This document shows positions 1 through 64,000 of a DNA stretch of 64,000 nt, one piece after another; positions within the stretch are counted from its first letter, which is position 1, and the number at the start of each line of letters is the position of its first letter. A program made the translations under genes and the position numbers. The notes beneath the pieces were generated by a model. It was not told where the DNA came from. It ran no database searches and saw only the letters and a list, made by a program, of their open reading frames with translations. The stretch comes from Eubacteriales bacterium (GTDB taxonomy: Bacteria > Bacillota > Clostridia > Tissierellales > GPF-1), in NCBI GenBank assembly GCA_030625815.1, contig DAOUQF010000001.1:124001-188000 (forward strand), read 5' to 3'.

Positions 1-198
1 TTAAAAAAGCAAGAGCTCTCAAGCCCGAGGCTTGAATTGGAAGCGATCTCTTTGGAAGAGATGGAGAAGACGCATATTCAGCGGATCCTTCAGCAAGAAC
101 ACTACAATATGAGCAATGCGGCAAAGGTGTTGGGGATTGGCCGCAACACCTTATATCGCAAGGTAGAAAAATATGGAATTCCTATGATTGAAGATTAA
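1..198 (+). CDS. C-terminal end of a sigma-54-dependent activator (Fis-type HTH), cut by window start
   Basis: The open frame enters from the left edge and ends at TAA 196-198, giving the last 65 residues. The final stretch (SNAAKVLGIGRNTLYRKVEKY) reads as a Fis-type helix-turn-helix, the usual DNA-binding end of NtrC-family sigma-54 activators. The AAA+ and sensor parts lie outside the window. A sigma-54 promoter and a pair of direct repeats follow at once in front of the aldehyde oxidoreductase gene, so this protein is the likely activator of that operon. That link is inference from position. Confidence 0.85.
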   Translation, partial: LKKQELSSPRLELEAISLEEMEKTHIQRILQQEHYNMSNAAKVLGIGRNTLYRKVEKYGIPMIED

Positions 199-217
199 GT
201 GTTCGAAAACGGAACAC

Positions 218-269
218 TGTTCAATAACGATACAGTATTTATGATTTTATTGTTCCATATTGATACAGT
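218..269 (+). promoter_or_regulatory. Two 19-bp direct repeats, candidate upstream activator sites
   Basis: Bases 218-236 and 251-269 share the pattern TGTTCnATAnnGATACAGT, differing at three positions. Their starts are 33 bp apart, about three helical turns. They lie about 60-110 bp upstream of the sigma-54 promoter, the usual place for enhancer sites of a sigma-54 activator. The activator tail encoded just upstream is the obvious candidate to bind them. Confidence 0.6.
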
Positions 270-328
270 TTCACGGGCTGTGAAAACCTTATCATGAAAA
301 CCTTCCTGACCATCAGGCTTTGCGGGAT

Positions 329-344
329 TGGCACAATTCTTGCA
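329..344 (+). promoter_or_regulatory. Sigma-54 (-24/-12) promoter of the aldehyde oxidoreductase operon
   Basis: TGGCAC-N5-TTGCA matches the sigma-54 consensus exactly, with GG at 330-331 and GC at 342-343. Transcription would begin near 354. This rules out the in-frame ATG-like start at 349 and supports the ATG at 379. Confidence 0.88.
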
Positions 345-378
345 TTGATTGATAGTAATAAAACAAAGGAGGCTATTT

Positions 379-2172
379 ATGTACGGATATCATGGCAAGA
401 TTTTACGAATTAATTTGAAGACGCAAGAAGTTAAGGTGGATGCCTTGGATCTTGAGATCGCTAAAAAGTTTATTGGCGGACGAGGACTCGGCACAAAATT
501 TATGATGGATGAAGTGGATCCTAAGGTGGATGCCTTAAGCCCGGAAAATAAGTTGATGGTGGTTACAGGTCCATTGACTGGAACGGCGACGCCAACTGGC
601 GGACGATATATGGTCGTTACAAAATCACCTTTGACTGGGACGATCGCAAGTTCCAATTCAGGCGGATTCTTTGGCGCAGAATTGAAGTTTTGTGGGTATG
701 ACATGATTATTTTGGAAGACAAGTCTGAAGAGCCTGTATATCTGAATATCGTGGATGATCAAGTTGAATTTAAATCTGCAACCCATCTTTGGGGCAAGTT
801 GGTTGGGGAAGTTACCGATGAATTGCAAGCGGAGCATGGGAAAAAAGCAAAGGTTATGACCATCGGTCCAGCCGGGGAAAATCTTTCCTTGCTGGCGGCC
901 ATCATGAATGAAAAGGATCGCGCGGCTGGCCGTTCTGGCGTTGGTGCGGTTATGGGATCGAAAAATCTGAAAGCAATTGTCGTGAAGGGTTCCAAAAAAG
1001 TGGGTATTCATGACGCAGATGCATTGAAAGCAGTGTTCAAGGACAGCGTGAAGAAGATTCGCGAGAATGGGGTTACCGGTGAAGGGTTGCCTACATATGG
1101 AACTGCGGTACTGGTAAACATCATTAACGAAAATGGTGTGTATCCGGTGAAAAACTTTCAAGGGGCTTATGATCCCGATGCAGACAAGATCAGTGGCGAG
1201 AGCTTGAAAGAACAATTTTTGATTCGAAAGAATCCGTGCTATCGTTGTCCGATTGCCTGTGGGCGTTGGTGCGAGGTGGACGGCAAGGAAATGGCGGGTC
1301 CGGAATACGAAACTCTTTGGGCCTTCGGTTCCGATTGCGGCATTACCGATTTAAAAGAAGTAGTATTAGCGAACGACTGGTGTAATGAGCTTGGTCTTGA
1401 TACAATATCAGCAGGTACAACTTTGGCGGCTGCCATGGAGCTTCGTGAATTGGATCTTGTGAAAGCAGAAGAAATCGATGGACAACCTTTGGAGTTTGGA
1501 AATGTGAACGCCATTGTAGAGTGGACGAAGAAGATGGCATACCGAGAAGGATTTGGTGATAAATTAGCCTTGGGATCCTATCGTTTAACTGAAATGTATG
1601 GACGCCCTGATCTTTCCATGAGTGTTAAGAAACAAGAGCTTCCAGCTTATGATCCACGCGGTATTCAAGGTCAAGGTTTGCAGTATGCGACATCAAACCG
1701 TGGCGGTTGCCATGTGCGCGGCTACCTGATTTCTCCAGAGATCTTAGGCTTGCCGGAGAAGATTGACAAGAATGCATTGGAAGGGAAAGCATTCTGGGCA
1801 AAAGCGTTCCAAGACTTGACTGCTTCCATCGATTCTGCAGGATTGTGTTTGTTTACTTCTTTCGCGCTTGGTGCTGACGATTATGCGGCATTGATCAATG
1901 CGGTCTGCGGCACGGACCACACTGGCGATACGATTTTTGAAGCAGGAGAAAGAATTTGGAATATCGAAAAAATGTTCAACTTGGAATCCGGCGTTGCTCC
2001 ATCAGAAGATAAATTGCCGAGACGATTGTTGGAAGATGAAATTCCAGATGGACCATCGAAGGGTATGGTCAATCAATTGGACAAATTGCTTCCTGAGTAC
2101 TATGAACTTCGCGGATGGACAAAAGGCGGAATCCCAACGGATGAGCGACTGGAGCAATTGGGACTTAAGTAA
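379..2172 (+). CDS. aor: Aldehyde ferredoxin oxidoreductase (tungsten pterin enzyme)
   Basis: A 597-residue cytoplasmic enzyme expected to oxidise aldehydes to carboxylic acids with ferredoxin as acceptor, using a tungsten bis-pyranopterin and one [4Fe-4S] cluster. Cluster ligands are visible as C287-x2-C290-x3-C294 (CYRCPIAC) and distal C490 (GLCLF), matching the spacing in the archaeal AOR family. The length is typical. The start at 379 is chosen because AAAGGAGG lies at 365-372 and the sigma-54 promoter starts transcription near 354. It heads a group with a MoaD-like and a ThiF/MoeB-like gene, and cofactor synthesis genes lie downstream. Substrate range cannot be read from sequence; amino-acid-derived aldehydes are a reasonable inference. 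Confidence 0.93.
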   Translation: MYGYHGKILRINLKTQEVKVDALDLEIAKKFIGGRGLGTKFMMDEVDPKVDALSPENKLMVVTGPLTGTATPTGGRYMVVTKSPLTGTIASSNSGGFFGAELKFCGYDMIILEDKSEEPVYLNIVDDQVEFKSATHLWGKLVGEVTDELQAEHGKKAKVMTIGPAGENLSLLAAIMNEKDRAAGRSGVGAVMGSKNLKAIVVKGSKKVGIHDADALKAVFKDSVKKIRENGVTGEGLPTYGTAVLVNIINENGVYPVKNFQGAYDPDADKISGESLKEQFLIRKNPCYRCPIACGRWCEVDGKEMAGPEYETLWAFGSDCGITDLKEVVLANDWCNELGLDTISAGTTLAAAMELRELDLVKAEEIDGQPLEFGNVNAIVEWTKKMAYREGFGDKLALGSYRLTEMYGRPDLSMSVKKQELPAYDPRGIQGQGLQYATSNRGGCHVRGYLISPEILGLPEKIDKNALEGKAFWAKAFQDLTASIDSAGLCLFTSFALGADDYAALINAVCGTDHTGDTIFEAGERIWNIEKMFNLESGVAPSEDKLPRRLLEDEIPDGPSKGMVNQLDKLLPEYYELRGWTKGGIPTDERLEQLGLK

Positions 2173-2187
2173 TCAAGGAGTGTTTTT

Positions 2188-2409
2188 ATGAAGATTGAAG
2201 TGCGGCTTTTTGCCACCTTTCGAAACGGAAGAGGGAAAAAGGTAGTTGTTGAAATGAATAATCCAACCGTTACAGAAGTGCTTCAATCGATAGAGATCAC
2301 AGATGAGGATGTGGCGATCCTGCTCGTTAATGGGCAGGACGGCCGCTTTGATCAGGTTCTTGTGGAAGGTGATTATTTATCCATCTTTCCGCCGGTTGGA
2401 GGCGGATGA
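2188..2409 (+). CDS. moaD: MoaD/ThiS-family sulfur carrier protein
   Basis: A 73-residue ubiquitin-fold carrier ending in the required Gly-Gly (FPPVGGG). In this family the C-terminal glycine is adenylated and then thiocarboxylated to supply sulfur for the pterin dithiolene. It has a good AAGGAG site and sits 15 bp after the aldehyde oxidoreductase gene. The next gene, a ThiF/MoeB-like enzyme, overlaps its stop, which supports a carrier-activator pair. A role serving the tungsten cofactor of the upstream enzyme is inferred from the operon. Confidence 0.85.
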   Translation: MKIEVRLFATFRNGRGKKVVVEMNNPTVTEVLQSIEITDEDVAILLVNGQDGRFDQVLVEGDYLSIFPPVGGG

Positions 2410-3089
2410 TGGGGCGATATGATCGAAACAGGATTTTTACCGCATCGGAGATGGAGCGACTGCAAGCGTCTAAAGTTTGTGTGCTTGGGTGTGGCGGTCT
2501 CGGCGGATATATCGTTGAAATGTTGTCCCGAGTTGGAATCGGTGAATTAACCATTGTCGACGGGGATGTCTTTGATGACACCAATTTGAATCGCCAGCTT
2601 TTTGCAACCAGTGAAAATCTGGGTGAAGTGAAGGTTTTTGAAGCGAAAAAACGAATTGCAATTGTGAATCCTGAAACAACGATTGAAGCGGTGAACGCTT
2701 ATATCGATTCGGAAAATGCGAAAACGATCATAGGTGATGCTGACTTGGTAGTCGATGCTTTAGATAGTGTTTCATCAAGACTCGTCGTGCAGGAGATTTG
2801 TGAAGAATTGGGCATTCCCTTTGTTCACGGAGCCATTGCCGGCTGGTTTGGCCAGGTGACCACTATTTTCCCTGGCGATCGAACCTTGGCTCGACTCTAT
2901 CAAGATAAGGGGGATCACGGGATTGAAGAAGAACTTGGAAATCCCTCCTTTACACCGGCAGCCATTGCATCCATTGAAGTGGCGGAAGCCATTAAAGTGC
3001 TTTTGGGAAAGGAAGAAGTCTTGCGCAATCGGATTTTAATGATTGATTTATTGGATCACGAATATCATGTGATTCAGATGGAAAACTAA
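2406..3089 (+). CDS. ThiF/MoeB/HesA-family adenylyltransferase
   Basis: A 227-residue E1-like enzyme expected to adenylate the C-terminal glycine of the MoaD-like carrier. The nucleotide-binding GCGGLGGY motif is near residue 29 and is followed by an acidic D-x-D strand and the conserved NRQ of this superfamily. The paired CxxC zinc ligands present in E. coli MoeB and ThiF are not visible, so it is a zinc-less, shorter version. The start ATG overlaps the stop of moaD; ATG 2409 is an alternative. I leave the symbol open because ThiF and MoeB cannot be separated here. Context favours cofactor synthesis for the aldehyde oxidoreductase. Confidence 0.82.
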   Translation: MMGRYDRNRIFTASEMERLQASKVCVLGCGGLGGYIVEMLSRVGIGELTIVDGDVFDDTNLNRQLFATSENLGEVKVFEAKKRIAIVNPETTIEAVNAYIDSENAKTIIGDADLVVDALDSVSSRLVVQEICEELGIPFVHGAIAGWFGQVTTIFPGDRTLARLYQDKGDHGIEEELGNPSFTPAAIASIEVAEAIKVLLGKEEVLRNRILMIDLLDHEYHVIQMEN

Positions 3090-3091
3090 AT

Positions 3092-3190
3092 AATTATTCC
3101 GAGTCAACCCCTCTACGGGTAACTACGAGGGCTTGACCTATGGGTAATGGAAGAAATGCCATTGCCTCCCGTGTTTGGAAAGGAAGAAAA
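3092..3190 (+). ncRNA. Moco/Tuco riboswitch (molybdenum/tungsten cofactor RNA motif)
   Basis: The stretch contains the hallmark blocks of the Moco RNA motif: TCCGAG near 3098, GACCTATGGG at 3135-3144, GCCTCCCGTG at 3163-3172 and GGAAAGG at 3177-3183. A stem pairs GGTAATGG with CCATTGCC between the middle blocks. It lies between the aldehyde oxidoreductase group and moeA and is followed by a terminator-like hairpin, so it should control the cofactor genes downstream. Some members of this class respond to the tungsten cofactor (Tuco); the neighbouring enzyme makes that plausible. Confidence 0.88.
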
Positions 3191-3245
3191 AAACAAGTGA
3201 TTAGGCGTTCTTTTCTACGGGAAGAACGCCTATTTCTTGTTTATT
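3191..3245 (+). terminator. Riboswitch expression platform: terminator hairpin
   Basis: A perfect 11-bp stem (TAGGCGTTCTT 3202-3212 with AAGAACGCCTA 3222-3232) is extended by AAACAAG 3191-3197 pairing with CTTGTTT 3236-3242. The distal strand is T-rich. Its place between the riboswitch and moeA suggests cofactor-dependent termination. Confidence 0.75.
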
Positions 3246-3354
3246 AAAGGAAAATCAGAAATTATCAATGATGAAAGATACGCGGGTTATCCGTGTTGAA
3301 ATAAAAATTGTTAGTCGGATCGACAAATAGAGGATAAAGGAGTTGGGATCTGCA

Positions 3355-4581
3355 ATGGAAATGTTCACGGTGATGAGAAGACAGAAAGTAGCGGAATTAT
3401 TGGAAAGGGAATTTCAGGGATTCCAGGTAGATAGCGAGACGATTCCAATCGAAGAGGCCAGAGGCAGAGTGCTAAGCGAAGCGATTGTCGCGACGGAGAA
3501 TATTCCGCCGTTTCGGCGTTCAACGGTTGATGGGTATGCGGTTTGCAGCCAAGATACCATTGGATGTTCAGAAACCCTGCCGGCGATTTTGACTATTGTC
3601 GGTGAAACTCGGATGGGAGAGGGAACTGATTTGTCCGTTGATGCGGGTGAAGCAGTCTATGTACCAACGGGGGGGATTGTTCCGGTCGGCGCTGATTCGA
3701 TCTGCATGATTGAGTATACGGAAGATTTTCAAGACGAAGTTGGTATTCAACGTCCCATGAGTCAATTGGAGAATCTGGTGGATATCGGCGATGATGTCGC
3801 GCTTGGCGATTGTGTCTTGGAAAAAGGCACGCGGATCGGAACGCAACATATTGGCGCGCTGGCAGCCCTTGGCGTTCACCTGGTTCCCGTGTACCATCGA
3901 ATCCGAGTTGCCATCATTTCTACGGGAGATGAATTGGTTGCACCGGGTCAACCGGTTGAGTTGGGTCAGATTCGCGATAGCAATACGGATTCCTTGCGTG
4001 CCATGGCAGAAGCCCTTGGCTGTGAAATCACCTTGGTAAGTCGAATTGAAGATGAATTTGACGCCATTCAACAAACCCTGGAGAAGGCTGTGTCCATCAG
4101 TGATGTGGTGATGATTTCTGGAGGAAGTTCGGTGGGGAATCATGATATGACCCCTGATATTATCAATAGCCTTGGAGAGCCGGGCGTCCTGGTGCATGGG
4201 ATTGCGATTAAGCCTGGAAAACCGACCATGGTGGCAAAGGTGAGAAACAAGGCGGTATTTGGATTGCCGGGACATCCCGCATCCTGCTTTATCGCCTATA
4301 AAGCCATTGTTGAACCTTTTATCTTGCGGGATTTGCAAGGGGTGACAAAAAAAGAATTTCCCATTATGGCAGTCTCGGATTTTCAAATCCATGTCTCTTC
4401 CGGGCGTGATGTTTTCTATATGGTCGAGTTGCGGGAGACGAATAAGGGCTGGCTGGCAGCTCCGATTCATGGAAAGTCGGGAATGGTAACTTTATTGTCG
4501 AAAGCGGACGGCTATATTGAAATTCCAATGGAGAAAGAAGGACTGCAGAAGGGCGAGCCGGTTGCAGTGTACCGATTTTAG
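3355..4581 (+). CDS. moeA: Molybdopterin molybdenumtransferase MoeA
   Basis: A protein of 408 residues from ATG 3355 that inserts the metal into adenylylated molybdopterin; in this organism the metal may be molybdate or tungstate. Recognisable MoeA features are the N-terminal FRRSTVDGYAV segment, the STGDELV strand of the MoCF-binding domain, ISGGSSVGNHD and the PGKPT...GLPGHP loop. ATG 3355 lies 12 bp after AAAGGAG; a TTG at 3343 has no usable spacing and ATG 3361 is possible. It is the first gene after the Moco/Tuco riboswitch and is followed by a second MoeA with a binding-protein domain. Confidence 0.92.
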   Translation: MEMFTVMRRQKVAELLEREFQGFQVDSETIPIEEARGRVLSEAIVATENIPPFRRSTVDGYAVCSQDTIGCSETLPAILTIVGETRMGEGTDLSVDAGEAVYVPTGGIVPVGADSICMIEYTEDFQDEVGIQRPMSQLENLVDIGDDVALGDCVLEKGTRIGTQHIGALAALGVHLVPVYHRIRVAIISTGDELVAPGQPVELGQIRDSNTDSLRAMAEALGCEITLVSRIEDEFDAIQQTLEKAVSISDVVMISGGSSVGNHDMTPDIINSLGEPGVLVHGIAIKPGKPTMVAKVRNKAVFGLPGHPASCFIAYKAIVEPFILRDLQGVTKKEFPIMAVSDFQIHVSSGRDVFYMVELRETNKGWLAAPIHGKSGMVTLLSKADGYIEIPMEKEGLQKGEPVAVYRF

Positions 4582-4593
4582 GGGGGACAGAAG

Positions 4594-6516
4594 ATGAAAC
4601 GGAATATTTACTTGGAAACCATTGATATGGATGCGGCAAAAGCGGTCGTACAGAAAGAATTTTTATCGGTGGAGCAGCAAAGGACGGAACGGATCGCTGT
4701 TTTTGATTCCTTGAATCGAGTCACGGCGGAGCCGATTTTTGCCAGAATCTCCAATCCGCATTATAATGCATCAGCGATGGATGGAATCGCGGTTGACGCG
4801 AGTTGCACCTATGGCGCTCATGAAAGAAATGCAATCATCCTTGAAGAAGGAAAAGATTATATTTATGTCGATACAGGGGACTATATTCAACCGAAATACA
4901 ACGCGGTGATTATGATTGAAGATGTGTATCCGGAGGGGGAAGGAAAGATCTCGATTATTCGTTCGTCGCATCCGTGGGAGCATGTGCGTGTTGTCGGAGA
5001 AGACATTGCGGTGGGGGATATGATTTTGCCGTCGGGTCATCGGATCAGCCCGGTGGATATCGGGGCGATTCTCAGTGCAGGATTGACGGAAATCTCAGTA
5101 TTGCAGCAAGTCCGGGTTGGAATCTTACCGACGGGAACCGAAATTGTGAATCCTGGAGAACCCTTAGAACCTGGAAAAATCATTGATTCCAATTCGAGGG
5201 TCTTTGAAAATATGGTGAAAGAAGTGGGCGGTATTCCTAAAAGATACGATCCTGTTGTGGATGATCAGGAATTATTGCAATCTGCGATTCTAAAACTCGT
5301 TGCTGAGAACGATGTGGTTGTAATTAACGCGGGTTCCTCTGCGGGATCCGAAGATTATACGGTTGGATTGATCCGTGAGTTGGGCGAAGTCTTTGTTCAT
5401 GGGGTTGCAATCAAACCGGGCAAGCCGACTATTATTGGAAAGATTCAAGGTAAGCCGGTGATCGGAATTCCTGGATATCCGGTTTCCGCCTTTATTTCGT
5501 TCCGTGAATTCGTTGTTCCTTTGGTGGAACAAGGAGAAGTGAGAAATCGAGAAAATTATGTGGATGTTTTCTTGTCAAAGCGAATTGTGTCAGCATTGAA
5601 GCATCAGGAATATGTGCGCATGAAACTGGGACGCGTGGGTGAACGATTGATCGGCACGCCTTTGAGCCGTGGCGCCGGTGTCACCATGTCCCTTGTCAAG
5701 GCGGATGGATTATTGGCTATTCCAAAATCAGTGGAAGGAATTGAAGCGGGTACGGTTGTCTCGGTTGAACGGCTTCATTCCATGGAACAGATCGATCGTG
5801 CCTTGGTTTCCATCGGCAGCCATGATATCTTGATGGATCATCTCAATGATCTGATGGCCAAACAGTCAGAAGGGTTTTCGGTTTCATCGGCTCATGTCGG
5901 AAGTTTGGGTGGCATTATGGCGGTTCGAAGAGGAGAGACTCATGTGGCGCCGACCCATTTGCTGGATGAGGAGACGGGAACGTACAATCTATCCTTTGTA
6001 AAAAAATATGTGAAGGATGAGGTTGTTCTCCTAAAAGGGATCAAGCGATGGCAGGGACTCTACGTAGAGAAGGGGAATCCGCTGAAAATTCAGGGTGTTC
6101 GAGATTTGGCTGAGAAGGATTTGATCTTTGCCAATCGGCAAAAGGGATCGGGAACCCGTACACTGCTTGATTATTATTTGAAAAAGAAAAAACTGACAGG
6201 CGTGGAAATTCAGGGGTATCAGAATGAACTGACAACCCATACGAATGTTGCCTTGTCCGTACTCTCCGGTAACTCTCATGTGGGGATGGGGATTCAATCC
6301 GTCGGAGATTTGATGGGACTTGATTTTATTCCCTTGGCGTTGGAAGAGTATGATTTTCTGATACCGAAGAAATATCTCGAAGAACCTCGTGTCAAATATT
6401 TTATTCAGTGTTTGAAGAGCGAAGCTTTTAAAGCCAAACTCGAAGAGTTGGGCGGATATGTGGTAGAGGAATTCCGATTTGTTGATCCGATGAAGGCGGG
6501 TGAAACCCATGATTGA
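4594..6516 (+). CDS. MoeA fused to a PBP-like substrate-binding domain
   Basis: A 640-residue two-part protein. Residues 1 to about 400 form a second complete MoeA (HYNASAMDGIAV, PTGTEIV, INAGSSAGSEDY, KPGKPT, GIPGYPVS). Residues about 410-640 form a cytoplasmic periplasmic-binding-protein-like domain of the kind found in MoeA-PBP fusions (SSAHVGSLGGIMAVRRGE, GSGTRTLLDYY). The tail may sense or deliver the oxyanion or the pterin intermediate; that is inference. It starts at ATG 4594 after GGGGGG and overlaps moaA. Two MoeA paralogues in one operon suggest separate steps or separate metals. Confidence 0.9.
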   Translation: MKRNIYLETIDMDAAKAVVQKEFLSVEQQRTERIAVFDSLNRVTAEPIFARISNPHYNASAMDGIAVDASCTYGAHERNAIILEEGKDYIYVDTGDYIQPKYNAVIMIEDVYPEGEGKISIIRSSHPWEHVRVVGEDIAVGDMILPSGHRISPVDIGAILSAGLTEISVLQQVRVGILPTGTEIVNPGEPLEPGKIIDSNSRVFENMVKEVGGIPKRYDPVVDDQELLQSAILKLVAENDVVVINAGSSAGSEDYTVGLIRELGEVFVHGVAIKPGKPTIIGKIQGKPVIGIPGYPVSAFISFREFVVPLVEQGEVRNRENYVDVFLSKRIVSALKHQEYVRMKLGRVGERLIGTPLSRGAGVTMSLVKADGLLAIPKSVEGIEAGTVVSVERLHSMEQIDRALVSIGSHDILMDHLNDLMAKQSEGFSVSSAHVGSLGGIMAVRRGETHVAPTHLLDEETGTYNLSFVKKYVKDEVVLLKGIKRWQGLYVEKGNPLKIQGVRDLAEKDLIFANRQKGSGTRTLLDYYLKKKKLTGVEIQGYQNELTTHTNVALSVLSGNSHVGMGIQSVGDLMGLDFIPLALEEYDFLIPKKYLEEPRVKYFIQCLKSEAFKAKLEELGGYVVEEFRFVDPMKAGETHD

Positions 6517-7471
6517 TCAATTCAAGAGATCCATTCATTATTTGCGTTTATCCGTTACGGATCTTTGCAATCTAAAGTGTCAATATTGCATGCCGGAAGG
6601 CGGAGTGGACAAGAAGGCGCATCAGGATATTCTGCGCATTGAAGATTACCTGCGTCTGGTAGAAGAAATGACGAGCCTTGGAGTCGACAAGGTACGCTTA
6701 ACAGGGGGAGAACCCTTGGTGAGAAAGGGGATTGTTGATCTTGTTGAAGGGATCGCCAAACTCGAAGGAATCAAGGATTTGGCCATTACAACGAACGGCG
6801 TGCTGCTGAAAAAATATGCGGAAGAATTAAAAAACGCGGGATTGACCCGAGTGAATGTCAGCATTGACACACTGGATCCGGACAAGTATCGAGAGATTAC
6901 CCGGGGCGGGAATATCGAAGATGTTTTGGGCGGAATTGAAGAAGCGCGGAGAGTCGGTCTTTTGCCGATCAAATTGAATGTGGTGCTGATCAATGGATTC
7001 AACACCGACGAGGTGGAAGATTTTATTCGTTTGGCGGATGAAGATATGGATGTGCGATTTATCGAATTGATGCCGATTGGTCAGGTGGCGAATTGGAGCA
7101 AGGATAAGTTTATTTCTAATGAAAAGTTGCTGGAGAAACATCGCGATTGGTTTGTGATGGAAGACGGGGAACAATACGGACCGGCGAAGTATTATCAAAA
7201 GAAGGACGGCAAGGGGCGAGTTGGATTTATCAATCCGATTTCCAACCATTTTTGTTCGACCTGCAATCGAGTTCGCATGACGGCGGATGGAAAATTAAAG
7301 CTCTGTTTGCATACCAACGAAGAGTATGATTTAAAACCGCTGCTGGAAGAAGATTCGGATACGATTCGCAAGACGTTGCAGGAGTATATTGCCAAAAAGC
7401 CGGAAAGGCATCATATGAATGATCAGGAATTCCAGCCAATTGTGCGGGATATGAATCGGATTGGAGGCTAG
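6509..7471 (+). CDS. moaA: GTP 3',8-cyclase MoaA (radical SAM)
   Basis: A 320-residue radical SAM enzyme that converts GTP to 3',8-cyclo-GTP, the first step of the pterin cofactor pathway, with MoaC acting next. The N-terminal cluster motif is CNLKCQYC (C-x3-C-x2-C). The C-terminal cluster is C-x2-C-x13-C in [19 protein letters not shown]. The protein ends in the Gly-Gly dipeptide required for MoaA activity (RIGG). ATG 6509 is preferred to GTG 6500 because AAGGCGG lies 9 bp before it. The gene overlaps the end of the MoeA-PBP gene, suggesting translational coupling. Confidence 0.96.
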
Positions 7472-7473
7472 CT

Positions 7474-7953
7474 ATGGAGTTTACGCATTTTAATGAATAC
7501 GGGAAAGCGAAAATGGTTTCTGTCGGCGACAAGGAAGACACCAAAAGAGTTGCAATTGCCAAGGGCACCATTACAATGAATCCAAAAACCTTTCAAATGA
7601 TCGTTGATCAAACGCATAAAAAGGGAGATGTGCTTTCTGTCGCGCAGGTCGCCGGGATTATGGGAGCTAAGAAAACCAGTGATTTGATTCCCATGTGTCA
7701 TCCGATCTTTATCAGCGGAGCAGACATTGAATTTTCCACCGATGAAGCAACTTCATCTATTCACATCACGGCTACTACAAAAACTGTGGGCAAGACGGGA
7801 ATTGAGATGGAAGCGCTCACGGCCGTTTCAACGGCTGCATTGACGATCTATGACATGTGCAAGGCGGTCGACAAGAGCATGACCATTCAGAACATTCGAT
7901 TGGTGGAAAAAATGGGCGGCAAGAGTGGCCATTTCCGTCGAGAGGAAGAGTAA
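7474..7953 (+). CDS. moaC: Cyclic pyranopterin monophosphate synthase MoaC
   Basis: A 159-residue protein of normal MoaC length, catalysing formation of cyclic pyranopterin monophosphate from the MoaA product. The conserved LIPMCHPI segment, the [17 protein letters not shown] segment and the AVDK motif are all present. It starts two bases after the moaA stop, with GGAGG in the end of moaA. Its stop overlaps the start of the MOSC gene (TAATG), so moaA, moaC and the MOSC gene form a tightly coupled unit. Confidence 0.96.
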
Positions 7954-8447
7954 TGAAAAACGGAAAGGTGATCGCCATCAAGAGCAGCAAGAAAAAAGGG
8001 ATGAAAAAAACCAGGATCGAGGAAGGCAATTTTATTGCTAATTTCGGACTGGAAGGCGATATTCACGCGGGTCATTCCCATCGCCAGGTCAGCCTGCTTG
8101 GAACGGAGAGCGCCAAGGAGATGCAGGAGTTTGGTGTGAAGGGTCTTTGCAGCGGCAAGTTTTCGGAAAATCTGACGACTGAGGGGATACTTTTGTGGGA
8201 ATTACCAGTGGGCACTCAATTGGAGATTGGTGAAACGATTCAAGAAGTGACTCAGATTGGCAAGGAATGTCATCCCGGGTGTGCAATCCTAGCGCAAGGC
8301 GATCGATGTGTGATGCCGACTCAGGGGATCTTTACACGCATCATTAAAGGTGGAAGAATCGTTGTTGGCGATATGATTGCCGTAGTAAAGGAAGTTGAAT
8401 CCATGGAAGATACCCGCCAAGCAAATAGAATGGCGAGCAATCAATAA
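7953..8447 (+). CDS. MOSC domain protein
   Basis: A 164-residue single-domain protein of the MOSC family (molybdenum cofactor sulfurase C-terminal domain). The conserved cysteine region is visible as GKECHPGCAI followed by GDRCVMPTQGIFTR, and an N-terminal GLEGDIHAG segment is typical. MOSC proteins handle sulfur or bind the finished cofactor; the exact role of stand-alone forms is not settled. The start ATG 7953 overlaps the moaC stop. In related bacteria MOSC and MogA-type domains are often neighbours or fused, which fits the mogA-like gene next door. Confidence 0.88.
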   Translation: MKNGKVIAIKSSKKKGMKKTRIEEGNFIANFGLEGDIHAGHSHRQVSLLGTESAKEMQEFGVKGLCSGKFSENLTTEGILLWELPVGTQLEIGETIQEVTQIGKECHPGCAILAQGDRCVMPTQGIFTRIIKGGRIVVGDMIAVVKEVESMEDTRQANRMASNQ

Positions 8448-8463
8448 AGGGCGAGGTGAAAGC

Positions 8464-8967
8464 ATGACATATACAGTTGGTATTATAGTGGCGAGTGATA
8501 AGGGTTCGCGCGGCGAGCGCGTGGATCGAAGCGGGGAAGTGATTCGTGAGATGATGATCGCGTACGGTTATACCGTTGCTGAGAAAGTGATCATCCCTGA
8601 TGAATTTGAAGAGCTAAAAGATATGATGATTCGGATGAGCGACGAAAAAAAGGTTCATCTGATTTTATCCACTGGCGGAACAGGATTTTCTCCGCGCGAT
8701 GTGACGCCGGAAGCAACATTGGCTGTGATCGAGCGAGAGACGCCGGGGATTCCCGAGGCCATGCGCCAGGCTTCCCTTGCTATCACGCCAAAGGCAATGC
8801 TTTCCAGGGGGCGAGCGGGGATTCGAAAGCGAACCTTGATTATTAATCTTCCCGGAAGTCCGAAGGCTGTAAAAGAGAATCTGGAAGTCGTCTTGCAAGC
8901 CCTCGAGCACGGACTTGATATCTTAAACGAAAAGACAAGCGAATGTGCGACGCCGATGGATCAATAG
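8464..8967 (+). CDS. MogA/MoaB-type molybdopterin adenylyltransferase
   Basis: A 167-residue MoCF-binding domain protein expected to adenylate molybdopterin with ATP before metal insertion by MoeA. The diagnostic STGGTGFSPRDVTPEAT segment lies near residues 77-93, and a C-terminal NLPGSPKAVKENLE stretch is typical of MogA/MoaB. ATG 8464 follows GAGGTG at 8453-8458. It is the last gene of the cofactor cluster, and a hairpin terminator follows. MogA and MoaB cannot be separated by eye. Confidence 0.9.
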   Translation: MTYTVGIIVASDKGSRGERVDRSGEVIREMMIAYGYTVAEKVIIPDEFEELKDMMIRMSDEKKVHLILSTGGTGFSPRDVTPEATLAVIERETPGIPEAMRQASLAITPKAMLSRGRAGIRKRTLIINLPGSPKAVKENLEVVLQALEHGLDILNEKTSECATPMDQ

Positions 8968-8982
8968 AAAGATTGCAATATT

Positions 8983-9022
8983 AAAAAGACCAGTGGGACT
9001 ATTTCATTCCCAGTGGTCTTTT
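8983..9022. terminator. Terminator after the cofactor operon, probably bidirectional
   Basis: AAAAAGACCAGTGGGA pairs with TCCCAGTGGTCTTTT with one mismatch around a short loop. A-rich and T-rich flanks suit both mogA on the plus strand and the acetyltransferase on the minus strand. Confidence 0.8.
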
Positions 9023-9031
9023 GTGTTTGAA

Positions 9032-9463
9032 TTAGAATGCTTTTTTGCACCAATACAGGTCTTGGCCTGTGATGTGATTCTCGATTAAGTTCACCTTGAA
9101 TCCAGATTTTTTAAAATAGTTTTTTTGAGTGTGATTGACTTCAGCGGCGAGTTCATGCACATGTTCCAGTTCGCAGATTTCTTTCATCAAGTTTTTTGCG
9201 TATCCTTTGCCGCGATACTCTTTCAAAAAGGCAAGGTGCAAAATTACAAGGCGTTTGTTTGCGATTTTTCTCATGCCGATAATACCGATGATTTTTTCGT
9301 CTTCTTTTGCGATATAGAATCGGCCTTGTTGCTGGGCATAGATGCCTTGCGCAACATTTTGAACAGCACCGGTAGTCGATTTAAAAAGCGACATTCCAAC
9401 AAGTTCGGCGATCTCGCGATTCGCTAGAATCTCGGACGGGGTTGTGATTTTTTCAATATTCAT
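9032..9463 (-). CDS. GNAT-family N-acetyltransferase
   Basis: A 143-residue protein with the GNAT fold. The central strands are followed by the acetyl-CoA pyrophosphate-binding motif YRGKGYAKNL (R-x-x-G-x-A/G) and an alpha helix. The C-terminal half has the NYFKKSGF pattern (N-x-x-F/Y...GF) common in small-molecule acetyltransferases. A good AGGAGGA site precedes the start on the minus strand. It is divergent from the barnase gene and converges on the cofactor operon. The substrate cannot be predicted. Confidence 0.82.
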   Translation of the reverse strand: MNIEKITTPSEILANREIAELVGMSLFKSTTGAVQNVAQGIYAQQQGRFYIAKEDEKIIGIIGMRKIANKRLVILHLAFLKEYRGKGYAKNLMKEICELEHVHELAAEVNHTQKNYFKKSGFKVNLIENHITGQDLYWCKKAF

Positions 9464-9581
9464 CTATTCCTCCTGAAGGAAATTATTTTTATTCGCAACT
9501 TATTGTAACACAAAATTCAATTGAGCGTGGCTGAATCCTTTTGGGTACATATAGAGAAGATTGGAAACACTGGAGGGAACG

Positions 9582-10079
9582 ATGCAAAAGAGAATATTGA
9601 TCGGTTTTTTAATTCTATTCTTGGCAGTCCTGGGGATGAACGGATGTGCGTCTGGAATACCGGATGAAACAAATCATGTGGAACCACTTGAAGAGTCGGT
9701 TGCTATTGAAGCGTTGGTTGCAGAGGAGGGCTTTTATACGAGTCCCGAGAAAGTCGCGGAATACATTCAGCTCTTTGGAAAACTGCCGGGCAACTATTTG
9801 ACGAAAAAAGAAGCGCGGGATTTGGGATGGGTGAGCGAGGACGGAAATCTTTGGGAAGTAACGGATCAAATGAGTATAGGCGGAGATCGGTTTGGCAATC
9901 GGGAAGGTTTGTTGCCGAAGTCGGATGACCGGCAATGGTTTGAATGCGATGCGAATTATACCGGGGGATATCGGGGAGCCGAACGGTTGGTTTTCTCTAA
10001 TGACGGTTTGGTTTTTTATACTGCGGATCATTATGAAAGCTTTGAAGAGATCAGGAGGATCGAGGATGAGAACGATTGA
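9582..10079 (+). CDS. Barnase-family guanyl-specific ribonuclease, predicted lipoprotein
   Basis: A 165-residue secreted ribonuclease toxin of the barnase (N1/T1) family. Residues 1-21 form a signal peptide ending in a lipobox-like MNGC with C22, so the enzyme is probably tethered outside the membrane. The barnase fold covers about 55-160: KLPGNYLTKKEARDLGWV, SIGGDRFGNREGLLP, YTGGYRGAERLVFSND, TADHY. The catalytic set of barnase (E73, R83, R87, H102) maps exactly to E121, R131, R135 and H150. ATG 9582 follows GGAGGG. Its stop overlaps the start of a barstar gene, giving a toxin-antidote pair. Lipid anchoring is unusual, since classic barnase is freely secreted. Confidence 0.93.
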   Translation: MQKRILIGFLILFLAVLGMNGCASGIPDETNHVEPLEESVAIEALVAEEGFYTSPEKVAEYIQLFGKLPGNYLTKKEARDLGWVSEDGNLWEVTDQMSIGGDRFGNREGLLPKSDDRQWFECDANYTGGYRGAERLVFSNDGLVFYTADHYESFEEIRRIEDEND

Positions 10080-10335
10080 AATGGATGGCGGAGAAATGAA
10101 AACAAAATTAAGCGCACATTGCTATATCAAGAAAGCGATGGAATTTCCAGAGTATTATGGAGAAAATCTGGATGCCTTATGGGACTTGCTGTCAACGATT
10201 TCATTGCCGACCACGATTCGGCTTGATCATCGAGAGACGTTAATTGAAAACTTAGGTACTTATGGCGAACGTTTAATTGAGGTGTTTCGCGAGGCGGCTT
10301 TGGAGAATGATTCGCTTTGGATTGAAATTCAATAA
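10066..10335 (+). CDS. Barstar-family ribonuclease inhibitor
   Basis: An 89-residue cytoplasmic inhibitor that should protect the cell from the barnase encoded just upstream. The signature FPEYYGENLDALWD (residues 27-40) carries the barnase-contacting tyrosines and aspartates (Y30, Y31, D36, D40, equivalent to barstar Y29, Y30, D35, D39). A C-terminal VFREA helix is also conserved. The start ATG 10066 lies inside the barnase gene (14-bp overlap) with its own AGGAGG site at 10053-10058, so the two are translationally linked. Confidence 0.93.
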   Translation: MRTIEMDGGEMKTKLSAHCYIKKAMEFPEYYGENLDALWDLLSTISLPTTIRLDHRETLIENLGTYGERLIEVFREAALENDSLWIEIQ

Positions 10336-10343
10336 AATGACAA

Positions 10344-10374
10344 GAAAGCAAGTCAAACGGCTTGCTTTCATTTT
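10344..10374 (+). terminator. Rho-independent terminator after barstar
   Basis: GAAAGCAAG (10344-10352) pairs perfectly with CTTGCTTTC (10361-10369), followed by ATTTT. Confidence 0.85.
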
Positions 10375-10409
10375 GCGAATCGAGAGGTATCGCTATAAAT
10401 TGGTTAAGT

Positions 10410-10439
10410 TTGACAGAAATCAAGGAAACTGGCTACAAT
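10410..10439 (+). promoter_or_regulatory. Sigma-A promoter of the TIM-barrel/AraC gene
   Basis: TTGACA at 10410-10415 and TACAAT at 10434-10439 are separated by 18 bp. The gene starts at 10468. Confidence 0.7.
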
Positions 10440-10467
10440 TAGTGTATAGTTCGGAAAGGGGATCATT

Positions 10468-11652
10468 ATGGAGCGAAAACAAATTTTGATGCGATTAAAA
10501 CGAGAGTGCAAAGCGCGTCGTCAAATCATTGGCGTAGCGGTAGGCGCGGGCATTACGGCCAAGTATGCAGTGCGGGGCGGCGCGGATTTGATTTTTGTTT
10601 TAAGTTCCGGAAAGTTTCGGCAAATGGGGGTGGGATCCCTGGGTGCTTATCTTCCCTTTGCCAATAGCAACGCCATGGTGATGGAAATCGGCCTGAGGGA
10701 AGTAAAGCCATTGGTTCGAGATATTCCTGTGATTTTTGGCCTCAATGCGACGGATCCGTTAATCGAGTTGGAGCGATATATCGAAAAAATAAAAGTTGCG
10801 GGATTTGATGGCATTAACAATTATCCGACGATCGGATTGGTCGATGGCCAGTATCGCGAATATATGGAAGAACACGAAATCACCTTTCAAAAGGAGGTGG
10901 AAGCCATGCGTATCGCACATCAAAAAGGGCTATTTACCGTTGCTTTTGTTTTTGACGAAGTGCAAACACGGGCAATGTTGGATGTGGAAGTCGATGTGCT
11001 TTGTGTTCATTTGGGATTGACGGCGGGCGGTGTTCTGGGCGCGAAAAAGGTGTTATCTTTGGAAAATGCCCAACGGCGAGCCAAGGAATTGTTCGAGGTT
11101 TGCGATCGGGAGAGAGCGAATGCTTTGAAGATGGTATACGGAGGTCCGATTCAAACCCCAATCGATGTGCAATATATGCATCAACATACGCAGATGGACG
11201 GGTATATCGGCGGATCCTCCTTTGAGCGAATTCCATCAGAAAAAGTCATCACAAATATCACCCATGCCTTTAAGCAGTCTGATCGGTTGGAGTCCGATGA
11301 TTTGATGGCAAAAATGTTGGATGGGATTACGAAGCATTATGAATATGTTGATTTTGTAAAGCGGTATATTGCGGAACACTATCAGCAAGAGGTGTCCCTG
11401 CGGGAAATTGCAGAAATTGCCCATGTTTCTTCCGCTCATTTGAGCCGATTGTTTCGAAAAGAGGTTGGGAGCAATTTTAGAAACTATCTGTTGGAATATC
11501 GCATGCATCAGGCGGCAAAGCTCTTTCAGGAAAAACCATTGAAATGTATGGAAGTTGCCAAACTGGTCGGCTATCAAGACTATTTTCAATTCAGCAAAAT
11601 GTTCAAAAAGGTCATTGGCGTCAGTCCAAGAGAGTATCAACAAAATTTGTGA
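10468..11652 (+). CDS. TIM-barrel (PEP hydrolase-like) sensor fused to an AraC HTH
   Basis: A 394-residue regulator. Residues 1 to about 275 match the TIM-barrel 'signal transduction / phosphoenolpyruvate hydrolase-like' family (GAGITAKYAVRGGAD, SSGKFRQMGVGSL, NNYPTIGLVDG, GGSSFERIPSEK). Residues about 300-394 form an AraC/XylS DNA-binding domain with two HTH motifs (SLREIAEIAHVSSAHLSRLF; YQDYFQFSKMFKK). The barrel is a paralogue of the enzyme encoded at 13056-13889, so the regulator may sense the same ligand. It has its own promoter and terminator and precedes the two genes it probably controls. Confidence 0.87.
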   Translation: MERKQILMRLKRECKARRQIIGVAVGAGITAKYAVRGGADLIFVLSSGKFRQMGVGSLGAYLPFANSNAMVMEIGLREVKPLVRDIPVIFGLNATDPLIELERYIEKIKVAGFDGINNYPTIGLVDGQYREYMEEHEITFQKEVEAMRIAHQKGLFTVAFVFDEVQTRAMLDVEVDVLCVHLGLTAGGVLGAKKVLSLENAQRRAKELFEVCDRERANALKMVYGGPIQTPIDVQYMHQHTQMDGYIGGSSFERIPSEKVITNITHAFKQSDRLESDDLMAKMLDGITKHYEYVDFVKRYIAEHYQQEVSLREIAEIAHVSSAHLSRLFRKEVGSNFRNYLLEYRMHQAAKLFQEKPLKCMEVAKLVGYQDYFQFSKMFKKVIGVSPREYQQNL

Positions 11653-11659
11653 AATCAGT

Positions 11660-11684
11660 AAACCCACAAGCTGTGGGTTTTCTT
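11660..11684 (+). terminator. Rho-independent terminator after the AraC-type gene
   Basis: AAACCCACA (11660-11668) pairs perfectly with TGTGGGTTT (11672-11680) around loop AGC, followed by TCTT. Confidence 0.8.
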
Positions 11685-11764
11685 GCGCGAAACAAAGAGC
11701 GAAAATTCTGAATACAATCACAATAACACAAATTTGTATCTTATAAACACATGTCAAACAATAT

Positions 11765-11781
11765 CGGTAAACGTTATCATT
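11765..11781 (+). promoter_or_regulatory. Possible cre (CcpA) site upstream of the Tm-1-like operon
   Basis: The 17-mer contains AAACGTTATCATT and differs from the cre consensus WTGNAARCGNWWWCAWW at two 5' positions. It shares twelve consecutive bases with the stronger cre site at 54080-54096. It lies 34 bp before the ATG at 11815. Confidence 0.5.
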
Positions 11782-11814
11782 AAATTGCAGGAAAAATTGA
11801 GAAGGAGGGATTGA

Positions 11815-13029
11815 ATGAAAACTATAGCAATAGCAGGTACCTTTGATTCGAAGGGAAAAGAATTTTTGTTTTTGAAGCATGCCTTAGAGGAATTTGGACT
11901 TCAGACATTAATGATTCATACAGGTGTGTTTGAACCTGCCTTTGAACCGGATGTGTCAAATCGGGAAGTCGCCGCTGCAGTCGGTGAAGATATTGATGCA
12001 ATTGCAGAAAAGAAAGATCGCGCTTGGGCGACGGAAGTGCTTTCAAAGGGGATGGCGGAACTCTTGCCGAAACTCTACGAGCAGGGCATGTTTGACGGTG
12101 TGATTTCATTGGGTGGAAGCGGTGGAACCTCGTTGGTGACACCTGCCATGCAGAAGATTCCCATTGGCGTGCCGAAGATCATGGTTTCAACGGTAGCGGT
12201 GGGGAATACAGAGCAATATGTCGGGACCAGTGATATTTTGATGATGCCGTCAATTGTTGATGTTGCGGGTTTGAATTCCATATCGACTAAAATCTTTACA
12301 AATGCAGCAGCGGCGATGGCGGGGATGTTGACCTTTGAATCGGAACGAGAGGTTGAGAAGAAGCCTCTGATTGCAGCCACCATGTTTGGTGTGACGACAC
12401 CTTGTGTGGAATTCGCGCGGGCTTATCTGGAAAAAGAAGGTTATGAAGTTTTGACATTCCATGCAACGGGGGTTGGTGGAAGGGCGATGGAAGCCCTAGT
12501 TGATGCAGGATACATTGAGGGAGTTTTAGATATTACAACGACTGAATGGTGCGATGAGGTTGTCGGCGGGGTTTTGGCCGCGGGACCAAATCGTCTAGAG
12601 GCTGCAGGGAAAAAAGGGATCCCACAGGTTGTTTCTGTTGGCGCCCTGGATATGGTGAATTATGGCGCGATCGACACGGTGCCAGAGGAGCATAAGAAGC
12701 GCAATCTATACAAGCATAATCCAATGGTAACCTTGATGCGAACCTCCGTTGAAGAAAATCAAAAGATCGGTAAGAAAATCGTGGAGAAGCTAAATATGGC
12801 AAACGGGCCTACAGCACTTATATTGCCGCTGAAAGGTGTTTCCATGATCGATGCGGAAGGCCAGCCATTCCATGGGGTACAGGAAGATGCCGTGTTATTT
12901 GATGTGCTTCGAAACGGAATCGATCGAGATGTTGTTGAGTTGATTGAAATGCCGAACCACATTAACGATCAAATTTTCGCTGAAGCGGCGGCGCAACGTC
13001 TATTGGATTTATTAAGGGAAAACAAATAA
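11815..13029 (+). CDS. Tm-1-like ATP-binding domain protein (UPF0261)
   Basis: A 404-residue protein of the UPF0261/Tm-1-like family. The N-terminal domain (about 1-180) opens with [10 protein letters not shown] and includes a glycine-rich [15 protein letters not shown] stretch; the C-terminal domain contains [18 protein letters not shown] and [16 protein letters not shown]. In plants the tomato virus-resistance protein Tm-1 combines this domain with a TIM barrel in one chain; here the barrel is the next gene. The biochemical reaction is not established for bacterial members. It starts at ATG 11815 after AAGGAGGG. Confidence 0.88.
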
Positions 13030-13055
13030 GTAATCGATTGAAAGGAAGCGTAAAG

Positions 13056-13889
13056 ATGAATAAAATGACGAGACAAGAAATTATGGATCGATATCGTGGA
13101 ATCGTTGCGAGTGGAGATATTTTAGTTGGTGTTGGCGCGGGTACTGGGATTACTGCCAAAAGTAGTGAAGCTGGCGGTGCGAATATGTTGATCATCTACA
13201 ATTCAGGTCGCTACAGAATGGCAGGAAGAGGATCCTTGGCGGGATTGATGTCTTACGGTGATGCAAATAAAATTGTTGTGGAAATGGCAGCAGAGGTATT
13301 GCCGGTTGTCGTAGATACGCCAGTGCTGGCTGGGGTATGCGGAACGGATCCATTTCGTTTGATGGAAGTGTTCTTGAAAGAATTAAAAGACATGGGGTTC
13401 AGTGGCGTGCAGAATTTTCCAACCGTTGGATTGATCGATGGCGTTTTCCGTCAGAATCTTGAAGAAACGGGAATGGGTTATGGGTTAGAGGTTGAAATGA
13501 TTCGAAAGGCGCATGAATTGGATCTATTGACGACTCCTTATGTATTTGATCCGGATCAAGCGCGGGCAATGGCGGAAGCCGGTGCGGACATCCTGGTTGC
13601 GCATATGGGTTTGACAACGAAGGGAACAATCGGGGCGAAAACGGCATTGACGCTAGATGATTGCATCGTTAAGATTAAAGCGATTATGGAAGCGGGCCGC
13701 GCAGTGAATCCTGATCTGATGGTCATTTGTCATGGCGGGCCAATTGCGGAACCGAAAGATGCAAAATATGTAATCGACCGCATTAAAGACATTGACGGCT
13801 TCTTTGGTGCATCCAGCATCGAACGATTTGCAGCTGAAAAGTCAATCAAGGCGCAAACGGAGAAATTCAAGAAAATTCAAAGATCGTAA
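13056..13889 (+). CDS. TIM-barrel PEP hydrolase-like protein
   Basis: A 277-residue single-domain TIM barrel of the phosphoenolpyruvate hydrolase-like family ([70 protein letters not shown]). ATG 13056 follows AAAGGAAG at 13040-13047; an in-frame TTG at 13038 overlaps that site and is rejected. It is 26 bp after the UPF0261 gene, forming a two-gene operon equivalent to the two halves of plant Tm-1. The family name derives from structural genomics; the true substrate in this context is unknown. Confidence 0.87.
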
Positions 13890-13906
13890 AACGATAGATA
13901 TTGAAA

Positions 13907-13939
13907 GGGTTCTGTATCATGCAGAACTCATTCTTTTTT
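13907..13939 (+). terminator. Rho-independent terminator of the Tm-1-like operon
   Basis: GGGTTCTG (13907-13914) pairs with CAGAACTC (13922-13929) and is followed by ATTCTTTTTTG. Confidence 0.8.
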
Positions 13940-14070
13940 GCTCGGAAACAGATTGAGCTTGCGATGAGAAGGTTAGTTTGACGAGAAAACAATGGAAAAC
14001 AGGTTGATTTTGATTGGATAAAAATATATGGGAATTTTATTGGATTTCAGAGGTTGAAATTTCAAAATTA

Positions 14071-14099
14071 TTGAAAATTTTATTCTACAGTGATATACT
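14071..14099 (+). promoter_or_regulatory. Sigma-A promoter of the c-di-GMP riboswitch transcript
   Basis: TTGAAA at 14071-14076 and TATACT at 14094-14099 are spaced by 17 bp. The riboswitch begins about 10 bp downstream. Confidence 0.75.
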
Positions 14100-14107
14100 A
14101 AAAAAGT

Positions 14108-14192
14108 ATCCGATAATGGCAAACTTGTTGAAAAACAAGGACGCAAAACTATAGGGCCTTACTCATTGAGTTGGTAGCCAGTTGCCGAAGAG
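14108..14192 (+). ncRNA. Cyclic di-GMP-I riboswitch (GEMM-I)
   Basis: The class-I signature is clear: GATAATGGCAAAC at 14112-14124, a GAAA-type tetraloop hairpin, GGACGCAAAACTATAGGGCC at 14139-14158, then GGTAGCCAGTTGCCGAA ending near 14189. It lies between a sigma-A promoter and a strong terminator, 90 bp before a secreted repeat protein. Binding of c-di-GMP therefore probably decides read-through into that gene. Whether it is an ON or OFF switch needs the competing pairing to be worked out. Confidence 0.92.
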
Positions 14193-14202
14193 TCAAAGCG
14201 AT

Positions 14203-14240
14203 TTGAATTCTTCTACACTTGCTGTAGGAGAATTTTTTTG
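14203..14240 (+). terminator. Riboswitch-controlled terminator
   Basis: GAATTCTTCTACA pairs with TGTAGGAGAATTT (one G-U pair) around a 5-base loop and runs into TTTTTTT. It lies directly after the c-di-GMP aptamer. Confidence 0.85.
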
Positions 14241-14283
14241 GCTTTCATTTCGGATCTCCAAAAATTTTTGAAGGAGGTTTATG

Positions 14284-15273
14284 ATGAAAAGCAGAAAAGT
14301 GATGACATGTGTTTTACTGATTATGATGGTGGTGTCATGGTTTGGGGCATCCGGTTTCGCAGACGAAACGGTCCCTGCAACGGAGGATCCGGCGACAGCT
14401 GCGGAAGAGCCTGTAGGCGAACCGGTTGAAGAACCGGAAGCTGAACCAGTGGCAGAACCGGAAGTTGGGTATCTTCGTTTTGATCTGGAGGAAGATTTGG
14501 TCTTTAGCATTGAAGATGGAGTGATTGTTGGAGTCACATCCGAGTTGAATTTTCATGCGGAGGAGCCGACTGAACCAACGGAGCCGGTAGAAGATCCGGT
14601 GGAACCAGAGGATCCAGCGACAGAACCAGAGGATCCAGCAACAGAACCAGCAGATCCAGCAACAGAACCAGCGGATCCAGCAACGGAACCAGCGGATCCA
14701 GCAACAGAACCAACGGATCCAGCAACGGAACCAACGGATCCAGCAACGGAACCAGCGGATCCAGCAACGGAACCAGCGGATCCAGCGACGGAACCAGCGG
14801 ATCCAGCGACAGAACCAGCGGATCCAGCGACAGAACCTGTAGATCCATATGCGGCATACCTTGGATTACCTGTTGCGGAGGGGATTGATCTGCTATTAGC
14901 GGGAACTGAGGTTGAAGGTCCTATTTCACTCGATATCTTTGCGGATGGTGTGACAGCTGAAGCGGTGAAGGCATTGTTGGAAGAAGGGTATGGCGATTTG
15001 TTGAAACTTAATGCTGTTGCCTTGGACAGTGAAAATCCAAATGCAGAGAGATTTGTCAACGCTGCGATTTATCGCATTACTCCCGGCAAAATGAATTTGC
15101 TTGAGAAATTGGGCGCTTATTTCGATGAGTCGGAAATTGACTACGCAGCATGGTCGGTGCTATCGGTAAAAGAAATCCAATCAATGACAAAAATGAAACC
15201 TGCTCAGGCTCCAACTGCTGCAAAAGAGAAAGTGAAAACCAATAACGGTAAGGCAAAAACAAAAAACAAATAA
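14284..15273 (+). CDS. Secreted protein with EPADPAT heptad repeats
   Basis: A protein of 329 residues. It has a signal peptide (hydrophobic core VLLIMMVVSWFGASGFA, likely cut before DETV) and an acidic Pro/Glu-rich region. Eleven perfect-length heptads of the form EP(A/E/T)DPAT follow (14602-14832). The C-terminal part is about 140 residues and I do not recognise it; it ends in a very basic KVKTNNGKAKTKNK tail. No LPxTG, S-layer or membrane anchor is visible. The repeat resembles an extended spacer, as in surface proteins. The gene follows a c-di-GMP riboswitch, so a role in adhesion or the sessile switch is likely but inferred. AAGGAGG at 14271 fits ATG 14284 better than ATG 14281. Confidence 0.8.
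   Translation: MKSRKVMTCVLLIMMVVSWFGASGFADETVPATEDPATAAEEPVGEPVEEPEAEPVAEPEVGYLRFDLEEDLVFSIEDGVIVGVTSELNFHAEEPTEPTEPVEDPVEPEDPATEPEDPATEPADPATEPADPATEPADPATEPTDPATEPTDPATEPADPATEPADPATEPADPATEPADPATEPVDPYAAYLGLPVAEGIDLLLAGTEVEGPISLDIFADGVTAEAVKALLEEGYGDLLKLNAVALDSENPNAERFVNAAIYRITPGKMNLLEKLGAYFDESEIDYAAWSVLSVKEIQSMTKMKPAQAPTAAKEKVKTNNGKAKTKNK
14602..14832 (+). repeat. Tandem 21-bp repeat, 11 copies, coding
   Basis: Eleven contiguous 21-bp units encode EP(E/A/T)DPAT. Variant residues run E,E,A,A,A,T,T,A,A,A,A, and synonymous variation is low (mostly gcg/gca and aca/acg), which points to recent expansion. The copy number is a multiple of 21 bp, so length changes keep the frame. Confidence 0.95.
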
Positions 15274-15286
15274 TGATAATCTCTGG

Positions 15287-15318
15287 GGACTCGATTGGAA
15301 TCGAGTCCTTTTTTTTTA
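15287..15318 (+). terminator. Rho-independent terminator after the repeat protein
   Basis: GGACTCGATT pairs perfectly with AATCGAGTCC around a 2-base centre and is followed by TTTTTTTT. Confidence 0.9.
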
Positions 15319-15412
15319 TGAATTGTATATAATAATTTGCAAAAATCGAATTTTCAAGTTTCTAATTTGAACTTATTCCAAGTAAGGGATAGACTCCTTG
15401 GAAGGAGACAGT

Positions 15413-15510
15413 ATGGGAAAATTTATTGTGATGAAAATGAAAAGCGGGACAAAGTTTGATTTAAAAGTGTACGACAGAATGCACCGGTGAGTTCTATTGT
15501 AGAAGAATAG
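15413..15510 (+). pseudogene. Broken DUF1508 (YegP-like) gene with internal deletion
   Basis: A good GGAAGGAGA site precedes ATG 15413. The first 18 residues, MGKFIVMKMKSGTKFDLK, look like the start of a DUF1508/YegP repeat protein. The frame then breaks; shifting frame at 15469 gives VRQNAPVSSIVEE and a stop, which resembles the end of such proteins (SVRKNAP...). The middle of the gene appears deleted out of frame. The in-frame reading as it stands would give only 25 residues (stop 15488-15490). The rest of 15319-15566 shows nothing else I can support. Confidence 0.5.
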
Positions 15511-15566
15511 GGGATCGCCTGGCAAGCAGGCATTGTATGTGTTAGTCGAGTAGGACTGTTTCGAGC

Positions 15567-16142
15567 CTAGAGATTGTTCTTTCCGCCGAGTAGAATTTCA
15601 ATAACTTTGTAGCATCTGCGGACGCTGGTTTCGCTTTTTTTTGCATCCAAAATATAGAGGACATAGCGTCTTTGGGCAGAAGGCGTTTCTGAGCGAAATA
15701 GGACTTCTGCATTTTTTTCTGCAAGGATGATTTGGAAGAAATCAGGGGTTTTAAGCGGGTGTTTTTTTAGCCGTTGATCCTCGGCAATCATCTCATCAAG
15801 TTTTTCAAGCAAGGCGAGTTCAAAGTATTGCAGGCCAAAATCTGTCATTTCATTGTTTTCGATAAGCTCTTTCATGCGGATGATATTGCTGAGAGACCAA
15901 TTGCTCTGTTTCTGACGCGGGGCAAAGTATTGGCGAAATTTTTTCTCGTCATGGCTATGGGTTACGGCGTCAATCCACCCGTAGCAAAGAGCCGTGCGTA
16001 CGGCATCCTCATAGGTAAGACCAAGATGGGCAAACCCTTTCTTGTAAAGATAGATATCGATGCCTTGATGCGTCGCGTGATTTGTTTCCAACCATTCGCA
16101 GAATTCCATTTTTCCGCGAAATTCCATTACCTTCGGCTTCAT
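15567..16142 (-). CDS. YdeI/OmpD-associated family protein
   Basis: A 191-residue cytoplasmic protein resembling the YdeI/OmpD-associated family. Typical features are the N-terminal FREWLE-like segment (FCEWLETNH), the IYLYKKG strand, the YEDAVRTALCYGWIDA block, and the SNWSLSNIIRMKELIENNEMTDFGL segment. ATG 16142 is preferred to ATG 16160 because AGAGGGG lies at a proper distance before it. The function of the family is poorly defined; some members are linked to resistance to peptide antibiotics. It stands alone, convergent with the region of the repeat protein. Confidence 0.8.
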   Translation of the reverse strand: MKPKVMEFRGKMEFCEWLETNHATHQGIDIYLYKKGFAHLGLTYEDAVRTALCYGWIDAVTHSHDEKKFRQYFAPRQKQSNWSLSNIIRMKELIENNEMTDFGLQYFELALLEKLDEMIAEDQRLKKHPLKTPDFFQIILAEKNAEVLFRSETPSAQRRYVLYILDAKKSETSVRRCYKVIEILLGGKNNL

Positions 16143-16331
16143 CTGCACCCCTCTTTTCATGATTCTTTTTTATGGTTCTTATCTTGATTATACAGGAATT
16201 TTACGAATTTATTGTATGGACATGGAATGTTAAAGTTCATCGAGTGAAGCGCACTGTCAAAGGGGGAATGGAAGAATCAATAGGAAAGAGTATCGGCGGG
16301 TATGATATAGGTGAATGGAAAGGAGGAAACG

Positions 16332-16835
16332 ATGAATTCATTACCGAGGATGAATATGGAGGATAACGAAACGGGCTGTTGTCCACGATTCCACCCAGAG
16401 GCGTGGGATGAGAAAATAATCGAATTTGGCGATTTGCTGTTTGCCAAATCACAATCGAAAAGCTTTTTGCATATTCCATTGAATTTCGGCAGTGTCATCA
16501 AGCATGCGATGGAGGCGATTGACGCGTCCGATGCTGTGGTGAAGGATCGATATTTGATCCTGTCGCGGGATCTTTCATCTTGGAAAGCGGAACATTTGTT
16601 TTTGGTATCCAAAGAGGTGAAGGGCATGGAAATGACACGCCTGTCCGGTCGATTTGCATCAAAGGTCTTTGAGGGGGAATTCAAGGAGCAGCCGAAGTGG
16701 ATGAAAGAGATGGAAATCTATGTGAAGCAATTGGGAGAGATGGGTGAAGCGTTTTATGCCTTTTATACAACTTGTCCGAAATGCGCAGAACACTATGGAA
16801 AAAATTATGTGGTCATGATGATGAAGCTTGCATAG
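16332..16835 (+). CDS. Conserved protein with N- and C-terminal cysteine motifs
   Basis: A 167-residue cytoplasmic protein belonging to a widespread uncharacterised family often labelled only as 'hydrolase' without proof. Near the N terminus is TGCCPRFHPEAWDE, in the middle IPLNFGSVIKHAME, and at the C terminus TTCPKCAEHYGKNYVV. The two cysteine motifs could form a metal site. AGGAGG at 16321-16326 sets the start at ATG 16332. It is a single-gene unit ended by a strong terminator. I do not assign a reaction. Confidence 0.75.
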   Translation: MNSLPRMNMEDNETGCCPRFHPEAWDEKIIEFGDLLFAKSQSKSFLHIPLNFGSVIKHAMEAIDASDAVVKDRYLILSRDLSSWKAEHLFLVSKEVKGMEMTRLSGRFASKVFEGEFKEQPKWMKEMEIYVKQLGEMGEAFYAFYTTCPKCAEHYGKNYVVMMMKLA

Positions 16836-16841
16836 AAAGTT

Positions 16842-16875
16842 CGCAGCGCCTTGAAGAAGGCGTTGTGTTTTTTTG
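16842..16875 (+). terminator. Rho-independent terminator
   Basis: CGCAGCGCCTT pairs with AAGGCGTTGTG (two G-U pairs) around GAAG and is followed by TTTTTTTG. Confidence 0.85.
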
Positions 16876-16991
16876 TTTGCATAAAAAAAGAGTTTGTGTG
16901 TTATTGAGCACAATTGTTTGATATTTTTTTGTTAATCAGTAAGTAATTTCCTTCTTTCCCGGGTAGAAGAAAGACAAGGAGTGTGATGTGA

Positions 16992-17396
16992 ATGCGTATT
17001 TTGATTAATGAATTAGCTGAAATTCAAAAGGAATTCGGCTACATACCGGAAAATGAGATTGAACGACTGGCAATAGAAATGAATATGCAGAAGACTCAAT
17101 TGTATGGGGTAATCTCCTTTTACTCCAGACTATATACAGAAAAAAAGGGAAGAAACATCATCCGGGTTTGTAAATCGGTTACCTGCGGGATGAATGGAAG
17201 CAAAGCGATTCGGGAGGCGATTATCATCCATTTGGGGGTTGGCGATTCCATGACCACAGAGGATGAACGCTTTACACTGGAATTTGTTGAATGCTTGGGA
17301 CTCTGCAATGTGTCGCCCGTTATGACGATCAATGATGCCGTATATGAAAATTTAACCGTTGAAAAGGCAATTGAAATCATTGATTCATTTGAGTAA
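16992..17396 (+). CDS. NuoE-like [2Fe-2S] subunit of an [FeFe] hydrogenase
   Basis: A 134-residue thioredoxin-fold ferredoxin of the NuoE/HydC (HymA) type. The four cluster cysteines appear as CKSVTC (C-x4-C) and CLGLC (C-x3-C). An N-terminal helical part (ILINELAEIQKEFGYIPENEIERLA) matches the NuoE family. It carries electrons between the flavin subunit and the hydrogenase. GTG-like alternatives are absent; ATG 16992 follows a weak GGAGTGTG region. It begins a three-gene operon with the NuoF-like and hydrogenase genes. Confidence 0.92.
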   Translation: MRILINELAEIQKEFGYIPENEIERLAIEMNMQKTQLYGVISFYSRLYTEKKGRNIIRVCKSVTCGMNGSKAIREAIIIHLGVGDSMTTEDERFTLEFVECLGLCNVSPVMTINDAVYENLTVEKAIEIIDSFE

Positions 17397-17408
17397 GGAG
17401 ATTTGATC

Positions 17409-18653
17409 ATGAAAGAAATTATTTATATGAAGGAACTAATCGAGCAAGATTCAAGAGAATGGGCGTATCGCCTTCTTTTTCAGGGAATGGAAATGGGAAG
17501 AGAAGGATGCTTTCGGGAACTTGAAAAATCTGAATTGGTCGGTCGCGGCGGGGCTGCTTTTCCCACTGCGAGGAAATGGGGAAGTGTATGGGATAGCGAG
17601 CATGTGGTTTTGATTTGCAATGCCGATGAGGGGGAACCGGGTACCTTCAAGGATCGATATATTATGGAAAACAATCCGGCGTATTTGTTGGAGAGCATGA
17701 TGTTGTCTGCATTTATCGTCAATGCGCAGGAACTCTATATCTATATCCGAGGGGAATATACACAAGCCATTGAATTGATGAAGAATGAAATCAATCAAGC
17801 GGAGGCTATGATTGACGCGTATCAGGAAAAAACCGGGGTGAGGCTTCGCATTGAGGTTGTTGTTGGACAAGGAGCCTATGTATGTGGAGATGAAACTTCT
17901 CTGATTAATTCCATTGAGGGTGTGCGGCCAAATTCGAGAATCAAGCCTCCTTATCCGACTCAAAAAGGGTTGTTTGGCCATCCGACAATCGTGAATAATG
18001 TAGAAACCCTATGCAATTTGCCATTAATCATTCGAGATGGCGGAGAATTCTACTCATCTATGGGCGTGGCTGGGAGTCGGGGAACCAAGCTGATCTCGCT
18101 TAGTGGGAAAATCAATGACCCCGGAGTGTATGAAATTGAAATGGGCAAGGTTTCGTTGCGAGAGATTATTGACGATTTGGGCGGTGGAGTCAGAGAAAAT
18201 CGAGAATTGAAATTTGTGATTCCAGGTGGGATTTCGACACAATTGTTCGTGGAAGATGAAATCGATGTAAAGATGGATTATTGCAGCCTTAAAAAAGCGG
18301 GCAGTGCCCTTGGATCGGGAGCCGTCATTGTTGCGGACGATACAGTCAATGCAGTTGAAATGGCAATGGATGCGGCTGATTTCTTTGCAAGGGAAACCTG
18401 TGGCATCTGTTTTCCTTGCAAAGAGGGAAATCGACAAATCCATATGATGCTGAGCAAAATTTATGCATTTGAAGGAAAATTGAAATATTTGGAGTTGGTT
18501 CGTGAAATCTCGGAAACCACAAGCCGCGCTGCACGGTGCGGGCTGGGGCAGGCGGCCGGGAATTTGCTTGTCAGCGCGATAGAAAAAATTCCGGAAGATT
18601 TTGAATATTATTTGCCCGAGAATGATTCGGGAGGAGACGAGGTGAAGAGATGA
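17409..18653 (+). CDS. NuoF-like NADH-binding flavin subunit of an [FeFe] hydrogenase
   Basis: A 414-residue flavoprotein that should bind NADH and FMN. Visible are the glycine-rich ELVGRGGAAFPTARKW NADH loop, NADEGEPGTFKDR (FMN site), GAYVCGDETSLINSIEG, and the C-terminal [4Fe-4S] ligands in CGICFPC plus AARCGLG. It is about 180 residues shorter than bifurcating HydB proteins: the N-terminal [2Fe-2S] domain and the C-terminal 2x[4Fe-4S] ferredoxin domain are missing. ATG 17409 follows AAGGAG at 17395-17400. Its stop overlaps the hydrogenase start (ATGA). Confidence 0.92.
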   Translation: MKEIIYMKELIEQDSREWAYRLLFQGMEMGREGCFRELEKSELVGRGGAAFPTARKWGSVWDSEHVVLICNADEGEPGTFKDRYIMENNPAYLLESMMLSAFIVNAQELYIYIRGEYTQAIELMKNEINQAEAMIDAYQEKTGVRLRIEVVVGQGAYVCGDETSLINSIEGVRPNSRIKPPYPTQKGLFGHPTIVNNVETLCNLPLIIRDGGEFYSSMGVAGSRGTKLISLSGKINDPGVYEIEMGKVSLREIIDDLGGGVRENRELKFVIPGGISTQLFVEDEIDVKMDYCSLKKAGSALGSGAVIVADDTVNAVEMAMDAADFFARETCGICFPCKEGNRQIHMMLSKIYAFEGKLKYLELVREISETTSRAARCGLGQAAGNLLVSAIEKIPEDFEYYLPENDSGGDEVKR

Positions 18654-20353
18654 TTCGGTTACATATAAACGGGGAGCCGGCAGAGGTGGAAGCCGGGACG
18701 ACGATTCTGGAAGCGGCGAAGAAACTCCATTATAAAATTCCAACCCTGTGCTATAAGGAAGGACTTAGCATTTATGGCGGGTGTCGGCTCTGCATTGTGG
18801 AAGTGAAGGGGCGGACAAATCTTCCGATCGCTTGCGCGGAAGAAGTGCAGGAGGGGATGGAGGTTTTTACCCATTCGGATATCGTCTTGGAAACAAGACG
18901 GAATATCTTTCAATTGATCATTGCAAATCATCCCTTCGATTGTGAGTTGAACTGCTTGACCTGCTTGAAAAGCAGTTCCTGTGAATTGAGAAAACTGGCG
19001 GAAGAGATCGGTGTATCGGAATTGAAATATGAGGCGATCCATAAACCATGGACCATGGATACAAGTTCGCTGAGTGTGGTGATTGAGACTTCGAAATGTA
19101 TTTCTTGCGGGCGGTGTGTGAGAACCTGCAAGGAAATACAACATGGCGGAATCTTGACCATGACGGAGAGAGGTGTTTCGACCAATGTGAATACCTTTAT
19201 GGGCAGGGGACTTGGGAATGTGGATTGTACCAATTGCGGGCAGTGTATTTTGGCCTGTCCAACGGGAGCGATCCATGAAGTTTATCATGTGAATCAAGTG
19301 ATTCAAGCAATCAATGATCCCGAAGCCCATGTCGTGGTGCAAACTGCGCCAGCTGTGCGTGTGGCGATCGGAGAGGAGTTCGGTGCGCCTTTGGGGATGA
19401 ATCTGGAGAAAAAGATCGTGACGGCTTTGCGCAAGATGGGTGCGGACAAGGTGTTTGATACGAATTTTACCGCTGATTTAACGATTATTGAAGAGGGAAC
19501 GGAGTTTATTCATCGTCTGAAGAATCAAGGGGTTTTGCCTTTGATTACCTCGTGTTCACCGGGATGGATCAAGTTTGCAGAGCATAACTATCCGGAATTG
19601 CTGCCGAACATATCAACCTGTAAATCGCCGCAGCAAATGTTTGGCACTCTTGCGAAGACTTACTATGCTGAACAGGAAAAAATTTCGCCCGATAAAATTG
19701 TGTCCGTCTCCATTATGCCATGTACGGCGAAAAAATATGAACTGGCGCGAGAGGAAATGAAAGAGGATGTGGATTATGTTTTAACGACGCGGGAATTGGG
19801 GAAGCTGATCCGTGCCTATGGGTTGGATTTCATGAATCTTCCGGATGGAGAGTATGATCAGCCTTTTGGAATTTCTACCGGAGCGGCGGCTATTTTTGGC
19901 GTTTCCGGCGGAGTTATGGAAGCCGCTTTGCGGACTGGATATGAATTGATTTCAGGAAAGGAACTGAAAGAAATCGAGTTTGCCGAAATTAGAGGGCTTA
20001 AAGGAATCAAGGAAGCGGTTATCGATATAGACGGAGAAGAAATCCGTGTCGCGGTAGCGAACGGGCTGGAAAATGCGGTGCAATTGCTAAAGCATAAAGA
20101 TGAGTATCACTTTATTGAAATTATGGCTTGTCCAGGAGGTTGTATCGGAGGCGGCGGACAGCCAATTTCCAGCAATGAAAATATCTTGGAAGCGAGGATG
20201 GCTGGTATTTACGCCACCGATCAGAATCGTGAGATTCGAAAATCACATAAAAATCCTGCTATCATGAAATTGTATGAAGAGTTTCTGGGAGAGCCGAACG
20301 GGGAAAAAGCCCATCATCTCTTGCATACTCATTATACGAACCGGCAGGTGTGA
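18650..20353 (+). CDS. hydA: [FeFe] hydrogenase catalytic subunit
   Basis: A 567-residue cytoplasmic enzyme that makes H2 from reduced carriers or the reverse. Domains in order: plant-type [2Fe-2S] (GGCRLC, residues about 1-80), His-Cys [4Fe-4S] (HPFDCELNCLTC...C), two [4Fe-4S] ferredoxin motifs (CISCGRCVRTC; CTNCGQCILAC), then the H-cluster domain. The H-cluster motifs are TSCSPGW (C302), IMPCTAKKYE (C358) and MACPGGCIGGGGQP (C494, C498). All catalytic cysteines are present. Together with the NuoE- and NuoF-like subunits it forms an NADH-linked trimeric hydrogenase. Maturases HydEFG are not in the window. Confidence 0.96.
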   Translation: MIRLHINGEPAEVEAGTTILEAAKKLHYKIPTLCYKEGLSIYGGCRLCIVEVKGRTNLPIACAEEVQEGMEVFTHSDIVLETRRNIFQLIIANHPFDCELNCLTCLKSSSCELRKLAEEIGVSELKYEAIHKPWTMDTSSLSVVIETSKCISCGRCVRTCKEIQHGGILTMTERGVSTNVNTFMGRGLGNVDCTNCGQCILACPTGAIHEVYHVNQVIQAINDPEAHVVVQTAPAVRVAIGEEFGAPLGMNLEKKIVTALRKMGADKVFDTNFTADLTIIEEGTEFIHRLKNQGVLPLITSCSPGWIKFAEHNYPELLPNISTCKSPQQMFGTLAKTYYAEQEKISPDKIVSVSIMPCTAKKYELAREEMKEDVDYVLTTRELGKLIRAYGLDFMNLPDGEYDQPFGISTGAAAIFGVSGGVMEAALRTGYELISGKELKEIEFAEIRGLKGIKEAVIDIDGEEIRVAVANGLENAVQLLKHKDEYHFIEIMACPGGCIGGGGQPISSNENILEARMAGIYATDQNREIRKSHKNPAIMKLYEEFLGEPNGEKAHHLLHTHYTNRQV

Positions 20354-20368
20354 ATCATAGAAAGTTTG

Positions 20369-20403
20369 AAAGCCGAAGCGATTGAATCTTGCTTCGGCTT
20401 TTT
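20369..20403 (+). terminator. Rho-independent terminator after the hydrogenase operon
   Basis: AAAGCCGAAGC (20369-20379) pairs perfectly with GCTTCGGCTTT (20391-20401), followed by TT. Confidence 0.88.
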
Positions 20404-20455
20404 GATGAATTTGTGGAAGCGAGTATGGTATGATAGGGAGAGATTAAAAGGATGG

Positions 20456-20995
20456 ATGGTTACAATGGAGTATAAAAAAATATTTTTAAAGGCGTATGAA
20501 GCAATGAGTGCTACGATTATCAATGGAAATTGCGGTGAGCTTTGTAATGGACATTGCTGTCGAAGGACAATGGAGAATGGTGAAGCATTGGGGATCTATT
20601 TTCTTCCCTTTGAGTATCAAGTCATGCAGGCGGGGGAAAAGTTGATTGAGGCAAGCACGTTGGAAATCCACAAAAGCGATGGATTTGAATTGCCAGAGGG
20701 AATTGATCAGTTGATTTATGGGTTTTGCCGCGATATTACTCAGTGCGATCGTGAATTGCGTCCAATTCAGTGCAGGACCTATCCCTTTGAACCGCATCTT
20801 GAGGATGGAAAACTTCAATTGGTGATAGAAAAAGAGCAGGTGCACGAATGCCCGCTCCTTTCGCAGCGGGACCGCTGGAATCCGGAATTCGAAAAAGGGA
20901 TTCTGGCAGGATGGGAAATTTTATTGCAGATTCCAGAAATTCGAATTGTCGTGGAAGCTGAATCGGAAGAAAGACGGAATCGATATGGGAAATAA
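20456..20995 (+). CDS. YkgJ-family cysteine-cluster protein
   Basis: A protein of about 179 residues with the cysteine pattern of the YkgJ/zinc-iron chelating family: CGELCNGHCC near the N terminus, YGFCRDITQCD and PIQCRTYPFEP in the middle, and HECPLL later. The motif CRTYPFEP is characteristic. The family is thought to bind iron or zinc; the role is unknown. ATG 20456 lies just after AAAAGGA; ATG 20465 is also possible. Longer upstream reading is excluded by the hydrogenase terminator. The next gene overlaps its 3' end by 11 bp. Confidence 0.8.
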   Translation: MVTMEYKKIFLKAYEAMSATIINGNCGELCNGHCCRRTMENGEALGIYFLPFEYQVMQAGEKLIEASTLEIHKSDGFELPEGIDQLIYGFCRDITQCDRELRPIQCRTYPFEPHLEDGKLQLVIEKEQVHECPLLSQRDRWNPEFEKGILAGWEILLQIPEIRIVVEAESEERRNRYGK

Positions 20996-21479
20996 GCGTG
21001 AGCAAACGGCAGGCGGATCTTGCATGTATTTGGGACAGCGGTATCCGCTTATGATTCAAATCGATCGCGAGCAGAAAAAGCCGCAGATCACCTTTGACGG
21101 TACTCAATTCCTCTGCGTCACTTCGATTGTAGATGAATCAGGAGTTTCCTCCGCGCTTCAATCGTTCTATAAAAGGACGAGTCGAAAAATCATCGAAGAG
21201 CGGCTGCGGCTTTATCAGCCTCAAATACGCATCAAGTATCGATCCGTTACGATTAAAGAAAGAGTGACACAATGGGGGAGCTGCAGCTCGAATCGTCATT
21301 TAACCTTTCACTGGCGGTTGATTCTTTTCCCCATCGAAGCGGTGGATTATGTTGTTGTTCATGAATTGTGCCATCTAAAGCATATGAACCATGATCGGTC
21401 ATTTTGGCGGTTGGTGGGGAGTATCTATCCAAAATATAAGGATGCGATGGCAATGTTGCAAGGATCAGCGAATTCGTGA
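20985..21479 (+). CDS. YgjP-like (DUF45) zinc metallopeptidase
   Basis: A 164-residue protein of the YgjP/DUF45 metallopeptidase family. The zinc motif is HELCHLKHMNHDRSFW (HExxH plus downstream H), preceded by the conserved WGSCSS segment and a WRLILFP strand. The substrate is unknown. ATG 20985 overlaps the end of the YkgJ-like gene. The same motif pattern is shared by SprT-like proteases, but WGSC followed by HELCHL favours YgjP. Confidence 0.85.
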   Translation: MGNKREQTAGGSCMYLGQRYPLMIQIDREQKKPQITFDGTQFLCVTSIVDESGVSSALQSFYKRTSRKIIEERLRLYQPQIRIKYRSVTIKERVTQWGSCSSNRHLTFHWRLILFPIEAVDYVVVHELCHLKHMNHDRSFWRLVGSIYPKYKDAMAMLQGSANS

Positions 21480-21557
21480 AGATATTGCGGAATCAGCAGA
21501 GATCGAGAATAATCAGAATAACTGATTCGTTTGTGCGTGAAGCGGATGGTTTTGACA

Positions 21558-22493
21558 ATGGGAGTGAGCGGTTTGGACAAGAAGAAAAGAAGCATGATCG
21601 CGGATTTATCGTTGCTGGTCGTGGCAATCGTATGGGGGACAGGATTTCCTGTAACGGATATCGCAATGGAAACAATTGGACCGAATCAGCTATTAAGCAT
21701 CCGGTTTGGCGTGGCGGCTTTAATTTTGGGTTTGGTTTTCAACAAGAAGCTAAAAGGAACAACGGCGGTTGAATTAAAGGCAGCTGCTGTGTGTAGTTTT
21801 TTATTTTGGGCGGGATTCACGACGCAGACAATCGGGATTCAGTATACAACTGCATCGAAAGCATCATTTTTGACGGGTGTTTATGTGGTATTGGTGCCAT
21901 TCTTGTATTGGGCGTTTTCCAAACGGAGACCAGATAAATTCAATATGATTGCAGCGTTTATGACCCTTGGCGGGATCTATTTATTTACAACGTCAAAGGG
22001 CGCTGATATTTTAAGCTTCAACGATGGAGACGCCTTGGTCTTGGTATGTGCGCTTTTCTTTGCCTCGCAGATCATTGCGGTGGGCTATTATGTGAAGGAA
22101 AAAGGAATTGATCCAATCGTTCTGACGGTCTATCAGTTTGCGTTCTCCTTTGTGCTTTCTCTATCGATGGTCTTTGCATTTGGAGAATTTGGAATCAAGC
22201 AGCCTTTCGATTTTACTGCGATCGTTTCGATCGTATTTTTGGTGATCTTCAGTACGATCATTGCCTTTTTAACTCAGAATATAGCACAAATGCATACAAC
22301 GGAAACCCATGCGGCAATCTTGATGAGCTTGGAGGCGGTTTTTGGAGTGATTATGTCGGTGATCTTGTTGAGTGATCCCTTTACGCCTCAGATGGTCGTT
22401 GGCTGTGTGATCATTTTTGCCGGGATTATTACGGCGGAAACCAAATGGTCATTTCTTCGAAAACCCACTAAACCTATTCAGGTTGTTGAATAA
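21558..22493 (+). CDS. EamA-family (DMT) transporter
   Basis: A membrane protein of about 311 residues with ten predicted helices in two EamA repeats. The first repeat begins LSLLVVAIVWGTGFPVTDIAM and contains the SIRFGVAALILGL helix; the second includes VLVCALFFASQIIAV and ends MSLEAVFGVIMSVILLSD...GCVIIFAGII. Such proteins export or import small metabolites; the substrate is not predictable. The start is uncertain: ATG 21558 and ATG 21546 lack a clear ribosome site, while TTG 21573 is preceded by GGGAGTG. Confidence 0.82.
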   Translation: MGVSGLDKKKRSMIADLSLLVVAIVWGTGFPVTDIAMETIGPNQLLSIRFGVAALILGLVFNKKLKGTTAVELKAAAVCSFLFWAGFTTQTIGIQYTTASKASFLTGVYVVLVPFLYWAFSKRRPDKFNMIAAFMTLGGIYLFTTSKGADILSFNDGDALVLVCALFFASQIIAVGYYVKEKGIDPIVLTVYQFAFSFVLSLSMVFAFGEFGIKQPFDFTAIVSIVFLVIFSTIIAFLTQNIAQMHTTETHAAILMSLEAVFGVIMSVILLSDPFTPQMVVGCVIIFAGIITAETKWSFLRKPTKPIQVVE

Positions 22494-22806
22494 AGAACAA
22501 GGGGCATGGGTTGGTGGATTGATTGCTATTTTGGGCGTTGTTGTGGTGGTGATCAGCATGCGGCATTCGTCCCATGGATTTTGGACGATCCCCGGTGAAG
22601 AACAATTTTATTATCAATGGCAGGCATCCAATTTGTTTTTGCTGCCAACAACTTTGACTTGTTTCTTTTTAGATATCGTACGCACGCCTTGGATCATGCT
22701 TGGTTCAGCTTTTATACCATTCATTTTGATGGGGATTGCCTTGCGATGGAAACGGAATCGGATGGAAACGTTCAATCAACTGGAAAAATCTTGCGATTTG
22801 TTCTAA
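22483..22806 (+). CDS. Small hypothetical membrane protein
   Basis: An open frame of about 107 residues overlapping the last 11 bp of the EamA gene. Two hydrophobic helices are clear (VGGLIAILGVVVVVISM and about TPWIMLGSAFIPFILMGIAL), separated by a polar loop rich in aromatic residues, with a charged tail. I do not recognise the family. The start is weak: TTG 22483 or 22486 with no strong ribosome site, so coupling to the upstream gene is likely if it is translated. Its 3' end contains the promoter of the thiamine operon. Confidence 0.5.
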   Translation: MLNKEQGAWVGGLIAILGVVVVVISMRHSSHGFWTIPGEEQFYYQWQASNLFLLPTTLTCFFLDIVRTPWIMLGSAFIPFILMGIALRWKRNRMETFNQLEKSCDLF

Positions 22807-22819
22807 ATCGTCGTATAAT
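22791..22819 (+). promoter_or_regulatory. Sigma-A promoter of the thiamine operon
   Basis: TTGCGA at 22791-22796 and TATAAT at 22814-22819 are spaced by exactly 17 bp. The TPP riboswitch starts a few bases after the expected transcription start. Confidence 0.8.
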
Positions 22820-22823
22820 AAGA

Positions 22824-22916
22824 AACGAACATGGGAGCTGTTGAACCGGCTGAGAGTGAAGAGAGATCTTCAGACCATTGAACCTGATCTGGATAATGCC
22901 AGCGGAGGGAACATAG
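22824..22916 (+). ncRNA. TPP riboswitch (THI element)
   Basis: The conserved blocks are present in order: GGGAGC at 22833-22838, CGGCTGAGAGTG at 22847-22858, ACCATTGAACCTGATCTGG at 22873-22891, ATAATGCCAGCGGAGGGAAC at 22892-22912. It precedes thiT, tenA, thiM and thiE-thiD. A terminator follows, so thiamine pyrophosphate should cause early termination. Confidence 0.96.
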
Positions 22917-22949
22917 AGTGAATTCTTATGGAATTCTTTTTGTGAAAAT

Positions 22950-22983
22950 GGACACTTCTCATCTCATGAGGGGTGTTTTTTTG
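22950..22983 (+). terminator. TPP riboswitch terminator
   Basis: ACACTTCTCAT pairs with ATGAGGGGTGT (two G-U pairs) around CTC, followed by TTTTTTTG. Confidence 0.88.
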
Positions 22984-23030
22984 TTGCCGTGTTCATAAAT
23001 TCTATTGGTGAGAAGCAGAAGGGAGAAATG

Positions 23031-23627
23031 ATGGTAGCAAATGTTTTAGCGGGTTTATTGGCACTTGTTGTTTTTAGCGTAACGGGATGGAAGTTGAGGG
23101 GAATGAAGTTTGATACAAAGCGCGTGGCGAGGATCGGCATTATCACTGCCATGACACTTGTCCTGTATATGATCAAGATTGTACCTTTTCCTCAGGGTGG
23201 CGGATGCACCTTGCTTTCGATCCTGCCGATTATGGTATTGTCTGTCATGTATGGAATGGAAGAAGCGTTGATTTGTGCGATTGTGGTGGGATTAACGAAA
23301 ATTGTGATTGCACCACCGTATTTCCCGCTGCAAATTCCATTGGATTATCTGGGAGGCATGATTGCCATTGCATTCACGCCGATCTTTGGGATTATGAGCA
23401 AGGGGAAATTAGTGGCGGGAGCAATTTTTGCGACGCTTTTATCCGCATTTTTCAGCATCTTGTCCGGCGTAATTTTCTTTGGCCAATTTGCTCCAGAAGG
23501 AATGAATGTATGGGTTTACTCAGCTATCTATAATCTATCAGGATTTGGTGTGGAAGCAGCCCTGAGCATTGTGGCGCTGATCTTCATTACAACGCGCAAC
23601 TTGCGGCTTCATGAGGTGACAGAATGA
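23031..23627 (+). CDS. thiT: Thiamine ECF transporter substrate-binding subunit ThiT
   Basis: A 198-residue membrane protein with six hydrophobic helices, matching the ThiT S-component that binds thiamine for an energy-coupling factor transporter. The short N-terminal helix ends in a WKLRG segment and is followed by the RIGIITAMTLVLYMIKIVPFPQGG block typical of ThiT-like proteins. No EcfA/A'/T genes are nearby, so it should share a module encoded elsewhere. ATG 23031 has good spacing to AAGGGAG; ATG 23028 is the alternative. It is the first gene after the TPP riboswitch. Confidence 0.87.
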   Translation: MVANVLAGLLALVVFSVTGWKLRGMKFDTKRVARIGIITAMTLVLYMIKIVPFPQGGGCTLLSILPIMVLSVMYGMEEALICAIVVGLTKIVIAPPYFPLQIPLDYLGGMIAIAFTPIFGIMSKGKLVAGAIFATLLSAFFSILSGVIFFGQFAPEGMNVWVYSAIYNLSGFGVEAALSIVALIFITTRNLRLHEVTE

Positions 23628-24301
23628 GTTTCTCCAAGCGAATTGTCGAAGATCCCAGGGTGCAGGCGTATTTTGATGCCTATATGGCACATCCGTTTAT
23701 CCGTGGATTGTCCGATGGCAGTTTGTCGGACGATCGATTTCGAAAATATTTAATTCAAGACACTCATTATTTGAAGGATTATTCCAAGGTGTATGCGTAT
23801 GCTTATCTTTTGGGAGACGGGGTGCGGGAATTGCAATTTCTTCATGCCTGTATTGGTGTAGTGATGGCGGAAGAAACCAATATGCATATTCAGTATTTGA
23901 GTGACTTTGATTTGGATGTGTTTGGGATTGAATGCATGCCCATGGAACGAGCGAATCGTGATTACCTGGATTATATGCTGAGTTTTGCTCCGGAACAAGA
24001 TATGAAGACAATTTTTACGGCTGCTTTCCCTTGCACCTTGGCCTATGGATATATCGGCAAGGAGTTGAAGAAGGAAAGAGCGAATGCGACGGAACGGCAT
24101 TATTACGATCCCTGGATTGAAACCTATGCGGGAACTGGATTTGAAAAATTCAGTGTGGATTCATGCTGGCTGATCGATCGATACTGTGAAGGGATATCAA
24201 AAGAGGAAGAAGAGGAGTTGATTCAAATCTTTTTAACGGCGTGCGAATACGAGATGAAATTTTGGGATATGAGTTATTCTTTGATTCCGGATGAAATTTA
24301 G
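23624..24301 (+). CDS. tenA: Aminopyrimidine aminohydrolase / thiaminase II TenA
   Basis: A 225-residue all-helical TenA-family enzyme. In thiamine salvage TenA converts base-degraded aminomethyl-pyrimidine to hydroxymethyl-pyrimidine. The N-terminal HPFIRGLSDGSLSDDRFRKYLIQDTHYL segment contains the conserved Asp/Tyr set, and the active-site cysteine lies in AFPCTLAYGYIG. The start overlaps the thiT stop (ATGA), supporting coupling. The next gene, thiM, begins 9 bp later. Confidence 0.93.
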   Translation: MSFSKRIVEDPRVQAYFDAYMAHPFIRGLSDGSLSDDRFRKYLIQDTHYLKDYSKVYAYAYLLGDGVRELQFLHACIGVVMAEETNMHIQYLSDFDLDVFGIECMPMERANRDYLDYMLSFAPEQDMKTIFTAAFPCTLAYGYIGKELKKERANATERHYYDPWIETYAGTGFEKFSVDSCWLIDRYCEGISKEEEEELIQIFLTACEYEMKFWDMSYSLIPDEI

Positions 24302-24310
24302 GAGGCGGAA

Positions 24311-25135
24311 ATGAGAGAACTGTTTGAACAGGTAAAAGTGCAATCCCCGTTGGTGCATAATATTACGAATTATGTAACTGTAAATGATTGCGCCAACGTG
24401 ATTTTAGCTGCCGGAGGTTCTCCGCTTATGGCGGACGACGAGGAAGAGGTTGCGGACATTGTTTCCATTAGCAAGGCGTTGTATATCAATGTGGGAACCC
24501 TGAATCGCAGAACCATTGAGTCTATGAAGATCGCGGGCAAGCGTGCGAATGAATTGGGGATTCCTGTGATCTTGGATCCCGTTGGAATGGGCGCGTCACG
24601 CCTGAGGAATGAATCGGTCAATGCGCTTCTGGAAACCATCCGGTTTTCTGTGATCAAAGGAAACATGACGGAGATTCGAGCGATTGATCAAAATTGCCGT
24701 ACCCTTAGCGGTGTGGATGCAGAGCGTTCAGATCAAATTACAAGTGATACCCTTGATGATTCCATTGTCCTTGCCAAGGGCGTGGCAAAGCGATTTTCAT
24801 CAGTTGTTGTCATTACCGGGGCAACGGATATCGTGACAGATGGAGAACGGGTGCGGACTATCACCAATGGCGATCCAATGATGTCCAAAATCACGGGAAC
24901 GGGATGCATGACGGGTAGCTTGATTGGAACCTTTGTGGCAGTGGATGCGAATCGTCCCTTTGATGCGGCGACGATTGCCGTTTCCATGATGGGGTTGGCG
25001 GGTGAAAAAGCGGCAGAGTTGGTGGTTGAACGGCAAGAAGGCACATCGAGCATGAAGCGATATTTGATCGATCAAATCCTACGAATCGATGAACAAGTTT
25101 GGAAGGCGGGTGCAAAAATTGAAAATCAAGCCTAG
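24311..25135 (+). CDS. thiM: Hydroxyethylthiazole kinase ThiM
   Basis: A 274-residue kinase that phosphorylates salvaged hydroxyethylthiazole. Typical ThiM features are the N-terminal PLVHNITNYVTVNDCANVIL segment, the GGSPLMADD loop, VILDPVGMGAS, and the ATP-site TGTGCMTGS with the conserved cysteine. Its length is normal for the family. GGAGG precedes the start. The thiE-thiD gene begins inside its last 20 bases. Confidence 0.95.
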   Translation: MRELFEQVKVQSPLVHNITNYVTVNDCANVILAAGGSPLMADDEEEVADIVSISKALYINVGTLNRRTIESMKIAGKRANELGIPVILDPVGMGASRLRNESVNALLETIRFSVIKGNMTEIRAIDQNCRTLSGVDAERSDQITSDTLDDSIVLAKGVAKRFSSVVVITGATDIVTDGERVRTITNGDPMMSKITGTGCMTGSLIGTFVAVDANRPFDAATIAVSMMGLAGEKAAELVVERQEGTSSMKRYLIDQILRIDEQVWKAGAKIENQA

Positions 25136-26546
25136 AGATTTATCTCTTTACTTAGTGACGGATCGCAGTTGGAGTCAAGGCGATAATTTCGTTGGTCAAG
25201 TGGAAGCGGCATTGCAGAATGGGGTTAGCATTCTACAATTGAGAGAAAAACTGGTGGAGCAGGAATTGTTTGTAGCCAGGGCGCAAGAGTTGAAGGGATT
25301 ATCGATACAATACCAGGTGCCGTATATCATCAATGATGATGTGGAAGTTGCGGTTCAAGTGGATGCGGATGGGGTTCATATCGGTCAATCCGATCGATCT
25401 GTCTCGGTAACCCGTCAAATGATTGGAGAAGATAAGATTCTTGGCGTATCAACGCAAACCGTTGAAGAAGCGATTCTCGCCGAGAAGGAGGGCGCCGATT
25501 ATTTGGGGGTTGGGGCCGTATTTCCAACGGCGACAAAATCCGATGCAAGCGAAGTAAGCTATGAAACCCTGCAAGCGATCTGTCAGGCTGTTTCGATTCC
25601 GGTTGTGGCGATTGGCGGAATTTCCAGAGACAATGTGATGGAATTGAAGGGCTCGGGGGTTCAGGGCATTGCTGTGATTTCTGCGATCTTGGCGCAACCC
25701 AAGATTGATCGGGCAACCAGGGAGTTAAAGGAGTTGAGTCGGAAAATGGCAAGTAAGGAAATGCCGAAAGTCTTGACCATTGCGGGATCGGACTGCAGTG
25801 GCGGTGCCGGGATTCAAGCGGATCTAAAAACCATGGCTGCCCATGGTTGTTATGGCATGAGTGCGATTACAGCATTGACTGCGCAGAATACAATGGGCGT
25901 ATATGGAGTTGTCAACTGTGAACCGGATTTTGTAGAGAATCAAATCGACTGCATCTTTCAAGATATTCGTCCGGATGCTGTCAAGATTGGCATGGTTTCT
26001 TCGGCGGAGATTATTCGGAGTGTTGCGAGGAAACTAAAAGCCTATCAGCCAGCTTTTATTGTTGTTGATCCAGTGATGGTGGCGACGAGCGGGAGCAAGT
26101 TGCTGGCGGAAGAAGCGATGGATGCGCTGAAGCGGGAATTGATTCCCTTAGCAACAGTGATTACTCCGAATCTTTATGAAGCGGAATTGTTGGCGGGGAT
26201 GAAGATTTCTTCATCGGAAGACATGATTTTGGCCGCTGAAATAATCGAATCTTTTTATTCGGGGAACATTTTGATCAAGGGCGGACATCTCGATGATTGC
26301 GCCAATGACTTGCTGTTTGTAAATGGAGAGGCGATCTGGTTTGAAGGGAAGCGCGTGGAAAATTCGAATACCCATGGAACCGGCTGCACCTTGTCTTCCG
26401 CCATTGCCAGCAATTTAGCGAAAGGATTTACCGTTACAGAGAGCATACGAAATAGCAAAGCCTATATCACGGGTGCCTTGGAGGATATGCTGGATCTTGG
26501 ACAAGGCAGCGGACCTTTGAATCATCAATATCAAACAATGAAATAA
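25119..26546 (+). CDS. thiED: Fused thiamine phosphate synthase (ThiE) and HMP/HMP-P kinase (ThiD)
   Basis: A 475-residue bifunctional enzyme. The N-terminal ThiE half (about 1-210) joins pyrimidine-PP and thiazole-P: YLVTDR, QLREK, INDDVEVA, GVGAVFPTATKSDA and AIGGI are visible. The C-terminal ThiD half (about 215-475) phosphorylates hydroxymethyl-pyrimidine twice: TIAGSDCSGGAGIQADLKTM, DPVMVATSG, KGGHL, and THGTGCTLSSAIA. The start is TTG 25119, 8 bp after GGAAGGCGG inside thiM; earlier in-frame starts lie deeper in thiM. With ThiM it provides complete salvage from pyrimidine and thiazole moieties. Confidence 0.93.
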   Translation: MKIKPRDLSLYLVTDRSWSQGDNFVGQVEAALQNGVSILQLREKLVEQELFVARAQELKGLSIQYQVPYIINDDVEVAVQVDADGVHIGQSDRSVSVTRQMIGEDKILGVSTQTVEEAILAEKEGADYLGVGAVFPTATKSDASEVSYETLQAICQAVSIPVVAIGGISRDNVMELKGSGVQGIAVISAILAQPKIDRATRELKELSRKMASKEMPKVLTIAGSDCSGGAGIQADLKTMAAHGCYGMSAITALTAQNTMGVYGVVNCEPDFVENQIDCIFQDIRPDAVKIGMVSSAEIIRSVARKLKAYQPAFIVVDPVMVATSGSKLLAEEAMDALKRELIPLATVITPNLYEAELLAGMKISSSEDMILAAEIIESFYSGNILIKGGHLDDCANDLLFVNGEAIWFEGKRVENSNTHGTGCTLSSAIASNLAKGFTVTESIRNSKAYITGALEDMLDLGQGSGPLNHQYQTMK

Positions 26547-26557
26547 GGAGTTAGGAA

Positions 26558-26585
26558 GAAGCGGTCAATTTGGCCGCTTTTTTGT
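26558..26585 (+). terminator. Rho-independent terminator of the thiamine operon
   Basis: AAGCGGTCA pairs with TGGCCGCTT (one G-U pair) and is followed by TTTTTG. Confidence 0.87.
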
Positions 26586-26633
26586 TTGCGAAGCATGTTG
26601 TCGAGCCGATGGTCTGAAGGAAGACCTACCGCT

Positions 26634-26670
26634 AGCTAGTGGGAAGGCAAGCTGTAAGCAAAGGGGTTCC
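26634..26670 (+). repeat. Copy 1 of a dispersed repeat
   Basis: The 37-bp stretch starting AGCTAGT and containing GAAGGCAAGCTGTAAGCAA is repeated, with small changes, at 63812-63850. Both copies are followed about 90-100 bp later by GCGTATTTGA (26760-26769 and 63951-63960). Copy 1 lies just before a reverse-transcriptase-like remnant. Apart from these elements and an inverted repeat, I see no gene in 26586-26921. Confidence 0.7.
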
Positions 26671-26742
26671 AGCGACGGAAGAGTCTCTCCCAAGGGGATA
26701 TTGCGCGATGGAGGAAGCTGAAGGGGAATGAGGAGAAAAGGA

Positions 26743-26826
26743 TTGAAAAGATTTAAAGAGCGTATTTGACGAATCATAAGAGGAAGCGCAGGACGATCAA
26801 TCGAAGCGGTGGTTAAGGAATTAAAC
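26743..26826 (+). pseudogene. Remnant of a group II intron-type reverse transcriptase/maturase
   Basis: Reading from TTG 26743 gives LKRFKERI-stop-RIIRGSAGRSIEAVVKELNP. This strongly recalls the segment near the thumb/maturase region of group II intron reverse transcriptases (F-K-x-x-I-R-x-I-T...GRSIE-x-V-V-x-E-L-N-P). A single TGA replaces what would be an arginine codon, and the expected RGW continuation is lost. The fragment is about 28 residues. Neither a catalytic RT core (YADD) nor intron ends were found. Confidence 0.5.
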
Positions 26827-26843
26827 CCTGTCGAATTATTATT

Positions 26844-26866
26844 AATTCGGACTAATTATCCGAATT
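26844..26866. promoter_or_regulatory. Inverted repeat, possible operator of the aldo/keto reductase gene
   Basis: AATTCGGA (26844-26851) and TCCGAATT (26859-26866) form a perfect 8-bp inverted repeat with a 7-bp spacer. It lies 56 bp before the ATG at 26922. A TAGAAT at 26885-26890 could be the -10 box. The regulator is unknown. Confidence 0.45.
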
Positions 26867-26921
26867 TCTAGCTACTCGATGTGTTAGAATTGCGATATGA
26901 GAAATAATAGGAGGGGGTAAA

Positions 26922-27932
26922 ATGAGGAAAAAGCGACTGGGAAAAGCGAATATTGAGGTATCGGTTATTGGCTTGGGTGGAATTCCGTTGCAACGATTAA
27001 CGGAAGAGCAGGCTAGGGAAGTGGTAAAGGAGGCCGTTGATTCTGGGATTAATTTTATTGATACTGCGCGAGGTTATACGGTGAGCGAGGAATATATTGG
27101 CGCCGCCTTGGAAAAGTATCAATTGCGAGACCGTGTTTATCTGGCGACTAAAACCATGGTGCGAGATTACGAGGGAATGAAAAAAGAAATTGAAATCAGC
27201 CTTCAGAATCTGCGTACAGACTATATTGATCTTTACCAAGCACATTTGATTAAAACGGAAGAGCAATATGCGCAGTTTGTGGGAGAAGACGGGGGTTACC
27301 GCGCCTTGGTGGAAGCCAAAAAAGCTGGGAAAATTGGAGCGATCGGCATTACGGCACACACGGCAAGCCTGTTGGAAAAGTTCATGGATCCAGAGAAATT
27401 TGATACCATACAATTCCCATATAATCCAATTGAAAATCAAGGCAAGGGGCTATTTGAACGCGCACATGCGCATGACATGGGTGTAATCGTGATGAAACCC
27501 ATTGCCGGGGGCGCCTTTGGACGAGGGGATTTGAGCTTAAAATACATCATGCAGAATGAAACGATTACGGTAGCAATTCCTGGGATGGATTCCGTTGAGC
27601 AAGTGCGGCAAAATGCTGCGATTGGATCAGATGAAACGGCTTTGTCGATCGAAGAAAAAACGGAAATTCAAGGGATTGTAGATCGCTTGGGATCTGAGTT
27701 CTGCCGCCGATGCGGATACTGCTTGCCATGTCCGCAGGGAATCGACATACCAACGCAATTTCTTTTTGAAGGATATTTAACGCGATACGATATGAAAGAC
27801 TGGGCGGTTGGCCGCTATGAAGCGCAAGTGAAGAATGCCTCTGATTGTGTAGAGTGTGGGATTTGCGAGACGCGCTGTCCGTATAATTTGCCGATTCGTA
27901 AGATGTTGAAGCGAGTTGTTCAAGCCTTTTAA
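26922..27932 (+). CDS. Aldo/keto reductase with C-terminal 2x[4Fe-4S] ferredoxin domain
   Basis: A 336-residue protein. Residues 1 to about 240 form the aldo/keto reductase barrel (FIDTARGYTVSEEYIG, TKTMVRD, LYQAHL, GAIGITAHT, PIAGGAF). Residues about 255-330 carry two cysteine clusters, CRRCGYCLPCPQGI and CVECGICETRCPYNLP, of the kind seen in Fe-S aldo/keto reductases of anaerobes. The combination suggests an electron-transfer oxidoreductase rather than a plain NADPH carbonyl reductase. ATG 26922 follows AGGAGGGGG. It is monocistronic, with an inverted repeat upstream and a terminator downstream. Confidence 0.88.
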   Translation: MRKKRLGKANIEVSVIGLGGIPLQRLTEEQAREVVKEAVDSGINFIDTARGYTVSEEYIGAALEKYQLRDRVYLATKTMVRDYEGMKKEIEISLQNLRTDYIDLYQAHLIKTEEQYAQFVGEDGGYRALVEAKKAGKIGAIGITAHTASLLEKFMDPEKFDTIQFPYNPIENQGKGLFERAHAHDMGVIVMKPIAGGAFGRGDLSLKYIMQNETITVAIPGMDSVEQVRQNAAIGSDETALSIEEKTEIQGIVDRLGSEFCRRCGYCLPCPQGIDIPTQFLFEGYLTRYDMKDWAVGRYEAQVKNASDCVECGICETRCPYNLPIRKMLKRVVQAF

Positions 27933-27940
27933 CAAAGTAA

Positions 27941-27970
27941 GAACCGTCCATTGGACGGTTCCTTTTTTTG
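27941..27970 (+). terminator. Rho-independent terminator
   Basis: GAACCGTCC (27941-27949) pairs perfectly with GGACGGTTC (27953-27961) around ATT and is followed by CTTTTTTTG. Confidence 0.92.
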
Positions 27971-27996
27971 AATTGCATGAGGAGTGAAACAGTGTA

Positions 27997-28485
27997 TTAG
28001 TTGCCCAGAAAAGCATATAAGGTTGTGAAAAAATTTTCGTGAGCCTCGCCTTCCAGATAATCGGCCGGAACGCCGAGTAGGGGAAGTTTGATTTTCGCGT
28101 TAGACAATGCGGATTCGAATTCTTCCATCAGGACACCGCGTTCTTCCAAAAGTGAACAGGTGGGGCTTTCGTTGATTCCTAAAATTCCAAGGATTTCATA
28201 TCCGTTTCGTTGATATTCTTGTATTTGCATCATAGTGTTTTGCAGCAATGTCTTGCAAAGCCGTCTGAATTCCGGGGTATCGTATTCTTTCTTTGTCATG
28301 GGAGGACGATTTTCTCCCAGATGCAATAATTCAGGACATGGCAGTTGAATGATGCCGATTTCTTCTTGCAAAATCTTTTCAATAATAGCGGTATAGGCGC
28401 CTTTGGCTCGAGCCAAGGGATGAACGACGCTATTCTGGTTTAATATACAATGGGATAAGATGATAATTTTCTTTTTGCGATGCAT
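27997..28485 (-). CDS. TudS-related (DUF523-like) putative desulfidase
   Basis: A 162-residue protein resembling the CD3072-type proteins related to thiouracil desulfidase TudS/DUF523. The three cysteines expected to hold an Fe-S cluster appear in SHCILNQN, QLPCPEL and NESPTCSL. The GINESPTC motif is the counterpart of the GVNGSPSCG of DUF523. The enzyme may remove sulfur from a thio-compound; the substrate is unknown. A good AAGGAGGAA site lies before the start on the minus strand. It lies just downstream of the M42 peptidase gene on the same strand. Confidence 0.75.
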   Translation of the reverse strand: MHRKKKIIILSHCILNQNSVVHPLARAKGAYTAIIEKILQEEIGIIQLPCPELLHLGENRPPMTKKEYDTPEFRRLCKTLLQNTMMQIQEYQRNGYEILGILGINESPTCSLLEERGVLMEEFESALSNAKIKLPLLGVPADYLEGEAHENFFTTLYAFLGN

Positions 28486-28535
28486 GAGATTCCTCCTTAT
28501 GATGTTGTCTGTATTATATCGGATTCCTTCTTTTG

Positions 28536-29600
28536 CTAAAATTCGTTAATAATTTCTTCCGTGATCTCTTTGATGATTTCCACGGCAAGTTGTACGGTAT
28601 CTTCAAAATCCCGGTAGGAAGCGTAACAATAATGCGAGTGGACATAACGGGTTGCAATGCCCAGAACCAAGGTTGGAACCCCTTCGTTGGATAAATGAAT
28701 TTTGCCGGCGTTGGTGCTGCCGGAGAGTCGTACTGCATCTTGGTAAATAATCTTATTTTTCTTTGCGATAGATTTTGCGAATCGAATGAAGCCCTGATGA
28801 GAGACATAAGAATTGTCTCGGTGGCGAATTTGCGGTCCGCCGTGGAGGGCTGCTTGTGTCGCGTATTGATCTCGGTACACATCATCGGCTGGGGAACCCT
28901 CAAACACAATGGCAAGATCAGGCTTAATTCGATTGGCGGTTACTTGCGCCCCTCGAGTCCCCACCTCTTCCTGTGCGGCTAAAGCGCCTACCGCATGAAT
29001 GGCTGTATCCTCATTCTGGAGGCGTTTGAGGACTTCGATGACGGCGGCACAGCCGAGTCGATTATCAAATGCTTTTCCCATCATGATTTGATTTCGCTCA
29101 TTGTAGCGAAACTCCACAAAAGGAACAACGGGAGCAGCGACGGAGATTCTGAATTCATTGATGACCTCTTCTCTGGAGGTTGCGCCAACATCGATTTGCA
29201 GATCATGGAAAGTGATTTTTTTTATCCGTTCTTCTTCTGTCATAAAGTGCGGCGGTTTTGATGTGACGACACCTTGGATATACTCTCCATCGTCATTCCT
29301 AACCATGACGAGATGGGCGGGGATATTGTGGTCAACCCATCCACCGAGCTTTATAAAATGAAGCAACCCCTTTTCATCGATGGATTGCACCATAAACCCA
29401 ACTTCATCGAGATGGCCGTCGAGCATGATCGTCATTTTTTTACCGTCTTTGTTTTCAAGATTAAGATATCCGTTCATCATGGAGTCTCGTTGATAAGAAA
29501 GACCTCCTTTAAACGACTGTACAGTTTCTAATACATCCTCTTCAAAACCAGGTGCACCATAGCTATTAGATAGATCCTCGATCATTTTTAATGTATTCAT
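28536..29600 (-). CDS. M42-family metallo-aminopeptidase
   Basis: A 354-residue co-catalytic metallopeptidase of the M42 (glutamyl aminopeptidase/endoglucanase M) family. Visible are the N-terminal SYGAPGFEEDV, the metal ligands in LDGHLDEVGFMV and KAFDNRLGCA, the catalytic AAQEEVGTRGA, and FEGSPADD. These tetrahedral enzymes trim cytoplasmic peptides. ATG 29600 is preferred to 29621 because AAGGGA lies at proper distance before it. It is divergent from the RpiR regulator gene, sharing a 160-bp control region. Confidence 0.92.
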   Translation of the reverse strand: MNTLKMIEDLSNSYGAPGFEEDVLETVQSFKGGLSYQRDSMMNGYLNLENKDGKKMTIMLDGHLDEVGFMVQSIDEKGLLHFIKLGGWVDHNIPAHLVMVRNDDGEYIQGVVTSKPPHFMTEEERIKKITFHDLQIDVGATSREEVINEFRISVAAPVVPFVEFRYNERNQIMMGKAFDNRLGCAAVIEVLKRLQNEDTAIHAVGALAAQEEVGTRGAQVTANRIKPDLAIVFEGSPADDVYRDQYATQAALHGGPQIRHRDNSYVSHQGFIRFAKSIAKKNKIIYQDAVRLSGSTNAGKIHLSNEGVPTLVLGIATRYVHSHYCYASYRDFEDTVQLAVEIIKEITEEIINEF

Positions 29601-29762
29601 TTGCTTTCCCTTCTGATTCAAAATGTATTTATAATATCAATATACTAGAAAATATTCTGAAAGTGAAGTGTTTGCTTTAAAATAGATAACTAATATGGAC
29701 GGAAAGCAGTTAATATTGTAAAATATACAGTAGCGAACAAGCTGTTAGAAAGGACGAGAAGA

Positions 29763-30623
29763 TTGAATATACTGGAACAAATTGAAAATAAAAAAGGTGA
29801 ATTGAGCAAGAAGCAACAGAGGATCGCGCATTATCTGATAGACAACAAAAATAAAATCAGCTTTATGAGCCTGAAGGAAATCAGTCAAGCGATTCAAGTA
29901 TCGGAAGTTACAGTGTTGAGTTTTTGTAAACGTATTGGGGTTGATTCCTTTGTTCAATTAAAAAAAGAGTTTCAAAAAGTGGTCCAAGAACGACTCTTTA
30001 TTCCCAATGAGATTCGATCTTCTTTGGATGAATTGAAAAGTTATGAAGAAACGTTTGAGAACAGCATTAATATGCATCGAGATAACACTAGGCAAATATT
30101 GGAATCGAATGATTTGTCCAACTTGGTTCAAGCGGCGGAATTCATACGTTCATCGCGGCGAATTGTGATCTGTGGACAAGGAATTTCAAAAATCTTATCG
30201 GAGTATTTACAGGTGCGGTTGCGATTGTTGAATTTGGACGCTCGTGTGCTGGAAATGGGAGATTTGATTTCGACGAGCGTTGAACTGGGCTCCGTTTCAA
30301 AAGAAGATTGCTTTGTCTTGATTTCATTCCCTGTTTATTCACAGAGTTTGATTGGAATTTCAAATTTTCTTTCAGGACGAGAGATTCCGTATATCGCACT
30401 GACGGATACGCGAGAATCTCCTTTAGCGGAACGGGCGAAATGTGTTTTGGCTTGCAACAGCAAAACTCTCGTCTTTCAGAATTCGATTTCGGCTCCGTTT
30501 TTTTTACTGGAAGTCTTATTGGACACTTTGAGTTTTCATATGAAGGAATCGTTGATGGACTATTTTATTAAGCTGGATGAGGTGAGAGATGAGTTGTCGC
30601 ATGAATGGCTGCAACAACTATAA
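29763..30623 (+). CDS. RpiR/MurR-family transcriptional regulator
   Basis: A 286-residue regulator with an N-terminal RpiR-type HTH (about 1-77; MSLKEISQAIQVSEVTVLSFCKRIG) and a C-terminal SIS domain (about 110-250; RRIVICGQGISKILSEYLQVRL, VLISFPVYSQSLIGISNFL). SIS domains usually sense phosphosugars, but RpiR proteins in peptide clusters also exist. The start is TTG 29763 after GAAAGGA. It is divergent from the M42 peptidase and directly precedes the sigma-54 activator, so it likely belongs to the control of the peptide-utilisation block. Confidence 0.88.
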   Translation: MNILEQIENKKGELSKKQQRIAHYLIDNKNKISFMSLKEISQAIQVSEVTVLSFCKRIGVDSFVQLKKEFQKVVQERLFIPNEIRSSLDELKSYEETFENSINMHRDNTRQILESNDLSNLVQAAEFIRSSRRIVICGQGISKILSEYLQVRLRLLNLDARVLEMGDLISTSVELGSVSKEDCFVLISFPVYSQSLIGISNFLSGREIPYIALTDTRESPLAERAKCVLACNSKTLVFQNSISAPFFLLEVLLDTLSFHMKESLMDYFIKLDEVRDELSHEWLQQL

Positions 30624-30668
30624 TTGTGGTGTCTGAGTATCAGCTTGCATGAGCAAAGGGTGGTAGAG

Positions 30669-32693
30669 ATGAATAGCGTTATTGTTTTTGGGAAGGGTTT
30701 AAATACGAATATCAGTATTTGCAGGCAATTTGAAGAAGTGATAGAAGGTAGGATGCCCGTATATGGATTTTGTCAGGAAGATGAGCTGCCAATTCAATTG
30801 CTAGAAGACAGTCTGGTTGTCTTTACGAGTGAAGAGATCAAGGACTATTTTCAAAAAAAATACCCGATGAAAGTAGAAAGTCTTGTCGCGAGACGGGTGA
30901 TTAATTATGCGAAGATGAATGAATTGATTGCGCTACCCGTTGGAAGCGAAGTGTTGCTTGTAAACAACACGAAAAGGTCTTGCGATGAAGCTATAGAGCA
31001 ATTGAAGAGACTTGGAATTGATCATGTGAAATATCATCCGTTTTATCCTGAAATTAATAAACATAAGCCCGTTAAACTTGCGATTACGCCGGGTGAATCG
31101 GATCTGTGTCCGTCTTGCGTAGCGAATTTAATTGATATCGGCATTCGTCAGATTGATATTACGACGATTGTAGAGGTATTAATCAAAGTGAATTTATTAG
31201 ACGATGAAAAAAGTCGGTTTATTTCTTCGGAGTATGTGAGCGAAATTGTCAAGTTGTCGAAACAATACAATCGCTTGGCAAATAAGTATTTGAAGACGAA
31301 GGATCAATTTGAGGTCATTGTAGATAATACAAGTGAAGGGATTTTGTATTTGAATAATTCTGGTCGGATTTCTATTGTCAATGAGGTCTTTGTTTCATTG
31401 AGCGGAGTGGAAAAAAGTAAAATCATAGATGAAAAATTGGAAGATGCTGTGCCGGGATTGATGGATTTGAGCATTCGTCAATCCAATGTGATTATCCGGA
31501 TGAACGAGAAAAGTTTGAGTGCGACAAAAGTGCCGATTGTTCGAAGTGAAAGGATTGTCGGATATATGATCACCATACGGGATGTGACAGAAATACAGGA
31601 ATTGGAGTATACGCTTCGTCGTAAATTGCAAGAAAAAGAATATATAACGAAGTACTGCTTCGATGATGTTATTACAAAAAACGCGAAGGTCGTTGAAGCA
31701 ATTCGTGTTTCCAAAAAAATTGCAGCAAGCAATTCGGCAATTTTGATTCAAGGAGAAAGCGGAACGGGGAAAGAAATATTTGCGCAAGCGATACATAATC
31801 ACTCCCTGAGGAAAAATCGTCCTTTTGTTCCCGTAAATTTCGCTGCTCTATCAGATAGTTTGTTGGAAAGCCAAATTTTCGGTTATGTAGAAGGAGCATT
31901 TACAGGCGCGAAAAAAGGTGGACAACTGGGTTTTTTTGAACAAGCGCATGGAGGAACCATTTTTTTGGATGAGATTGGAGATGTTCCACTTAAATTTCAA
32001 GCGACGTTATTGCGTGTTTTACAAGAAAAGCAGGTTCGGAGAGTGGGGGGGGCAAAGCTAATCCCTATTGACGTGAAGGTCATTGCGGCAACAAATCGAG
32101 ATTTGTGGAAAATGGTGGAGAGTGGACAATTTCGGCAAGATTTGTATTTTCGACTGAATGTGTTACCCCTCTATCTGCAACCTCTCAGGAAACGAAAAGA
32201 AGATATTATTTTGTTGTTGAATGAGTATTTTCAGCGTTACTCGGGAATTGAAGCGTGCACAAGCTGGGATTTCTTAACAGAAGAAGCGATTGATTTGTTG
32301 ATCTCTTACAATTGGCACGGCAACGTTCGAGAACTGGTCAATATTGTCGAATATGTCATTAGTATCAAGGAAATCGATCAGATATTGGGAGTTCATGATT
32401 TGCCGCAATATATTTTAGTGGATATAGGTGGTGAATCACATAAGAATTTTCATTTTCCCGAGCAAGACAATGTACTTTGGATTCTACGGAAAATCGAATT
32501 GTTTGGCGGGATCGGCAGAAGAAAGTTGTCAATTTTATCAAAGCAAGAAGGTTTGAATTTGACAGAGGCAAAGATCAATTCATTGATGGCGTATATGGTG
32601 AAAGAAAATCTAGTCTTGAAAAATCGCGGGGTCAAGGGTACGACGATTACGGATCAAGGGATCGAGGTATTGCTGAGAAACCGAATCATTTGA
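30669..32693 (+). CDS. Sigma-54-dependent activator with PAS domain and non-Fis C terminus
   Basis: A 674-residue enhancer-binding protein. Residues 1 to about 200 form a sensor region I do not recognise, with two cysteines in DLCPSC. A PAS domain follows (about 215-325; DNTSEGILYLNNSGRISIVN). The AAA+ domain has Walker A GESGTGKE at 362-369, GAFTGA at 409-414 for sigma-54 contact, and an arginine-rich FRQDLYFRLNVLPL segment. The last 80 residues look like a winged helix (RRKLSILSKQEGLNLTEAKINSLM) rather than the usual Fis-type HTH. A sigma-54 promoter lies 93 bp after its stop, in front of the peptide transporter, so that operon is the likely target. Confidence 0.9.
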   Translation: MNSVIVFGKGLNTNISICRQFEEVIEGRMPVYGFCQEDELPIQLLEDSLVVFTSEEIKDYFQKKYPMKVESLVARRVINYAKMNELIALPVGSEVLLVNNTKRSCDEAIEQLKRLGIDHVKYHPFYPEINKHKPVKLAITPGESDLCPSCVANLIDIGIRQIDITTIVEVLIKVNLLDDEKSRFISSEYVSEIVKLSKQYNRLANKYLKTKDQFEVIVDNTSEGILYLNNSGRISIVNEVFVSLSGVEKSKIIDEKLEDAVPGLMDLSIRQSNVIIRMNEKSLSATKVPIVRSERIVGYMITIRDVTEIQELEYTLRRKLQEKEYITKYCFDDVITKNAKVVEAIRVSKKIAASNSAILIQGESGTGKEIFAQAIHNHSLRKNRPFVPVNFAALSDSLLESQIFGYVEGAFTGAKKGGQLGFFEQAHGGTIFLDEIGDVPLKFQATLLRVLQEKQVRRVGGAKLIPIDVKVIAATNRDLWKMVESGQFRQDLYFRLNVLPLYLQPLRKRKEDIILLLNEYFQRYSGIEACTSWDFLTEEAIDLLISYNWHGNVRELVNIVEYVISIKEIDQILGVHDLPQYILVDIGGESHKNFHFPEQDNVLWILRKIELFGGIGRRKLSILSKQEGLNLTEAKINSLMAYMVKENLVLKNRGVKGTTITDQGIEVLLRNRII

Positions 32694-32718
32694 AACGGTA
32701 TAAATGAATGGAACGGTA
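32692..32718 (+). promoter_or_regulatory. Pair of AACGGTA direct repeats, possible activator sites
   Basis: GAAACGGTA at 32692-32700 and GGAACGGTA at 32710-32718 are 18 bp apart. They sit about 70-95 bp upstream of the sigma-54 promoter, where an enhancer would be expected, but also next to the activator gene's terminator. Confidence 0.35.
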
Positions 32719-32761
32719 CGAAGGAATGGTGTATATATAATACCATTCCTTCGTTTTTTTG
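32719..32761 (+). terminator. Rho-independent terminator after the sigma-54 activator
   Basis: CGAAGGAATGGT pairs perfectly with ACCATTCCTTCG and is followed by TTTTTTTG. Confidence 0.92.
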
Positions 32762-32784
32762 TTGGAAAACCATCGCTTAAGCGT

Positions 32785-32800
32785 TGGCATGATTCTTGCA
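32785..32800 (+). promoter_or_regulatory. Sigma-54 (-24/-12) promoter of the peptide operon
   Basis: TGGCAT-N5-TTGCA with GG at 32786-32787 and GC at 32798-32799 has the same geometry as the promoter at 329-344. Transcription should start near 32811, 31 bp before the substrate-binding protein ATG. The activator gene is immediately upstream. Confidence 0.88.
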
Positions 32801-32841
32801 TTACTGTGCAGTGAGTAAAATTATTGGAGGGGATTAAAATT

Positions 32842-34416
32842 ATGAGGAAAACGAGTAAAAACAAAGTTCTGTTGCTTATGCTAAGCATGATTCTATTGTT
32901 AGCGGGTTGTGCGCCAGCTGCGCAAGAATCAAGCAATACAGGCGAAGCAAGTAGTGTTGAAACAGAATATGCGAAACGTATTACCATCGGTCGTCTGGGG
33001 GATGCTGCATATTTGGATCCAAATCAGGCAGTAGGGGTTGCGGAAATTACAATCACGCAACAAATTTACGAAGGACTTGTTAAAGCAAGTGAAGATTGCA
33101 AAAACATCGTTCCTTCATTGGCAACCGATTGGATCATCAGTGATGATGCATTGGTGTATACATTCAATCTTCGACCAGACATTAAGTTCTCTGACGGAAC
33201 GTCGGTTACTGGGGCGGATTGGGAATGGTCTTTGATCCGTGCACGTGATGCTGAAACTTCTGGTTATCGTTTTGCGGCAGAGCCGATTGAAAGCGTTGAG
33301 TCAGATGGTGAAACAGTTGTGGTTACATTGAAAGAGCCTTCAGCATCATTTTTGGGCAACTTGTGTATGTTCAACCTGACGTTGGGATCGAAAGCGCATT
33401 GGGATGCAGTTGGAGAACAAACATATGCACAACAGCCTTTGGGCACTGGACCTTACATGTTGGAAGAGTGGAACAAAGAAGAGAATATCCTTCTTGTGAA
33501 AAATCCATACTACTGGCGAGAAGGCGTTCCATTTACAGAAGAATTGAACTATAAAGTGGTTGGCGATGACAATACACGATCTCTTCAATTGCAATCAGGT
33601 GATATTGACATCATGATGGATGTTCCGTTCTCAACGGTCAGCCAATTGGAAATTAGTCAAAACGTGAAGATCCATACATTTCCGTCAACTCAAATTCGTT
33701 ATTTTATTTTGAATACAACACAAGCTCCTTTGGATAACCAAAAAGTTCGTCAAGCAATTGGAATGGCAATTGACAAGCAAGAATTAGCGGATATCGTTAC
33801 TTTGGGATTTGGCAAGCCAGCACAATCTTTATTGTCAGACACACAGATACAATGGTTCTTCGATGGTCTGGAATACAATGATTATGATGTAGAAGCTGCC
33901 AAAGCATTGTTGGCTGAAGCAGGCTATCCAGATGGAGTCGAATTCACAATTTCAGTTCGCTCGGGATCTCAAGTATATGAGCAAATTGCCGTTATGTTGA
34001 AATCTCAATTGGCGAAGGCTGGGATCAACGTTGAACTTGAAATGCTTGAACGAGCATCACTTTCTGAAAAATATCAAACTTTATCGCATGAAGCTACCAT
34101 TTTGCAATGGGTTGATGATTTCCCAGATCCTTCAGGAATTATGGGATGGACGATTGATTATGATCAATGTCATGCATGGTATACGGGATTGAATGATGTG
34201 GACTTGGATCAATTTAATGCCGCTGCAAATGTCGAATTGGATCTTGAAAAGCGTATGGAAATGTATGACGAGATTCAACAACGCATTTATGACAACGCAA
34301 ATGTAATTCCGCTATTCAGCAATTCCTTTGTATGGGCAGCGTCAGACAAGGTTGAGAATTTGAAAGTAACTCCTTTCTATGTTCAGATTACAGATAACCT
34401 TAAAATGAAAAAATAG
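32842..34416 (+). CDS. Peptide ABC transporter substrate-binding lipoprotein
   Basis: A 524-residue SBP_bac_5 (OppA/DppA type) protein anchored outside the membrane. The signal peptide ends in the lipobox LLAGC, and the mature part begins with a polar Ser/Glu linker. Family features include ITIGRLGDAAYLDP, YTFNLRPDIKFSDGTSVTGADWEWS, LGTGPYMLEEWNKEE and a C-terminal FSNSFVWAASDKV. Peptides or dipeptides are the likely ligands given the downstream peptidases. ATG 32842 follows GGAGGGG. It is the first gene from the sigma-54 promoter. Confidence 0.93.
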   Translation: MRKTSKNKVLLLMLSMILLLAGCAPAAQESSNTGEASSVETEYAKRITIGRLGDAAYLDPNQAVGVAEITITQQIYEGLVKASEDCKNIVPSLATDWIISDDALVYTFNLRPDIKFSDGTSVTGADWEWSLIRARDAETSGYRFAAEPIESVESDGETVVVTLKEPSASFLGNLCMFNLTLGSKAHWDAVGEQTYAQQPLGTGPYMLEEWNKEENILLVKNPYYWREGVPFTEELNYKVVGDDNTRSLQLQSGDIDIMMDVPFSTVSQLEISQNVKIHTFPSTQIRYFILNTTQAPLDNQKVRQAIGMAIDKQELADIVTLGFGKPAQSLLSDTQIQWFFDGLEYNDYDVEAAKALLAEAGYPDGVEFTISVRSGSQVYEQIAVMLKSQLAKAGINVELEMLERASLSEKYQTLSHEATILQWVDDFPDPSGIMGWTIDYDQCHAWYTGLNDVDLDQFNAAANVELDLEKRMEMYDEIQQRIYDNANVIPLFSNSFVWAASDKVENLKVTPFYVQITDNLKMKK

Positions 34417-34430
34417 GTTGAACTGTATGG

Positions 34431-34470
34431 ATAGGAGTCTAGCGTTCTTTGTCTAGGCTCCTATTTCTTT
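34431..34470 (+). terminator. Intercistronic hairpin after the binding protein gene
   Basis: ATAGGAGTCTAG (34431-34442) pairs with CTAGGCTCCTAT (34453-34464), with one G-U pair, then TTCTTT. Such hairpins often stabilise the binding-protein mRNA or partly terminate, giving more binding protein than permease. Confidence 0.8.
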
Positions 34471-34500
34471 GCCTATATTTTGAAAGAGAAAGGAAATGAC

Positions 34501-35439
34501 ATGAACGGACTTAATTATATCTTAAAAAGGATCTTGCAAATAATTCCTGTGGTTTTCATTATCTCTATTTTGATTTTTCTTATGTTGCGCGCAATTCCTG
34601 GTGACCCTGCGAGACTTGTATTGGGGGAGAAAGCGACAATTGAATCGATAGATGCCATGCGAGAAAAGCTGGGTCTTAATGAATCATATATTGTTCAGTA
34701 TGGTAAATTTGTCAAGGGGATTGTGTCTTTAGATTTAGGGACATCGCTTACGTATCAGAGACCTGTCATCGAGTTGTTGCGTTCAAGGGTGAAAATCACC
34801 TTAATGCTCACCTTGATTTCAACATTCTTCTCACTTTTGATCAGTTTTCCCTTGGGGTATTACGCAGGAAAGTACAAGGATAGTATGTTTGATCAAATCG
34901 TTAAATCGGGTGCTTTGGCCGCTGTATCGATGCCATCATTTTGGATTGGCTTGTTATTAATGATTTTGTTTGGTGTGAAGTTGAGATGGCTACCAGTCGG
35001 CGGTTGGGGAAATACCTTTATCGAACAAATTCGTTCCTTAATCCTTCCTGGGCTTACCATGTCGTTGTTGACAAGCGCTTTGCTGATCCGCAATATTCGA
35101 AATTCAGTTGTTGATATCAGCAATATGGATTACGTGGATTTTGCACGAAGCAAAGGAATTTCGGAACGAGCTGTCAAGAATAGACATATTTTACGAAATG
35201 CTTTGATTTCTACCGTTACACTCTTGCTGATGCGAATGGCATACATGCTGGGCGGCAGTGTGATTATTGAGACGGTCTTTTCATTGCCTGGTATAGGGAA
35301 ATTGATGGTTGATTCGATTTTTGGACGAGATTATGCCGTTGTACAGGCTTTGGTGATGTTGTTTGCGATGATCATCTTAATGATCAATCTGTTAACGGAT
35401 ATCATCTATTCATTCCTTGATCCAAGGGTGAAGTTCTAA
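34501..35439 (+). CDS. Peptide ABC transporter permease (DppB/OppB type)
   Basis: A 312-residue inner-membrane permease with six helices. The first helix (IIPVVFIISILIFLMLRAIPGDP) shows the characteristic AIPGDPAR motif of DppB/OppB. The coupling-helix EAA-like region is seen in DYVDFARSKGISERAVKNRHILRNAL. ATG 34501 follows AAAGGAAA. The next permease overlaps its stop. Confidence 0.94.
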   Translation: MNGLNYILKRILQIIPVVFIISILIFLMLRAIPGDPARLVLGEKATIESIDAMREKLGLNESYIVQYGKFVKGIVSLDLGTSLTYQRPVIELLRSRVKITLMLTLISTFFSLLISFPLGYYAGKYKDSMFDQIVKSGALAAVSMPSFWIGLLLMILFGVKLRWLPVGGWGNTFIEQIRSLILPGLTMSLLTSALLIRNIRNSVVDISNMDYVDFARSKGISERAVKNRHILRNALISTVTLLLMRMAYMLGGSVIIETVFSLPGIGKLMVDSIFGRDYAVVQALVMLFAMIILMINLLTDIIYSFLDPRVKF

Positions 35440-36305
35440 TGAGTGTGATGGAGGGGAATGCTATGATGAGACATGCAAAAAAAAGAGAAATCCCTATTTG
35501 GGCAACAAAGCCTGCATTTATTGTGGGAATCATAATTGTAGTAACAGCAATTTTGATATCTTTCTTTCCTCAATTTATCGCACCTTACGATCCAATTGAA
35601 GTGAATTCAAAAGCGATTTTAGTTGCGCCAAGCGCAGAACATTTTTTTGGAACGGACAATTTTGGCCGAGATGTGTTTTCACGTGTAATTTGGGCGGCGA
35701 GAATCGACTTGCAAATTGGTGTTTTTGCAACCATTGTTCCATTGATTTTCGGAAGTTTGATGGGTTTGATTGCTGGATACTATGGTGGCGTAGTCGACAA
35801 CATCTTGATGCGAATCATTGATATTTTAATGACCTTTCCGTTCACCATCCTCGTTATTGTGATTATGACAATTTTGGGCCAGGGGATGAGAAATATTTAT
35901 ATCGCGATTTGGCTTGTTGGTTGGATGGCCTATGCGAAATTGGTGCGAGGGGAAGTATTGGTATTGAAAAATGCGGAATTTATTGAGGCGGCTCGCGTCA
36001 CGGGATTTTCCGATAAGCGTATCTTGTTGCGGCATATGCTGCCGAATGTTGTAAGCTCAGCAGTTGTTTTTGCAGCTTCCGATGTGGTTTTGTGTATGTT
36101 GACTGGAGCCAGCATGAGTTTCTTGGGATTGGGCGTTCAACCGCCGACACCTGAGTGGGGTGCGATCTTGAATGAAGGTAGAGCCTATATCATGAATGCA
36201 TGGTGGATTACATTTTTCCCTGGATTATTTATGGCAATCACAGGAATTGGATTCAGTCTTCTGGGTGATGGCTTGACTGATTTTCTAAGAACGAAGGGGA
36301 AATAG
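35439..36305 (+). CDS. Peptide ABC transporter permease (DppC/OppC type)
   Basis: A 288-residue membrane permease. The N-terminal helix is followed by the DppC-type extracellular segment (APYDPIEVN...EHFFGTDNFGRDVFSRVIWAAR), and the EAA region is EFIEAARVTGFSDKRILLRHMLPN. The C-terminal part has FLGLGVQPPTPEWGAILNEGR, typical of this family. ATG 35439 overlaps the stop of the upstream permease and is chosen for coupling; ATG 35463 after GGAGGGG is also credible and would give 280 residues. Confidence 0.93.
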   Translation: MSVMEGNAMMRHAKKREIPIWATKPAFIVGIIIVVTAILISFFPQFIAPYDPIEVNSKAILVAPSAEHFFGTDNFGRDVFSRVIWAARIDLQIGVFATIVPLIFGSLMGLIAGYYGGVVDNILMRIIDILMTFPFTILVIVIMTILGQGMRNIYIAIWLVGWMAYAKLVRGEVLVLKNAEFIEAARVTGFSDKRILLRHMLPNVVSSAVVFAASDVVLCMLTGASMSFLGLGVQPPTPEWGAILNEGRAYIMNAWWITFFPGLFMAITGIGFSLLGDGLTDFLRTKGK

Positions 36306-36317
36306 GGGGTTGCGCAT

Positions 36318-37346
36318 ATGAATAAATTACTGGAAGTGAAAGACTTGCAGACACATTTTATTATGAAAAATGAAGTGGTTAAAGCGGTCGATGGAGTTAG
36401 CTTTACCATTTACGAAAAAGAAACTTTTGGCTTGGTTGGGGAATCTGGATCAGGCAAGAGTCAAACCTGCCGGTCTATTTTAGGCTTGGTAAAGAAACCA
36501 GGGAAAGTAGTGGGCGGCGAGATTCTGTATAAAAAGCAAGATGTCGTGAAGATGTCAAAAGATCAATTGAGAAAAATTCGAGGCCATGAAATCAGCATTA
36601 TATTTCAAGAGCCAATGACTTCTTTGAACCCAGTGTTAAAAATAAGAAAGCAAATCTTCGAGGCGTTTGATCGAACAGATATGACGAAAGAAGAGAAACG
36701 AAAGAAATCAATCGAGCTATTGAAACTTGTGGGGATTCCTTCGCCAGAAACAAGAATGGAAGAATACACGCATCAATTCAGTGGTGGTATGAGACAGCGG
36801 GCGATGATTGCAATTGCACTGGCTTCGGAGCCGAGTTTGCTGATTGCCGATGAACCGACAACGGCACTTGACGTTACGATTCAGGATCAGATCATGCAAT
36901 TATTAAATCAATTGAAAGAAGAATTGGGAATGAGCATTCTCTTGATCACGCATGATTTGGCTGTTGTCGCGCAAATGTGCGATCGAGTCGCTGTGATGTA
37001 TGCAGGTATGATTGTGGAAATGACGGATACCTTTACCTTGTTTTCAACACCGCGACACCCGTACACCAATGCGTTGATTCGATCTCTACCAAACCAAAAG
37101 GGAGCAAATGAACGTCTAGAGCCCATTCATGGCGCTCCGCCAAATCTAGCGGATTTACCGATGGGATGCCCTTTTCATCCCCGTTGTAAGTTTGCCGAAG
37201 AGATTTGTAGGACGAGTCGACCGGAACTGACGGATCTGACAAATACGCATCAAGTGCGTTGTCATTTTTTGAACAAAACAGTAGGATTTCAAGGGACATT
37301 CACACCTGATAAGAAGCAAGGAGGTTGTGATGGAGAAAATAGTTGA
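36318..37346 (+). CDS. Peptide ABC transporter ATPase (DppD/OppD type)
   Basis: A 342-residue ATP-binding subunit. Walker A is GESGSGKS, the Q-loop is in IFQEPMTSLNP, the signature is FSGGMRQR, and Walker B is LLIADEPTTALD, followed by the switch histidine in ITHDL. The C-terminal oligopeptide-transporter extension contains GCPFHPRCKFAEEIC, with cysteines that may bind an Fe-S cluster as in related Dpp ATPases. It overlaps the second ATPase gene by 17 bp. Confidence 0.94.
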   Translation: MNKLLEVKDLQTHFIMKNEVVKAVDGVSFTIYEKETFGLVGESGSGKSQTCRSILGLVKKPGKVVGGEILYKKQDVVKMSKDQLRKIRGHEISIIFQEPMTSLNPVLKIRKQIFEAFDRTDMTKEEKRKKSIELLKLVGIPSPETRMEEYTHQFSGGMRQRAMIAIALASEPSLLIADEPTTALDVTIQDQIMQLLNQLKEELGMSILLITHDLAVVAQMCDRVAVMYAGMIVEMTDTFTLFSTPRHPYTNALIRSLPNQKGANERLEPIHGAPPNLADLPMGCPFHPRCKFAEEICRTSRPELTDLTNTHQVRCHFLNKTVGFQGTFTPDKKQGGCDGENS

Positions 37347-38331
37347 GGTAAAGAACTTAGTGAAATGGTTTCCATTGAAATATGGAATTGCGGATAAGAT
37401 TATGCAAAAGAAAAGAAAATATGTAAAAGCAGTCAATGGTGTTTCTCTAGCGGTCTTTAAGGGGGAAAACCTAGGCGTTGTTGGAGAGTCTGGGTGCGGG
37501 AAAAGTACGTTGGCAAGAAATATTATCCGGTTATATGAACCGACCGACGGTCAAGTATTCATCAATGGGGTTGATATCACAAAGATGAAAGGGCGTAAAT
37601 TACGAAATATTCGTCCGATGATGCAGATGATTTTTCAGGATCCGTATTCGTCTCTAAACCCTCGAATGACTGTTTACGAAGTGCTATCTGAAATCTTGAC
37701 CGTTCATCAAATGGTTGAAAAACAAGAGATCCCGAATCGAGTAAAAGAGTTGCTTGAAATGAGTGGGTTGTCAATGGAGATTGCAGATCGTTTCCCGGGT
37801 GAGTTTTCGGGAGGACAGAGACAACGAATTGGTATTGCTCGAGCACTTGCGTTGGAACCAGAGCTGATTATCGCAGATGAACCTGTATCCGCATTGGATG
37901 TTTCGATTCAAGCGCAGATCATTAACTTGCTTGATGACTTGCAAAAGAAGTTGGGGTTAACGGTTATTTTTATTTCGCATGACTTGGGAGTTGTTCGCTA
38001 TGTGACGGATCGAGTAGCAGTCATGTATTTGGGCTCTGTCGTGGAATTGGGAGAGACGGAAAAGATTTTTAACAAACCCTATCATCCGTATTCCTATGCC
38101 TTAACCAAAGCGGCACCATCTTTGGATCCGACTGACCGAAAGCGTGAGCAAATTATCGAAGGTGAAATTCCAAGTCCGATTGATTTGCCTTCAGGCTGCA
38201 AATTTCATAAGCGCTGTAAATGGTGTCAAGAGATCTGTAAAACAGAGGATCCTGTATATTGGGAAATTGAACCTGGACGCTTCGTTGCTTGCCATTTTCC
38301 ATTGGGACAAGAGGAAAGAAAAGGAGAATAA
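37330..38331 (+). CDS. Peptide ABC transporter ATPase (DppF/OppF type)
   Basis: A 333-residue ATP-binding subunit that pairs with the preceding one. Walker A is GESGCGKS, the Q-loop is in IFQDPYSSLNP, the signature is FSGGQRQR, Walker B is LIIADEPVSALD, and the switch histidine is in ISHDL. The C-terminal cysteine segment GCKFHKRCKWCQEIC is conserved. ATG 37330 follows AAGGAGG. The next gene begins 3 bp after its stop. Confidence 0.94.
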   Translation: MEKIVEVKNLVKWFPLKYGIADKIMQKKRKYVKAVNGVSLAVFKGENLGVVGESGCGKSTLARNIIRLYEPTDGQVFINGVDITKMKGRKLRNIRPMMQMIFQDPYSSLNPRMTVYEVLSEILTVHQMVEKQEIPNRVKELLEMSGLSMEIADRFPGEFSGGQRQRIGIARALALEPELIIADEPVSALDVSIQAQIINLLDDLQKKLGLTVIFISHDLGVVRYVTDRVAVMYLGSVVELGETEKIFNKPYHPYSYALTKAAPSLDPTDRKREQIIEGEIPSPIDLPSGCKFHKRCKWCQEICKTEDPVYWEIEPGRFVACHFPLGQEERKGE

Positions 38332-38334
38332 GTC

Positions 38335-39063
38335 ATGAGATTAAGTGATATTACATCAAAGAAGTTTGAGGATGAAAGAAAAAATATGGATATCGTTGTC
38401 ATTCCAGTTGGCTCTTTGGAGGCGCATGGACAGCACCTTCCATTAGGGACTGATATCTTTGCGCCGGGTTTGATTTGTGACCGCATCGAGAAACGGATGG
38501 GGGATCGTGTTTGGATTGCACCTGGAATTTCTTATGGACAAAGTGATTCGTTGTCGGTTTATCCAGGGACAATAACAATTCCATCAGAAGTAATGGCAGA
38601 ATATGTATTTTATGTGGGCAAGAGTTTTTACGATCAAGGCGTTAAGAAAATTATTCTGATGAACGGGCACGGAGGAAATGTTGTGGCCTTGCGGTTAGCG
38701 GCAGAAAAGCTTTCTCGCATTGGAGCAGTGGCAGTCGTTGTGAATTGGTGGATGGATTATCTGGATGATATTTTGACGATTACAAAAACAAGAGGGCATG
38801 CTGGAGAAGACGAGTCGTCAGCCATGATGTACTATAATGAAGATTTAGTTGATATGAGTACGCTATTTACAAACTTACACAAGTCGAAATATCGTGTCTA
38901 CTTTAAAGACGCGGGATTTGTTGACTTGAAGCATGCAATTACAGGAGATCCGACTGAAGCAAGCAGAGAAAAGGGCGAGAAAATTTTCGATATGCTTGAG
39001 GGGAAAATGTGTGAACTGATCTCTTTTATGGAAAATGAGGAGTATCTCATAAATAATGACTAA
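38335..39063 (+). CDS. Creatininase-family amidohydrolase
   Basis: A 242-residue metal-dependent hydrolase of the creatininase/MftE family. The metal site is visible in VGSLEAHGQHLPLGTD (E, H, D ligands) and MNGHGGN, and a further glutamate occurs in HAGEDESSAMM. In this family substrates include creatinine, cyclic amides and peptide bonds. Its place between a peptide transporter and an isoaspartyl dipeptidase suggests it opens a cyclic imide or peptide-like amide; that is inference. AAGGAG precedes ATG 38335. Confidence 0.87.
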   Translation: MRLSDITSKKFEDERKNMDIVVIPVGSLEAHGQHLPLGTDIFAPGLICDRIEKRMGDRVWIAPGISYGQSDSLSVYPGTITIPSEVMAEYVFYVGKSFYDQGVKKIILMNGHGGNVVALRLAAEKLSRIGAVAVVVNWWMDYLDDILTITKTRGHAGEDESSAMMYYNEDLVDMSTLFTNLHKSKYRVYFKDAGFVDLKHAITGDPTEASREKGEKIFDMLEGKMCELISFMENEEYLINND

Positions 39064-39127
39064 TCGCTATTTAATAAGTGCTTTATGACAAGTTGAGAGT
39101 TGGAATCAATTCATAAAGGGGAAAAAC

Positions 39128-40276
39128 ATGATGAAACTCATTAAGAATGTTCATTTATTTACACCTGAGGATGAAGGCGAAAAAGATATTTTAATTTGTT
39201 TTAATAAGATAATGAAAATCGATAAAAATATCTCGCTCGAGTTTGATGATCTTGAAATCATTGAGGGTGACAACTTGATCGCCATACCAGGCTATATTGA
39301 TCAACATGTTCATATCACAGGAGGCGGCGGCGAAGCCGGCTTCAAAACAAGGGTACCAGAAGTGCAATTGTCACAATTGATTCAAAATGGAATTACGACG
39401 ACTGTTGGATTGTTGGGAACAGATGCTGTTACCCGCAATATTGAATCATTGCTGGGGAAAGCAAAGGCGTTGAAGGAAGAAGGGATTTCGACCTATATTC
39501 TAACGGGTGCCTATGAGTATCCGTCACCGACTTTGACAGGTAGCATAAAAAAAGACATTGCGCTGATTGATGAGATCATCGGTGTGAAAATCGCAATATC
39601 GGATCATCGAGATTCTTGCATAAATCCAAAGGAGTTGGCGTCCATCGCCTCTGCCGCGCGGGTTGGAGGAATGTTGGGAAATAAGGCTGGAATTGTTACG
39701 TTGCATATGGGAGATGGGGATCAAGGTTTTAAGCTGATTGCTACAGTGCTTGAGCAGACGGAAATTCCAATCAAACATTTTATGCCAACCCATGTGAATC
39801 GAAATCCTAAACTGCTTGAACGGGGATTGGACTATATCAAAAAAGGCGGTTTTATTGATCTCAGTACATGTGATGAAAAGCCATTGATGCCGGCAAATGT
39901 TGTTGCAACGATGGTTGAAGATGATGAGTTGTTTTCTAATATTACCTTCAGTTCTGATGGAAATGGAAGTGTATCGAAGTATGATGCGGAAGGAAATTTG
40001 ATTGCCATCGGAGCGATCTCCTTGGAAGCGTTACATAATCAAACAAAAAAGTTGATTCAAGATCATGGTTTTGAAGTGAGCAAGGCGATTCAATTCACAA
40101 CTTGCAACGTGGCAAAACGGTTAAATCTATTCCCAAAAAAAGGGAGCATTCGAGAGGGTTCAGATGCAGATGTTTTATTGTTGAATGCAGAATGTGAAAT
40201 CATCACGGTGATTGCACAAGGAAAGACGATGATGCAGAATGGAGAATTGCTCGTAAAAGGAATCTACGAACAATAA
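39128..40276 (+). CDS. iadA: Isoaspartyl (beta-aspartyl) dipeptidase
   Basis: A 382-residue amidohydrolase resembling IadA, which cleaves beta-aspartyl dipeptides released from damaged or branched proteins. Metal-site and family motifs visible are GYIDQHVHITGGGGE, LTGAYEYPSPTLTGS, KIAISDHR, VTLHMGD, PTHVNRN and the catalytic aspartate in FSSDGNGS. The length is normal. ATG 39128 (or 39131) follows AAAGGGG. It probably acts on dipeptides delivered by the upstream transporter. Confidence 0.9.
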   Translation: MMKLIKNVHLFTPEDEGEKDILICFNKIMKIDKNISLEFDDLEIIEGDNLIAIPGYIDQHVHITGGGGEAGFKTRVPEVQLSQLIQNGITTTVGLLGTDAVTRNIESLLGKAKALKEEGISTYILTGAYEYPSPTLTGSIKKDIALIDEIIGVKIAISDHRDSCINPKELASIASAARVGGMLGNKAGIVTLHMGDGDQGFKLIATVLEQTEIPIKHFMPTHVNRNPKLLERGLDYIKKGGFIDLSTCDEKPLMPANVVATMVEDDELFSNITFSSDGNGSVSKYDAEGNLIAIGAISLEALHNQTKKLIQDHGFEVSKAIQFTTCNVAKRLNLFPKKGSIREGSDADVLLLNAECEIITVIAQGKTMMQNGELLVKGIYEQ

Positions 40277-40287
40277 ATCTGAGGGGG

Positions 40288-41820
40288 ATGACGTTGACTG
40301 AATGGAATAACAAACAGTGGAAAAGCGAACAAGATTCGACGGAAGTATTGGATTGCTTTACGGTAATTGTTGGACGAGATGCGTCTGTTGATGGTTCGGT
40401 ACTCTTGGGACACAACGAGCAAAATCGGGGCAAACGAATCATTAATTTTCGGAAGATCCCGCAAATGGAATATGAGAGTGGATCGATGATTGCCTTGAAA
40501 AACGGAGGAAAAATTCCACAGGTTGAGAAAACGGGGTCATTTCTTTGGACGGAGAGTCCTGGTTTGGAGTTTAGTGATAGTTATTTGAATGAATGGGGTG
40601 TTGCGATCGTTTCCGATAGCTGTCCGACCAAGGAGGATGAATTCGGAAAATTGGTTGAGCGGGGAGATGTTGTCGACGGCGGAGTTGGATATATGCTGAT
40701 TCGGATCGCGGCAGCAAGAGCACGATCGGCTCGCGAAGCCATGGAAATCATTTGCGGTTTAATTGAACGATTTGGTTATTCGGCGTCAGGTCGAAGCATC
40801 AGCATCGCGGATCAGAATGAGGCGTGGGTATTGTCAATCGTCGCAGGGAAGCATTGGATTGCCGAGCGAGTTCCTGATGATGGAATTGTTCTTGTACCGA
40901 ATGTGCATATCATTGGTCCGGAAGCTATATTGACTGATCACAACAACGTGCTTCATTCAAAGGGATTGGTAGAATATGCAACAAGCCGAGGTTGGTATAA
41001 TCCGGATTCGGGAAAACTCTTCAGTTTTCGGGAAGCCTTCAACGGAAATTCGCGCGAAGCTGAGTTTATGGCGAAGTATCATTGTGACTCAAGACAATGG
41101 TATTCTCAATGTTTGGTCACAGAACAGCAAATTCAATTGCCGGTAAAAGAACAATTGCCATTTTCGGTTCAAGCGCAGCGGAGGTATAACATAGCCGATG
41201 TAACCAGAATCCTGCGCAGTCATTTGGAGGGAACGGAGTTCGATTTTACCAAGGCGTATACTTTAGGGTCACCCCATGCAATTGCAAATGAAGCGAGAAA
41301 TATTTGCTCATCCACAACCCAGGAAAGCGTCGTGTATCAATTGAGGAATTGGCTTTCTTCGGAAGTAGGATGTGTGGCGTGGCGAGCTACCTTTTCTCCA
41401 TGCTCCAGTGTATATACGCCGTGGTATCTGGGGATCCTTGAAACACCTGCCAAGTATTATAAGCAAAGCTCAGTTCAGGAGTGTCTGAAATTAAAATCGC
41501 ATTTTTCACCACCTGATCACATATTTACGTATGATTCGAAATTTGCTTTTTGGGTGTTTTATACCCTTGAGAATTTAGTGAGCAATCATTATATCGACCA
41601 CATTGAGATTGTTCAAAAGGCATGGGATGAGGTTGAAAACCGTCAATATCATGAGCAGGAAAATATTGAGCGTATCGCGATGGAGCTGATGACTACTGAT
41701 AAAGAACTTGCAATGAAGTTTTTAACCATGTATTCGGCACATCAATCGGGTGAAGCGATTGCTCTTGCAGAGGAATTGTCAGATTTACTAGTTGATCGGA
41801 TATACAAGAAGAATAATTAA
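40288..41820 (+). CDS. C69-family dipeptidase
   Basis: A 510-residue N-terminal-nucleophile hydrolase of peptidase family C69 (PepD type). Activation is expected by cleavage before Cys23 in VLDCFTVIVGRDASVDGS, leaving a 22-residue propeptide. Other family features are LGHNEQNRG near the start, SDSCP, GYMLIRIAAARARSAREAMEII, and GRSISIADQNEAWVLSIVAG. GAGGGGG directly abuts ATG 40288; TTG 40294 has better spacing and cannot be excluded. It completes the peptide operon as a second dipeptidase. Confidence 0.9.
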   Translation: MTLTEWNNKQWKSEQDSTEVLDCFTVIVGRDASVDGSVLLGHNEQNRGKRIINFRKIPQMEYESGSMIALKNGGKIPQVEKTGSFLWTESPGLEFSDSYLNEWGVAIVSDSCPTKEDEFGKLVERGDVVDGGVGYMLIRIAAARARSAREAMEIICGLIERFGYSASGRSISIADQNEAWVLSIVAGKHWIAERVPDDGIVLVPNVHIIGPEAILTDHNNVLHSKGLVEYATSRGWYNPDSGKLFSFREAFNGNSREAEFMAKYHCDSRQWYSQCLVTEQQIQLPVKEQLPFSVQAQRRYNIADVTRILRSHLEGTEFDFTKAYTLGSPHAIANEARNICSSTTQESVVYQLRNWLSSEVGCVAWRATFSPCSSVYTPWYLGILETPAKYYKQSSVQECLKLKSHFSPPDHIFTYDSKFAFWVFYTLENLVSNHYIDHIEIVQKAWDEVENRQYHEQENIERIAMELMTTDKELAMKFLTMYSAHQSGEAIALAEELSDLLVDRIYKKNN

Positions 41821-41840
41821 TACATTCTTCTTGTATAAAT
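41801..41840 (+). terminator. Hairpin at the end of the peptide operon
   Basis: TATACAAGAAGAAT (41801-41814) pairs perfectly with ATTCTTCTTGTATA (41824-41837) and spans the stop codon of the C69 gene. The following T-run is weak. Confidence 0.6.
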
Positions 41841-41896
41841 TTATCATTGGGGAGAGGGTCGTCTAGGCTTGATGAGTGGGGATTATACAGCATATC

Positions 41897-41936
41897 GAAA
41901 AGACTGTTTCTATAAAGAGGCGGTCTTTTCAATTTA
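41897..41936. terminator. Possible bidirectional terminator
   Basis: GAAAAGAC (41897-41904) pairs with GTCTTTTC (41923-41930) around an 18-base loop, followed by AATTT. Confidence 0.5.
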
Positions 41937-41991
41937 TAGCATTGCATTCATGAATAAATATCGATAGAATCAGACTAGGGGGGGAATGGGA

Positions 41992-42675
41992 ATGAAATAT
42001 GAAGTTGTGTTTCTAGACGCGGACGGAACTGTATGGGATTTCAAGCGTTCTGAGGAAAAGGCGTTTGTTTCCACGATGAAGGATTATGGCGTTGTAGAGG
42101 ATTTGGAAGGCGTTTATCAGCGTTATAGCCGGATCAATGAGCTGCTGTGGGAGCGCTTGGAACAAGGATTGATTCAGAAAGTCGAACTCCGCAGAAAACG
42201 ATTTGTGGATTTGTTTGCCGAATTTCATTTCGATCTTCCAGTCAATGAATTTAGTCAAAAATATTTGGCTGCCATTGCGCAAGGGAAGGATTTAATTGAA
42301 GGCGCCGAAGAAATCTGTCGATACTTATCAGAAAAATATCGCGTTGTGATTGTAACCAATGGTATGAAAGAAACCCAGCATAGTCGAATGGCTGGTTCTG
42401 TGTTGGAGCCATTTATTGAAAAGATGATTATTTCGGATGAAATATCGATTGCAAAACCCGAACCTGGGATCTTCGAATATGCAATGAATGCGATTGGATA
42501 TAAAGATAAAGAGCGTGTGATTATGATTGGAGATTCCTTGAGTGCAGATATTGCGGGTGGTGTGAATTTTGGCATTGATACCTGCTGGGTGAATCGATCT
42601 GGGAATAGGGGAAATGGTCAGATTGTACCACGGTATGAAATTTGTGATATTCGAGAATTGAAGAACTTGCTGTAA
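41992..42675 (+). CDS. HAD-family phosphatase, YjjG-like
   Basis: A 227-residue haloacid dehalogenase-type hydrolase resembling YjjG/PhoE-like nucleotidases. Motif I is FLDADGTVWDF, motif II VVIVTNG, motif III the lysine in IAKPEPGIF, and motif IV MIGDSLSADI. A helical cap lies between motifs I and II. ATG 41992 is preferred to 41986 because AGGGGGG gives proper spacing. It is a single-gene unit; the substrate (nucleoside monophosphate or other phosphate ester) is not certain. Confidence 0.88.
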   Translation: MKYEVVFLDADGTVWDFKRSEEKAFVSTMKDYGVVEDLEGVYQRYSRINELLWERLEQGLIQKVELRRKRFVDLFAEFHFDLPVNEFSQKYLAAIAQGKDLIEGAEEICRYLSEKYRVVIVTNGMKETQHSRMAGSVLEPFIEKMIISDEISIAKPEPGIFEYAMNAIGYKDKERVIMIGDSLSADIAGGVNFGIDTCWVNRSGNRGNGQIVPRYEICDIRELKNLL

Positions 42676-42708
42676 AAAAGAGTGGCTCATTGAGTCGCTC
42701 TTTTTGTG
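42674..42708 (+). terminator. Rho-independent terminator after the HAD gene
   Basis: AAAAAGAGTGGCTC pairs with GAGTCGCTCTTTTT (two G-U pairs) around ATT. Confidence 0.85.
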
Positions 42709-42781
42709 ATTAATTGTGATGGAAATCACTGTTTGAATATCTTAAACCCTGTAGGATGGAGATATAATTAAAGGAAGAAGA

Positions 42782-42889
42782 GATGAATGCGACGCGAAGA
42801 ATCCGGATGAGGTTTATGCTGAAATCGAGAGTGCTTTGGAACATGAAAAAGGTGGCCGACAATTGGCTGAAGGGTTGAAACCTTTATAG
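42782..42889 (+). pseudogene. Orphan 35-residue coding-like fragment
   Basis: This frame reads DECDAKNPDEVYAEIESALE and continues to LAEGLKPL-stop, with normal composition for a real protein C terminus, but has no start codon in frame. A TATAAT at 42763-42768 and AGGAAGAAG lie just upstream, where an ATG in another frame opens only 31 unlikely residues. It could be the remnant of a truncated gene. I do not recognise the family. Otherwise 42709-42970 holds only a terminator. Confidence 0.3.
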
Positions 42890-42906
42890 AAACGAATGGG
42901 GTATAA

Positions 42907-42940
42907 AGACAGTGGCGTTAAAAGCTGCTGTCTTTTTCGT
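42907..42940 (+). terminator. Rho-independent terminator
   Basis: AAAGACAG pairs with CTGTCTTT, extended by weaker pairs in the loop, followed by TTCG. Confidence 0.7.
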
Positions 42941-42970
42941 TGATGGAAAATTGAGTAAAGGAGAATAAAG

Positions 42971-43789
42971 ATGAGGAAAATACAGAAACACTATGCGGGG
43001 AGGCTGTCGAGGGAAGGAGCTGGGGTGAAGCTGATACGGGTTTTTGGTTTCTATGATGTTGAGCGGTTGGATCCGTTTTTGCTGATGGATTTTTTCGACT
43101 CGGAAAATCCAGATGATTATCGCCGTGGTTTTCCTTGGCATCCCCATCGGGGAATCGAGACCATTACATATTTGATCCATGGTCGAATCAATCATGGAGA
43201 CAGCCTGGGGAATAAGGGTATGATCGAGCCACTGGGATGTCAATGGATGACGGCGGGAAGAGGGATCTTGCATCAAGAGATGCCGCAAGAAACGCCGCGT
43301 ATTTTGGGCTGTCAATTGTGGTTGAATTTACCTCAAGCAAATAAGATGTCCGATCCTGCTTATCGGGACATCACAGAAAAAGACTTGGCAATTTATGAAG
43401 ATGAGTATGTACATGTTAAAGTGATCTGCGGCGAGTACCGGGGTGCGACGGGACCGGTACAAGGAACCTATGTAAAACCGACGTACTTTGACGTTACGGT
43501 ATTTCCCGGTAAAGTCTTTATGTGGCAAATCGAAAAATCGAAGCAGTGCTTTGTTTTGCGAATTGAAGGCGACTTGTCAATTGCGGGAGAGTTTATTGAG
43601 GGGAGAGGGGCGTTGTTGACCAAGGGTGAAGATGTGCGTGTCGAATCGCAACATGGCGGGCGATTCCTGATTATCACCGGAGAACCTTTGGAAGAGTCAG
43701 TGGCATGGCGAGGCCCGATCGTGATGAATACCCAAAAGGAGTTGGAAGCGGCGTATCAGGAGTTGGAAGAGGGGACTTTTGTTCGATAA
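42971..43789 (+). CDS. Pirin-family bicupin protein
   Basis: A 272-residue cupin protein of the pirin family. The N-terminal cupin holds the metal ligands: FPWHPHRGIETITYLIHG (two histidines), INHGDSLGN and the QWMTAGRGILHQEMP segment. The second cupin follows residue about 150. Some pirins have quercetin dioxygenase activity and others act as redox regulators; the role here is open. ATG 42971 follows AAAGGAG. It precedes the TetR operon but is separated from it by that operon's own promoter. Confidence 0.93.
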   Translation: MRKIQKHYAGRLSREGAGVKLIRVFGFYDVERLDPFLLMDFFDSENPDDYRRGFPWHPHRGIETITYLIHGRINHGDSLGNKGMIEPLGCQWMTAGRGILHQEMPQETPRILGCQLWLNLPQANKMSDPAYRDITEKDLAIYEDEYVHVKVICGEYRGATGPVQGTYVKPTYFDVTVFPGKVFMWQIEKSKQCFVLRIEGDLSIAGEFIEGRGALLTKGEDVRVESQHGGRFLIITGEPLEESVAWRGPIVMNTQKELEAAYQELEEGTFVR

Positions 43790-43842
43790 CGAAGCCGAAT
43801 AGCAAAGCGGAAATAATTTGTCAGAAAATTCAAAACCTTCTT

Positions 43843-43892
43843 TTGACCAGGTTGGTCGGCGAGGATACAATGAAATTGACCGGACTGGTCGG
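43843..43892 (+). promoter_or_regulatory. Promoter with two TetR-type operators
   Basis: Two near-identical imperfect palindromes occur: TTGACCAGGTTGGTCGG (43843-43859) and TTGACCGGACTGGTCGG (43876-43892), 33 bp apart. The first overlaps a -35 box (TTGACC 43843-43848), 16 bp before a -10 box TACAAT (43865-43870). The second covers the likely transcription start. The TetR gene begins at 43908, so autoregulation is likely. Confidence 0.8.
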
Positions 43893-43907
43893 TGGAGGTG
43901 ATGCATC

Positions 43908-44546
43908 ATGGAGGATCGATTGAAAGCAATGGATCCGCAAAAAAAAGAACGCTTACTGCAAAGTGCCTATCAGGAGTTTGGAGAAAACCGTTTTGATAAG
44001 GCTTCAACCAATGTAATTGTTCGAAACGCGCAGATTTCGAAAGGGCTTTTATATCACTATTCTGGATCCAAGAAAGAGTTGTATCTCTATCTCTGCGAGT
44101 CTGCATTTAAAATGATGGCGAAGGAAATTGAAGAACGCGTTGATTGGGATAAATCGGATTTGTTTGAACGAATTAAAGCCATTGCCATCGTAAAATTTCA
44201 AATGGGAGAAAAATATCCCTATATTCTCCCTTTTTTTACATCAATTTATGCTGATCAAAAAATTATGGAAACAAACGGAATCATACAACAATATTCTGGA
44301 GATTTGTATAAACGGGTATATGCGCAGAATATCGATTATCAACTATTTAAGCCAGGCACTGATGTGGAAAAAGCAATTTCAATTGTTCGATGGACGATTG
44401 AAAAGTACGGAGAGGAGACACAGGCAAAGGAAATGATGACCGAATCCCCTATCGATTATGGCGAAATGATTCTGGGGATTGATGTGTACTTGAAAATGCT
44501 TCGCAGTGCATTCTACAAAGAGGAAAGGGGCGAAATTTTTGATTAA
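43908..44546 (+). CDS. TetR-family transcriptional regulator
   Basis: A 212-residue repressor. The N-terminal HTH spans about residues 10-55 (ERLLQSAYQEFGENRFDKASTNVIVRNAQISKGLLYHYSGSKKELY), a canonical TetR arrangement; the C-terminal helical domain should bind the inducer. ATG 43908 follows GGAGGTG. Two matching palindromes overlap its promoter. The ABC ATPase gene overlaps its stop, so it controls itself and the export operon. The inducer is probably a substrate of the transporter. Confidence 0.92.
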   Translation: MEDRLKAMDPQKKERLLQSAYQEFGENRFDKASTNVIVRNAQISKGLLYHYSGSKKELYLYLCESAFKMMAKEIEERVDWDKSDLFERIKAIAIVKFQMGEKYPYILPFFTSIYADQKIMETNGIIQQYSGDLYKRVYAQNIDYQLFKPGTDVEKAISIVRWTIEKYGEETQAKEMMTESPIDYGEMILGIDVYLKMLRSAFYKEERGEIFD

Positions 44547-45393
44547 AGTGAGCAATTTATATCACTCGTACAGCAAGGATGAACATTATGCGGTGAAGGA
44601 TGTTAGCTTTGAAGTGAAGGAAGGGGAGATCTTTGGCTTCTTGGGACCATCCGGCGCGGGGAAATCAACGACACAAAACATTATGACCGGGTTGCTTCAA
44701 TTGCAGAAGGGAACTGTTACAGTTGCCGGTTATGATGTAAAGACAATCTCTAACAAAATGTTTAATCAGATCGGCATGTCCTTTGAGGAATCGAATGTCT
44801 ACAGTAAATTGTCTGCCAAAGAAAATCTCGAATTCTATCGGAAACTCTTCGATGTCGAAACCCGTGAGCCCATGGAATTGCTGCGGATGGTGGGGCTTCA
44901 TGACAAGGCAGATATTCGTGCCGGGGAGTTCTCAAAGGGGATGAAGCATCGGTTGACCTTTGCTCGATCCATGATTAACAATCCGACTCTTTGGTTTTTG
45001 GACGAACCGACAACCGGGCTGGATCCTGCAATTGCTTCGGAGATCAAGGGAATCATTCGCGAGCAAAACAAAAAGGGTGTTACGATCTTTCTGACAACGC
45101 ATAATATGTATATCGCCGATGAGCTTTGCGATCGAGTGGCGTTTATTGTAGACGGAGAAATTTTATTGATCGATTCACCGCGAAACCTGAAATTACAATA
45201 TGGCGATAAGCTGGTTGAGGTTGAATACATCAAAGACGGGGAAATCGTTAAGGAAAGCTTTTCAACGATTCAGAAGGATGACTTGGCCAAACTTCAAGAA
45301 GTGATCGGGACCTATGAAATTCAGACCATGCATACAAAGGAGGCAACCTTAGAAGAGATCTTCATTAAAGTCACAGGAAGGGAGCTGGTCTGA
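44539..45393 (+). CDS. ABC transporter ATPase (ABC-2 export type)
   Basis: A 284-residue ATP-binding protein of an exporter. Walker A is GPSGAGKS, Walker B is LWFLDEPTTGLD, the signature is the variant FSKGMKHR, and the switch histidine is in TTHNM. The C-terminal extension is typical of CcmA/DrrA-like exporters. The start is TTG 44539, 8 bp after AGGAAAGGGG within the TetR gene; no ATG has suitable spacing. It is followed by two permease genes. Confidence 0.92.
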   Translation: MIKVSNLYHSYSKDEHYAVKDVSFEVKEGEIFGFLGPSGAGKSTTQNIMTGLLQLQKGTVTVAGYDVKTISNKMFNQIGMSFEESNVYSKLSAKENLEFYRKLFDVETREPMELLRMVGLHDKADIRAGEFSKGMKHRLTFARSMINNPTLWFLDEPTTGLDPAIASEIKGIIREQNKKGVTIFLTTHNMYIADELCDRVAFIVDGEILLIDSPRNLKLQYGDKLVEVEYIKDGEIVKESFSTIQKDDLAKLQEVIGTYEIQTMHTKEATLEEIFIKVTGRELV

Positions 45394-46508
45394 TGAAATT
45401 ATGGCATAGCTTTCTAAAGGAAATGAAGTTGTCGGCAAGCGGGTTTTATTTCTATGTTGAAATCTTGGTTGCTGTGATCCTCTTGGTGATTGTTTTATTT
45501 GTTGTTCCGGAGAACTTCCGAAGTGTTGAGGATGAATATTTGTTCTATGAGTGGCCGGAAGGTTTTTTTGAAGAGTTTGTATTGCCGACTTTAATGGAAG
45601 ATGATTTAGATGGGAAGATCGAATCGGTAGAATTGGAGGGCGATGATGTTCTTTATCCGGCTCAGCTGATCGAATCAGAGAATACGCGGTTTTATATTTT
45701 TGAAAGTGAAGAGGCAGTGCTTCGGTTGACGGATCTGGATCGTCCAAAGGTAGGCGCGATCATTCGCATGGATGATCAATATCAGCCTTATTACGAGTAC
45801 TACTTGCAGGGGTATGAAACCCAAAGGCTTCGAAATGTATATAGCATTTTTCATATACTTGATTTTGACTTGATGGAAGCAGAATTCGACAAGCAGGAAG
45901 TACGTTCTTTGACCAATGGATACATCGAGCTAAGCGATCGAGAGAATGTCGTCCCTGCGTTATTGACCTTTAATGGGAGCTTGATGGGGGTATTTATTAT
46001 CGCGGCTTATATCTTCTTGGACAAGCAATCCGGGATTATCAAGGCTTATGCGATCACCGCGTCATCCGTATGGCAGTACTTGATGAGCAAGGTCGGTGTT
46101 GTTTTAGTTTCAACTGTTTTATCGACGGCGATCGTTGTGGTTCCGATCATGCGCTTGCAGCCGAATTACGGAATTCTCTTTGTCCTTCTATTGGCATCAG
46201 GATTCTTTTCTTCCACCTTGGGATTGGTTGTAGCGAGTTTTTATCGGAATATGATGCAGGCGTTTGGCGTCTTGTATTTCTTGATGATCGGCTTGATGCT
46301 GCCAGCGATCGCGTACTTTACGCCAAGCTGGAATCCGATTTGGATTCAGTGGATCCCAACCTATCCATTGATTCAGGCCTTTAAAGAAACGATTCTTGTC
46401 AATGGCGATCTCGGTTATGTCGCTTGGGTATCCTTGGGATTTTTTATAGCAAGCGTGATTCTTTTCGTATTCGCGAACGTTCGCTATAAGAAAACCCTCG
46501 TTTCATAA
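45393..46508 (+). CDS. ABC-2 type permease
   Basis: A 371-residue membrane protein. One helix near the N terminus (FYFYVEILVAVILLVIVLFVVP) is followed by a large acidic extracytoplasmic domain of about 150 residues. Five more helices follow (VPALLTFNGSLMGVFIIAAYIFL onward). This is the ABC-2 layout of a drug, lipid or peptide exporter. ATG 45393 overlaps the ATPase stop (TGATGA). It probably forms a heterodimer with the next permease. Confidence 0.85.
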   Translation: MKLWHSFLKEMKLSASGFYFYVEILVAVILLVIVLFVVPENFRSVEDEYLFYEWPEGFFEEFVLPTLMEDDLDGKIESVELEGDDVLYPAQLIESENTRFYIFESEEAVLRLTDLDRPKVGAIIRMDDQYQPYYEYYLQGYETQRLRNVYSIFHILDFDLMEAEFDKQEVRSLTNGYIELSDRENVVPALLTFNGSLMGVFIIAAYIFLDKQSGIIKAYAITASSVWQYLMSKVGVVLVSTVLSTAIVVVPIMRLQPNYGILFVLLLASGFFSSTLGLVVASFYRNMMQAFGVLYFLMIGLMLPAIAYFTPSWNPIWIQWIPTYPLIQAFKETILVNGDLGYVAWVSLGFFIASVILFVFANVRYKKTLVS

Positions 46509-46520
46509 GGAGGGGAGAAA

Positions 46521-47522
46521 ATGTTGAAAAAAAGTTGGATTATTTTTATGCGGGATTTCAAAGTTAATCTGCGCGATTTTCTCGCTCTCTATCTTTTATT
46601 GATTCCTTTGATTTTTGCCTTGGGCATCAATTTGCTGGCGCCCAGCATCAATGATACTACAATCAATCTTGGGATGATTGCAGGAGAGAATTCCGATCAG
46701 GCAGCCTATTTTTCCCAGTATGCCAAGGTTGAGGTTTTTTCGAATCAGGAGGATCTCGATGCACGAATTATGAGACGGGATGATTTCTTCGGCATCGTTG
46801 CCGAGGGTGGCGAGTATTATGTCTTGAAACAAGGCAATGAAAATGAAGGTGTTGTCGATTATGCGAAGGTTCTGCTAACCTTTTACGAGCAAGATGTTCA
46901 ATTGGAAGAGACCAATGCAGAGATCTTTGATCTGGGACGAACCGTGCCACCGATGAAGAAATTATTGGTGAACGGAGGGATCCTCTTTATTTCTGTTCTG
47001 GGCGGGATGATGATCACCTTTAACATCGTAGAAGAAAAAGTGGATCGAACCATCCGTGCCATTCTTTTGACGCCGATTTCCCGTCGAGGCTTTATCGTAG
47101 GGAAAAGCATGATGGGTGTGTTCTTGACCCTCTATGGAACCATAGCGATGATTCTCATTACAGGTTTTGGGAATGTCAACTTGTTGCAGTTGTTGACTGT
47201 GGTGCTATTGGCATCCATTATTAGTATTCTGGTTGGCTTTATACAAGGCGTGCGCAACGATGATGTAATCAATGCGGCGGCAAATCTGAAGCTCTTGTTC
47301 TTGCCTCTCGTTGGGGCGATTGCCGGAGCAGAGTTGCTGAGTGATAAATGGCAAATTCTCTTATATTGGATTCCGTTCTATTGGGCATATAAGGGGAATG
47401 ATGCTGTGTTAACGCAAACGGCAACCTGGCCGCAGATTGGACTGTATGCGGGCATTATTCTGGCGATCTCAGTCGCTGTGTATTTTCTGTTGGCTCCAGA
47501 AATCAAAGAAGGACTTGAATAA
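46521..47522 (+). CDS. ABC-2 type permease
   Basis: A 333-residue membrane protein with the same layout as the preceding permease: an N-terminal helix (FLALYLLLIPLIFALGINLLAP), an extracytoplasmic domain, and five helices including the VDRTIRAILLTPISRRGFIVGKSMMG segment conserved in ABC-2 permeases. AAGGAGGGG precedes ATG 46521. It ends the TetR-controlled operon and is followed by a strong terminator. Confidence 0.88.
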   Translation: MLKKSWIIFMRDFKVNLRDFLALYLLLIPLIFALGINLLAPSINDTTINLGMIAGENSDQAAYFSQYAKVEVFSNQEDLDARIMRRDDFFGIVAEGGEYYVLKQGNENEGVVDYAKVLLTFYEQDVQLEETNAEIFDLGRTVPPMKKLLVNGGILFISVLGGMMITFNIVEEKVDRTIRAILLTPISRRGFIVGKSMMGVFLTLYGTIAMILITGFGNVNLLQLLTVVLLASIISILVGFIQGVRNDDVINAAANLKLLFLPLVGAIAGAELLSDKWQILLYWIPFYWAYKGNDAVLTQTATWPQIGLYAGIILAISVAVYFLLAPEIKEGLE

Positions 47523-47530
47523 ACGGCAAA

Positions 47531-47560
47531 GGTCTCGGAGAAATTCCGAGACCTGTTTTA
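47531..47560 (+). terminator. Rho-independent terminator of the export operon
   Basis: AGGTCTCGGA (47531-47540) pairs perfectly with TCCGAGACCT (47546-47555) and is followed by GTTTT. Confidence 0.88.
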
Positions 47561-47597
47561 TGGTATAATTTGGGTAACGGAAAGAAGGCGAAAGAGG

Positions 47598-48014
47598 ATG
47601 GCGAAGAAGAATAAGAGGATGGCGATTTTGCACTTGTTTATCGGAATTGGCGCAGTATTTGGCGGGCTGGCGGCAATTCTGCAACCGCATAGCCCCATGG
47701 GAATATCGACGGATGTTCTGAAAGGATCGCCATTTGAGAATTTCTTGATTCCAGGATTGATCCTTTTTGGTTTTATTGGATTGGGAAATAGTTTGGCGGG
47801 TATCCTTGTTTGGCGAGGTTCAAAAATGACAGGGTATATTTCCGGATTCTTTGGATGTGGATTGATAATTTGGATCATTGTACAGTGTTGGATTATGGGC
47901 GAAGTTGTCTTCCTGCATATTCTTTATTTGGTTTTGGGAATGATTCAAGCCATTTTGGGATTGCGAATGCTGTTTTATAATCGTCAATTCCCATTCTCTG
48001 TTTTTTATAAGTAA
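47598..48014 (+). CDS. Hypothetical four-helix membrane protein
   Basis: A 138-residue protein with four hydrophobic helices (about 8-27, 47-70, 78-97 and 103-125) and a short basic N terminus (MAKKNKRMA). No family is recognised. A TATAAT box at 47565-47570 and GAAAGAAGG upstream support expression from ATG 47598. It is followed after 64 bp by the M17 aminopeptidase gene, but nothing links the two functionally. Confidence 0.7.
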   Translation: MAKKNKRMAILHLFIGIGAVFGGLAAILQPHSPMGISTDVLKGSPFENFLIPGLILFGFIGLGNSLAGILVWRGSKMTGYISGFFGCGLIIWIIVQCWIMGEVVFLHILYLVLGMIQAILGLRMLFYNRQFPFSVFYK

Positions 48015-48078
48015 GGACTGCATCATTGGCTAAGAAACGATATGAAAAAAAGAGAACACAATCAAGAGGAGGTTGGAA

Positions 48079-49527
48079 ATGAATCTATCATTGGCAAGCG
48101 AGTGGAAAAAGAGAGATTTAGATGGTTTGTTGATTCCCATGTATGAAGAGGAGTTGTCATTTGAAGGATTGGACATTCCGATGGAACAATTGCTAGAGAC
48201 AAAGCGATTTGAGGGAAAAGTTGGATCGCAATACACCGTAACCAGAATCGAAGACGGAAACTTTGTGAATATGGTTTTACTTGGTTTGGGAAAACGCGGC
48301 GATATCGGATATCGAAAATTATTGAATGTATTGGCGGATGGATTCAGAACCTTGAAAAAACAAAAAGTTAAAAAAGGCGCCATCTTGTTTGTCGGCGGAA
48401 GTGTTGTAGCTAATGACACCTATGTGAAGGCTGCGGTGGAAGCAACCATTATGGGAGACTATCTTTTCGATGAGTTCAAATCAAAGGAAGAGGAAGAGGC
48501 GGAAGAATTGAGTTTTGCGATTGTTGTTGAGCAACCGGATCGATATGCGTCAGTTTTTGAAGAGGCTGAGATCTTGGCAACAGCAAATTTGGTTGCCCGT
48601 GACCTGGTGAATCAACCGGCAAATGTCATCAATTCTGTTACACTCGCGCAGCGTGTTGAAGAATTGGGGGAAGAGAACGGCTTCGAGGTGGACATCAAGG
48701 GACTGGAAGAAATTCAAGCCCTGCAGATGGAAGCGTTTTTATCTGTAGCGCGGGCATCGGATATCGAACCGCGATTGATTGTGATGCGTTATAAGGGGGA
48801 TCCTGACAATGAAGAAATTCTTGGATATGTCGGGAAGGGATTGACCTATGATGCGGGTGGATTGTCCATCAAATCCACCACAAACATGGTGACCATGAAG
48901 GACGACATGGGCGGTTCGGCAGCCGTGATCGGTGCCATGTGCGCAATTGCGGAAGCGAAATTGAAGCGCAATGTCGTTGCGGTCGTGGCGGCCTGCGAGA
49001 ACATGATCTCGGGCAGCAGCTATCGCCCTGGGGACATTATCGACTCGATGGGCGGTAAGTCCATCTACATCGGCAATACGGATGCGGAGGGCCGTTTGAC
49101 TCTGATCGATGCAATGCATTATATCGTAACAGAAGAGAATGTAACCAAGGTACTGGACATTGCAACGCTGACAGGAGCGGCTTTGCATTGCACGGGGAAT
49201 GCAGCGTCTGTTGCCATCGGTACGGACGATCAATTCTATGATGATGTGAATGAAGCCTTTTACCTGAGTGGCGAACAGATCTGGCGAATGCCGATTTTTG
49301 ATGAGTACAAGGAATTGATCAAACATGAAGAGGCGGATTTGACCAATACGGCCGGGAAGCCCGGGACCATTACGGCGGGGCTGTTTATTGGAGAATTCAA
49401 TGGCGGCTTGCCATGGGTGCATATTGATATTGCAGGGACCATTTGGTCGACAAAAGAAGAGGGGGTTTTGTCAAAGGGCGGCACAGGCGTTGCGGTGAGA
49501 CCGCTTTACTATTTGGCAAAAGCATAG
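48079..49527 (+). CDS. Leucyl aminopeptidase, M17 family
   Basis: A 482-residue cytosolic metallopeptidase that removes N-terminal residues from peptides. The catalytic domain shows GKGLTYDAGGLSIK, MKDDMGGSAAV, and the M17 signature NTDAEGRLTLIDA. The N-terminal domain (about 1-170) is the usual non-catalytic part. ATG 48079 follows AGAGGAGG; an upstream TTG 48073 overlaps that site. It complements the peptide import and dipeptidase genes found around 32-42 kb. Confidence 0.95.
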   Translation: MNLSLASEWKKRDLDGLLIPMYEEELSFEGLDIPMEQLLETKRFEGKVGSQYTVTRIEDGNFVNMVLLGLGKRGDIGYRKLLNVLADGFRTLKKQKVKKGAILFVGGSVVANDTYVKAAVEATIMGDYLFDEFKSKEEEEAEELSFAIVVEQPDRYASVFEEAEILATANLVARDLVNQPANVINSVTLAQRVEELGEENGFEVDIKGLEEIQALQMEAFLSVARASDIEPRLIVMRYKGDPDNEEILGYVGKGLTYDAGGLSIKSTTNMVTMKDDMGGSAAVIGAMCAIAEAKLKRNVVAVVAACENMISGSSYRPGDIIDSMGGKSIYIGNTDAEGRLTLIDAMHYIVTEENVTKVLDIATLTGAALHCTGNAASVAIGTDDQFYDDVNEAFYLSGEQIWRMPIFDEYKELIKHEEADLTNTAGKPGTITAGLFIGEFNGGLPWVHIDIAGTIWSTKEEGVLSKGGTGVAVRPLYYLAKA

Positions 49528-49539
49528 TATGGTGTATAG

Positions 49540-49576
49540 AGAGATCGGAAAGAGTAATCTTTGCGGTCTCTTTTTA
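49540..49576 (+). terminator. Rho-independent terminator after the M17 gene
   Basis: AGAGATCG pairs with CGGTCTCT (one G-U pair) and is followed by TTTTAT. Confidence 0.8.
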
Positions 49577-49605
49577 TGAAGAATCTAATGAGAGTGGGAA
49601 TAAAA

Positions 49606-49800
49606 ATGGATGGAACCAAGAGAACCAATATCAAGATTGGAAGTCAAGTCAAGGTTGTGCAAAAGCCGCATCAACGAACGGGAGAATTGACGGAGGGAGT
49701 CGTTGCTCGGCTTTTGACGAAATCGAAGACGCATCCCCATGGGATCAAAGTGATGCTGGATGATGGAATTGTTGGACGAGTCAAGGAAGTAATCGAGTAG
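49606..49800 (+). CDS. ywbE: YwbE-family protein
   Basis: A 64-residue protein closely resembling Bacillus YwbE (DUF2196). It has TNIKIGSQVKVVQKPHQRTG at the start, followed by the conserved KTHPHGIKVMLDDGIVGRV. The KOW-like strand pattern suggests a nucleic-acid or protein-binding barrel; function is unknown. ATG 49606 is chosen because it gives the family's usual length and follows GAGAGTGGG; ATG 49588 and 49576 lie in or right after the preceding terminator. Confidence 0.85.
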   Translation: MDGTKRTNIKIGSQVKVVQKPHQRTGELTEGVVARLLTKSKTHPHGIKVMLDDGIVGRVKEVIE

Positions 49801-49865
49801 TCGAGTTGACAGAATTTTTAAAGATTATATAATAGAGAAAAATATCAAGAATTCTTGGAGGGTTT

Positions 49866-50438
49866 ATGGATAAGAAGAATCAGCGTTTGGACGATATTTT
49901 ACTCTATAATCAATCGTTTGTTGAAAAGAAAGAATATGAGCAATATGAGACAACGAAACACCCGGAAAAGAAGATGGTAGTCTTGTCGTGCATGGATACG
50001 CGATTGACAGAGCTGTTGCCGCAAGCTATGAATATTAAAAATGGCGATGCAAAGATTGTGAAAAATGCCGGGGCGACGATTATGCATCCCTTTGGGAGTA
50101 TTGTCAGAAGTATCTTGGTTGCTGTTTATGAATTTGAAGCGGAGGATCTTTTCGTAGTGGGGCATTATGGCTGCGGAATGAGCAATCTGAATGGCCGTCT
50201 TTTATTGAATAAGATGAGGGAACGAGGGATCAAGGAATCGACCATCGACACGCTGCAGTATTCGGGCATCGATGTGGAGGCCTGGCTGCATGGGTTTGAA
50301 TCGGAAGAAGCGGCTGTTCGAGAGAGTGTGGAAGCCCTTGTGAATCATCCTCTGATGCCAACGGGCGTCCGTGTGCATGGACTATTGATGGATCCGACGA
50401 CGGGTAAACTTGACATTGTAATTGATGGAAGAAAATAA
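49866..50438 (+). CDS. Beta-class carbonic anhydrase
   Basis: A 190-residue enzyme interconverting CO2 and bicarbonate. The zinc site is formed by VLSCMDTRL (Cys and the Asp-Arg dyad) and GHYGCGM (His and Cys), with the intervening VKNAGATI strand typical of the small bacterial beta class. GGAGGG precedes ATG 49866. It is a single-gene unit followed by a hairpin terminator. Confidence 0.94.
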   Translation: MDKKNQRLDDILLYNQSFVEKKEYEQYETTKHPEKKMVVLSCMDTRLTELLPQAMNIKNGDAKIVKNAGATIMHPFGSIVRSILVAVYEFEAEDLFVVGHYGCGMSNLNGRLLLNKMRERGIKESTIDTLQYSGIDVEAWLHGFESEEAAVRESVEALVNHPLMPTGVRVHGLLMDPTTGKLDIVIDGRK

Positions 50439-50448
50439 GTGTTTTAGG

Positions 50449-50480
50449 AAAAGCATGGTGGTGATCGCTATGCTTTTTGT
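50449..50480 (+). terminator. Rho-independent terminator
   Basis: AAAAGCAT (50449-50456) pairs with ATGCTTTT (50470-50477) and is followed by TGTC. A TATAAT at 50501-50506 downstream may be the -10 box of the lemA gene. Confidence 0.7.
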
Positions 50481-50546
50481 CTATTTTTGGGATTCCCTGA
50501 TATAATAGGGTAATGAATAATGGATTTTATTGAAGGGGGAATTTGA

Positions 50547-51095
50547 ATGGCACTATTTATTGGTCTCGGTGTTGTAGTTGTAATTGTTGGTTTCGTTATT
50601 TCTCTGTATAACCGACTGGTGAAATTGAATGTGAATGTGGAAGAAGCCTTTTCGTCCATGGATGTCTATTTGAAAAAGCGATATGATTTAATCCCTAATT
50701 TGGTGGAAACGGTAAAGGGATACGCATCCCATGAAAAGGAAACCCTGGAAAGAGTGATCCGAGCTCGAAACAGTGCGATGAGCGCGACGGATCCCGGTGC
50801 GGTGATTGATGCAAACAATCAGTTGGCCATGGGCTTGAAATCGATCTTTGCCTTGGCGGAGAGTTATCCAGAGCTGAAGGCAAATGAAGGATTTGTAAAT
50901 TTGCAGAATCAATTGGCAAAAATCGAAGAGGATATTTCCAATGCAAGACTGTATTACAATGGCAACGTGAAGATCTTCAACAAGACCATTGTGGTATTCC
51001 CGAATGTAATCATTGCGAATATGATGGGATTTGAGAAGAAGCCTTTCTTTGAAATTGAAGAAACAGAACGCGAAAATGTGAAAGTGCAATTTTGA
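50547..51095 (+). CDS. lemA: LemA-family protein
   Basis: A 182-residue protein with one N-terminal membrane helix (LFIGLGVVVVIVGFVISLYN) and a helical-bundle domain: NVNVEEAFSSMDVYLKKRYDLIPNLVETVKGY, ARNSAMSA, YNGNVKIFNKTI and FPNVIIANMMGF. All are hallmarks of LemA. The function is unclear; it is commonly paired with DUF2207 or TPM-domain membrane proteins, as here. GAAGGGGG precedes ATG 50547. Confidence 0.93.
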   Translation: MALFIGLGVVVVIVGFVISLYNRLVKLNVNVEEAFSSMDVYLKKRYDLIPNLVETVKGYASHEKETLERVIRARNSAMSATDPGAVIDANNQLAMGLKSIFALAESYPELKANEGFVNLQNQLAKIEEDISNARLYYNGNVKIFNKTIVVFPNVIIANMMGFEKKPFFEIEETERENVKVQF

Positions 51096-51109
51096 GGAAC
51101 GTGATTGAC

Positions 51110-52987
51110 ATGAAGAAGAATTTAGGATTTCTATTTCTGATTGTTATCTTTCTTTGCTTCCAAGGGGTTGGTTTTGCTGATGAATACTATTCCATCAAAA
51201 ATTATGATGTGAAAGTGGATGTCGCGAAAGACAATACCTATGCGATACGAGAAACTATTGACGTCGAGTTTTCACAGGCTCGCCACGGGATTTTTCGAAA
51301 TATTCCCGTGCGACAATACGGGTATTCCCATAAAATCTCCGATATTCGCGTTTATGATCCCAAGACAGGCGAATCCTATCAAGTGGATCGGAGTTATGGC
51401 GGTTCTGAGCTTGCTTTGAAAATTGGCGATCCGGATACCTATGTGGATGGACGGCAAAGTTATCGCATCGAGTATGTCTATGACGGCGGTAATGATCGAA
51501 TTGAGGCGTATGATGAATTCTATTATAACTTGATTGGAACGGAATGGAATACGACGATCGAAACTGCGACTTTTACGGTGACAATGCCAAAGAATTTTGA
51601 TCATGAAAAGGTGAATTTCACCTCTGGGACGATTGGTTCAACGGCAAGCGACAAGGTTCGATGGACGGTGGACGGCCTTGTGGTGCGGGGAGAAGCCTTT
51701 AACCTGACTCCACATGAAGGGGTTACTATGGCGCTTTCGCTTCCTCAGGGATACTATACGGGCATTTCTGAACCCTATACCCTAGTGTGGCTGATTGTGC
51801 TGGCTGGAATTTTACTGATTGTCTTAATTGAAGCCCTGCGGATTCGGAATGGAAACTTCCGGAGGAATCGAATTGTTCCAGTTCTCAGCTTTTATCCGCC
51901 GGATGACTTGAATCCAGCTGAAATGGCCTATATCTATGACGAGGAACAGCTTGGCGACGAGAAAATTGCTTCCTTGATTGTGTACTGGGCTTCCAAAGGA
52001 TATTTGAGAATTGTGGAAGATGAAAAGCCGGGCCTATTCGGATCCAAGGAAGAGGTGTATTTCGAACGACTGGCTGAGGCGCATGCGGTGCCTGATGGAT
52101 ATGAACGCAGTTTGTTTATTGATCTCTTTGCTCATGGATTTGGCGATATTGTCCGGATTGAGGACTTGAAAAATGAGTTTTATGAAGATTTGAATGCGAC
52201 ACGAGGATTGATTCGTGACCGCTATCGGGATGAACGGGAAATCTTGGAGAATAAATTTCAGTATGGGATTATTGGCGTGAGTTTTCTGGTAATGGCTATT
52301 TCAACTTTTCTATTGGCGCCTTATACCCAGGTCTTGCTGGGCGTGCCGTTTATTGGAGCGTTGATTCCAACCGGGGTATTCTTATTGATCTTTTGGCTGA
52401 TTCCTTTTGGATTGGCTACAAGACGCGCAAAAGGATCGTCCGTGAAAAAGGGCGCGAATGTGATCCGTAAATTTATCTTTGTCTTTGTGGTTGGTCAATT
52501 CTTTTTTGTCTCGAGATCGATCTTTTCGGGAGTCACATTCAGTGGATTCGCTTTCAGCAATCTGATGATCTATATGCTGATTGTGTTTGTCTTGTATATC
52601 GTGACCATGTTTGCCATTGGAAAGGTGAAACGATATACGCCGTTTGCGCAAGACGTTTTAAACCGGGTCCATGGATTCAAGAATTTTTTGGAGACGGCGA
52701 AGCTGGATAAATTGCATATGTTGTTTGAAGAGAATCCCGAGTATTTCTATGATATGCTTCCATATGTCATGATCTTTGGATTGACGGAAATTTGGGACGG
52801 ATATATGCAGATGATTTCGGTTCGAGGACCGAATTGGTATGTTTCCAATCGGCCGTTCCACGCCTATTATATGATGAATACAGTGAATCATTCCTTTGCA
52901 CAGATGAGTGCTGTTCCCCAAAGAAGCTCTTCCGGTGGTGGTTCTGTCGGCGGAGGCGGGGGTGGCGGAGGCGGTGGCTCCTGGTAA
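51110..52987 (+). CDS. DUF2207 membrane protein with Gly-rich tail
   Basis: A 625-residue membrane protein. It has a signal peptide (FLFLIVIFLCFQGVGFA), then an extracytoplasmic DUF2207 domain (about 22-220; YDVKVDVAKDNTYAIRETI, GIFRNIP, YNLIGTEW), a helix near 230-250, a cytoplasmic segment, and several helices around 385-500. The C-terminal segment ends in SSSGGGSVGGGGGGGGGGSW, the tail common in this family. ATG 51110 follows GAGGAA. It directly follows lemA and is ended by a terminator, a conserved pair of unknown envelope function. Confidence 0.9.
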   Translation: MKKNLGFLFLIVIFLCFQGVGFADEYYSIKNYDVKVDVAKDNTYAIRETIDVEFSQARHGIFRNIPVRQYGYSHKISDIRVYDPKTGESYQVDRSYGGSELALKIGDPDTYVDGRQSYRIEYVYDGGNDRIEAYDEFYYNLIGTEWNTTIETATFTVTMPKNFDHEKVNFTSGTIGSTASDKVRWTVDGLVVRGEAFNLTPHEGVTMALSLPQGYYTGISEPYTLVWLIVLAGILLIVLIEALRIRNGNFRRNRIVPVLSFYPPDDLNPAEMAYIYDEEQLGDEKIASLIVYWASKGYLRIVEDEKPGLFGSKEEVYFERLAEAHAVPDGYERSLFIDLFAHGFGDIVRIEDLKNEFYEDLNATRGLIRDRYRDEREILENKFQYGIIGVSFLVMAISTFLLAPYTQVLLGVPFIGALIPTGVFLLIFWLIPFGLATRRAKGSSVKKGANVIRKFIFVFVVGQFFFVSRSIFSGVTFSGFAFSNLMIYMLIVFVLYIVTMFAIGKVKRYTPFAQDVLNRVHGFKNFLETAKLDKLHMLFEENPEYFYDMLPYVMIFGLTEIWDGYMQMISVRGPNWYVSNRPFHAYYMMNTVNHSFAQMSAVPQRSSSGGGSVGGGGGGGGGGSW

Positions 52988-53000
52988 GAAAGAGTATGGA

Positions 53001-53032
53001 AGCGAGTCCGTTTTTGGACTCGCTTTTTTTAT
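53001..53032 (+). terminator. Rho-independent terminator
   Basis: AGCGAGTCC (53001-53009) pairs perfectly with GGACTCGCT (53016-53024) and is followed by TTTTTT. Confidence 0.93.
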
Positions 53033-53078
53033 GGTTGAAAATGCGGGTATATACACTTTGAATATGAGGAGGTGTGAA

Positions 53079-53906
53079 ATGATCGAGTTACCGGAAGCAA
53101 TGGTTTTAGCGAAGCAATGCAATCAGGCCATAGCGGGTAAAAAAATCGAAGAAATTCTAGTCAATCAAAGTCCACACAAGCTGGCCTGGTTTGTCGGGGA
53201 TCCGGAAGATTACGCGAAGAAATTGGCGGGAAAGACGATTGAAAAGGCTTCCGCAATTGCGGGATTTGTTGAATTGAAGATCGAGGATGTTCGCCTTGCC
53301 TTTAGCGATGGTGTTCAATTGCTCTATGCGCAGCAGGGAGAGCAATTCCCGAAAAAGCATCAATTATTGATTCGTTTTATGGATCACTCGTTCTTGGCTG
53401 CCAGTATTCGGATGTATGGCGGAATCTGGTGTTTTGATCCGGGTGAATGGGGGAACGAGTACTACAAAATCGCCAAAGTGAAACCGTCGCCCTTGGCAGA
53501 AGGGTTTTCCGAGGACTATTTTTTGAAGATGATGGCGAATGAAAAGATGTTGAAGTTAAGCGCGAAAGCCTTTTTGGCGACTGAACAGCGAATCCCCGGA
53601 TTGGGAAACGGAATCTTGCAGGATATTCTTTTTGAGGCAGGGATTCATCCAAAGCGAAAACTTAACACCTTTTCAATGAAGGAAAAGAGAGCTTTGTATC
53701 ATGGCAGTCTAGCTGTGATTAAAGCGATGGCTGAGCAAAACGGGCGTGACACTGAGAAGGACCTGTTTGGAAACCCTGGCGGATATGGCACCGCGATGAG
53801 TCGAAAGACTGTCGGACAGCCTTGTCCAAAATGTGGAGACCTTATACGAAAAGAAGCGTATATGGGAGGGAGCATATACTATTGCCCAAGTTGCCAAAAA
53901 GAGTAG
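53079..53906 (+). CDS. Fpg/Nei-family DNA glycosylase-like protein lacking catalytic residues
   Basis: A 275-residue protein with the Fpg/Nei layout: an N-terminal beta domain, the H2TH-type helices (QRIPGLGNGILQDILFEAGIHPKRK), and a C-terminal zinc finger CPKC...CPSC. The N terminus reads MIELPEA instead of MPELPE, so the catalytic N-terminal proline is absent, though the adjacent glutamate remains. In the zinc finger the usual GR(S/T)T arginine is also absent (MGGSIYYC). The strong GAGGAGGTG site makes ATG 53079 secure, so this is not a start error. It may bind DNA or act by another chemistry. Similar MIELPEA proteins are, to my knowledge, widespread in clostridia. Confidence 0.85.
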   Translation: MIELPEAMVLAKQCNQAIAGKKIEEILVNQSPHKLAWFVGDPEDYAKKLAGKTIEKASAIAGFVELKIEDVRLAFSDGVQLLYAQQGEQFPKKHQLLIRFMDHSFLAASIRMYGGIWCFDPGEWGNEYYKIAKVKPSPLAEGFSEDYFLKMMANEKMLKLSAKAFLATEQRIPGLGNGILQDILFEAGIHPKRKLNTFSMKEKRALYHGSLAVIKAMAEQNGRDTEKDLFGNPGGYGTAMSRKTVGQPCPKCGDLIRKEAYMGGSIYYCPSCQKE

Positions 53907-53955
53907 AGGTTGAACATTTAAGTTTGACAACGTTTTCTCAAAGAAACCAAAATTT

Positions 53956-54012
53956 GATAAAAAGATCATAGAACCGCATGAATACTCATGTGATTCTGTG
54001 ATCTTTTTATCA
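53956..54012. terminator. Long hairpin, bidirectional terminator
   Basis: GATAAAAAGATCA (53956-53968) pairs perfectly with TGATCTTTTTATC (53999-54011), with further imperfect pairs inside. It separates the glycosylase-like gene from the malic enzyme. Confidence 0.8.
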
Positions 54013-54079
54013 TTTTGACCAAAATAGTGAGAAGTAAGAAAACAATTAATTGAGAATGACCAAAAGTAGAATCTTCTGA

Positions 54080-54096
54080 ATGCAAACGTTATCATG
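54080..54096 (+). promoter_or_regulatory. cre (CcpA) operator of the malic enzyme operon
   Basis: ATGCAAACGTTATCATG matches the cre consensus WTGNAARCGNWWWCAWW at every position but the last. It lies 30 bp before the GTG start at 54127, a position suited to blocking transcription. The ATG at 54094 falls inside it and is not a likely start. Confidence 0.8.
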
Positions 54097-54126
54097 AGTG
54101 TGAGGAATAGAGAGAGGAGTGGTGTA

Positions 54127-55314
54127 GTGGATTACAAGAAAAGAAGTTTGGAACTGCATGAGAAGTTTAAAGGCAAGTTAATGATTCGGTCTAAGGTGCC
54201 TGTTGCAACAAAAGATCAGCTAAGTGTTGTGTATACACCTGGCGTCGCAGAGCCTTGTTTAGAAATTGCAAAAAGAAAAGAAGAGGTGTATCGGTATACG
54301 GCGAAGGGTAATTTGGTTGCGGTCGTAACGGATGGAACTGCAGTGCTGGGCCTGGGCGATATCGGACCGGAAGCGGCAATGCCAGTTATGGAAGGAAAGG
54401 CAGTACTGTTTCAGGAATTTGCAGGTGTTGATGCATTCCCAATTTGTTTGGACACGAAGGATGTGGATGAAATTGTTGCCATTGTTAAAGCCATGGCTCC
54501 GACGTTTGGGGGAATAAACTTGGAAGATATCTCTGCACCCAGGTGTATCCTGATTGAAAAACGTCTGAAAGAAGAATTGGATATTCCTGTATTTCATGAT
54601 GATCAACATGGAACCGCTATTGTTGTCGCTTCGGCATTGATGAATGCTTGCAAATTGACAAAAAGAAAAATTCAAGAGAGTAAGATCGTTGTGAATGGGG
54701 CGGGAGCGGCGGGAAGCGCGATTACGAAAATCTTGCTTTCCATGGGTGCGCAACATGTTTTGGTTTGCGATCGTCAAGGAATTCTTTATCGTGGGATGGA
54801 AGGATTGGATTTTCTGAAGGAAGAATTGGCAGAGCGTACGAATCCTAAAAATCAACAGGGTTTGCTTGCGGATGCCTTAGAAGGCGCCGATGTCTTGATC
54901 GGAGTTTCTGCTCCGGGCGTTGTAACGACGGAGATGGTTGCATCCATGAACCGAGAGGCCATTGTCTTCGCCATGGCCAATCCAACACCTGAGATTTTAC
55001 CGGATTTGGCCTTGCAGGCAGGTGCGCGAATCGTTGGAACGGGTCGATCGGATTTTGCGAATCAAATCAATAATGTATTGGCATTTCCGGGTGTATTTCG
55101 AGGAGCGTTGGATGTGCGAGCCAGTGATATCAATGAAGAAATGAAAATTGCTGCTGCGACTGCGATCGCGTCAATCATTGAGGATGATGAATTGTCAGAT
55201 ACCTATATCATTCCTGATCCTTTTGATCCGCGAGTAGCAGAGCGAGTTTCAAAGGCTGTTGCTAAGGCTGCCTGTCTAAGCGGTGTAGCAAAAATTAGTA
55301 AGGAGGAGAAATAG
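54127..55314 (+). CDS. Malic enzyme (NAD(P)-dependent, oxaloacetate-decarboxylating)
   Basis: A 395-residue enzyme converting malate to pyruvate and CO2 with reduction of NAD(P). Recognisable are YTPGVAEPC, the catalytic-site segment [32 protein letters not shown], and the Rossmann motif NGAGAAGSA. The start is GTG 54127, following GAGAGGAGTG and giving the family's usual [13 protein letters not shown] opening. A cre site lies 30 bp upstream, and a transporter of the malate/citrate family follows 1 bp after the stop. Together they suggest malate fermentation under catabolite control. Confidence 0.95.
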
Positions 55315-55315
55315 T

Positions 55316-56635
55316 ATGGCGACAATGAATGAGATGACAAGTTCGAGGAACCTGATTCAGGAGGAACAGGGGTATAAAATTATGGGTATGTCTATACCTG
55401 TTTTTATGACATTTTCTATGATTGTTGCCGTTGCGACGGTGATGGGTGTTTTACCAAAAGGTTTAGTGGGTGCCATTCCATTTATGATGGTGCTGGGAGC
55501 AATTTTAAATGAGTTAGGGAACAAGACGCCGATCATCAAAGACTTTTTTGGCGGCGGTCCTATTATAATCATCTTTGGAAGTGCGGCATTATTCACCTAT
55601 CAAATCATACCAACAGCAGTGACGGAAACTGTTGTTTCCTTTACTAAGGCAGGCGGATTTTTAAATTTTTATATTGCGGCATTGATTACAGGAAGTATTT
55701 TAGGGATGGATCGAAAACTTCTAATGAAGGCGTCCCTTCGATATCTGCCAGCGATTCTTGGGGGCATTATCACTGCTTTGGGTCTTGTAGGTATTGTAGG
55801 TGGACTAATTGGATATGGATTTAAAGAAGCCATTCTATATATTGGCGTGCCAATTATGGGGGGTGGCATGGGTGCTGGAGCAGTTCCTTTATCGGAAATG
55901 TTTGGCGAATTCATGCAAGTTGATGTATCAAAAATGCTTTCCATTATGATTCCAGCGCTTGCAATGGGAAATGCCATGGCGATCGTTGCGGCAGGCATCT
56001 TAAACCGCATAGGGAAGAAAAACAAAAAACTTACTGGCGATGGGGAACTGATGCGCGTGAAGGATCAGGATTTCAAGGTTACTGAGGAGAAAAAGTCTGA
56101 GATTACGTTTGAAGGAATGGCACTTGGCATGTTGATGGCTACAAGCTTCTATGTGTTGGGCAAAATCCTTGGAAACTTTCTTCCTATCCATTCTTATGCA
56201 CTGATGATCATTTCAGTTGCAGCGGTTAAGGTGCTTGGTATTTTACCAAGAAAATATGAAGAGGGCGCCTTTTACTTCTTCCGATTTGTAATGGTGGCAT
56301 GGACACCGGCGTTGCTGGTCGGGATTGGTGCGGCTTACACGGATTTAGCGGCTGTGATTGGTGCATTTACATTTCAGTATATCGTTTTGGTAGCAGTCGT
56401 GATTTTCGGAGCGGTAGTGGGATCTGGCTTTGTTGGTTACTTTATGGGTTTCTATCCGATTGAATCAGCGATCACCGCTGGGCTTTGCATGGCGAATATG
56501 GGTGGAACTGGAGATGTGGCGGTTTTATCCGCAGCAAAGCGAATGGAGTTGATGCCGTTTGCGCAGATCTCTTCTCGATTGGGTGGAGCGTTTATCATTA
56601 TTCTGGCCACGGCGTTGTTGAAACTGTTTATGTAG
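55316..56635 (+). CDS. 2-hydroxycarboxylate (malate/citrate) transporter
   Basis: A 439-residue membrane protein of the 2HCT family (CitS, MaeN, CimH). Conserved parts are the KIMGMSIPVFMTFSMIVAV helix, FGGGPIIIIFGSAA, the two re-entrant GGxG-type loops (MGGGMGAGAVPLSEMF and a C-terminal MANMGGTGDVAVLSAAKRMELMPFAQI), and the R-containing FAQISSRLGGA end. Na+- or H+-coupled malate uptake is the best guess because it forms an operon with malic enzyme. AAGGAGGAG precedes ATG 55316. Confidence 0.94.
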   Translation: MATMNEMTSSRNLIQEEQGYKIMGMSIPVFMTFSMIVAVATVMGVLPKGLVGAIPFMMVLGAILNELGNKTPIIKDFFGGGPIIIIFGSAALFTYQIIPTAVTETVVSFTKAGGFLNFYIAALITGSILGMDRKLLMKASLRYLPAILGGIITALGLVGIVGGLIGYGFKEAILYIGVPIMGGGMGAGAVPLSEMFGEFMQVDVSKMLSIMIPALAMGNAMAIVAAGILNRIGKKNKKLTGDGELMRVKDQDFKVTEEKKSEITFEGMALGMLMATSFYVLGKILGNFLPIHSYALMIISVAAVKVLGILPRKYEEGAFYFFRFVMVAWTPALLVGIGAAYTDLAAVIGAFTFQYIVLVAVVIFGAVVGSGFVGYFMGFYPIESAITAGLCMANMGGTGDVAVLSAAKRMELMPFAQISSRLGGAFIIILATALLKLFM

Positions 56636-56684
56636 AAGGGATCAAACGTAACTTGTTGTTGAAGTAAATATTTTTGAGTGAATC

Positions 56685-56716
56685 AAAAGAGTTCTCGAAT
56701 TGAGAACTCTTTTTAG
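56685..56716 (+). terminator. Rho-independent terminator of the malate operon
   Basis: AAAAGAGTTCTC (56685-56696) pairs with GAGAACTCTTTT (56702-56713) and is followed by T. Confidence 0.88.
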
Positions 56717-56726
56717 TTGTTGAGAC

Positions 56727-56755
56727 TTGACAAGGGGAGAGGAAAAGAGTATAAA
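56727..56755 (+). promoter_or_regulatory. Sigma-A promoter of htpG
   Basis: TTGACA at 56727-56732 and TATAAA at 56750-56755 are spaced by 17 bp. The CIRCE operator begins 12 bp downstream. Confidence 0.85.
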
Positions 56756-56767
56756 TATATTAAAGAG

Positions 56768-56794
56768 TTAGCACTCATCCGATAGGAGTGCTAA
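56768..56794. promoter_or_regulatory. CIRCE operator (HrcA binding site)
   Basis: TTAGCACTC-N9-GAGTGCTAA is a perfect match to the CIRCE inverted repeat. It overlaps the transcribed start region between the promoter and the htpG ATG, so htpG should be repressed by HrcA. Confidence 0.97.
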
Positions 56795-56821
56795 CAAAGA
56801 CTATCGAAAGGAATGAAACCC

Positions 56822-58696
56822 ATGAGAAAAAAGCAATTTAAAGCAGAATCGAAACGACTGTTGGAGTTGGTGATTAATTCAATTTATACACATCGCGAGA
56901 TCTTTTTAAGAGAATTGATTTCCAATGCCAGCGACGCAATTGACAAGATCTACTATACGGCGTTAACGGACGATTCCATTCAATTCAACAAAGAGGATTA
57001 TTTTATTTCCTTGTCTGTGGACAAGGAAAAACGACAATTGATTATTTCGGATTCAGGAATCGGGATGACCAAGGAAGAGTTGGAAGAAAACTTGGGCATC
57101 ATTGCCAAGAGCGGATCTTTGAAATTCAAGGAAGAAAACGAGGTCAAAGACGGTGTCGATATCATCGGGCAATTTGGGGTCGGATTCTACTCGGCGTTTC
57201 TTGTGGCGGATACGGTCATTGTTCGAAGCAAGGCCTTTGGCAGCGAGTATGCGTATGAATGGAAATCTCAGGGTATTGATGGATATACGGTGACGCCATG
57301 CGAGAAGGATTCAGTGGGAACCGATATCATCATGATTTTGAAAGAAAATGTTGAAGACGAGAACTTTGACGAGTATCTGGAAGAGTATCGCATTCGATCC
57401 ATCGTGAAGAAATACTCTGATTTTATTCGCTACCCAATTAAAATGGAGATTACGCGAAGCGAATTGAAAGAGGGCACGGAATCGGAATATGAAGATGTGA
57501 CGAAGGAAGAGACCATCAACAGCATGGTGCCGATCTGGAGAAAAAACAAAAACGAATTGACTGACGAAGATTATCAGAACTTCTATATCGAAAAGCGATT
57601 TGGATTTGATCAACCCGTTCGAACCATTCATTCCAGCATCGATGGAAATGTAAGTTACAATGCAGTTTTGTTTATTCCGGAGAAAACGCCTTATGACTTC
57701 TATACACGGGAATACGAGAAGGGTTTGGAATTGTATTCTCGCAGCGTGATGATCATGGAAAAATGCGGAGATCTTTTGCCTGACTATTTCAGTTTTGTGA
57801 AGGGCGTTGTGGATTCCGAGGATCTGTCCTTGAATATCTCCAGAGAAGTTTTGCAGCATGATCGACAATTGAAGTTAATCGCAAAAAACATCAAAACCAA
57901 GGTGAAAAGCGAACTGACAAAATTAATGAAATCCGATCGTGAGAAATATGAAACCTTCTATCAATCCTTTGGACGTCAATTAAAATACGGGGTTTATAGT
58001 GAATTTGGCACCAATAAGGAGTTCTTGCAGGATCTATTGTTATTCGCATCCTCTTACGAGAAAAAACTAGTCAGCCTGGAAGAGTATGTGGCGCGAATGA
58101 AAGAGGATCAGAAGTATATTTACTATGCGACTGGAGAGTCGATTGAACGTCTAGAGAAGATGCCGCAGACGGAAATGGTGTTGGATAAGGGCTATGAGAT
58201 TCTTTACTTTACTGAAGAAGTTGACGAGTTTGCCATTCAAACCATGAGAGAGTTTAAAGAAAAAGAGTTCAAGTCTGTTTCTGCCAATGATTTGGGTCTT
58301 GAATCGGAGGAAGAAGAACAGACGCCGGAATCATCGGAAAATGAAGCGATCTTCGCGTCGATGATGGAGCACTTAACGGATAAAGTGAAAGCTGTTCGCG
58401 CTTCGAAACGATTGAAAACACATCCTGTTTGTTTGACAAGCGAAGGCGAAGTATCCATTGAGATGGAGAAAATCCTAAACGCGATGCCAAGTGATCAAGA
58501 GGTTAAGGCTGAAAAAGTGTTGGAGATCAATGTCAATCATGAGGTCTTCCAAACCGTGCAAGAGGCGTATAAAAACGATCCGGAAAAATTTGCCTTGTAT
58601 ACAGATGTGTTGTATCAGCAGGCGTTATTGATTGAGGGATTGCCAATCGATGATCCGGTTGCCTTTACGAATCAGATTTGTAAGATTATGAAGTAG
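56822..58696 (+). CDS. htpG: Molecular chaperone HtpG (Hsp90)
   Basis: A 624-residue bacterial Hsp90. The N-terminal ATPase (about 1-220) shows [31 protein letters not shown] and [13 protein letters not shown]. The middle domain carries [17 protein letters not shown] with the catalytic arginine, and the C-terminal dimerisation domain ends at residue 624. ATG 56822 is preferred because ATG 56813 is too close to AAAGGA. It has its own promoter with a CIRCE operator. Confidence 0.96.
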
Positions 58697-58705
58697 AATA
58701 AAAGC

Positions 58706-58740
58706 GCACCCTCAGGAGAAAATTCCTGAGGGTGTTTTTG
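58706..58740. terminator. Bidirectional terminator between htpG and the PucR-type gene
   Basis: CACCCTCAGGA (58707-58717) pairs perfectly with TCCTGAGGGTG (58724-58734). T-rich and A-rich flanks suit both converging genes. Confidence 0.88.
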
Positions 58741-60601
58741 CTTGCGGGTTTTGGAGTTCCATGATTTCAAAGGCAATTTGAATATTCAAGCGGTCGCTGT
58801 AGTCATTGAGATGAAGTCCGAGAATTTCCTCGATTCGTCGCAACCGATACGTTAAGGTGTTTCCATGAATAAAGAGTTGTTCTTTTGTTTGCGTCCAACT
58901 ATTATTGGTGCGAATGTAGATTCGCAAGGTATCGAGAAGGCGGGCCTGGGATTTTTGATCATAATCAATCAAAAGACCCAAGGTATCCACGGTGAACTGC
59001 TTCAATTCATCCGCTTCGTTGTTCAATAAAAACCGTTTTACTTTTAACTGGGAGTAGAAGACAAGGAAATCATCCTTGTGATAAACGGTACCGATTTCGA
59101 TGGCGTAAAGGGCGTGTTGATACGCGTCTTTGAATGCCTTGAGGTCGGTAAAAAGGTTGCTTGCGCTTGCCTTGAGACGCCATTCGTTTTTAATGATCTG
59201 CCACAGGAGCTGGTCCTTTGCAAGCATCTTCCATAGAGAATCCGCTTGGATCTTTTCTGACAAATCACTGTCGGTTTCCAATAGAAAAATCAATTGCGTG
59301 CCTTTGATAAAAGGGATGACCTGCGTGGATATCGGATGAAGCGCTTTTCTGAATTGTTCCTGCAAGGCCTTCATATAACTGGTTGAATGGGAGAGCAAGG
59401 GATCGGTTTCAATGGTCTTGTTGATAGGTTCGAGATCGATCACAAGCAAGGCATGGAGTTGATTTTTCCGATATCCGTAGTTTGTGATGGTGCGATGAAT
59501 AAAGTCAACATCTCGATAGGCCAAGAGGGTTTCCAGAAATTCTCCTTTCAATCGCAGTTCCGTGGAATGTATTTCCTGAATTTTTAATAGGATTAACGCC
59601 AAAACAGCCAGGCTTCGTTCGACGGCAATGGATACCTTTTCGACCTGTGTTTTCGGCGGATTCAGAATGCCGAGCCATCCGTAATTCTCTTGGTTGATCA
59701 GGATGGGAAGAAAGCGGATTACATAGGGGGAATGGGGATTGGTGAAATGGCTTGGGTGAAGGGGGGATAATCGTCTCGGCCAATCCAGCCGCGAAGCTTC
59801 GAGGTGTTTCAAGGATTGAGTGATCGGCAAATGATGACCAACAATGGCATAGAGAGGGCTGACTACGATGGTGTCGCATTCAATCAAATGAGACAATTCC
59901 TGCAAGATATCTTTAACATCGCATCCGTGCAGGATCATGTTGGTAAACTTTGTATGAAGGTCCAGGGTGAATTTGTAGGCATTTTTTTGTATTTCAATAA
60001 TCCGATTGGTTTCTTCCAAATCGGCTGAGTTCTTGCTTTCTCGCTCCAGGCTCAAGGCGTTGTTGATCGCGACGGATGCTTGAATGGAGATGGATTCAAG
60101 AAATTGCAAATCTTCTTCCGTGAGCTTGGCGTCTTCCCTGAATCCATCGATGACAATCACTCCAAAGCAAGAGTCGCGAAAGATAAGAGGGCAGCTTACC
60201 GTGCTGTGGATCTTTGGGAAGGTTTCCTCAAATGTGCGTTTTAAGGTTTGTTGAGACCGGGAACTCATGGTGTTTGTAATGGCTGATATGTCTTCCGTAC
60301 TGTTAAACCGCAAAGGCCTTTTTTGGGTGAAGGTCATGCCAGTAATGGATTCATCGGGTTGAAGTTGAAGCTTTTCTATTTCAGGATCAAAACCGATATA
60401 GGTTTTTGTTTCGAGGCAATTCAGTTTTTCGTTGAACAAAAAGATAATGCCTGCATCACCGTCTTTGATGTTGGCGATGGACTCCGTCAGCAACGCTTGG
60501 AGGATATCCGTCATATCTTGGGTGGAGTTTAAAAGTTTGACGGACTCTAAAAGGGTTTCGAGTTTATGCACTTTGTTTTGAAGCGCTTTTTCTTGATTCA
60601 T
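58712..60601 (-). CDS. GAF-domain regulator with PucR/CdaR-type HTH
   Basis: A 629-residue regulator. The N terminus has a coiled-coil-like helix (KALQNKVHKLETLLESVKLL), then a GAF domain (about 30-175; DGDAGIIFLFNEKLNCLETKTYIGFD), another region of about 300 residues, and the C-terminal PucR HTH (NNSWTQTKEQLFIHGNTLTYRLRRIEEILG). PucR/CdaR regulators often control purine, amino-acid or sugar-acid use. AAGGAGG precedes ATG 60601 on the minus strand. It is divergent from the tandem amidohydrolases and may regulate them. Confidence 0.87.
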   Translation of the reverse strand: MNQEKALQNKVHKLETLLESVKLLNSTQDMTDILQALLTESIANIKDGDAGIIFLFNEKLNCLETKTYIGFDPEIEKLQLQPDESITGMTFTQKRPLRFNSTEDISAITNTMSSRSQQTLKRTFEETFPKIHSTVSCPLIFRDSCFGVIVIDGFREDAKLTEEDLQFLESISIQASVAINNALSLERESKNSADLEETNRIIEIQKNAYKFTLDLHTKFTNMILHGCDVKDILQELSHLIECDTIVVSPLYAIVGHHLPITQSLKHLEASRLDWPRRLSPLHPSHFTNPHSPYVIRFLPILINQENYGWLGILNPPKTQVEKVSIAVERSLAVLALILLKIQEIHSTELRLKGEFLETLLAYRDVDFIHRTITNYGYRKNQLHALLVIDLEPINKTIETDPLLSHSTSYMKALQEQFRKALHPISTQVIPFIKGTQLIFLLETDSDLSEKIQADSLWKMLAKDQLLWQIIKNEWRLKASASNLFTDLKAFKDAYQHALYAIEIGTVYHKDDFLVFYSQLKVKRFLLNNEADELKQFTVDTLGLLIDYDQKSQARLLDTLRIYIRTNNSWTQTKEQLFIHGNTLTYRLRRIEEILGLHLNDYSDRLNIQIAFEIMELQNPQAKTPSGIFS

Positions 60602-60752
60602 GGAAGCCTCCTTGCTTTAATGGTTCTATTATATCAAAACCACAAATCAAAGGGGAATATTTGGTTGTGTACACCATGGAAAATTAGCGGCAGGTTCGAT
60701 ATAATCAAATCAAATATGTTTCAAAAAGTTCATAATTACATGGGGAAAATGG

Positions 60753-60758
60753 TATAAT
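60753..60758 (+). promoter_or_regulatory. Probable -10 box of the amidohydrolase pair
   Basis: TATAAT at 60753-60758, with a weak TTCATA -35 at 60729-60734 (18-bp spacing). It lies 28 bp before the ATG at 60786. A second TATAAT-like box (ATATAAT near 60699) is also present in the divergent region. Confidence 0.55.
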
Positions 60759-60785
60759 AGTACAGGAAAAGGAAGGGGCGAGATT

Positions 60786-61958
60786 ATGTCAATTAAAGAA
60801 ACTGCAAAAGAGTATAAAGACTACGTAATCGAACTGCGGCGCGAGTTCCATATGTACCCGGAAAAGAGCTTGGAAGAGGTGCGGACACAAAAACGCGTGA
60901 TGGAAGAATTGGCAAAAATGGAGATCCCTTTTGAGAGCGTTGCTGATACGGGCGTTGTCGCTACAATCGTGGGAGGAAAAGCTGGCAAAACGATTGCTCT
61001 GCGTGCGGACATGGATGCGCTGGATTTGCAAGAGATTGCAGATGTGCCCTATCGATCCAAGAACGACGGGTTTATGCATGGATGCGGACATGATGGACAT
61101 ACCGCATCATTATTGGGTGCAGCCAAGGTTATAAAGCAAATCCAGTCAGATTTGCAAGGAACGGTGAAACTTTTCTTTCAACCGGCGGAAGAGGTTGCGC
61201 GCGGTGCTAAGAAGATGATTGCAGAAGGTGTTTTAGATGGTGTGGATGCCATCTTTGGCATCCATGTATGGAATGATTTGGAGTGTGGCAAGGTGAGTGT
61301 GGAAGCGGGGCCTCGCATGGCGTCCGCAGGAATTTTCACCATTGATGTTAAAGGGAAGGGCGGTCATGGCGCGATGCCGCATCAAACCATCGATGCTCTT
61401 GTTGTCGGCTCATCGATTGTTCTTGATTTGCAAGCCATTGTCAGCCGAGAGATTAATCCATCGGATCCTGCTGTGATCACGGTTGGAAAGTTCGAATCGG
61501 GAAGCAGGAATAATGTAATTGCGGAAGATGCGGAAATTATCGGAACGACTAGATGTTATAACCATGAAGTTAATAATCAATTTGAAGATCGGATCCGAAG
61601 GGTTTGTGAGCATACGGCATTTGCCCACGGCGCTACAGCGACCTTGAAGTATGAAACGCTGGTGATTCCGGTTATCAATGACAAGAAGATTTCGAAAATT
61701 GCAGCCGGGGCTGTAGAGAAAATTCGATCAAAAGAAGCCATTGAGAATTTTCCGGCATTAAATGTTGGCGAAGATTTTTCATACTTTATGGATCAAGTGC
61801 CGGGTGTTTTGGCATTGGTTGGATGTAAAAAAGAGTCGGAAGAGCATTATCCGCATCACCATCCAATGTTTGATATCGATGAAGACAGTTTAGAAGTGGC
61901 AACGGCGCTTTATGCCCAGGTCGCTTATGATTTCTTGGCAGAAGGAGGCGAGGCATAA
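60786..61958 (+). CDS. M20-family amidohydrolase (N-acyl amino acid hydrolase type), copy 1
   Basis: A 390-residue metal-dependent amidohydrolase of the M20D (hippurate hydrolase/IAA-amino-acid hydrolase-like) family. Visible are RREFHMYPEKSLEE, ALRADMDALDLQE, the metal motif MHGCGHDGHTASLLG, FFQPAEEVARGAKKMI, GIHVWND, and the C-terminal PHHHPMFDIDE. It cleaves acyl groups from amino acids or small peptides. It overlaps the ribosome site of a close paralogue downstream and is divergent from the GAF-PucR regulator. Confidence 0.93.
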   Translation: MSIKETAKEYKDYVIELRREFHMYPEKSLEEVRTQKRVMEELAKMEIPFESVADTGVVATIVGGKAGKTIALRADMDALDLQEIADVPYRSKNDGFMHGCGHDGHTASLLGAAKVIKQIQSDLQGTVKLFFQPAEEVARGAKKMIAEGVLDGVDAIFGIHVWNDLECGKVSVEAGPRMASAGIFTIDVKGKGGHGAMPHQTIDALVVGSSIVLDLQAIVSREINPSDPAVITVGKFESGSRNNVIAEDAEIIGTTRCYNHEVNNQFEDRIRRVCEHTAFAHGATATLKYETLVIPVINDKKISKIAAGAVEKIRSKEAIENFPALNVGEDFSYFMDQVPGVLALVGCKKESEEHYPHHHPMFDIDEDSLEVATALYAQVAYDFLAEGGEA

Positions 61959-61959
61959 A

Positions 61960-63123
61960 ATGATGAAGGAAGCATTACTTCAAGAGGAATATGTAAGAGG
62001 ACTTCGTCGAGAGTTTCATCGCCATCCTGAACCCAGCTGGGGGGAAGAATGGACGGCTTCTCGCGTAGAAGCAGAATTAACTGCCATGGGCATTGAACAC
62101 AAAAGAATTGCAAAAACGGGTGTGGTTGGCATGATTCGCGGAGGGAAACCGGGTAAAACCGTTGCCTTGCGGGCTGATATGGATGCACTGGAGATTTTTG
62201 AATTAAATGAATTGGATTTTCGATCGGAAATTGATGGAATGATGCATGGCTGCGGTCATGACGGGCATACGGCCATGCTTTTGGGTGCCGCTAAAATTTT
62301 GATGAGCAAGCGAGATGAACTGCGCGGAACGGTCAAGCTATTGTTTCAACCTGCCGAGGAGTATGTGCAGGGCGCAAAAGTGATGATCAAGGATGGATGT
62401 TTAGATGGAGTTGATGGGATACTAGGAATCCATCTATGGGCGGATCTTCCGACAGGAGTTGTTTCTGTGGAAGCAGGTCCGCGGATGGCTTCGAGTGATA
62501 ATTTTGTGATCAATGTGAAAGGAAAGGGCGGCCATGGCGCCAATCCGCATCAAACGATCGACGCAGTTGTTGTAGGCGCTGCGATTGTTCGAGATCTTCA
62601 AACGATTGCCAGCCGGAAAAGCTCGCCGCTTGATCCTGTTGTTGTTACCATTGGTCGTTTTGCCAGCGGGTCGCGGTTTAATGTCATTGCGCAGGAAGCA
62701 AAGTTGGAAGGGACAGCACGGTGTTTTACCCCACAGTTGAGGGATGATTTGGAAGAACATATCGGCCGGATTGCATCAGAGGTTGCCAAGGCGTATCGCG
62801 CGACCATTGAAATGGATTATTCCCGCGGTGTTGCGGCTCTGATCAATCATGAATCCTGTTCGGAAATCGCAGCGGGGTCTGTTGCGAAGATACTGTCGCC
62901 AGAGGCCGTGCAACCGATGATCAAGACGACGGGCAGCGAAGATATGGCTGAATATCTTTGCCGCGTACCCGGATTGATAGCTTTTGTTGGAACCGCTGAT
63001 CCGAAGAAGGAAGAGGTTTTCCCGCATCATAATCCGAAGTTTGATATTGACGAAGATTCATTGGTGCATGGGACGGCGTTGTATGTGCAATTCGCTATTG
63101 ATTTTTTGAATAATAAGGAATAA
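61960..63123 (+). CDS. M20-family amidohydrolase (N-acyl amino acid hydrolase type), copy 2
   Basis: A 387-residue paralogue of the preceding enzyme with the same motifs: RREFHRHPEPSWGEE, ALRADMDALEIFE, MHGCGHDGHTAMLLG, LFQPAEEYVQGAKVMI, GIHLWADLPTG and PHHNPKFDIDE. Long identical stretches (for example VSVEAGPRMAS and KGKGGHGA) indicate tandem duplication. ATG 61960 (or 61963) follows GGAGGCGAGG in the end of copy 1. The two may differ in acyl or amino-acid preference. Confidence 0.93.
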   Translation: MMKEALLQEEYVRGLRREFHRHPEPSWGEEWTASRVEAELTAMGIEHKRIAKTGVVGMIRGGKPGKTVALRADMDALEIFELNELDFRSEIDGMMHGCGHDGHTAMLLGAAKILMSKRDELRGTVKLLFQPAEEYVQGAKVMIKDGCLDGVDGILGIHLWADLPTGVVSVEAGPRMASSDNFVINVKGKGGHGANPHQTIDAVVVGAAIVRDLQTIASRKSSPLDPVVVTIGRFASGSRFNVIAQEAKLEGTARCFTPQLRDDLEEHIGRIASEVAKAYRATIEMDYSRGVAALINHESCSEIAAGSVAKILSPEAVQPMIKTTGSEDMAEYLCRVPGLIAFVGTADPKKEEVFPHHNPKFDIDEDSLVHGTALYVQFAIDFLNNKE

Positions 63124-63124
63124 A

Positions 63125-63160
63125 CAAAAAAGGAATGCGGGAGCATTCCTTTTTTGTTTC
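63125..63160 (+). terminator. Rho-independent terminator of the amidohydrolase pair
   Basis: AAAAAGGAATGC pairs with GCATTCCTTTTT around GGGA and is followed by TGTTT. The hairpin may also serve the converging minus-strand gene. Confidence 0.88.
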
Positions 63161-63167
63161 CGGTTTT

Positions 63168-63737
63168 TTATTTCCAGCGTGCCGCTTCACGGCCTCGCAC
63201 GGTGCGAATTATCCAGACTACAATGCCGGAGACGATAAGGAGGAAAGCCATGGCGATAGCAGACCATTTGATTAGACTGCCGATCGGAAGCCATTTCTCC
63301 GCAAATGCCAAGCGGGTGGGATAAAAGAGCATCACCATGGAAGCCAAGGCGTTTTCCAGATAGTCGGCAATCAATCCGAGGATGGGAAGCCAACGAATGC
63401 TGTTTGTCAAAACTTCATTATTTGATTTGCGATAGATCAGGCTGAGACTTGAATATAAGAACCAGGCATAAATAAGCGGCCAGATGAAATCAAAGGTAAT
63501 GCGTTGACGAACATAAAAAGTTCGGCCGTCTTCACCGATGGCTTCAGCTGTTTGATAGATCTCCTCGCCTGAATAAAAAAGACTGGTATCAGGAAGCGTG
63601 GCATCTCCAAACACAGTAGACGCTTTTTGAGAAGAACTCGGAAGAACTAAAACTAGAAAGAATAAAAAAAGAATAGTTGACATTAGGAAACGACGCAATA
63701 TGAGGGCTTGTTCGGTGGATTTATTGTGGTTTGACAT
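63168..63737 (-). CDS. Hypothetical membrane protein
   Basis: A 189-residue protein with four hydrophobic helices: near the N terminus (RFLMSTILFLFFLVLVLP), then about 82-100 (FIWPLIYAWFLYSSLSLIY), 112-135 and 150-175. Between the first two lies an extracytoplasmic loop of about 60 polar residues (YSGEEIYQTAEAIGEDGRTF). I do not recognise the family. AAAGGAG precedes ATG 63737 on the minus strand. It stands alone between the amidohydrolase operon and the repeat element at the window end. Confidence 0.7.
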   Translation of the reverse strand: MSNHNKSTEQALILRRFLMSTILFLFFLVLVLPSSSQKASTVFGDATLPDTSLFYSGEEIYQTAEAIGEDGRTFYVRQRITFDFIWPLIYAWFLYSSLSLIYRKSNNEVLTNSIRWLPILGLIADYLENALASMVMLFYPTRLAFAEKWLPIGSLIKWSAIAMAFLLIVSGIVVWIIRTVRGREAARWK

Positions 63738-63811
63738 AAGCGGCTCCTTTCTTGGTAAAAAAATACCCGTTTTCTGAGGAGTGGAAACATGTGGGATTTG
63801 ATTTGACGCCC

Positions 63812-64000
63812 AGCTAGTAAGAAGGCAAGCTGTAAGCAAGGGCGATTCCGGAAGACAAAACCATAAAACTTTATAAATAATCCGTCTGTAATGGGATATG
63901 TATTGGAGTTCATAGAGAGAACCAAGACTATTTGCACATTGGATGTATAGGCGTATTTGATAGGTGGAATGATAGGAGCAGTATGAAAGTCTGCTTCCTT
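63812..64000 (+). repeat. Copy 2 of a dispersed repeat, running to the window edge
   Basis: Bases 63812-63850 (AGCTAGT... GAAGGCAAGCTGTAAGCAA...) match copy 1 at 26634-26670, and GCGTATTTGA at 63951-63960 matches 26760-26769 at nearly the same offset. AGGAGCAG and CTGCTTCCT near 63976-63999 can form a hairpin. The element continues past the window. No gene is supported in 63738-64000. Confidence 0.55.

Follow-up and report, generated by a model that had tools for sequence, protein, structure and literature searches.

The window, the whole stretch of DNA analysed here, comprises 64,000 nucleotides, and between positions 14071 and 15310 its forward strand reads a promoter, a class I c-di-GMP (GEMM-I) aptamer, an intrinsic terminator, a ribosome site, the open reading frame of a secreted protein and a gene terminator (Table 1). 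An earlier note, made from the letters alone, had described these elements, from the promoter to the gene, in this order, and all of them could be located. The second ATG, at 14284, is better spaced from the Shine-Dalgarno sequence than the one at 14281, and translation perhaps starts there. The promoter is placed identically with respect to the aptamer in the homologous leaders that were compared. As the downstream neighbour is convergent, the unit is monocistronic. Comparison of the flanks of the family members revealed no neighbour gene common to different genera, and a conserved operon partner was set aside because the flanking genes vary by genus.

Several other features of the window were recorded. 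Just past the gene, at 15413-15491, is the remnant of a decayed DUF1508 (YegP-like) gene, which is intact at the equivalent place in a locus of the same genus (L022, 2084-2464). Just upstream of the unit, at 10468-13889, a gene for a PEP-hydrolase-like protein that carries a fused AraC helix-turn-helix domain is followed by UPF0261 and by another PEP-hydrolase-like gene. An RNase/inhibitor pair lies at 9561-10335, where a secreted barnase-type ribonuclease (PF00545) is followed by a barstar inhibitor (PF01337). A molybdenum cofactor riboswitch (3085-3201) precedes moeA (3343), and a TPP riboswitch (22821-22928) precedes genes starting at 22989.

Table 1. Features of the riboswitch and gene unit, numbered by position in the window
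Feature	Position	Strand	Basis or remark
Sigma-A type promoter, TTGAAA-17-TATACT	14071..14099	+	RNA start expected at ~14106
Class I c-di-GMP (GEMM-I) aptamer	14109..14190	+	RF03167 and RF01051 covariance models
Antiterminator hairpin, GAAGAGUCAAA (14187-14197) with UUUGAAUUCUUC (14202-14213), one bulged A	14187..14213	+	Pre-terminator fold, covariation
Riboswitch intrinsic terminator, 13-pair stem, loop and T run	14205..14239	+	Hairpin 14205-14235
Shine-Dalgarno sequence AAGGAGG	14271..14277	+	Sequence
Gene for the secreted protein, predicted RsgI-derived SEAL domain, 330 aa	14281..15273	+	Open reading frame; 12 homologues
Predicted Sec signal peptide, aa 1-27, cut ...GASGFA/DE	14281..14361	+	Sequence; kept in homologues
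Predicted N-terminal half of SEAL domain, aa 61-87, three strands	14461..14541	+	Profiles, models; NP site changed to EE
Acidic Pro-rich repeat tract, eleven EPxDPAT units, 21-bp period, inside the predicted SEAL domain	14602..14837	+	Predicted disordered
Predicted C-terminal half of SEAL domain, aa 190-248	14848..15024	+	Profiles, structure alignment
Conserved RF..A..ITPGKMNLLEKL...SVKEI module, aa 253-305	15037..15195	+	Most widely common part of the family
Basic Lys/Asn tail, KTNNGKAKTKNK	15202..15270	+	Charge count; kept in the family
Gene terminator	15285..15310	+	Closes the monocistronic unit

The aptamer passes the gathering scores of both class I covariance models, with 74.1 bits against RF01051 (gathering score 35) and 68.2 bits (E 5.2e-14) against RF03167, c-di-GMP-I-GGC (gathering score 59). 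The earlier note had proposed a class I c-di-GMP riboswitch and had named failure of the GEMM-I model as refuting it; that failure did not occur, and the ligand contacts are canonical. The bases G20, A47 and C92, which contact c-di-GMP in the class I aptamer (PMC4744006), correspond to 14118, 14145 and 14185 and are invariant in an alignment of 12 leaders, i.e. that of the window and 11 homologous ones. The window also resembles c-di-GMP-I riboswitches (RF01051; subfamily RF03167) in the GAAA loop of P2 and in having a transcription terminator as its platform. A chance aptamer was excluded, as the element recurs ahead of 12 of the 13 family members described below.

The expression platform holds two mutually exclusive hairpins, bases 14205-14213 being common to the antiterminator and the terminator. 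The antiterminator starts at G14187, a P1 base at the 3' edge of the aptamer, and this one clear base together with a weak outer pair makes up its overlap with P1 in the window. It is present in the pre-terminator fold of all six terminator-bearing leaders that were folded (L027 and L103 have no clear terminator), and in an alignment of 12 homologous leaders 92.9% of the cells of its seven pairs are paired, as against 53-64% when the helix is slid. Its covariation of 0.351, with nine double-sided changes, compares with a shuffle mean of 0.143 and was reached by none of 500 shuffles, a result that comes from twelve related sequences and is support rather than proof. When P1 and the ligand-contact bases were withheld from other pairing, the terminator probability was 0.97 or higher in six of six leaders. 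The unconstrained fold contained substantial antiterminator in five of the six, with the window leader reaching only 0.06 at equilibrium. The ligand-free equilibrium fold of the window leader already favours the terminator (P 0.98), and OFF control would therefore need co-transcriptional timing, i.e. kinetics. In L093 and L094 the sequence UACCG of the aptamer is able to pair with CGGUA in the terminators.

Folding of the aptamer and terminator had been proposed as the way to decide between ON and OFF control, and the expression platform points to OFF. Taking anatomy, conservation and folding together, we predict that the window riboswitch is probably an OFF switch for c-di-GMP. All seven functional class I switches of Clostridioides (C.) difficile are OFF transcription switches that act by termination, among them that of zmp1, which encodes a secreted protease (PMC6366702). 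A secreted protein lowered by c-di-GMP, as is the case for zmp1 (PPEP-1; PMC6366702), is thus also what is predicted here, although PPEP-1 is a metalloprotease whereas the window protein has no recognised enzyme domain.

The protein itself begins with a Sec signal and has neither a lipobox nor an LPxTG motif, in agreement with its earlier description as a secreted protein with a signal peptide. Exactly eleven EPxDPAT repeats were counted, the number given before, and TRF finds 11.2 copies of period 21 over 14602-14837 with 94% matches. The repeat region carries a net charge of -32 and the final 23 residues one of +6, and the claim of a basic tail with no known wall anchor holds well beyond the window: the tail is conserved, and the LPxTG motif and C-terminal membrane segment of sortase-anchored proteins are absent from 13 of 13 family members. 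The tract of Pro, Glu, Asp, Ala and Thr had been taken for an extended spacer preceding a domain; it is indeed acidic and predicted to be disordered, but it forms a loop inside the domain. In-frame expansion of acidic Pro-rich repeats is likewise possible in the wall and surface proteins of Firmicutes that have Pro/Glu-rich repeats, from which the window protein differs in having no LPxTG, SLH or other anchor and in carrying its repeats in the loop of a folded domain.

The C-terminal domain, previously called unrecognised, proved to be related to a known one. When the protein and its relatives were scanned against Pfam and NCBIfam, only chance matches came back and no family was named (a Pfam Alanine_zipper match, E 0.42, was rejected as compositional), and a direct profile search of the PDB sequences with the C-terminal alignment likewise returned chance matches only. 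As Pfam and NCBIfam reach no family, the link to RsgI is drawn from profiles and folds. The profile search of this region advised in the earlier note bore fruit when the family was compared by hhalign with RsgI ectodomains, giving a probability of 98% and an E of 8e-14 for a match that spans both halves, aa 61-87 and the stretch after the repeats, with the repeats as a gap. AlphaFold predicted three confident strands, a low-confidence repeat tract and then helices and strands at pLDDT ~80-95, and a second run with family rows only, which tested whether the RsgI rows had forced this fold, returned the same split fold. VIA-align placed 8t9n as the best PDB chain (Z 11.4, r.m.s.d. 2.4 over 90 residues; Z 10.2 for the second model), and RsgI SEAL/periplasmic structures fill the top six and top five rows, with unrelated rows at 4-5. 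Foldseek alone was weak (best 8hep, E 0.038), the disordered tract being the cause, and this was resolved by VIA-align. The alignment of both halves across the repeats and their single split fold indicate that the repeats are an insertion inside the SEAL domain. These profiles and models support the assignment of the window protein as a predicted stand-alone extracytoplasmic SEAL domain of the anti-sigma-I factor RsgI.

In both models the fold is that of the RsgI SEAL/periplasmic domain (PF23750 RsgI_M; 8t9n, 8hdj, 8hep, 8heq, 8her, 8u9o), and the likeness extends to both alignable halves, to the TPGK(L/M)NL..KL and VKEI motifs, to the disordered low-complexity region and to the Lys/Asn-rich end. 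The window protein differs from RsgI in having its linker inside the domain, in being encoded by a riboswitch-controlled single gene, and in lacking the anti-sigma domain, the retained membrane helix and the Asn-Pro cleavage motif. Neither an RsgI_N anti-sigma domain nor a transmembrane helix was found in it, the signal peptide leading directly into the acidic linker and the SEAL half. Autocleavage of RsgI takes place at an Asn-Pro bond, which lies in the first strand pair of the domain. The motif was matched in 55 of 58 RsgI loci and in none of seven aligned family members, in all seven of which DVNPS has become DLEED-like acidic residues. RsgI signals by autocleavage of this domain, followed by the action of RseP and ClpXP, and the motif is not absolute, since Clostridium (C.) thermocellum RsgI8 is likewise without it (PMC12203970). 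No sigI gene is present in the flanks that were read; the genome holds an ordinary SigI-RsgI pair elsewhere, with its NP site intact (L043).

The homologue search returned first same-genus genomes and clostridial MAGs, together with a remote match, the RsgI protein L023 with its RsgI_N and RsgI_M domains, and after further searches the family stood at 13 members, the window and 12 in other Clostridia. Ten have the SEAL form (the window, L021, L022, L024, L025, L026, L027, L091, L100 and L101). The other three retain only the GKMNLLEKL/VKEI C-terminal module and the basic tail: in L093 and L094 a predicted coiled coil, judged by eye from the sequence, replaces the N-terminal half of the SEAL domain, and in L103 the module stands alone. 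That the same riboswitch and module occur with a coiled coil or with nothing suggests that the module changes its N-terminal partners. Common to all 13 are the signal peptide, RF..A....ITPGKMNLLEKL...SVKEI and then a terminus rich in Lys and Asn; a wall anchor is absent from every one. An RF03167-type aptamer lies upstream of 12 of the 13, with L091 as the exception, and upstream of none of 29 membrane RsgI-type loci. The 12 other member genomes contain 3-19 GEMM-I aptamers each, which makes chance placement ahead of 12 of 13 genes implausible. The earlier suggestion that the repeats can change length is borne out in that both unit and number vary (EPxDPAT x11, EEPAEPA-like, EDPAAPA, TTEEPADE, none), a variation seen between species only. 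Sequences and models support the view that a length-variable acidic linker in the SEAL loop was probably gained in the genus of the window.

The genome encodes 18 GGDEF proteins and has 11 GEMM-I aptamers, which, where read, mostly precede proteins of secreted or surface type. At L012 (1383-1578) tandem GEMM-I aptamers stand ahead of the gene for a secreted protein of transglutaminase-like type; the second of them lies right at the ribosome site, so that control there may act on translation. A second acidic Pro repeat protein under riboswitch control is specified at L017 (minus strand, aptamer 1501-1575), where the secreted product of a GEMM-I gene contains a long AEPAVEEPAAEEPTEP-type tract.

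The best explanation of the whole, to which we give a probability of about 0.6, is a c-di-GMP OFF switch joined to a secreted RsgI SEAL domain with a role at the wall, the unit being a one-gene part of the cell's c-di-GMP surface regulon. At low c-di-GMP the antiterminator, drawing on the aptamer's 3' edge, would form and allow the gene to be read. Binding of c-di-GMP would hold the P1/3' strand of the aptamer, so that the antiterminator gives way to the terminator and the gene is switched off. The product would be exported by Sec, as its predicted signal suggests, and would descend from an RsgI-like domain through loss of the anti-sigma domain, of membrane anchoring and of the Asn-Pro site of self-cleavage. 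Here the secretion signal, the fold, the loss of the signalling parts and the linkage to the riboswitch are computed and supported; the OFF control, the identity of the ligand, the wall association through the basic tail and the role at low c-di-GMP we infer. The charge and conservation of the tail suggest that it most likely holds the protein at the anionic cell wall, where charge, as the earlier note had supposed, may retain it; there the protein may have a structural or spacing role when c-di-GMP is low and the cell is motile. The strongest candidate for the functional part is the GKMNLLEKL/VKEI module together with the basic tail, since these, unlike the SEAL half, are universal in the family.

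A different signal might be suspected because RF03167 is the best match kept by the Rfam scan for the window and all homologous leaders, and a true variant aptamer of this family (c-di-GMP-I-GGC) would sense something other than c-di-GMP. From the variant's name and the model consensus, GGC can be read as G20-G47-C92: the RF03167 consensus has a G in GACGCGAA where that of RF01051 has A, and this position is A47 (Vc2 numbering), the base stacked between two guanines. The G expected of the variant is found neither in the window nor in the 11 homologous leaders, all of which have A; the top model is thus a variant family, yet the variant base is absent, and RF01051 gives the window more bits. 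Since A47 is kept along with G20 and C92 throughout these leaders, c-di-GMP is the expected ligand, as predicted from sequence, and variant-ligand sensing was set aside as highly improbable. ON control, in which c-di-GMP binding permits reading and the protein would be a biofilm-phase surface or matrix protein like other GEMM-I products, deserves more weight while remaining unlikely. It draws on seven other GEMM-I leaders of the same genome (L009, L013, L014, L015, L016, L018 and L019), which stand ahead of surface-type proteins and show the anatomy of ON switches, the 5' arm of the terminator lying inside the aptamer, within the last 9-14 nt of the match. These terminators reuse aptamer bases, whereas that of the window begins 14 nt past the aptamer, with which it has no base in common; moreover, it is at the aptamer edge that the covarying, terminator-excluding hairpin starts, and withholding the aptamer bases favours the terminator, all of which argues for OFF control.

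The role of the exported domain could also be read differently, as that of a soluble modulator of SigI-RsgI, in which the non-cleavable secreted SEAL domain would compete with membrane RsgI for a wall ligand or strand and c-di-GMP would become tied to the sigma-I response. The genome does have a SigI-RsgI pair with an intact NP site, and the secreted domain is homologous to the RsgI sensing region, but sigI linkage is seen in no member of the family, and L093, L094 and L103 retain the switch and the C-terminal module without a recognisable N-terminal half of the SEAL domain, which indicates that the functional part common to the family is not the SEAL surface. We consider such a modulator improbable, and slightly more improbable still that this is a Clostridia family of riboswitch-bound secreted proteins in which a captured RsgI ectodomain competes with RsgI, or tunes it, in soluble form, with c-di-GMP determining from outside the cell how sensitive the sigma-I envelope response is.

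The locus is a real conserved unit made of known parts, and no prior description of the combination was found in a literature search or in Pfam and NCBIfam. The finding adds to the c-di-GMP regulon of the Clostridia a family that Pfam and NCBIfam searches leave unnamed and that would be a new class of target for c-di-GMP, and it presents the sensing domain of a signalling protein as apparently reused in a secreted product without the signalling half. With one riboswitch subtype paired with one protein module in several lineages, the family offers a test system suited to the study of opposite c-di-GMP outputs in one genome, and to asking what the RsgI ectodomain and the GKMNLLEKL/VKEI module bind.
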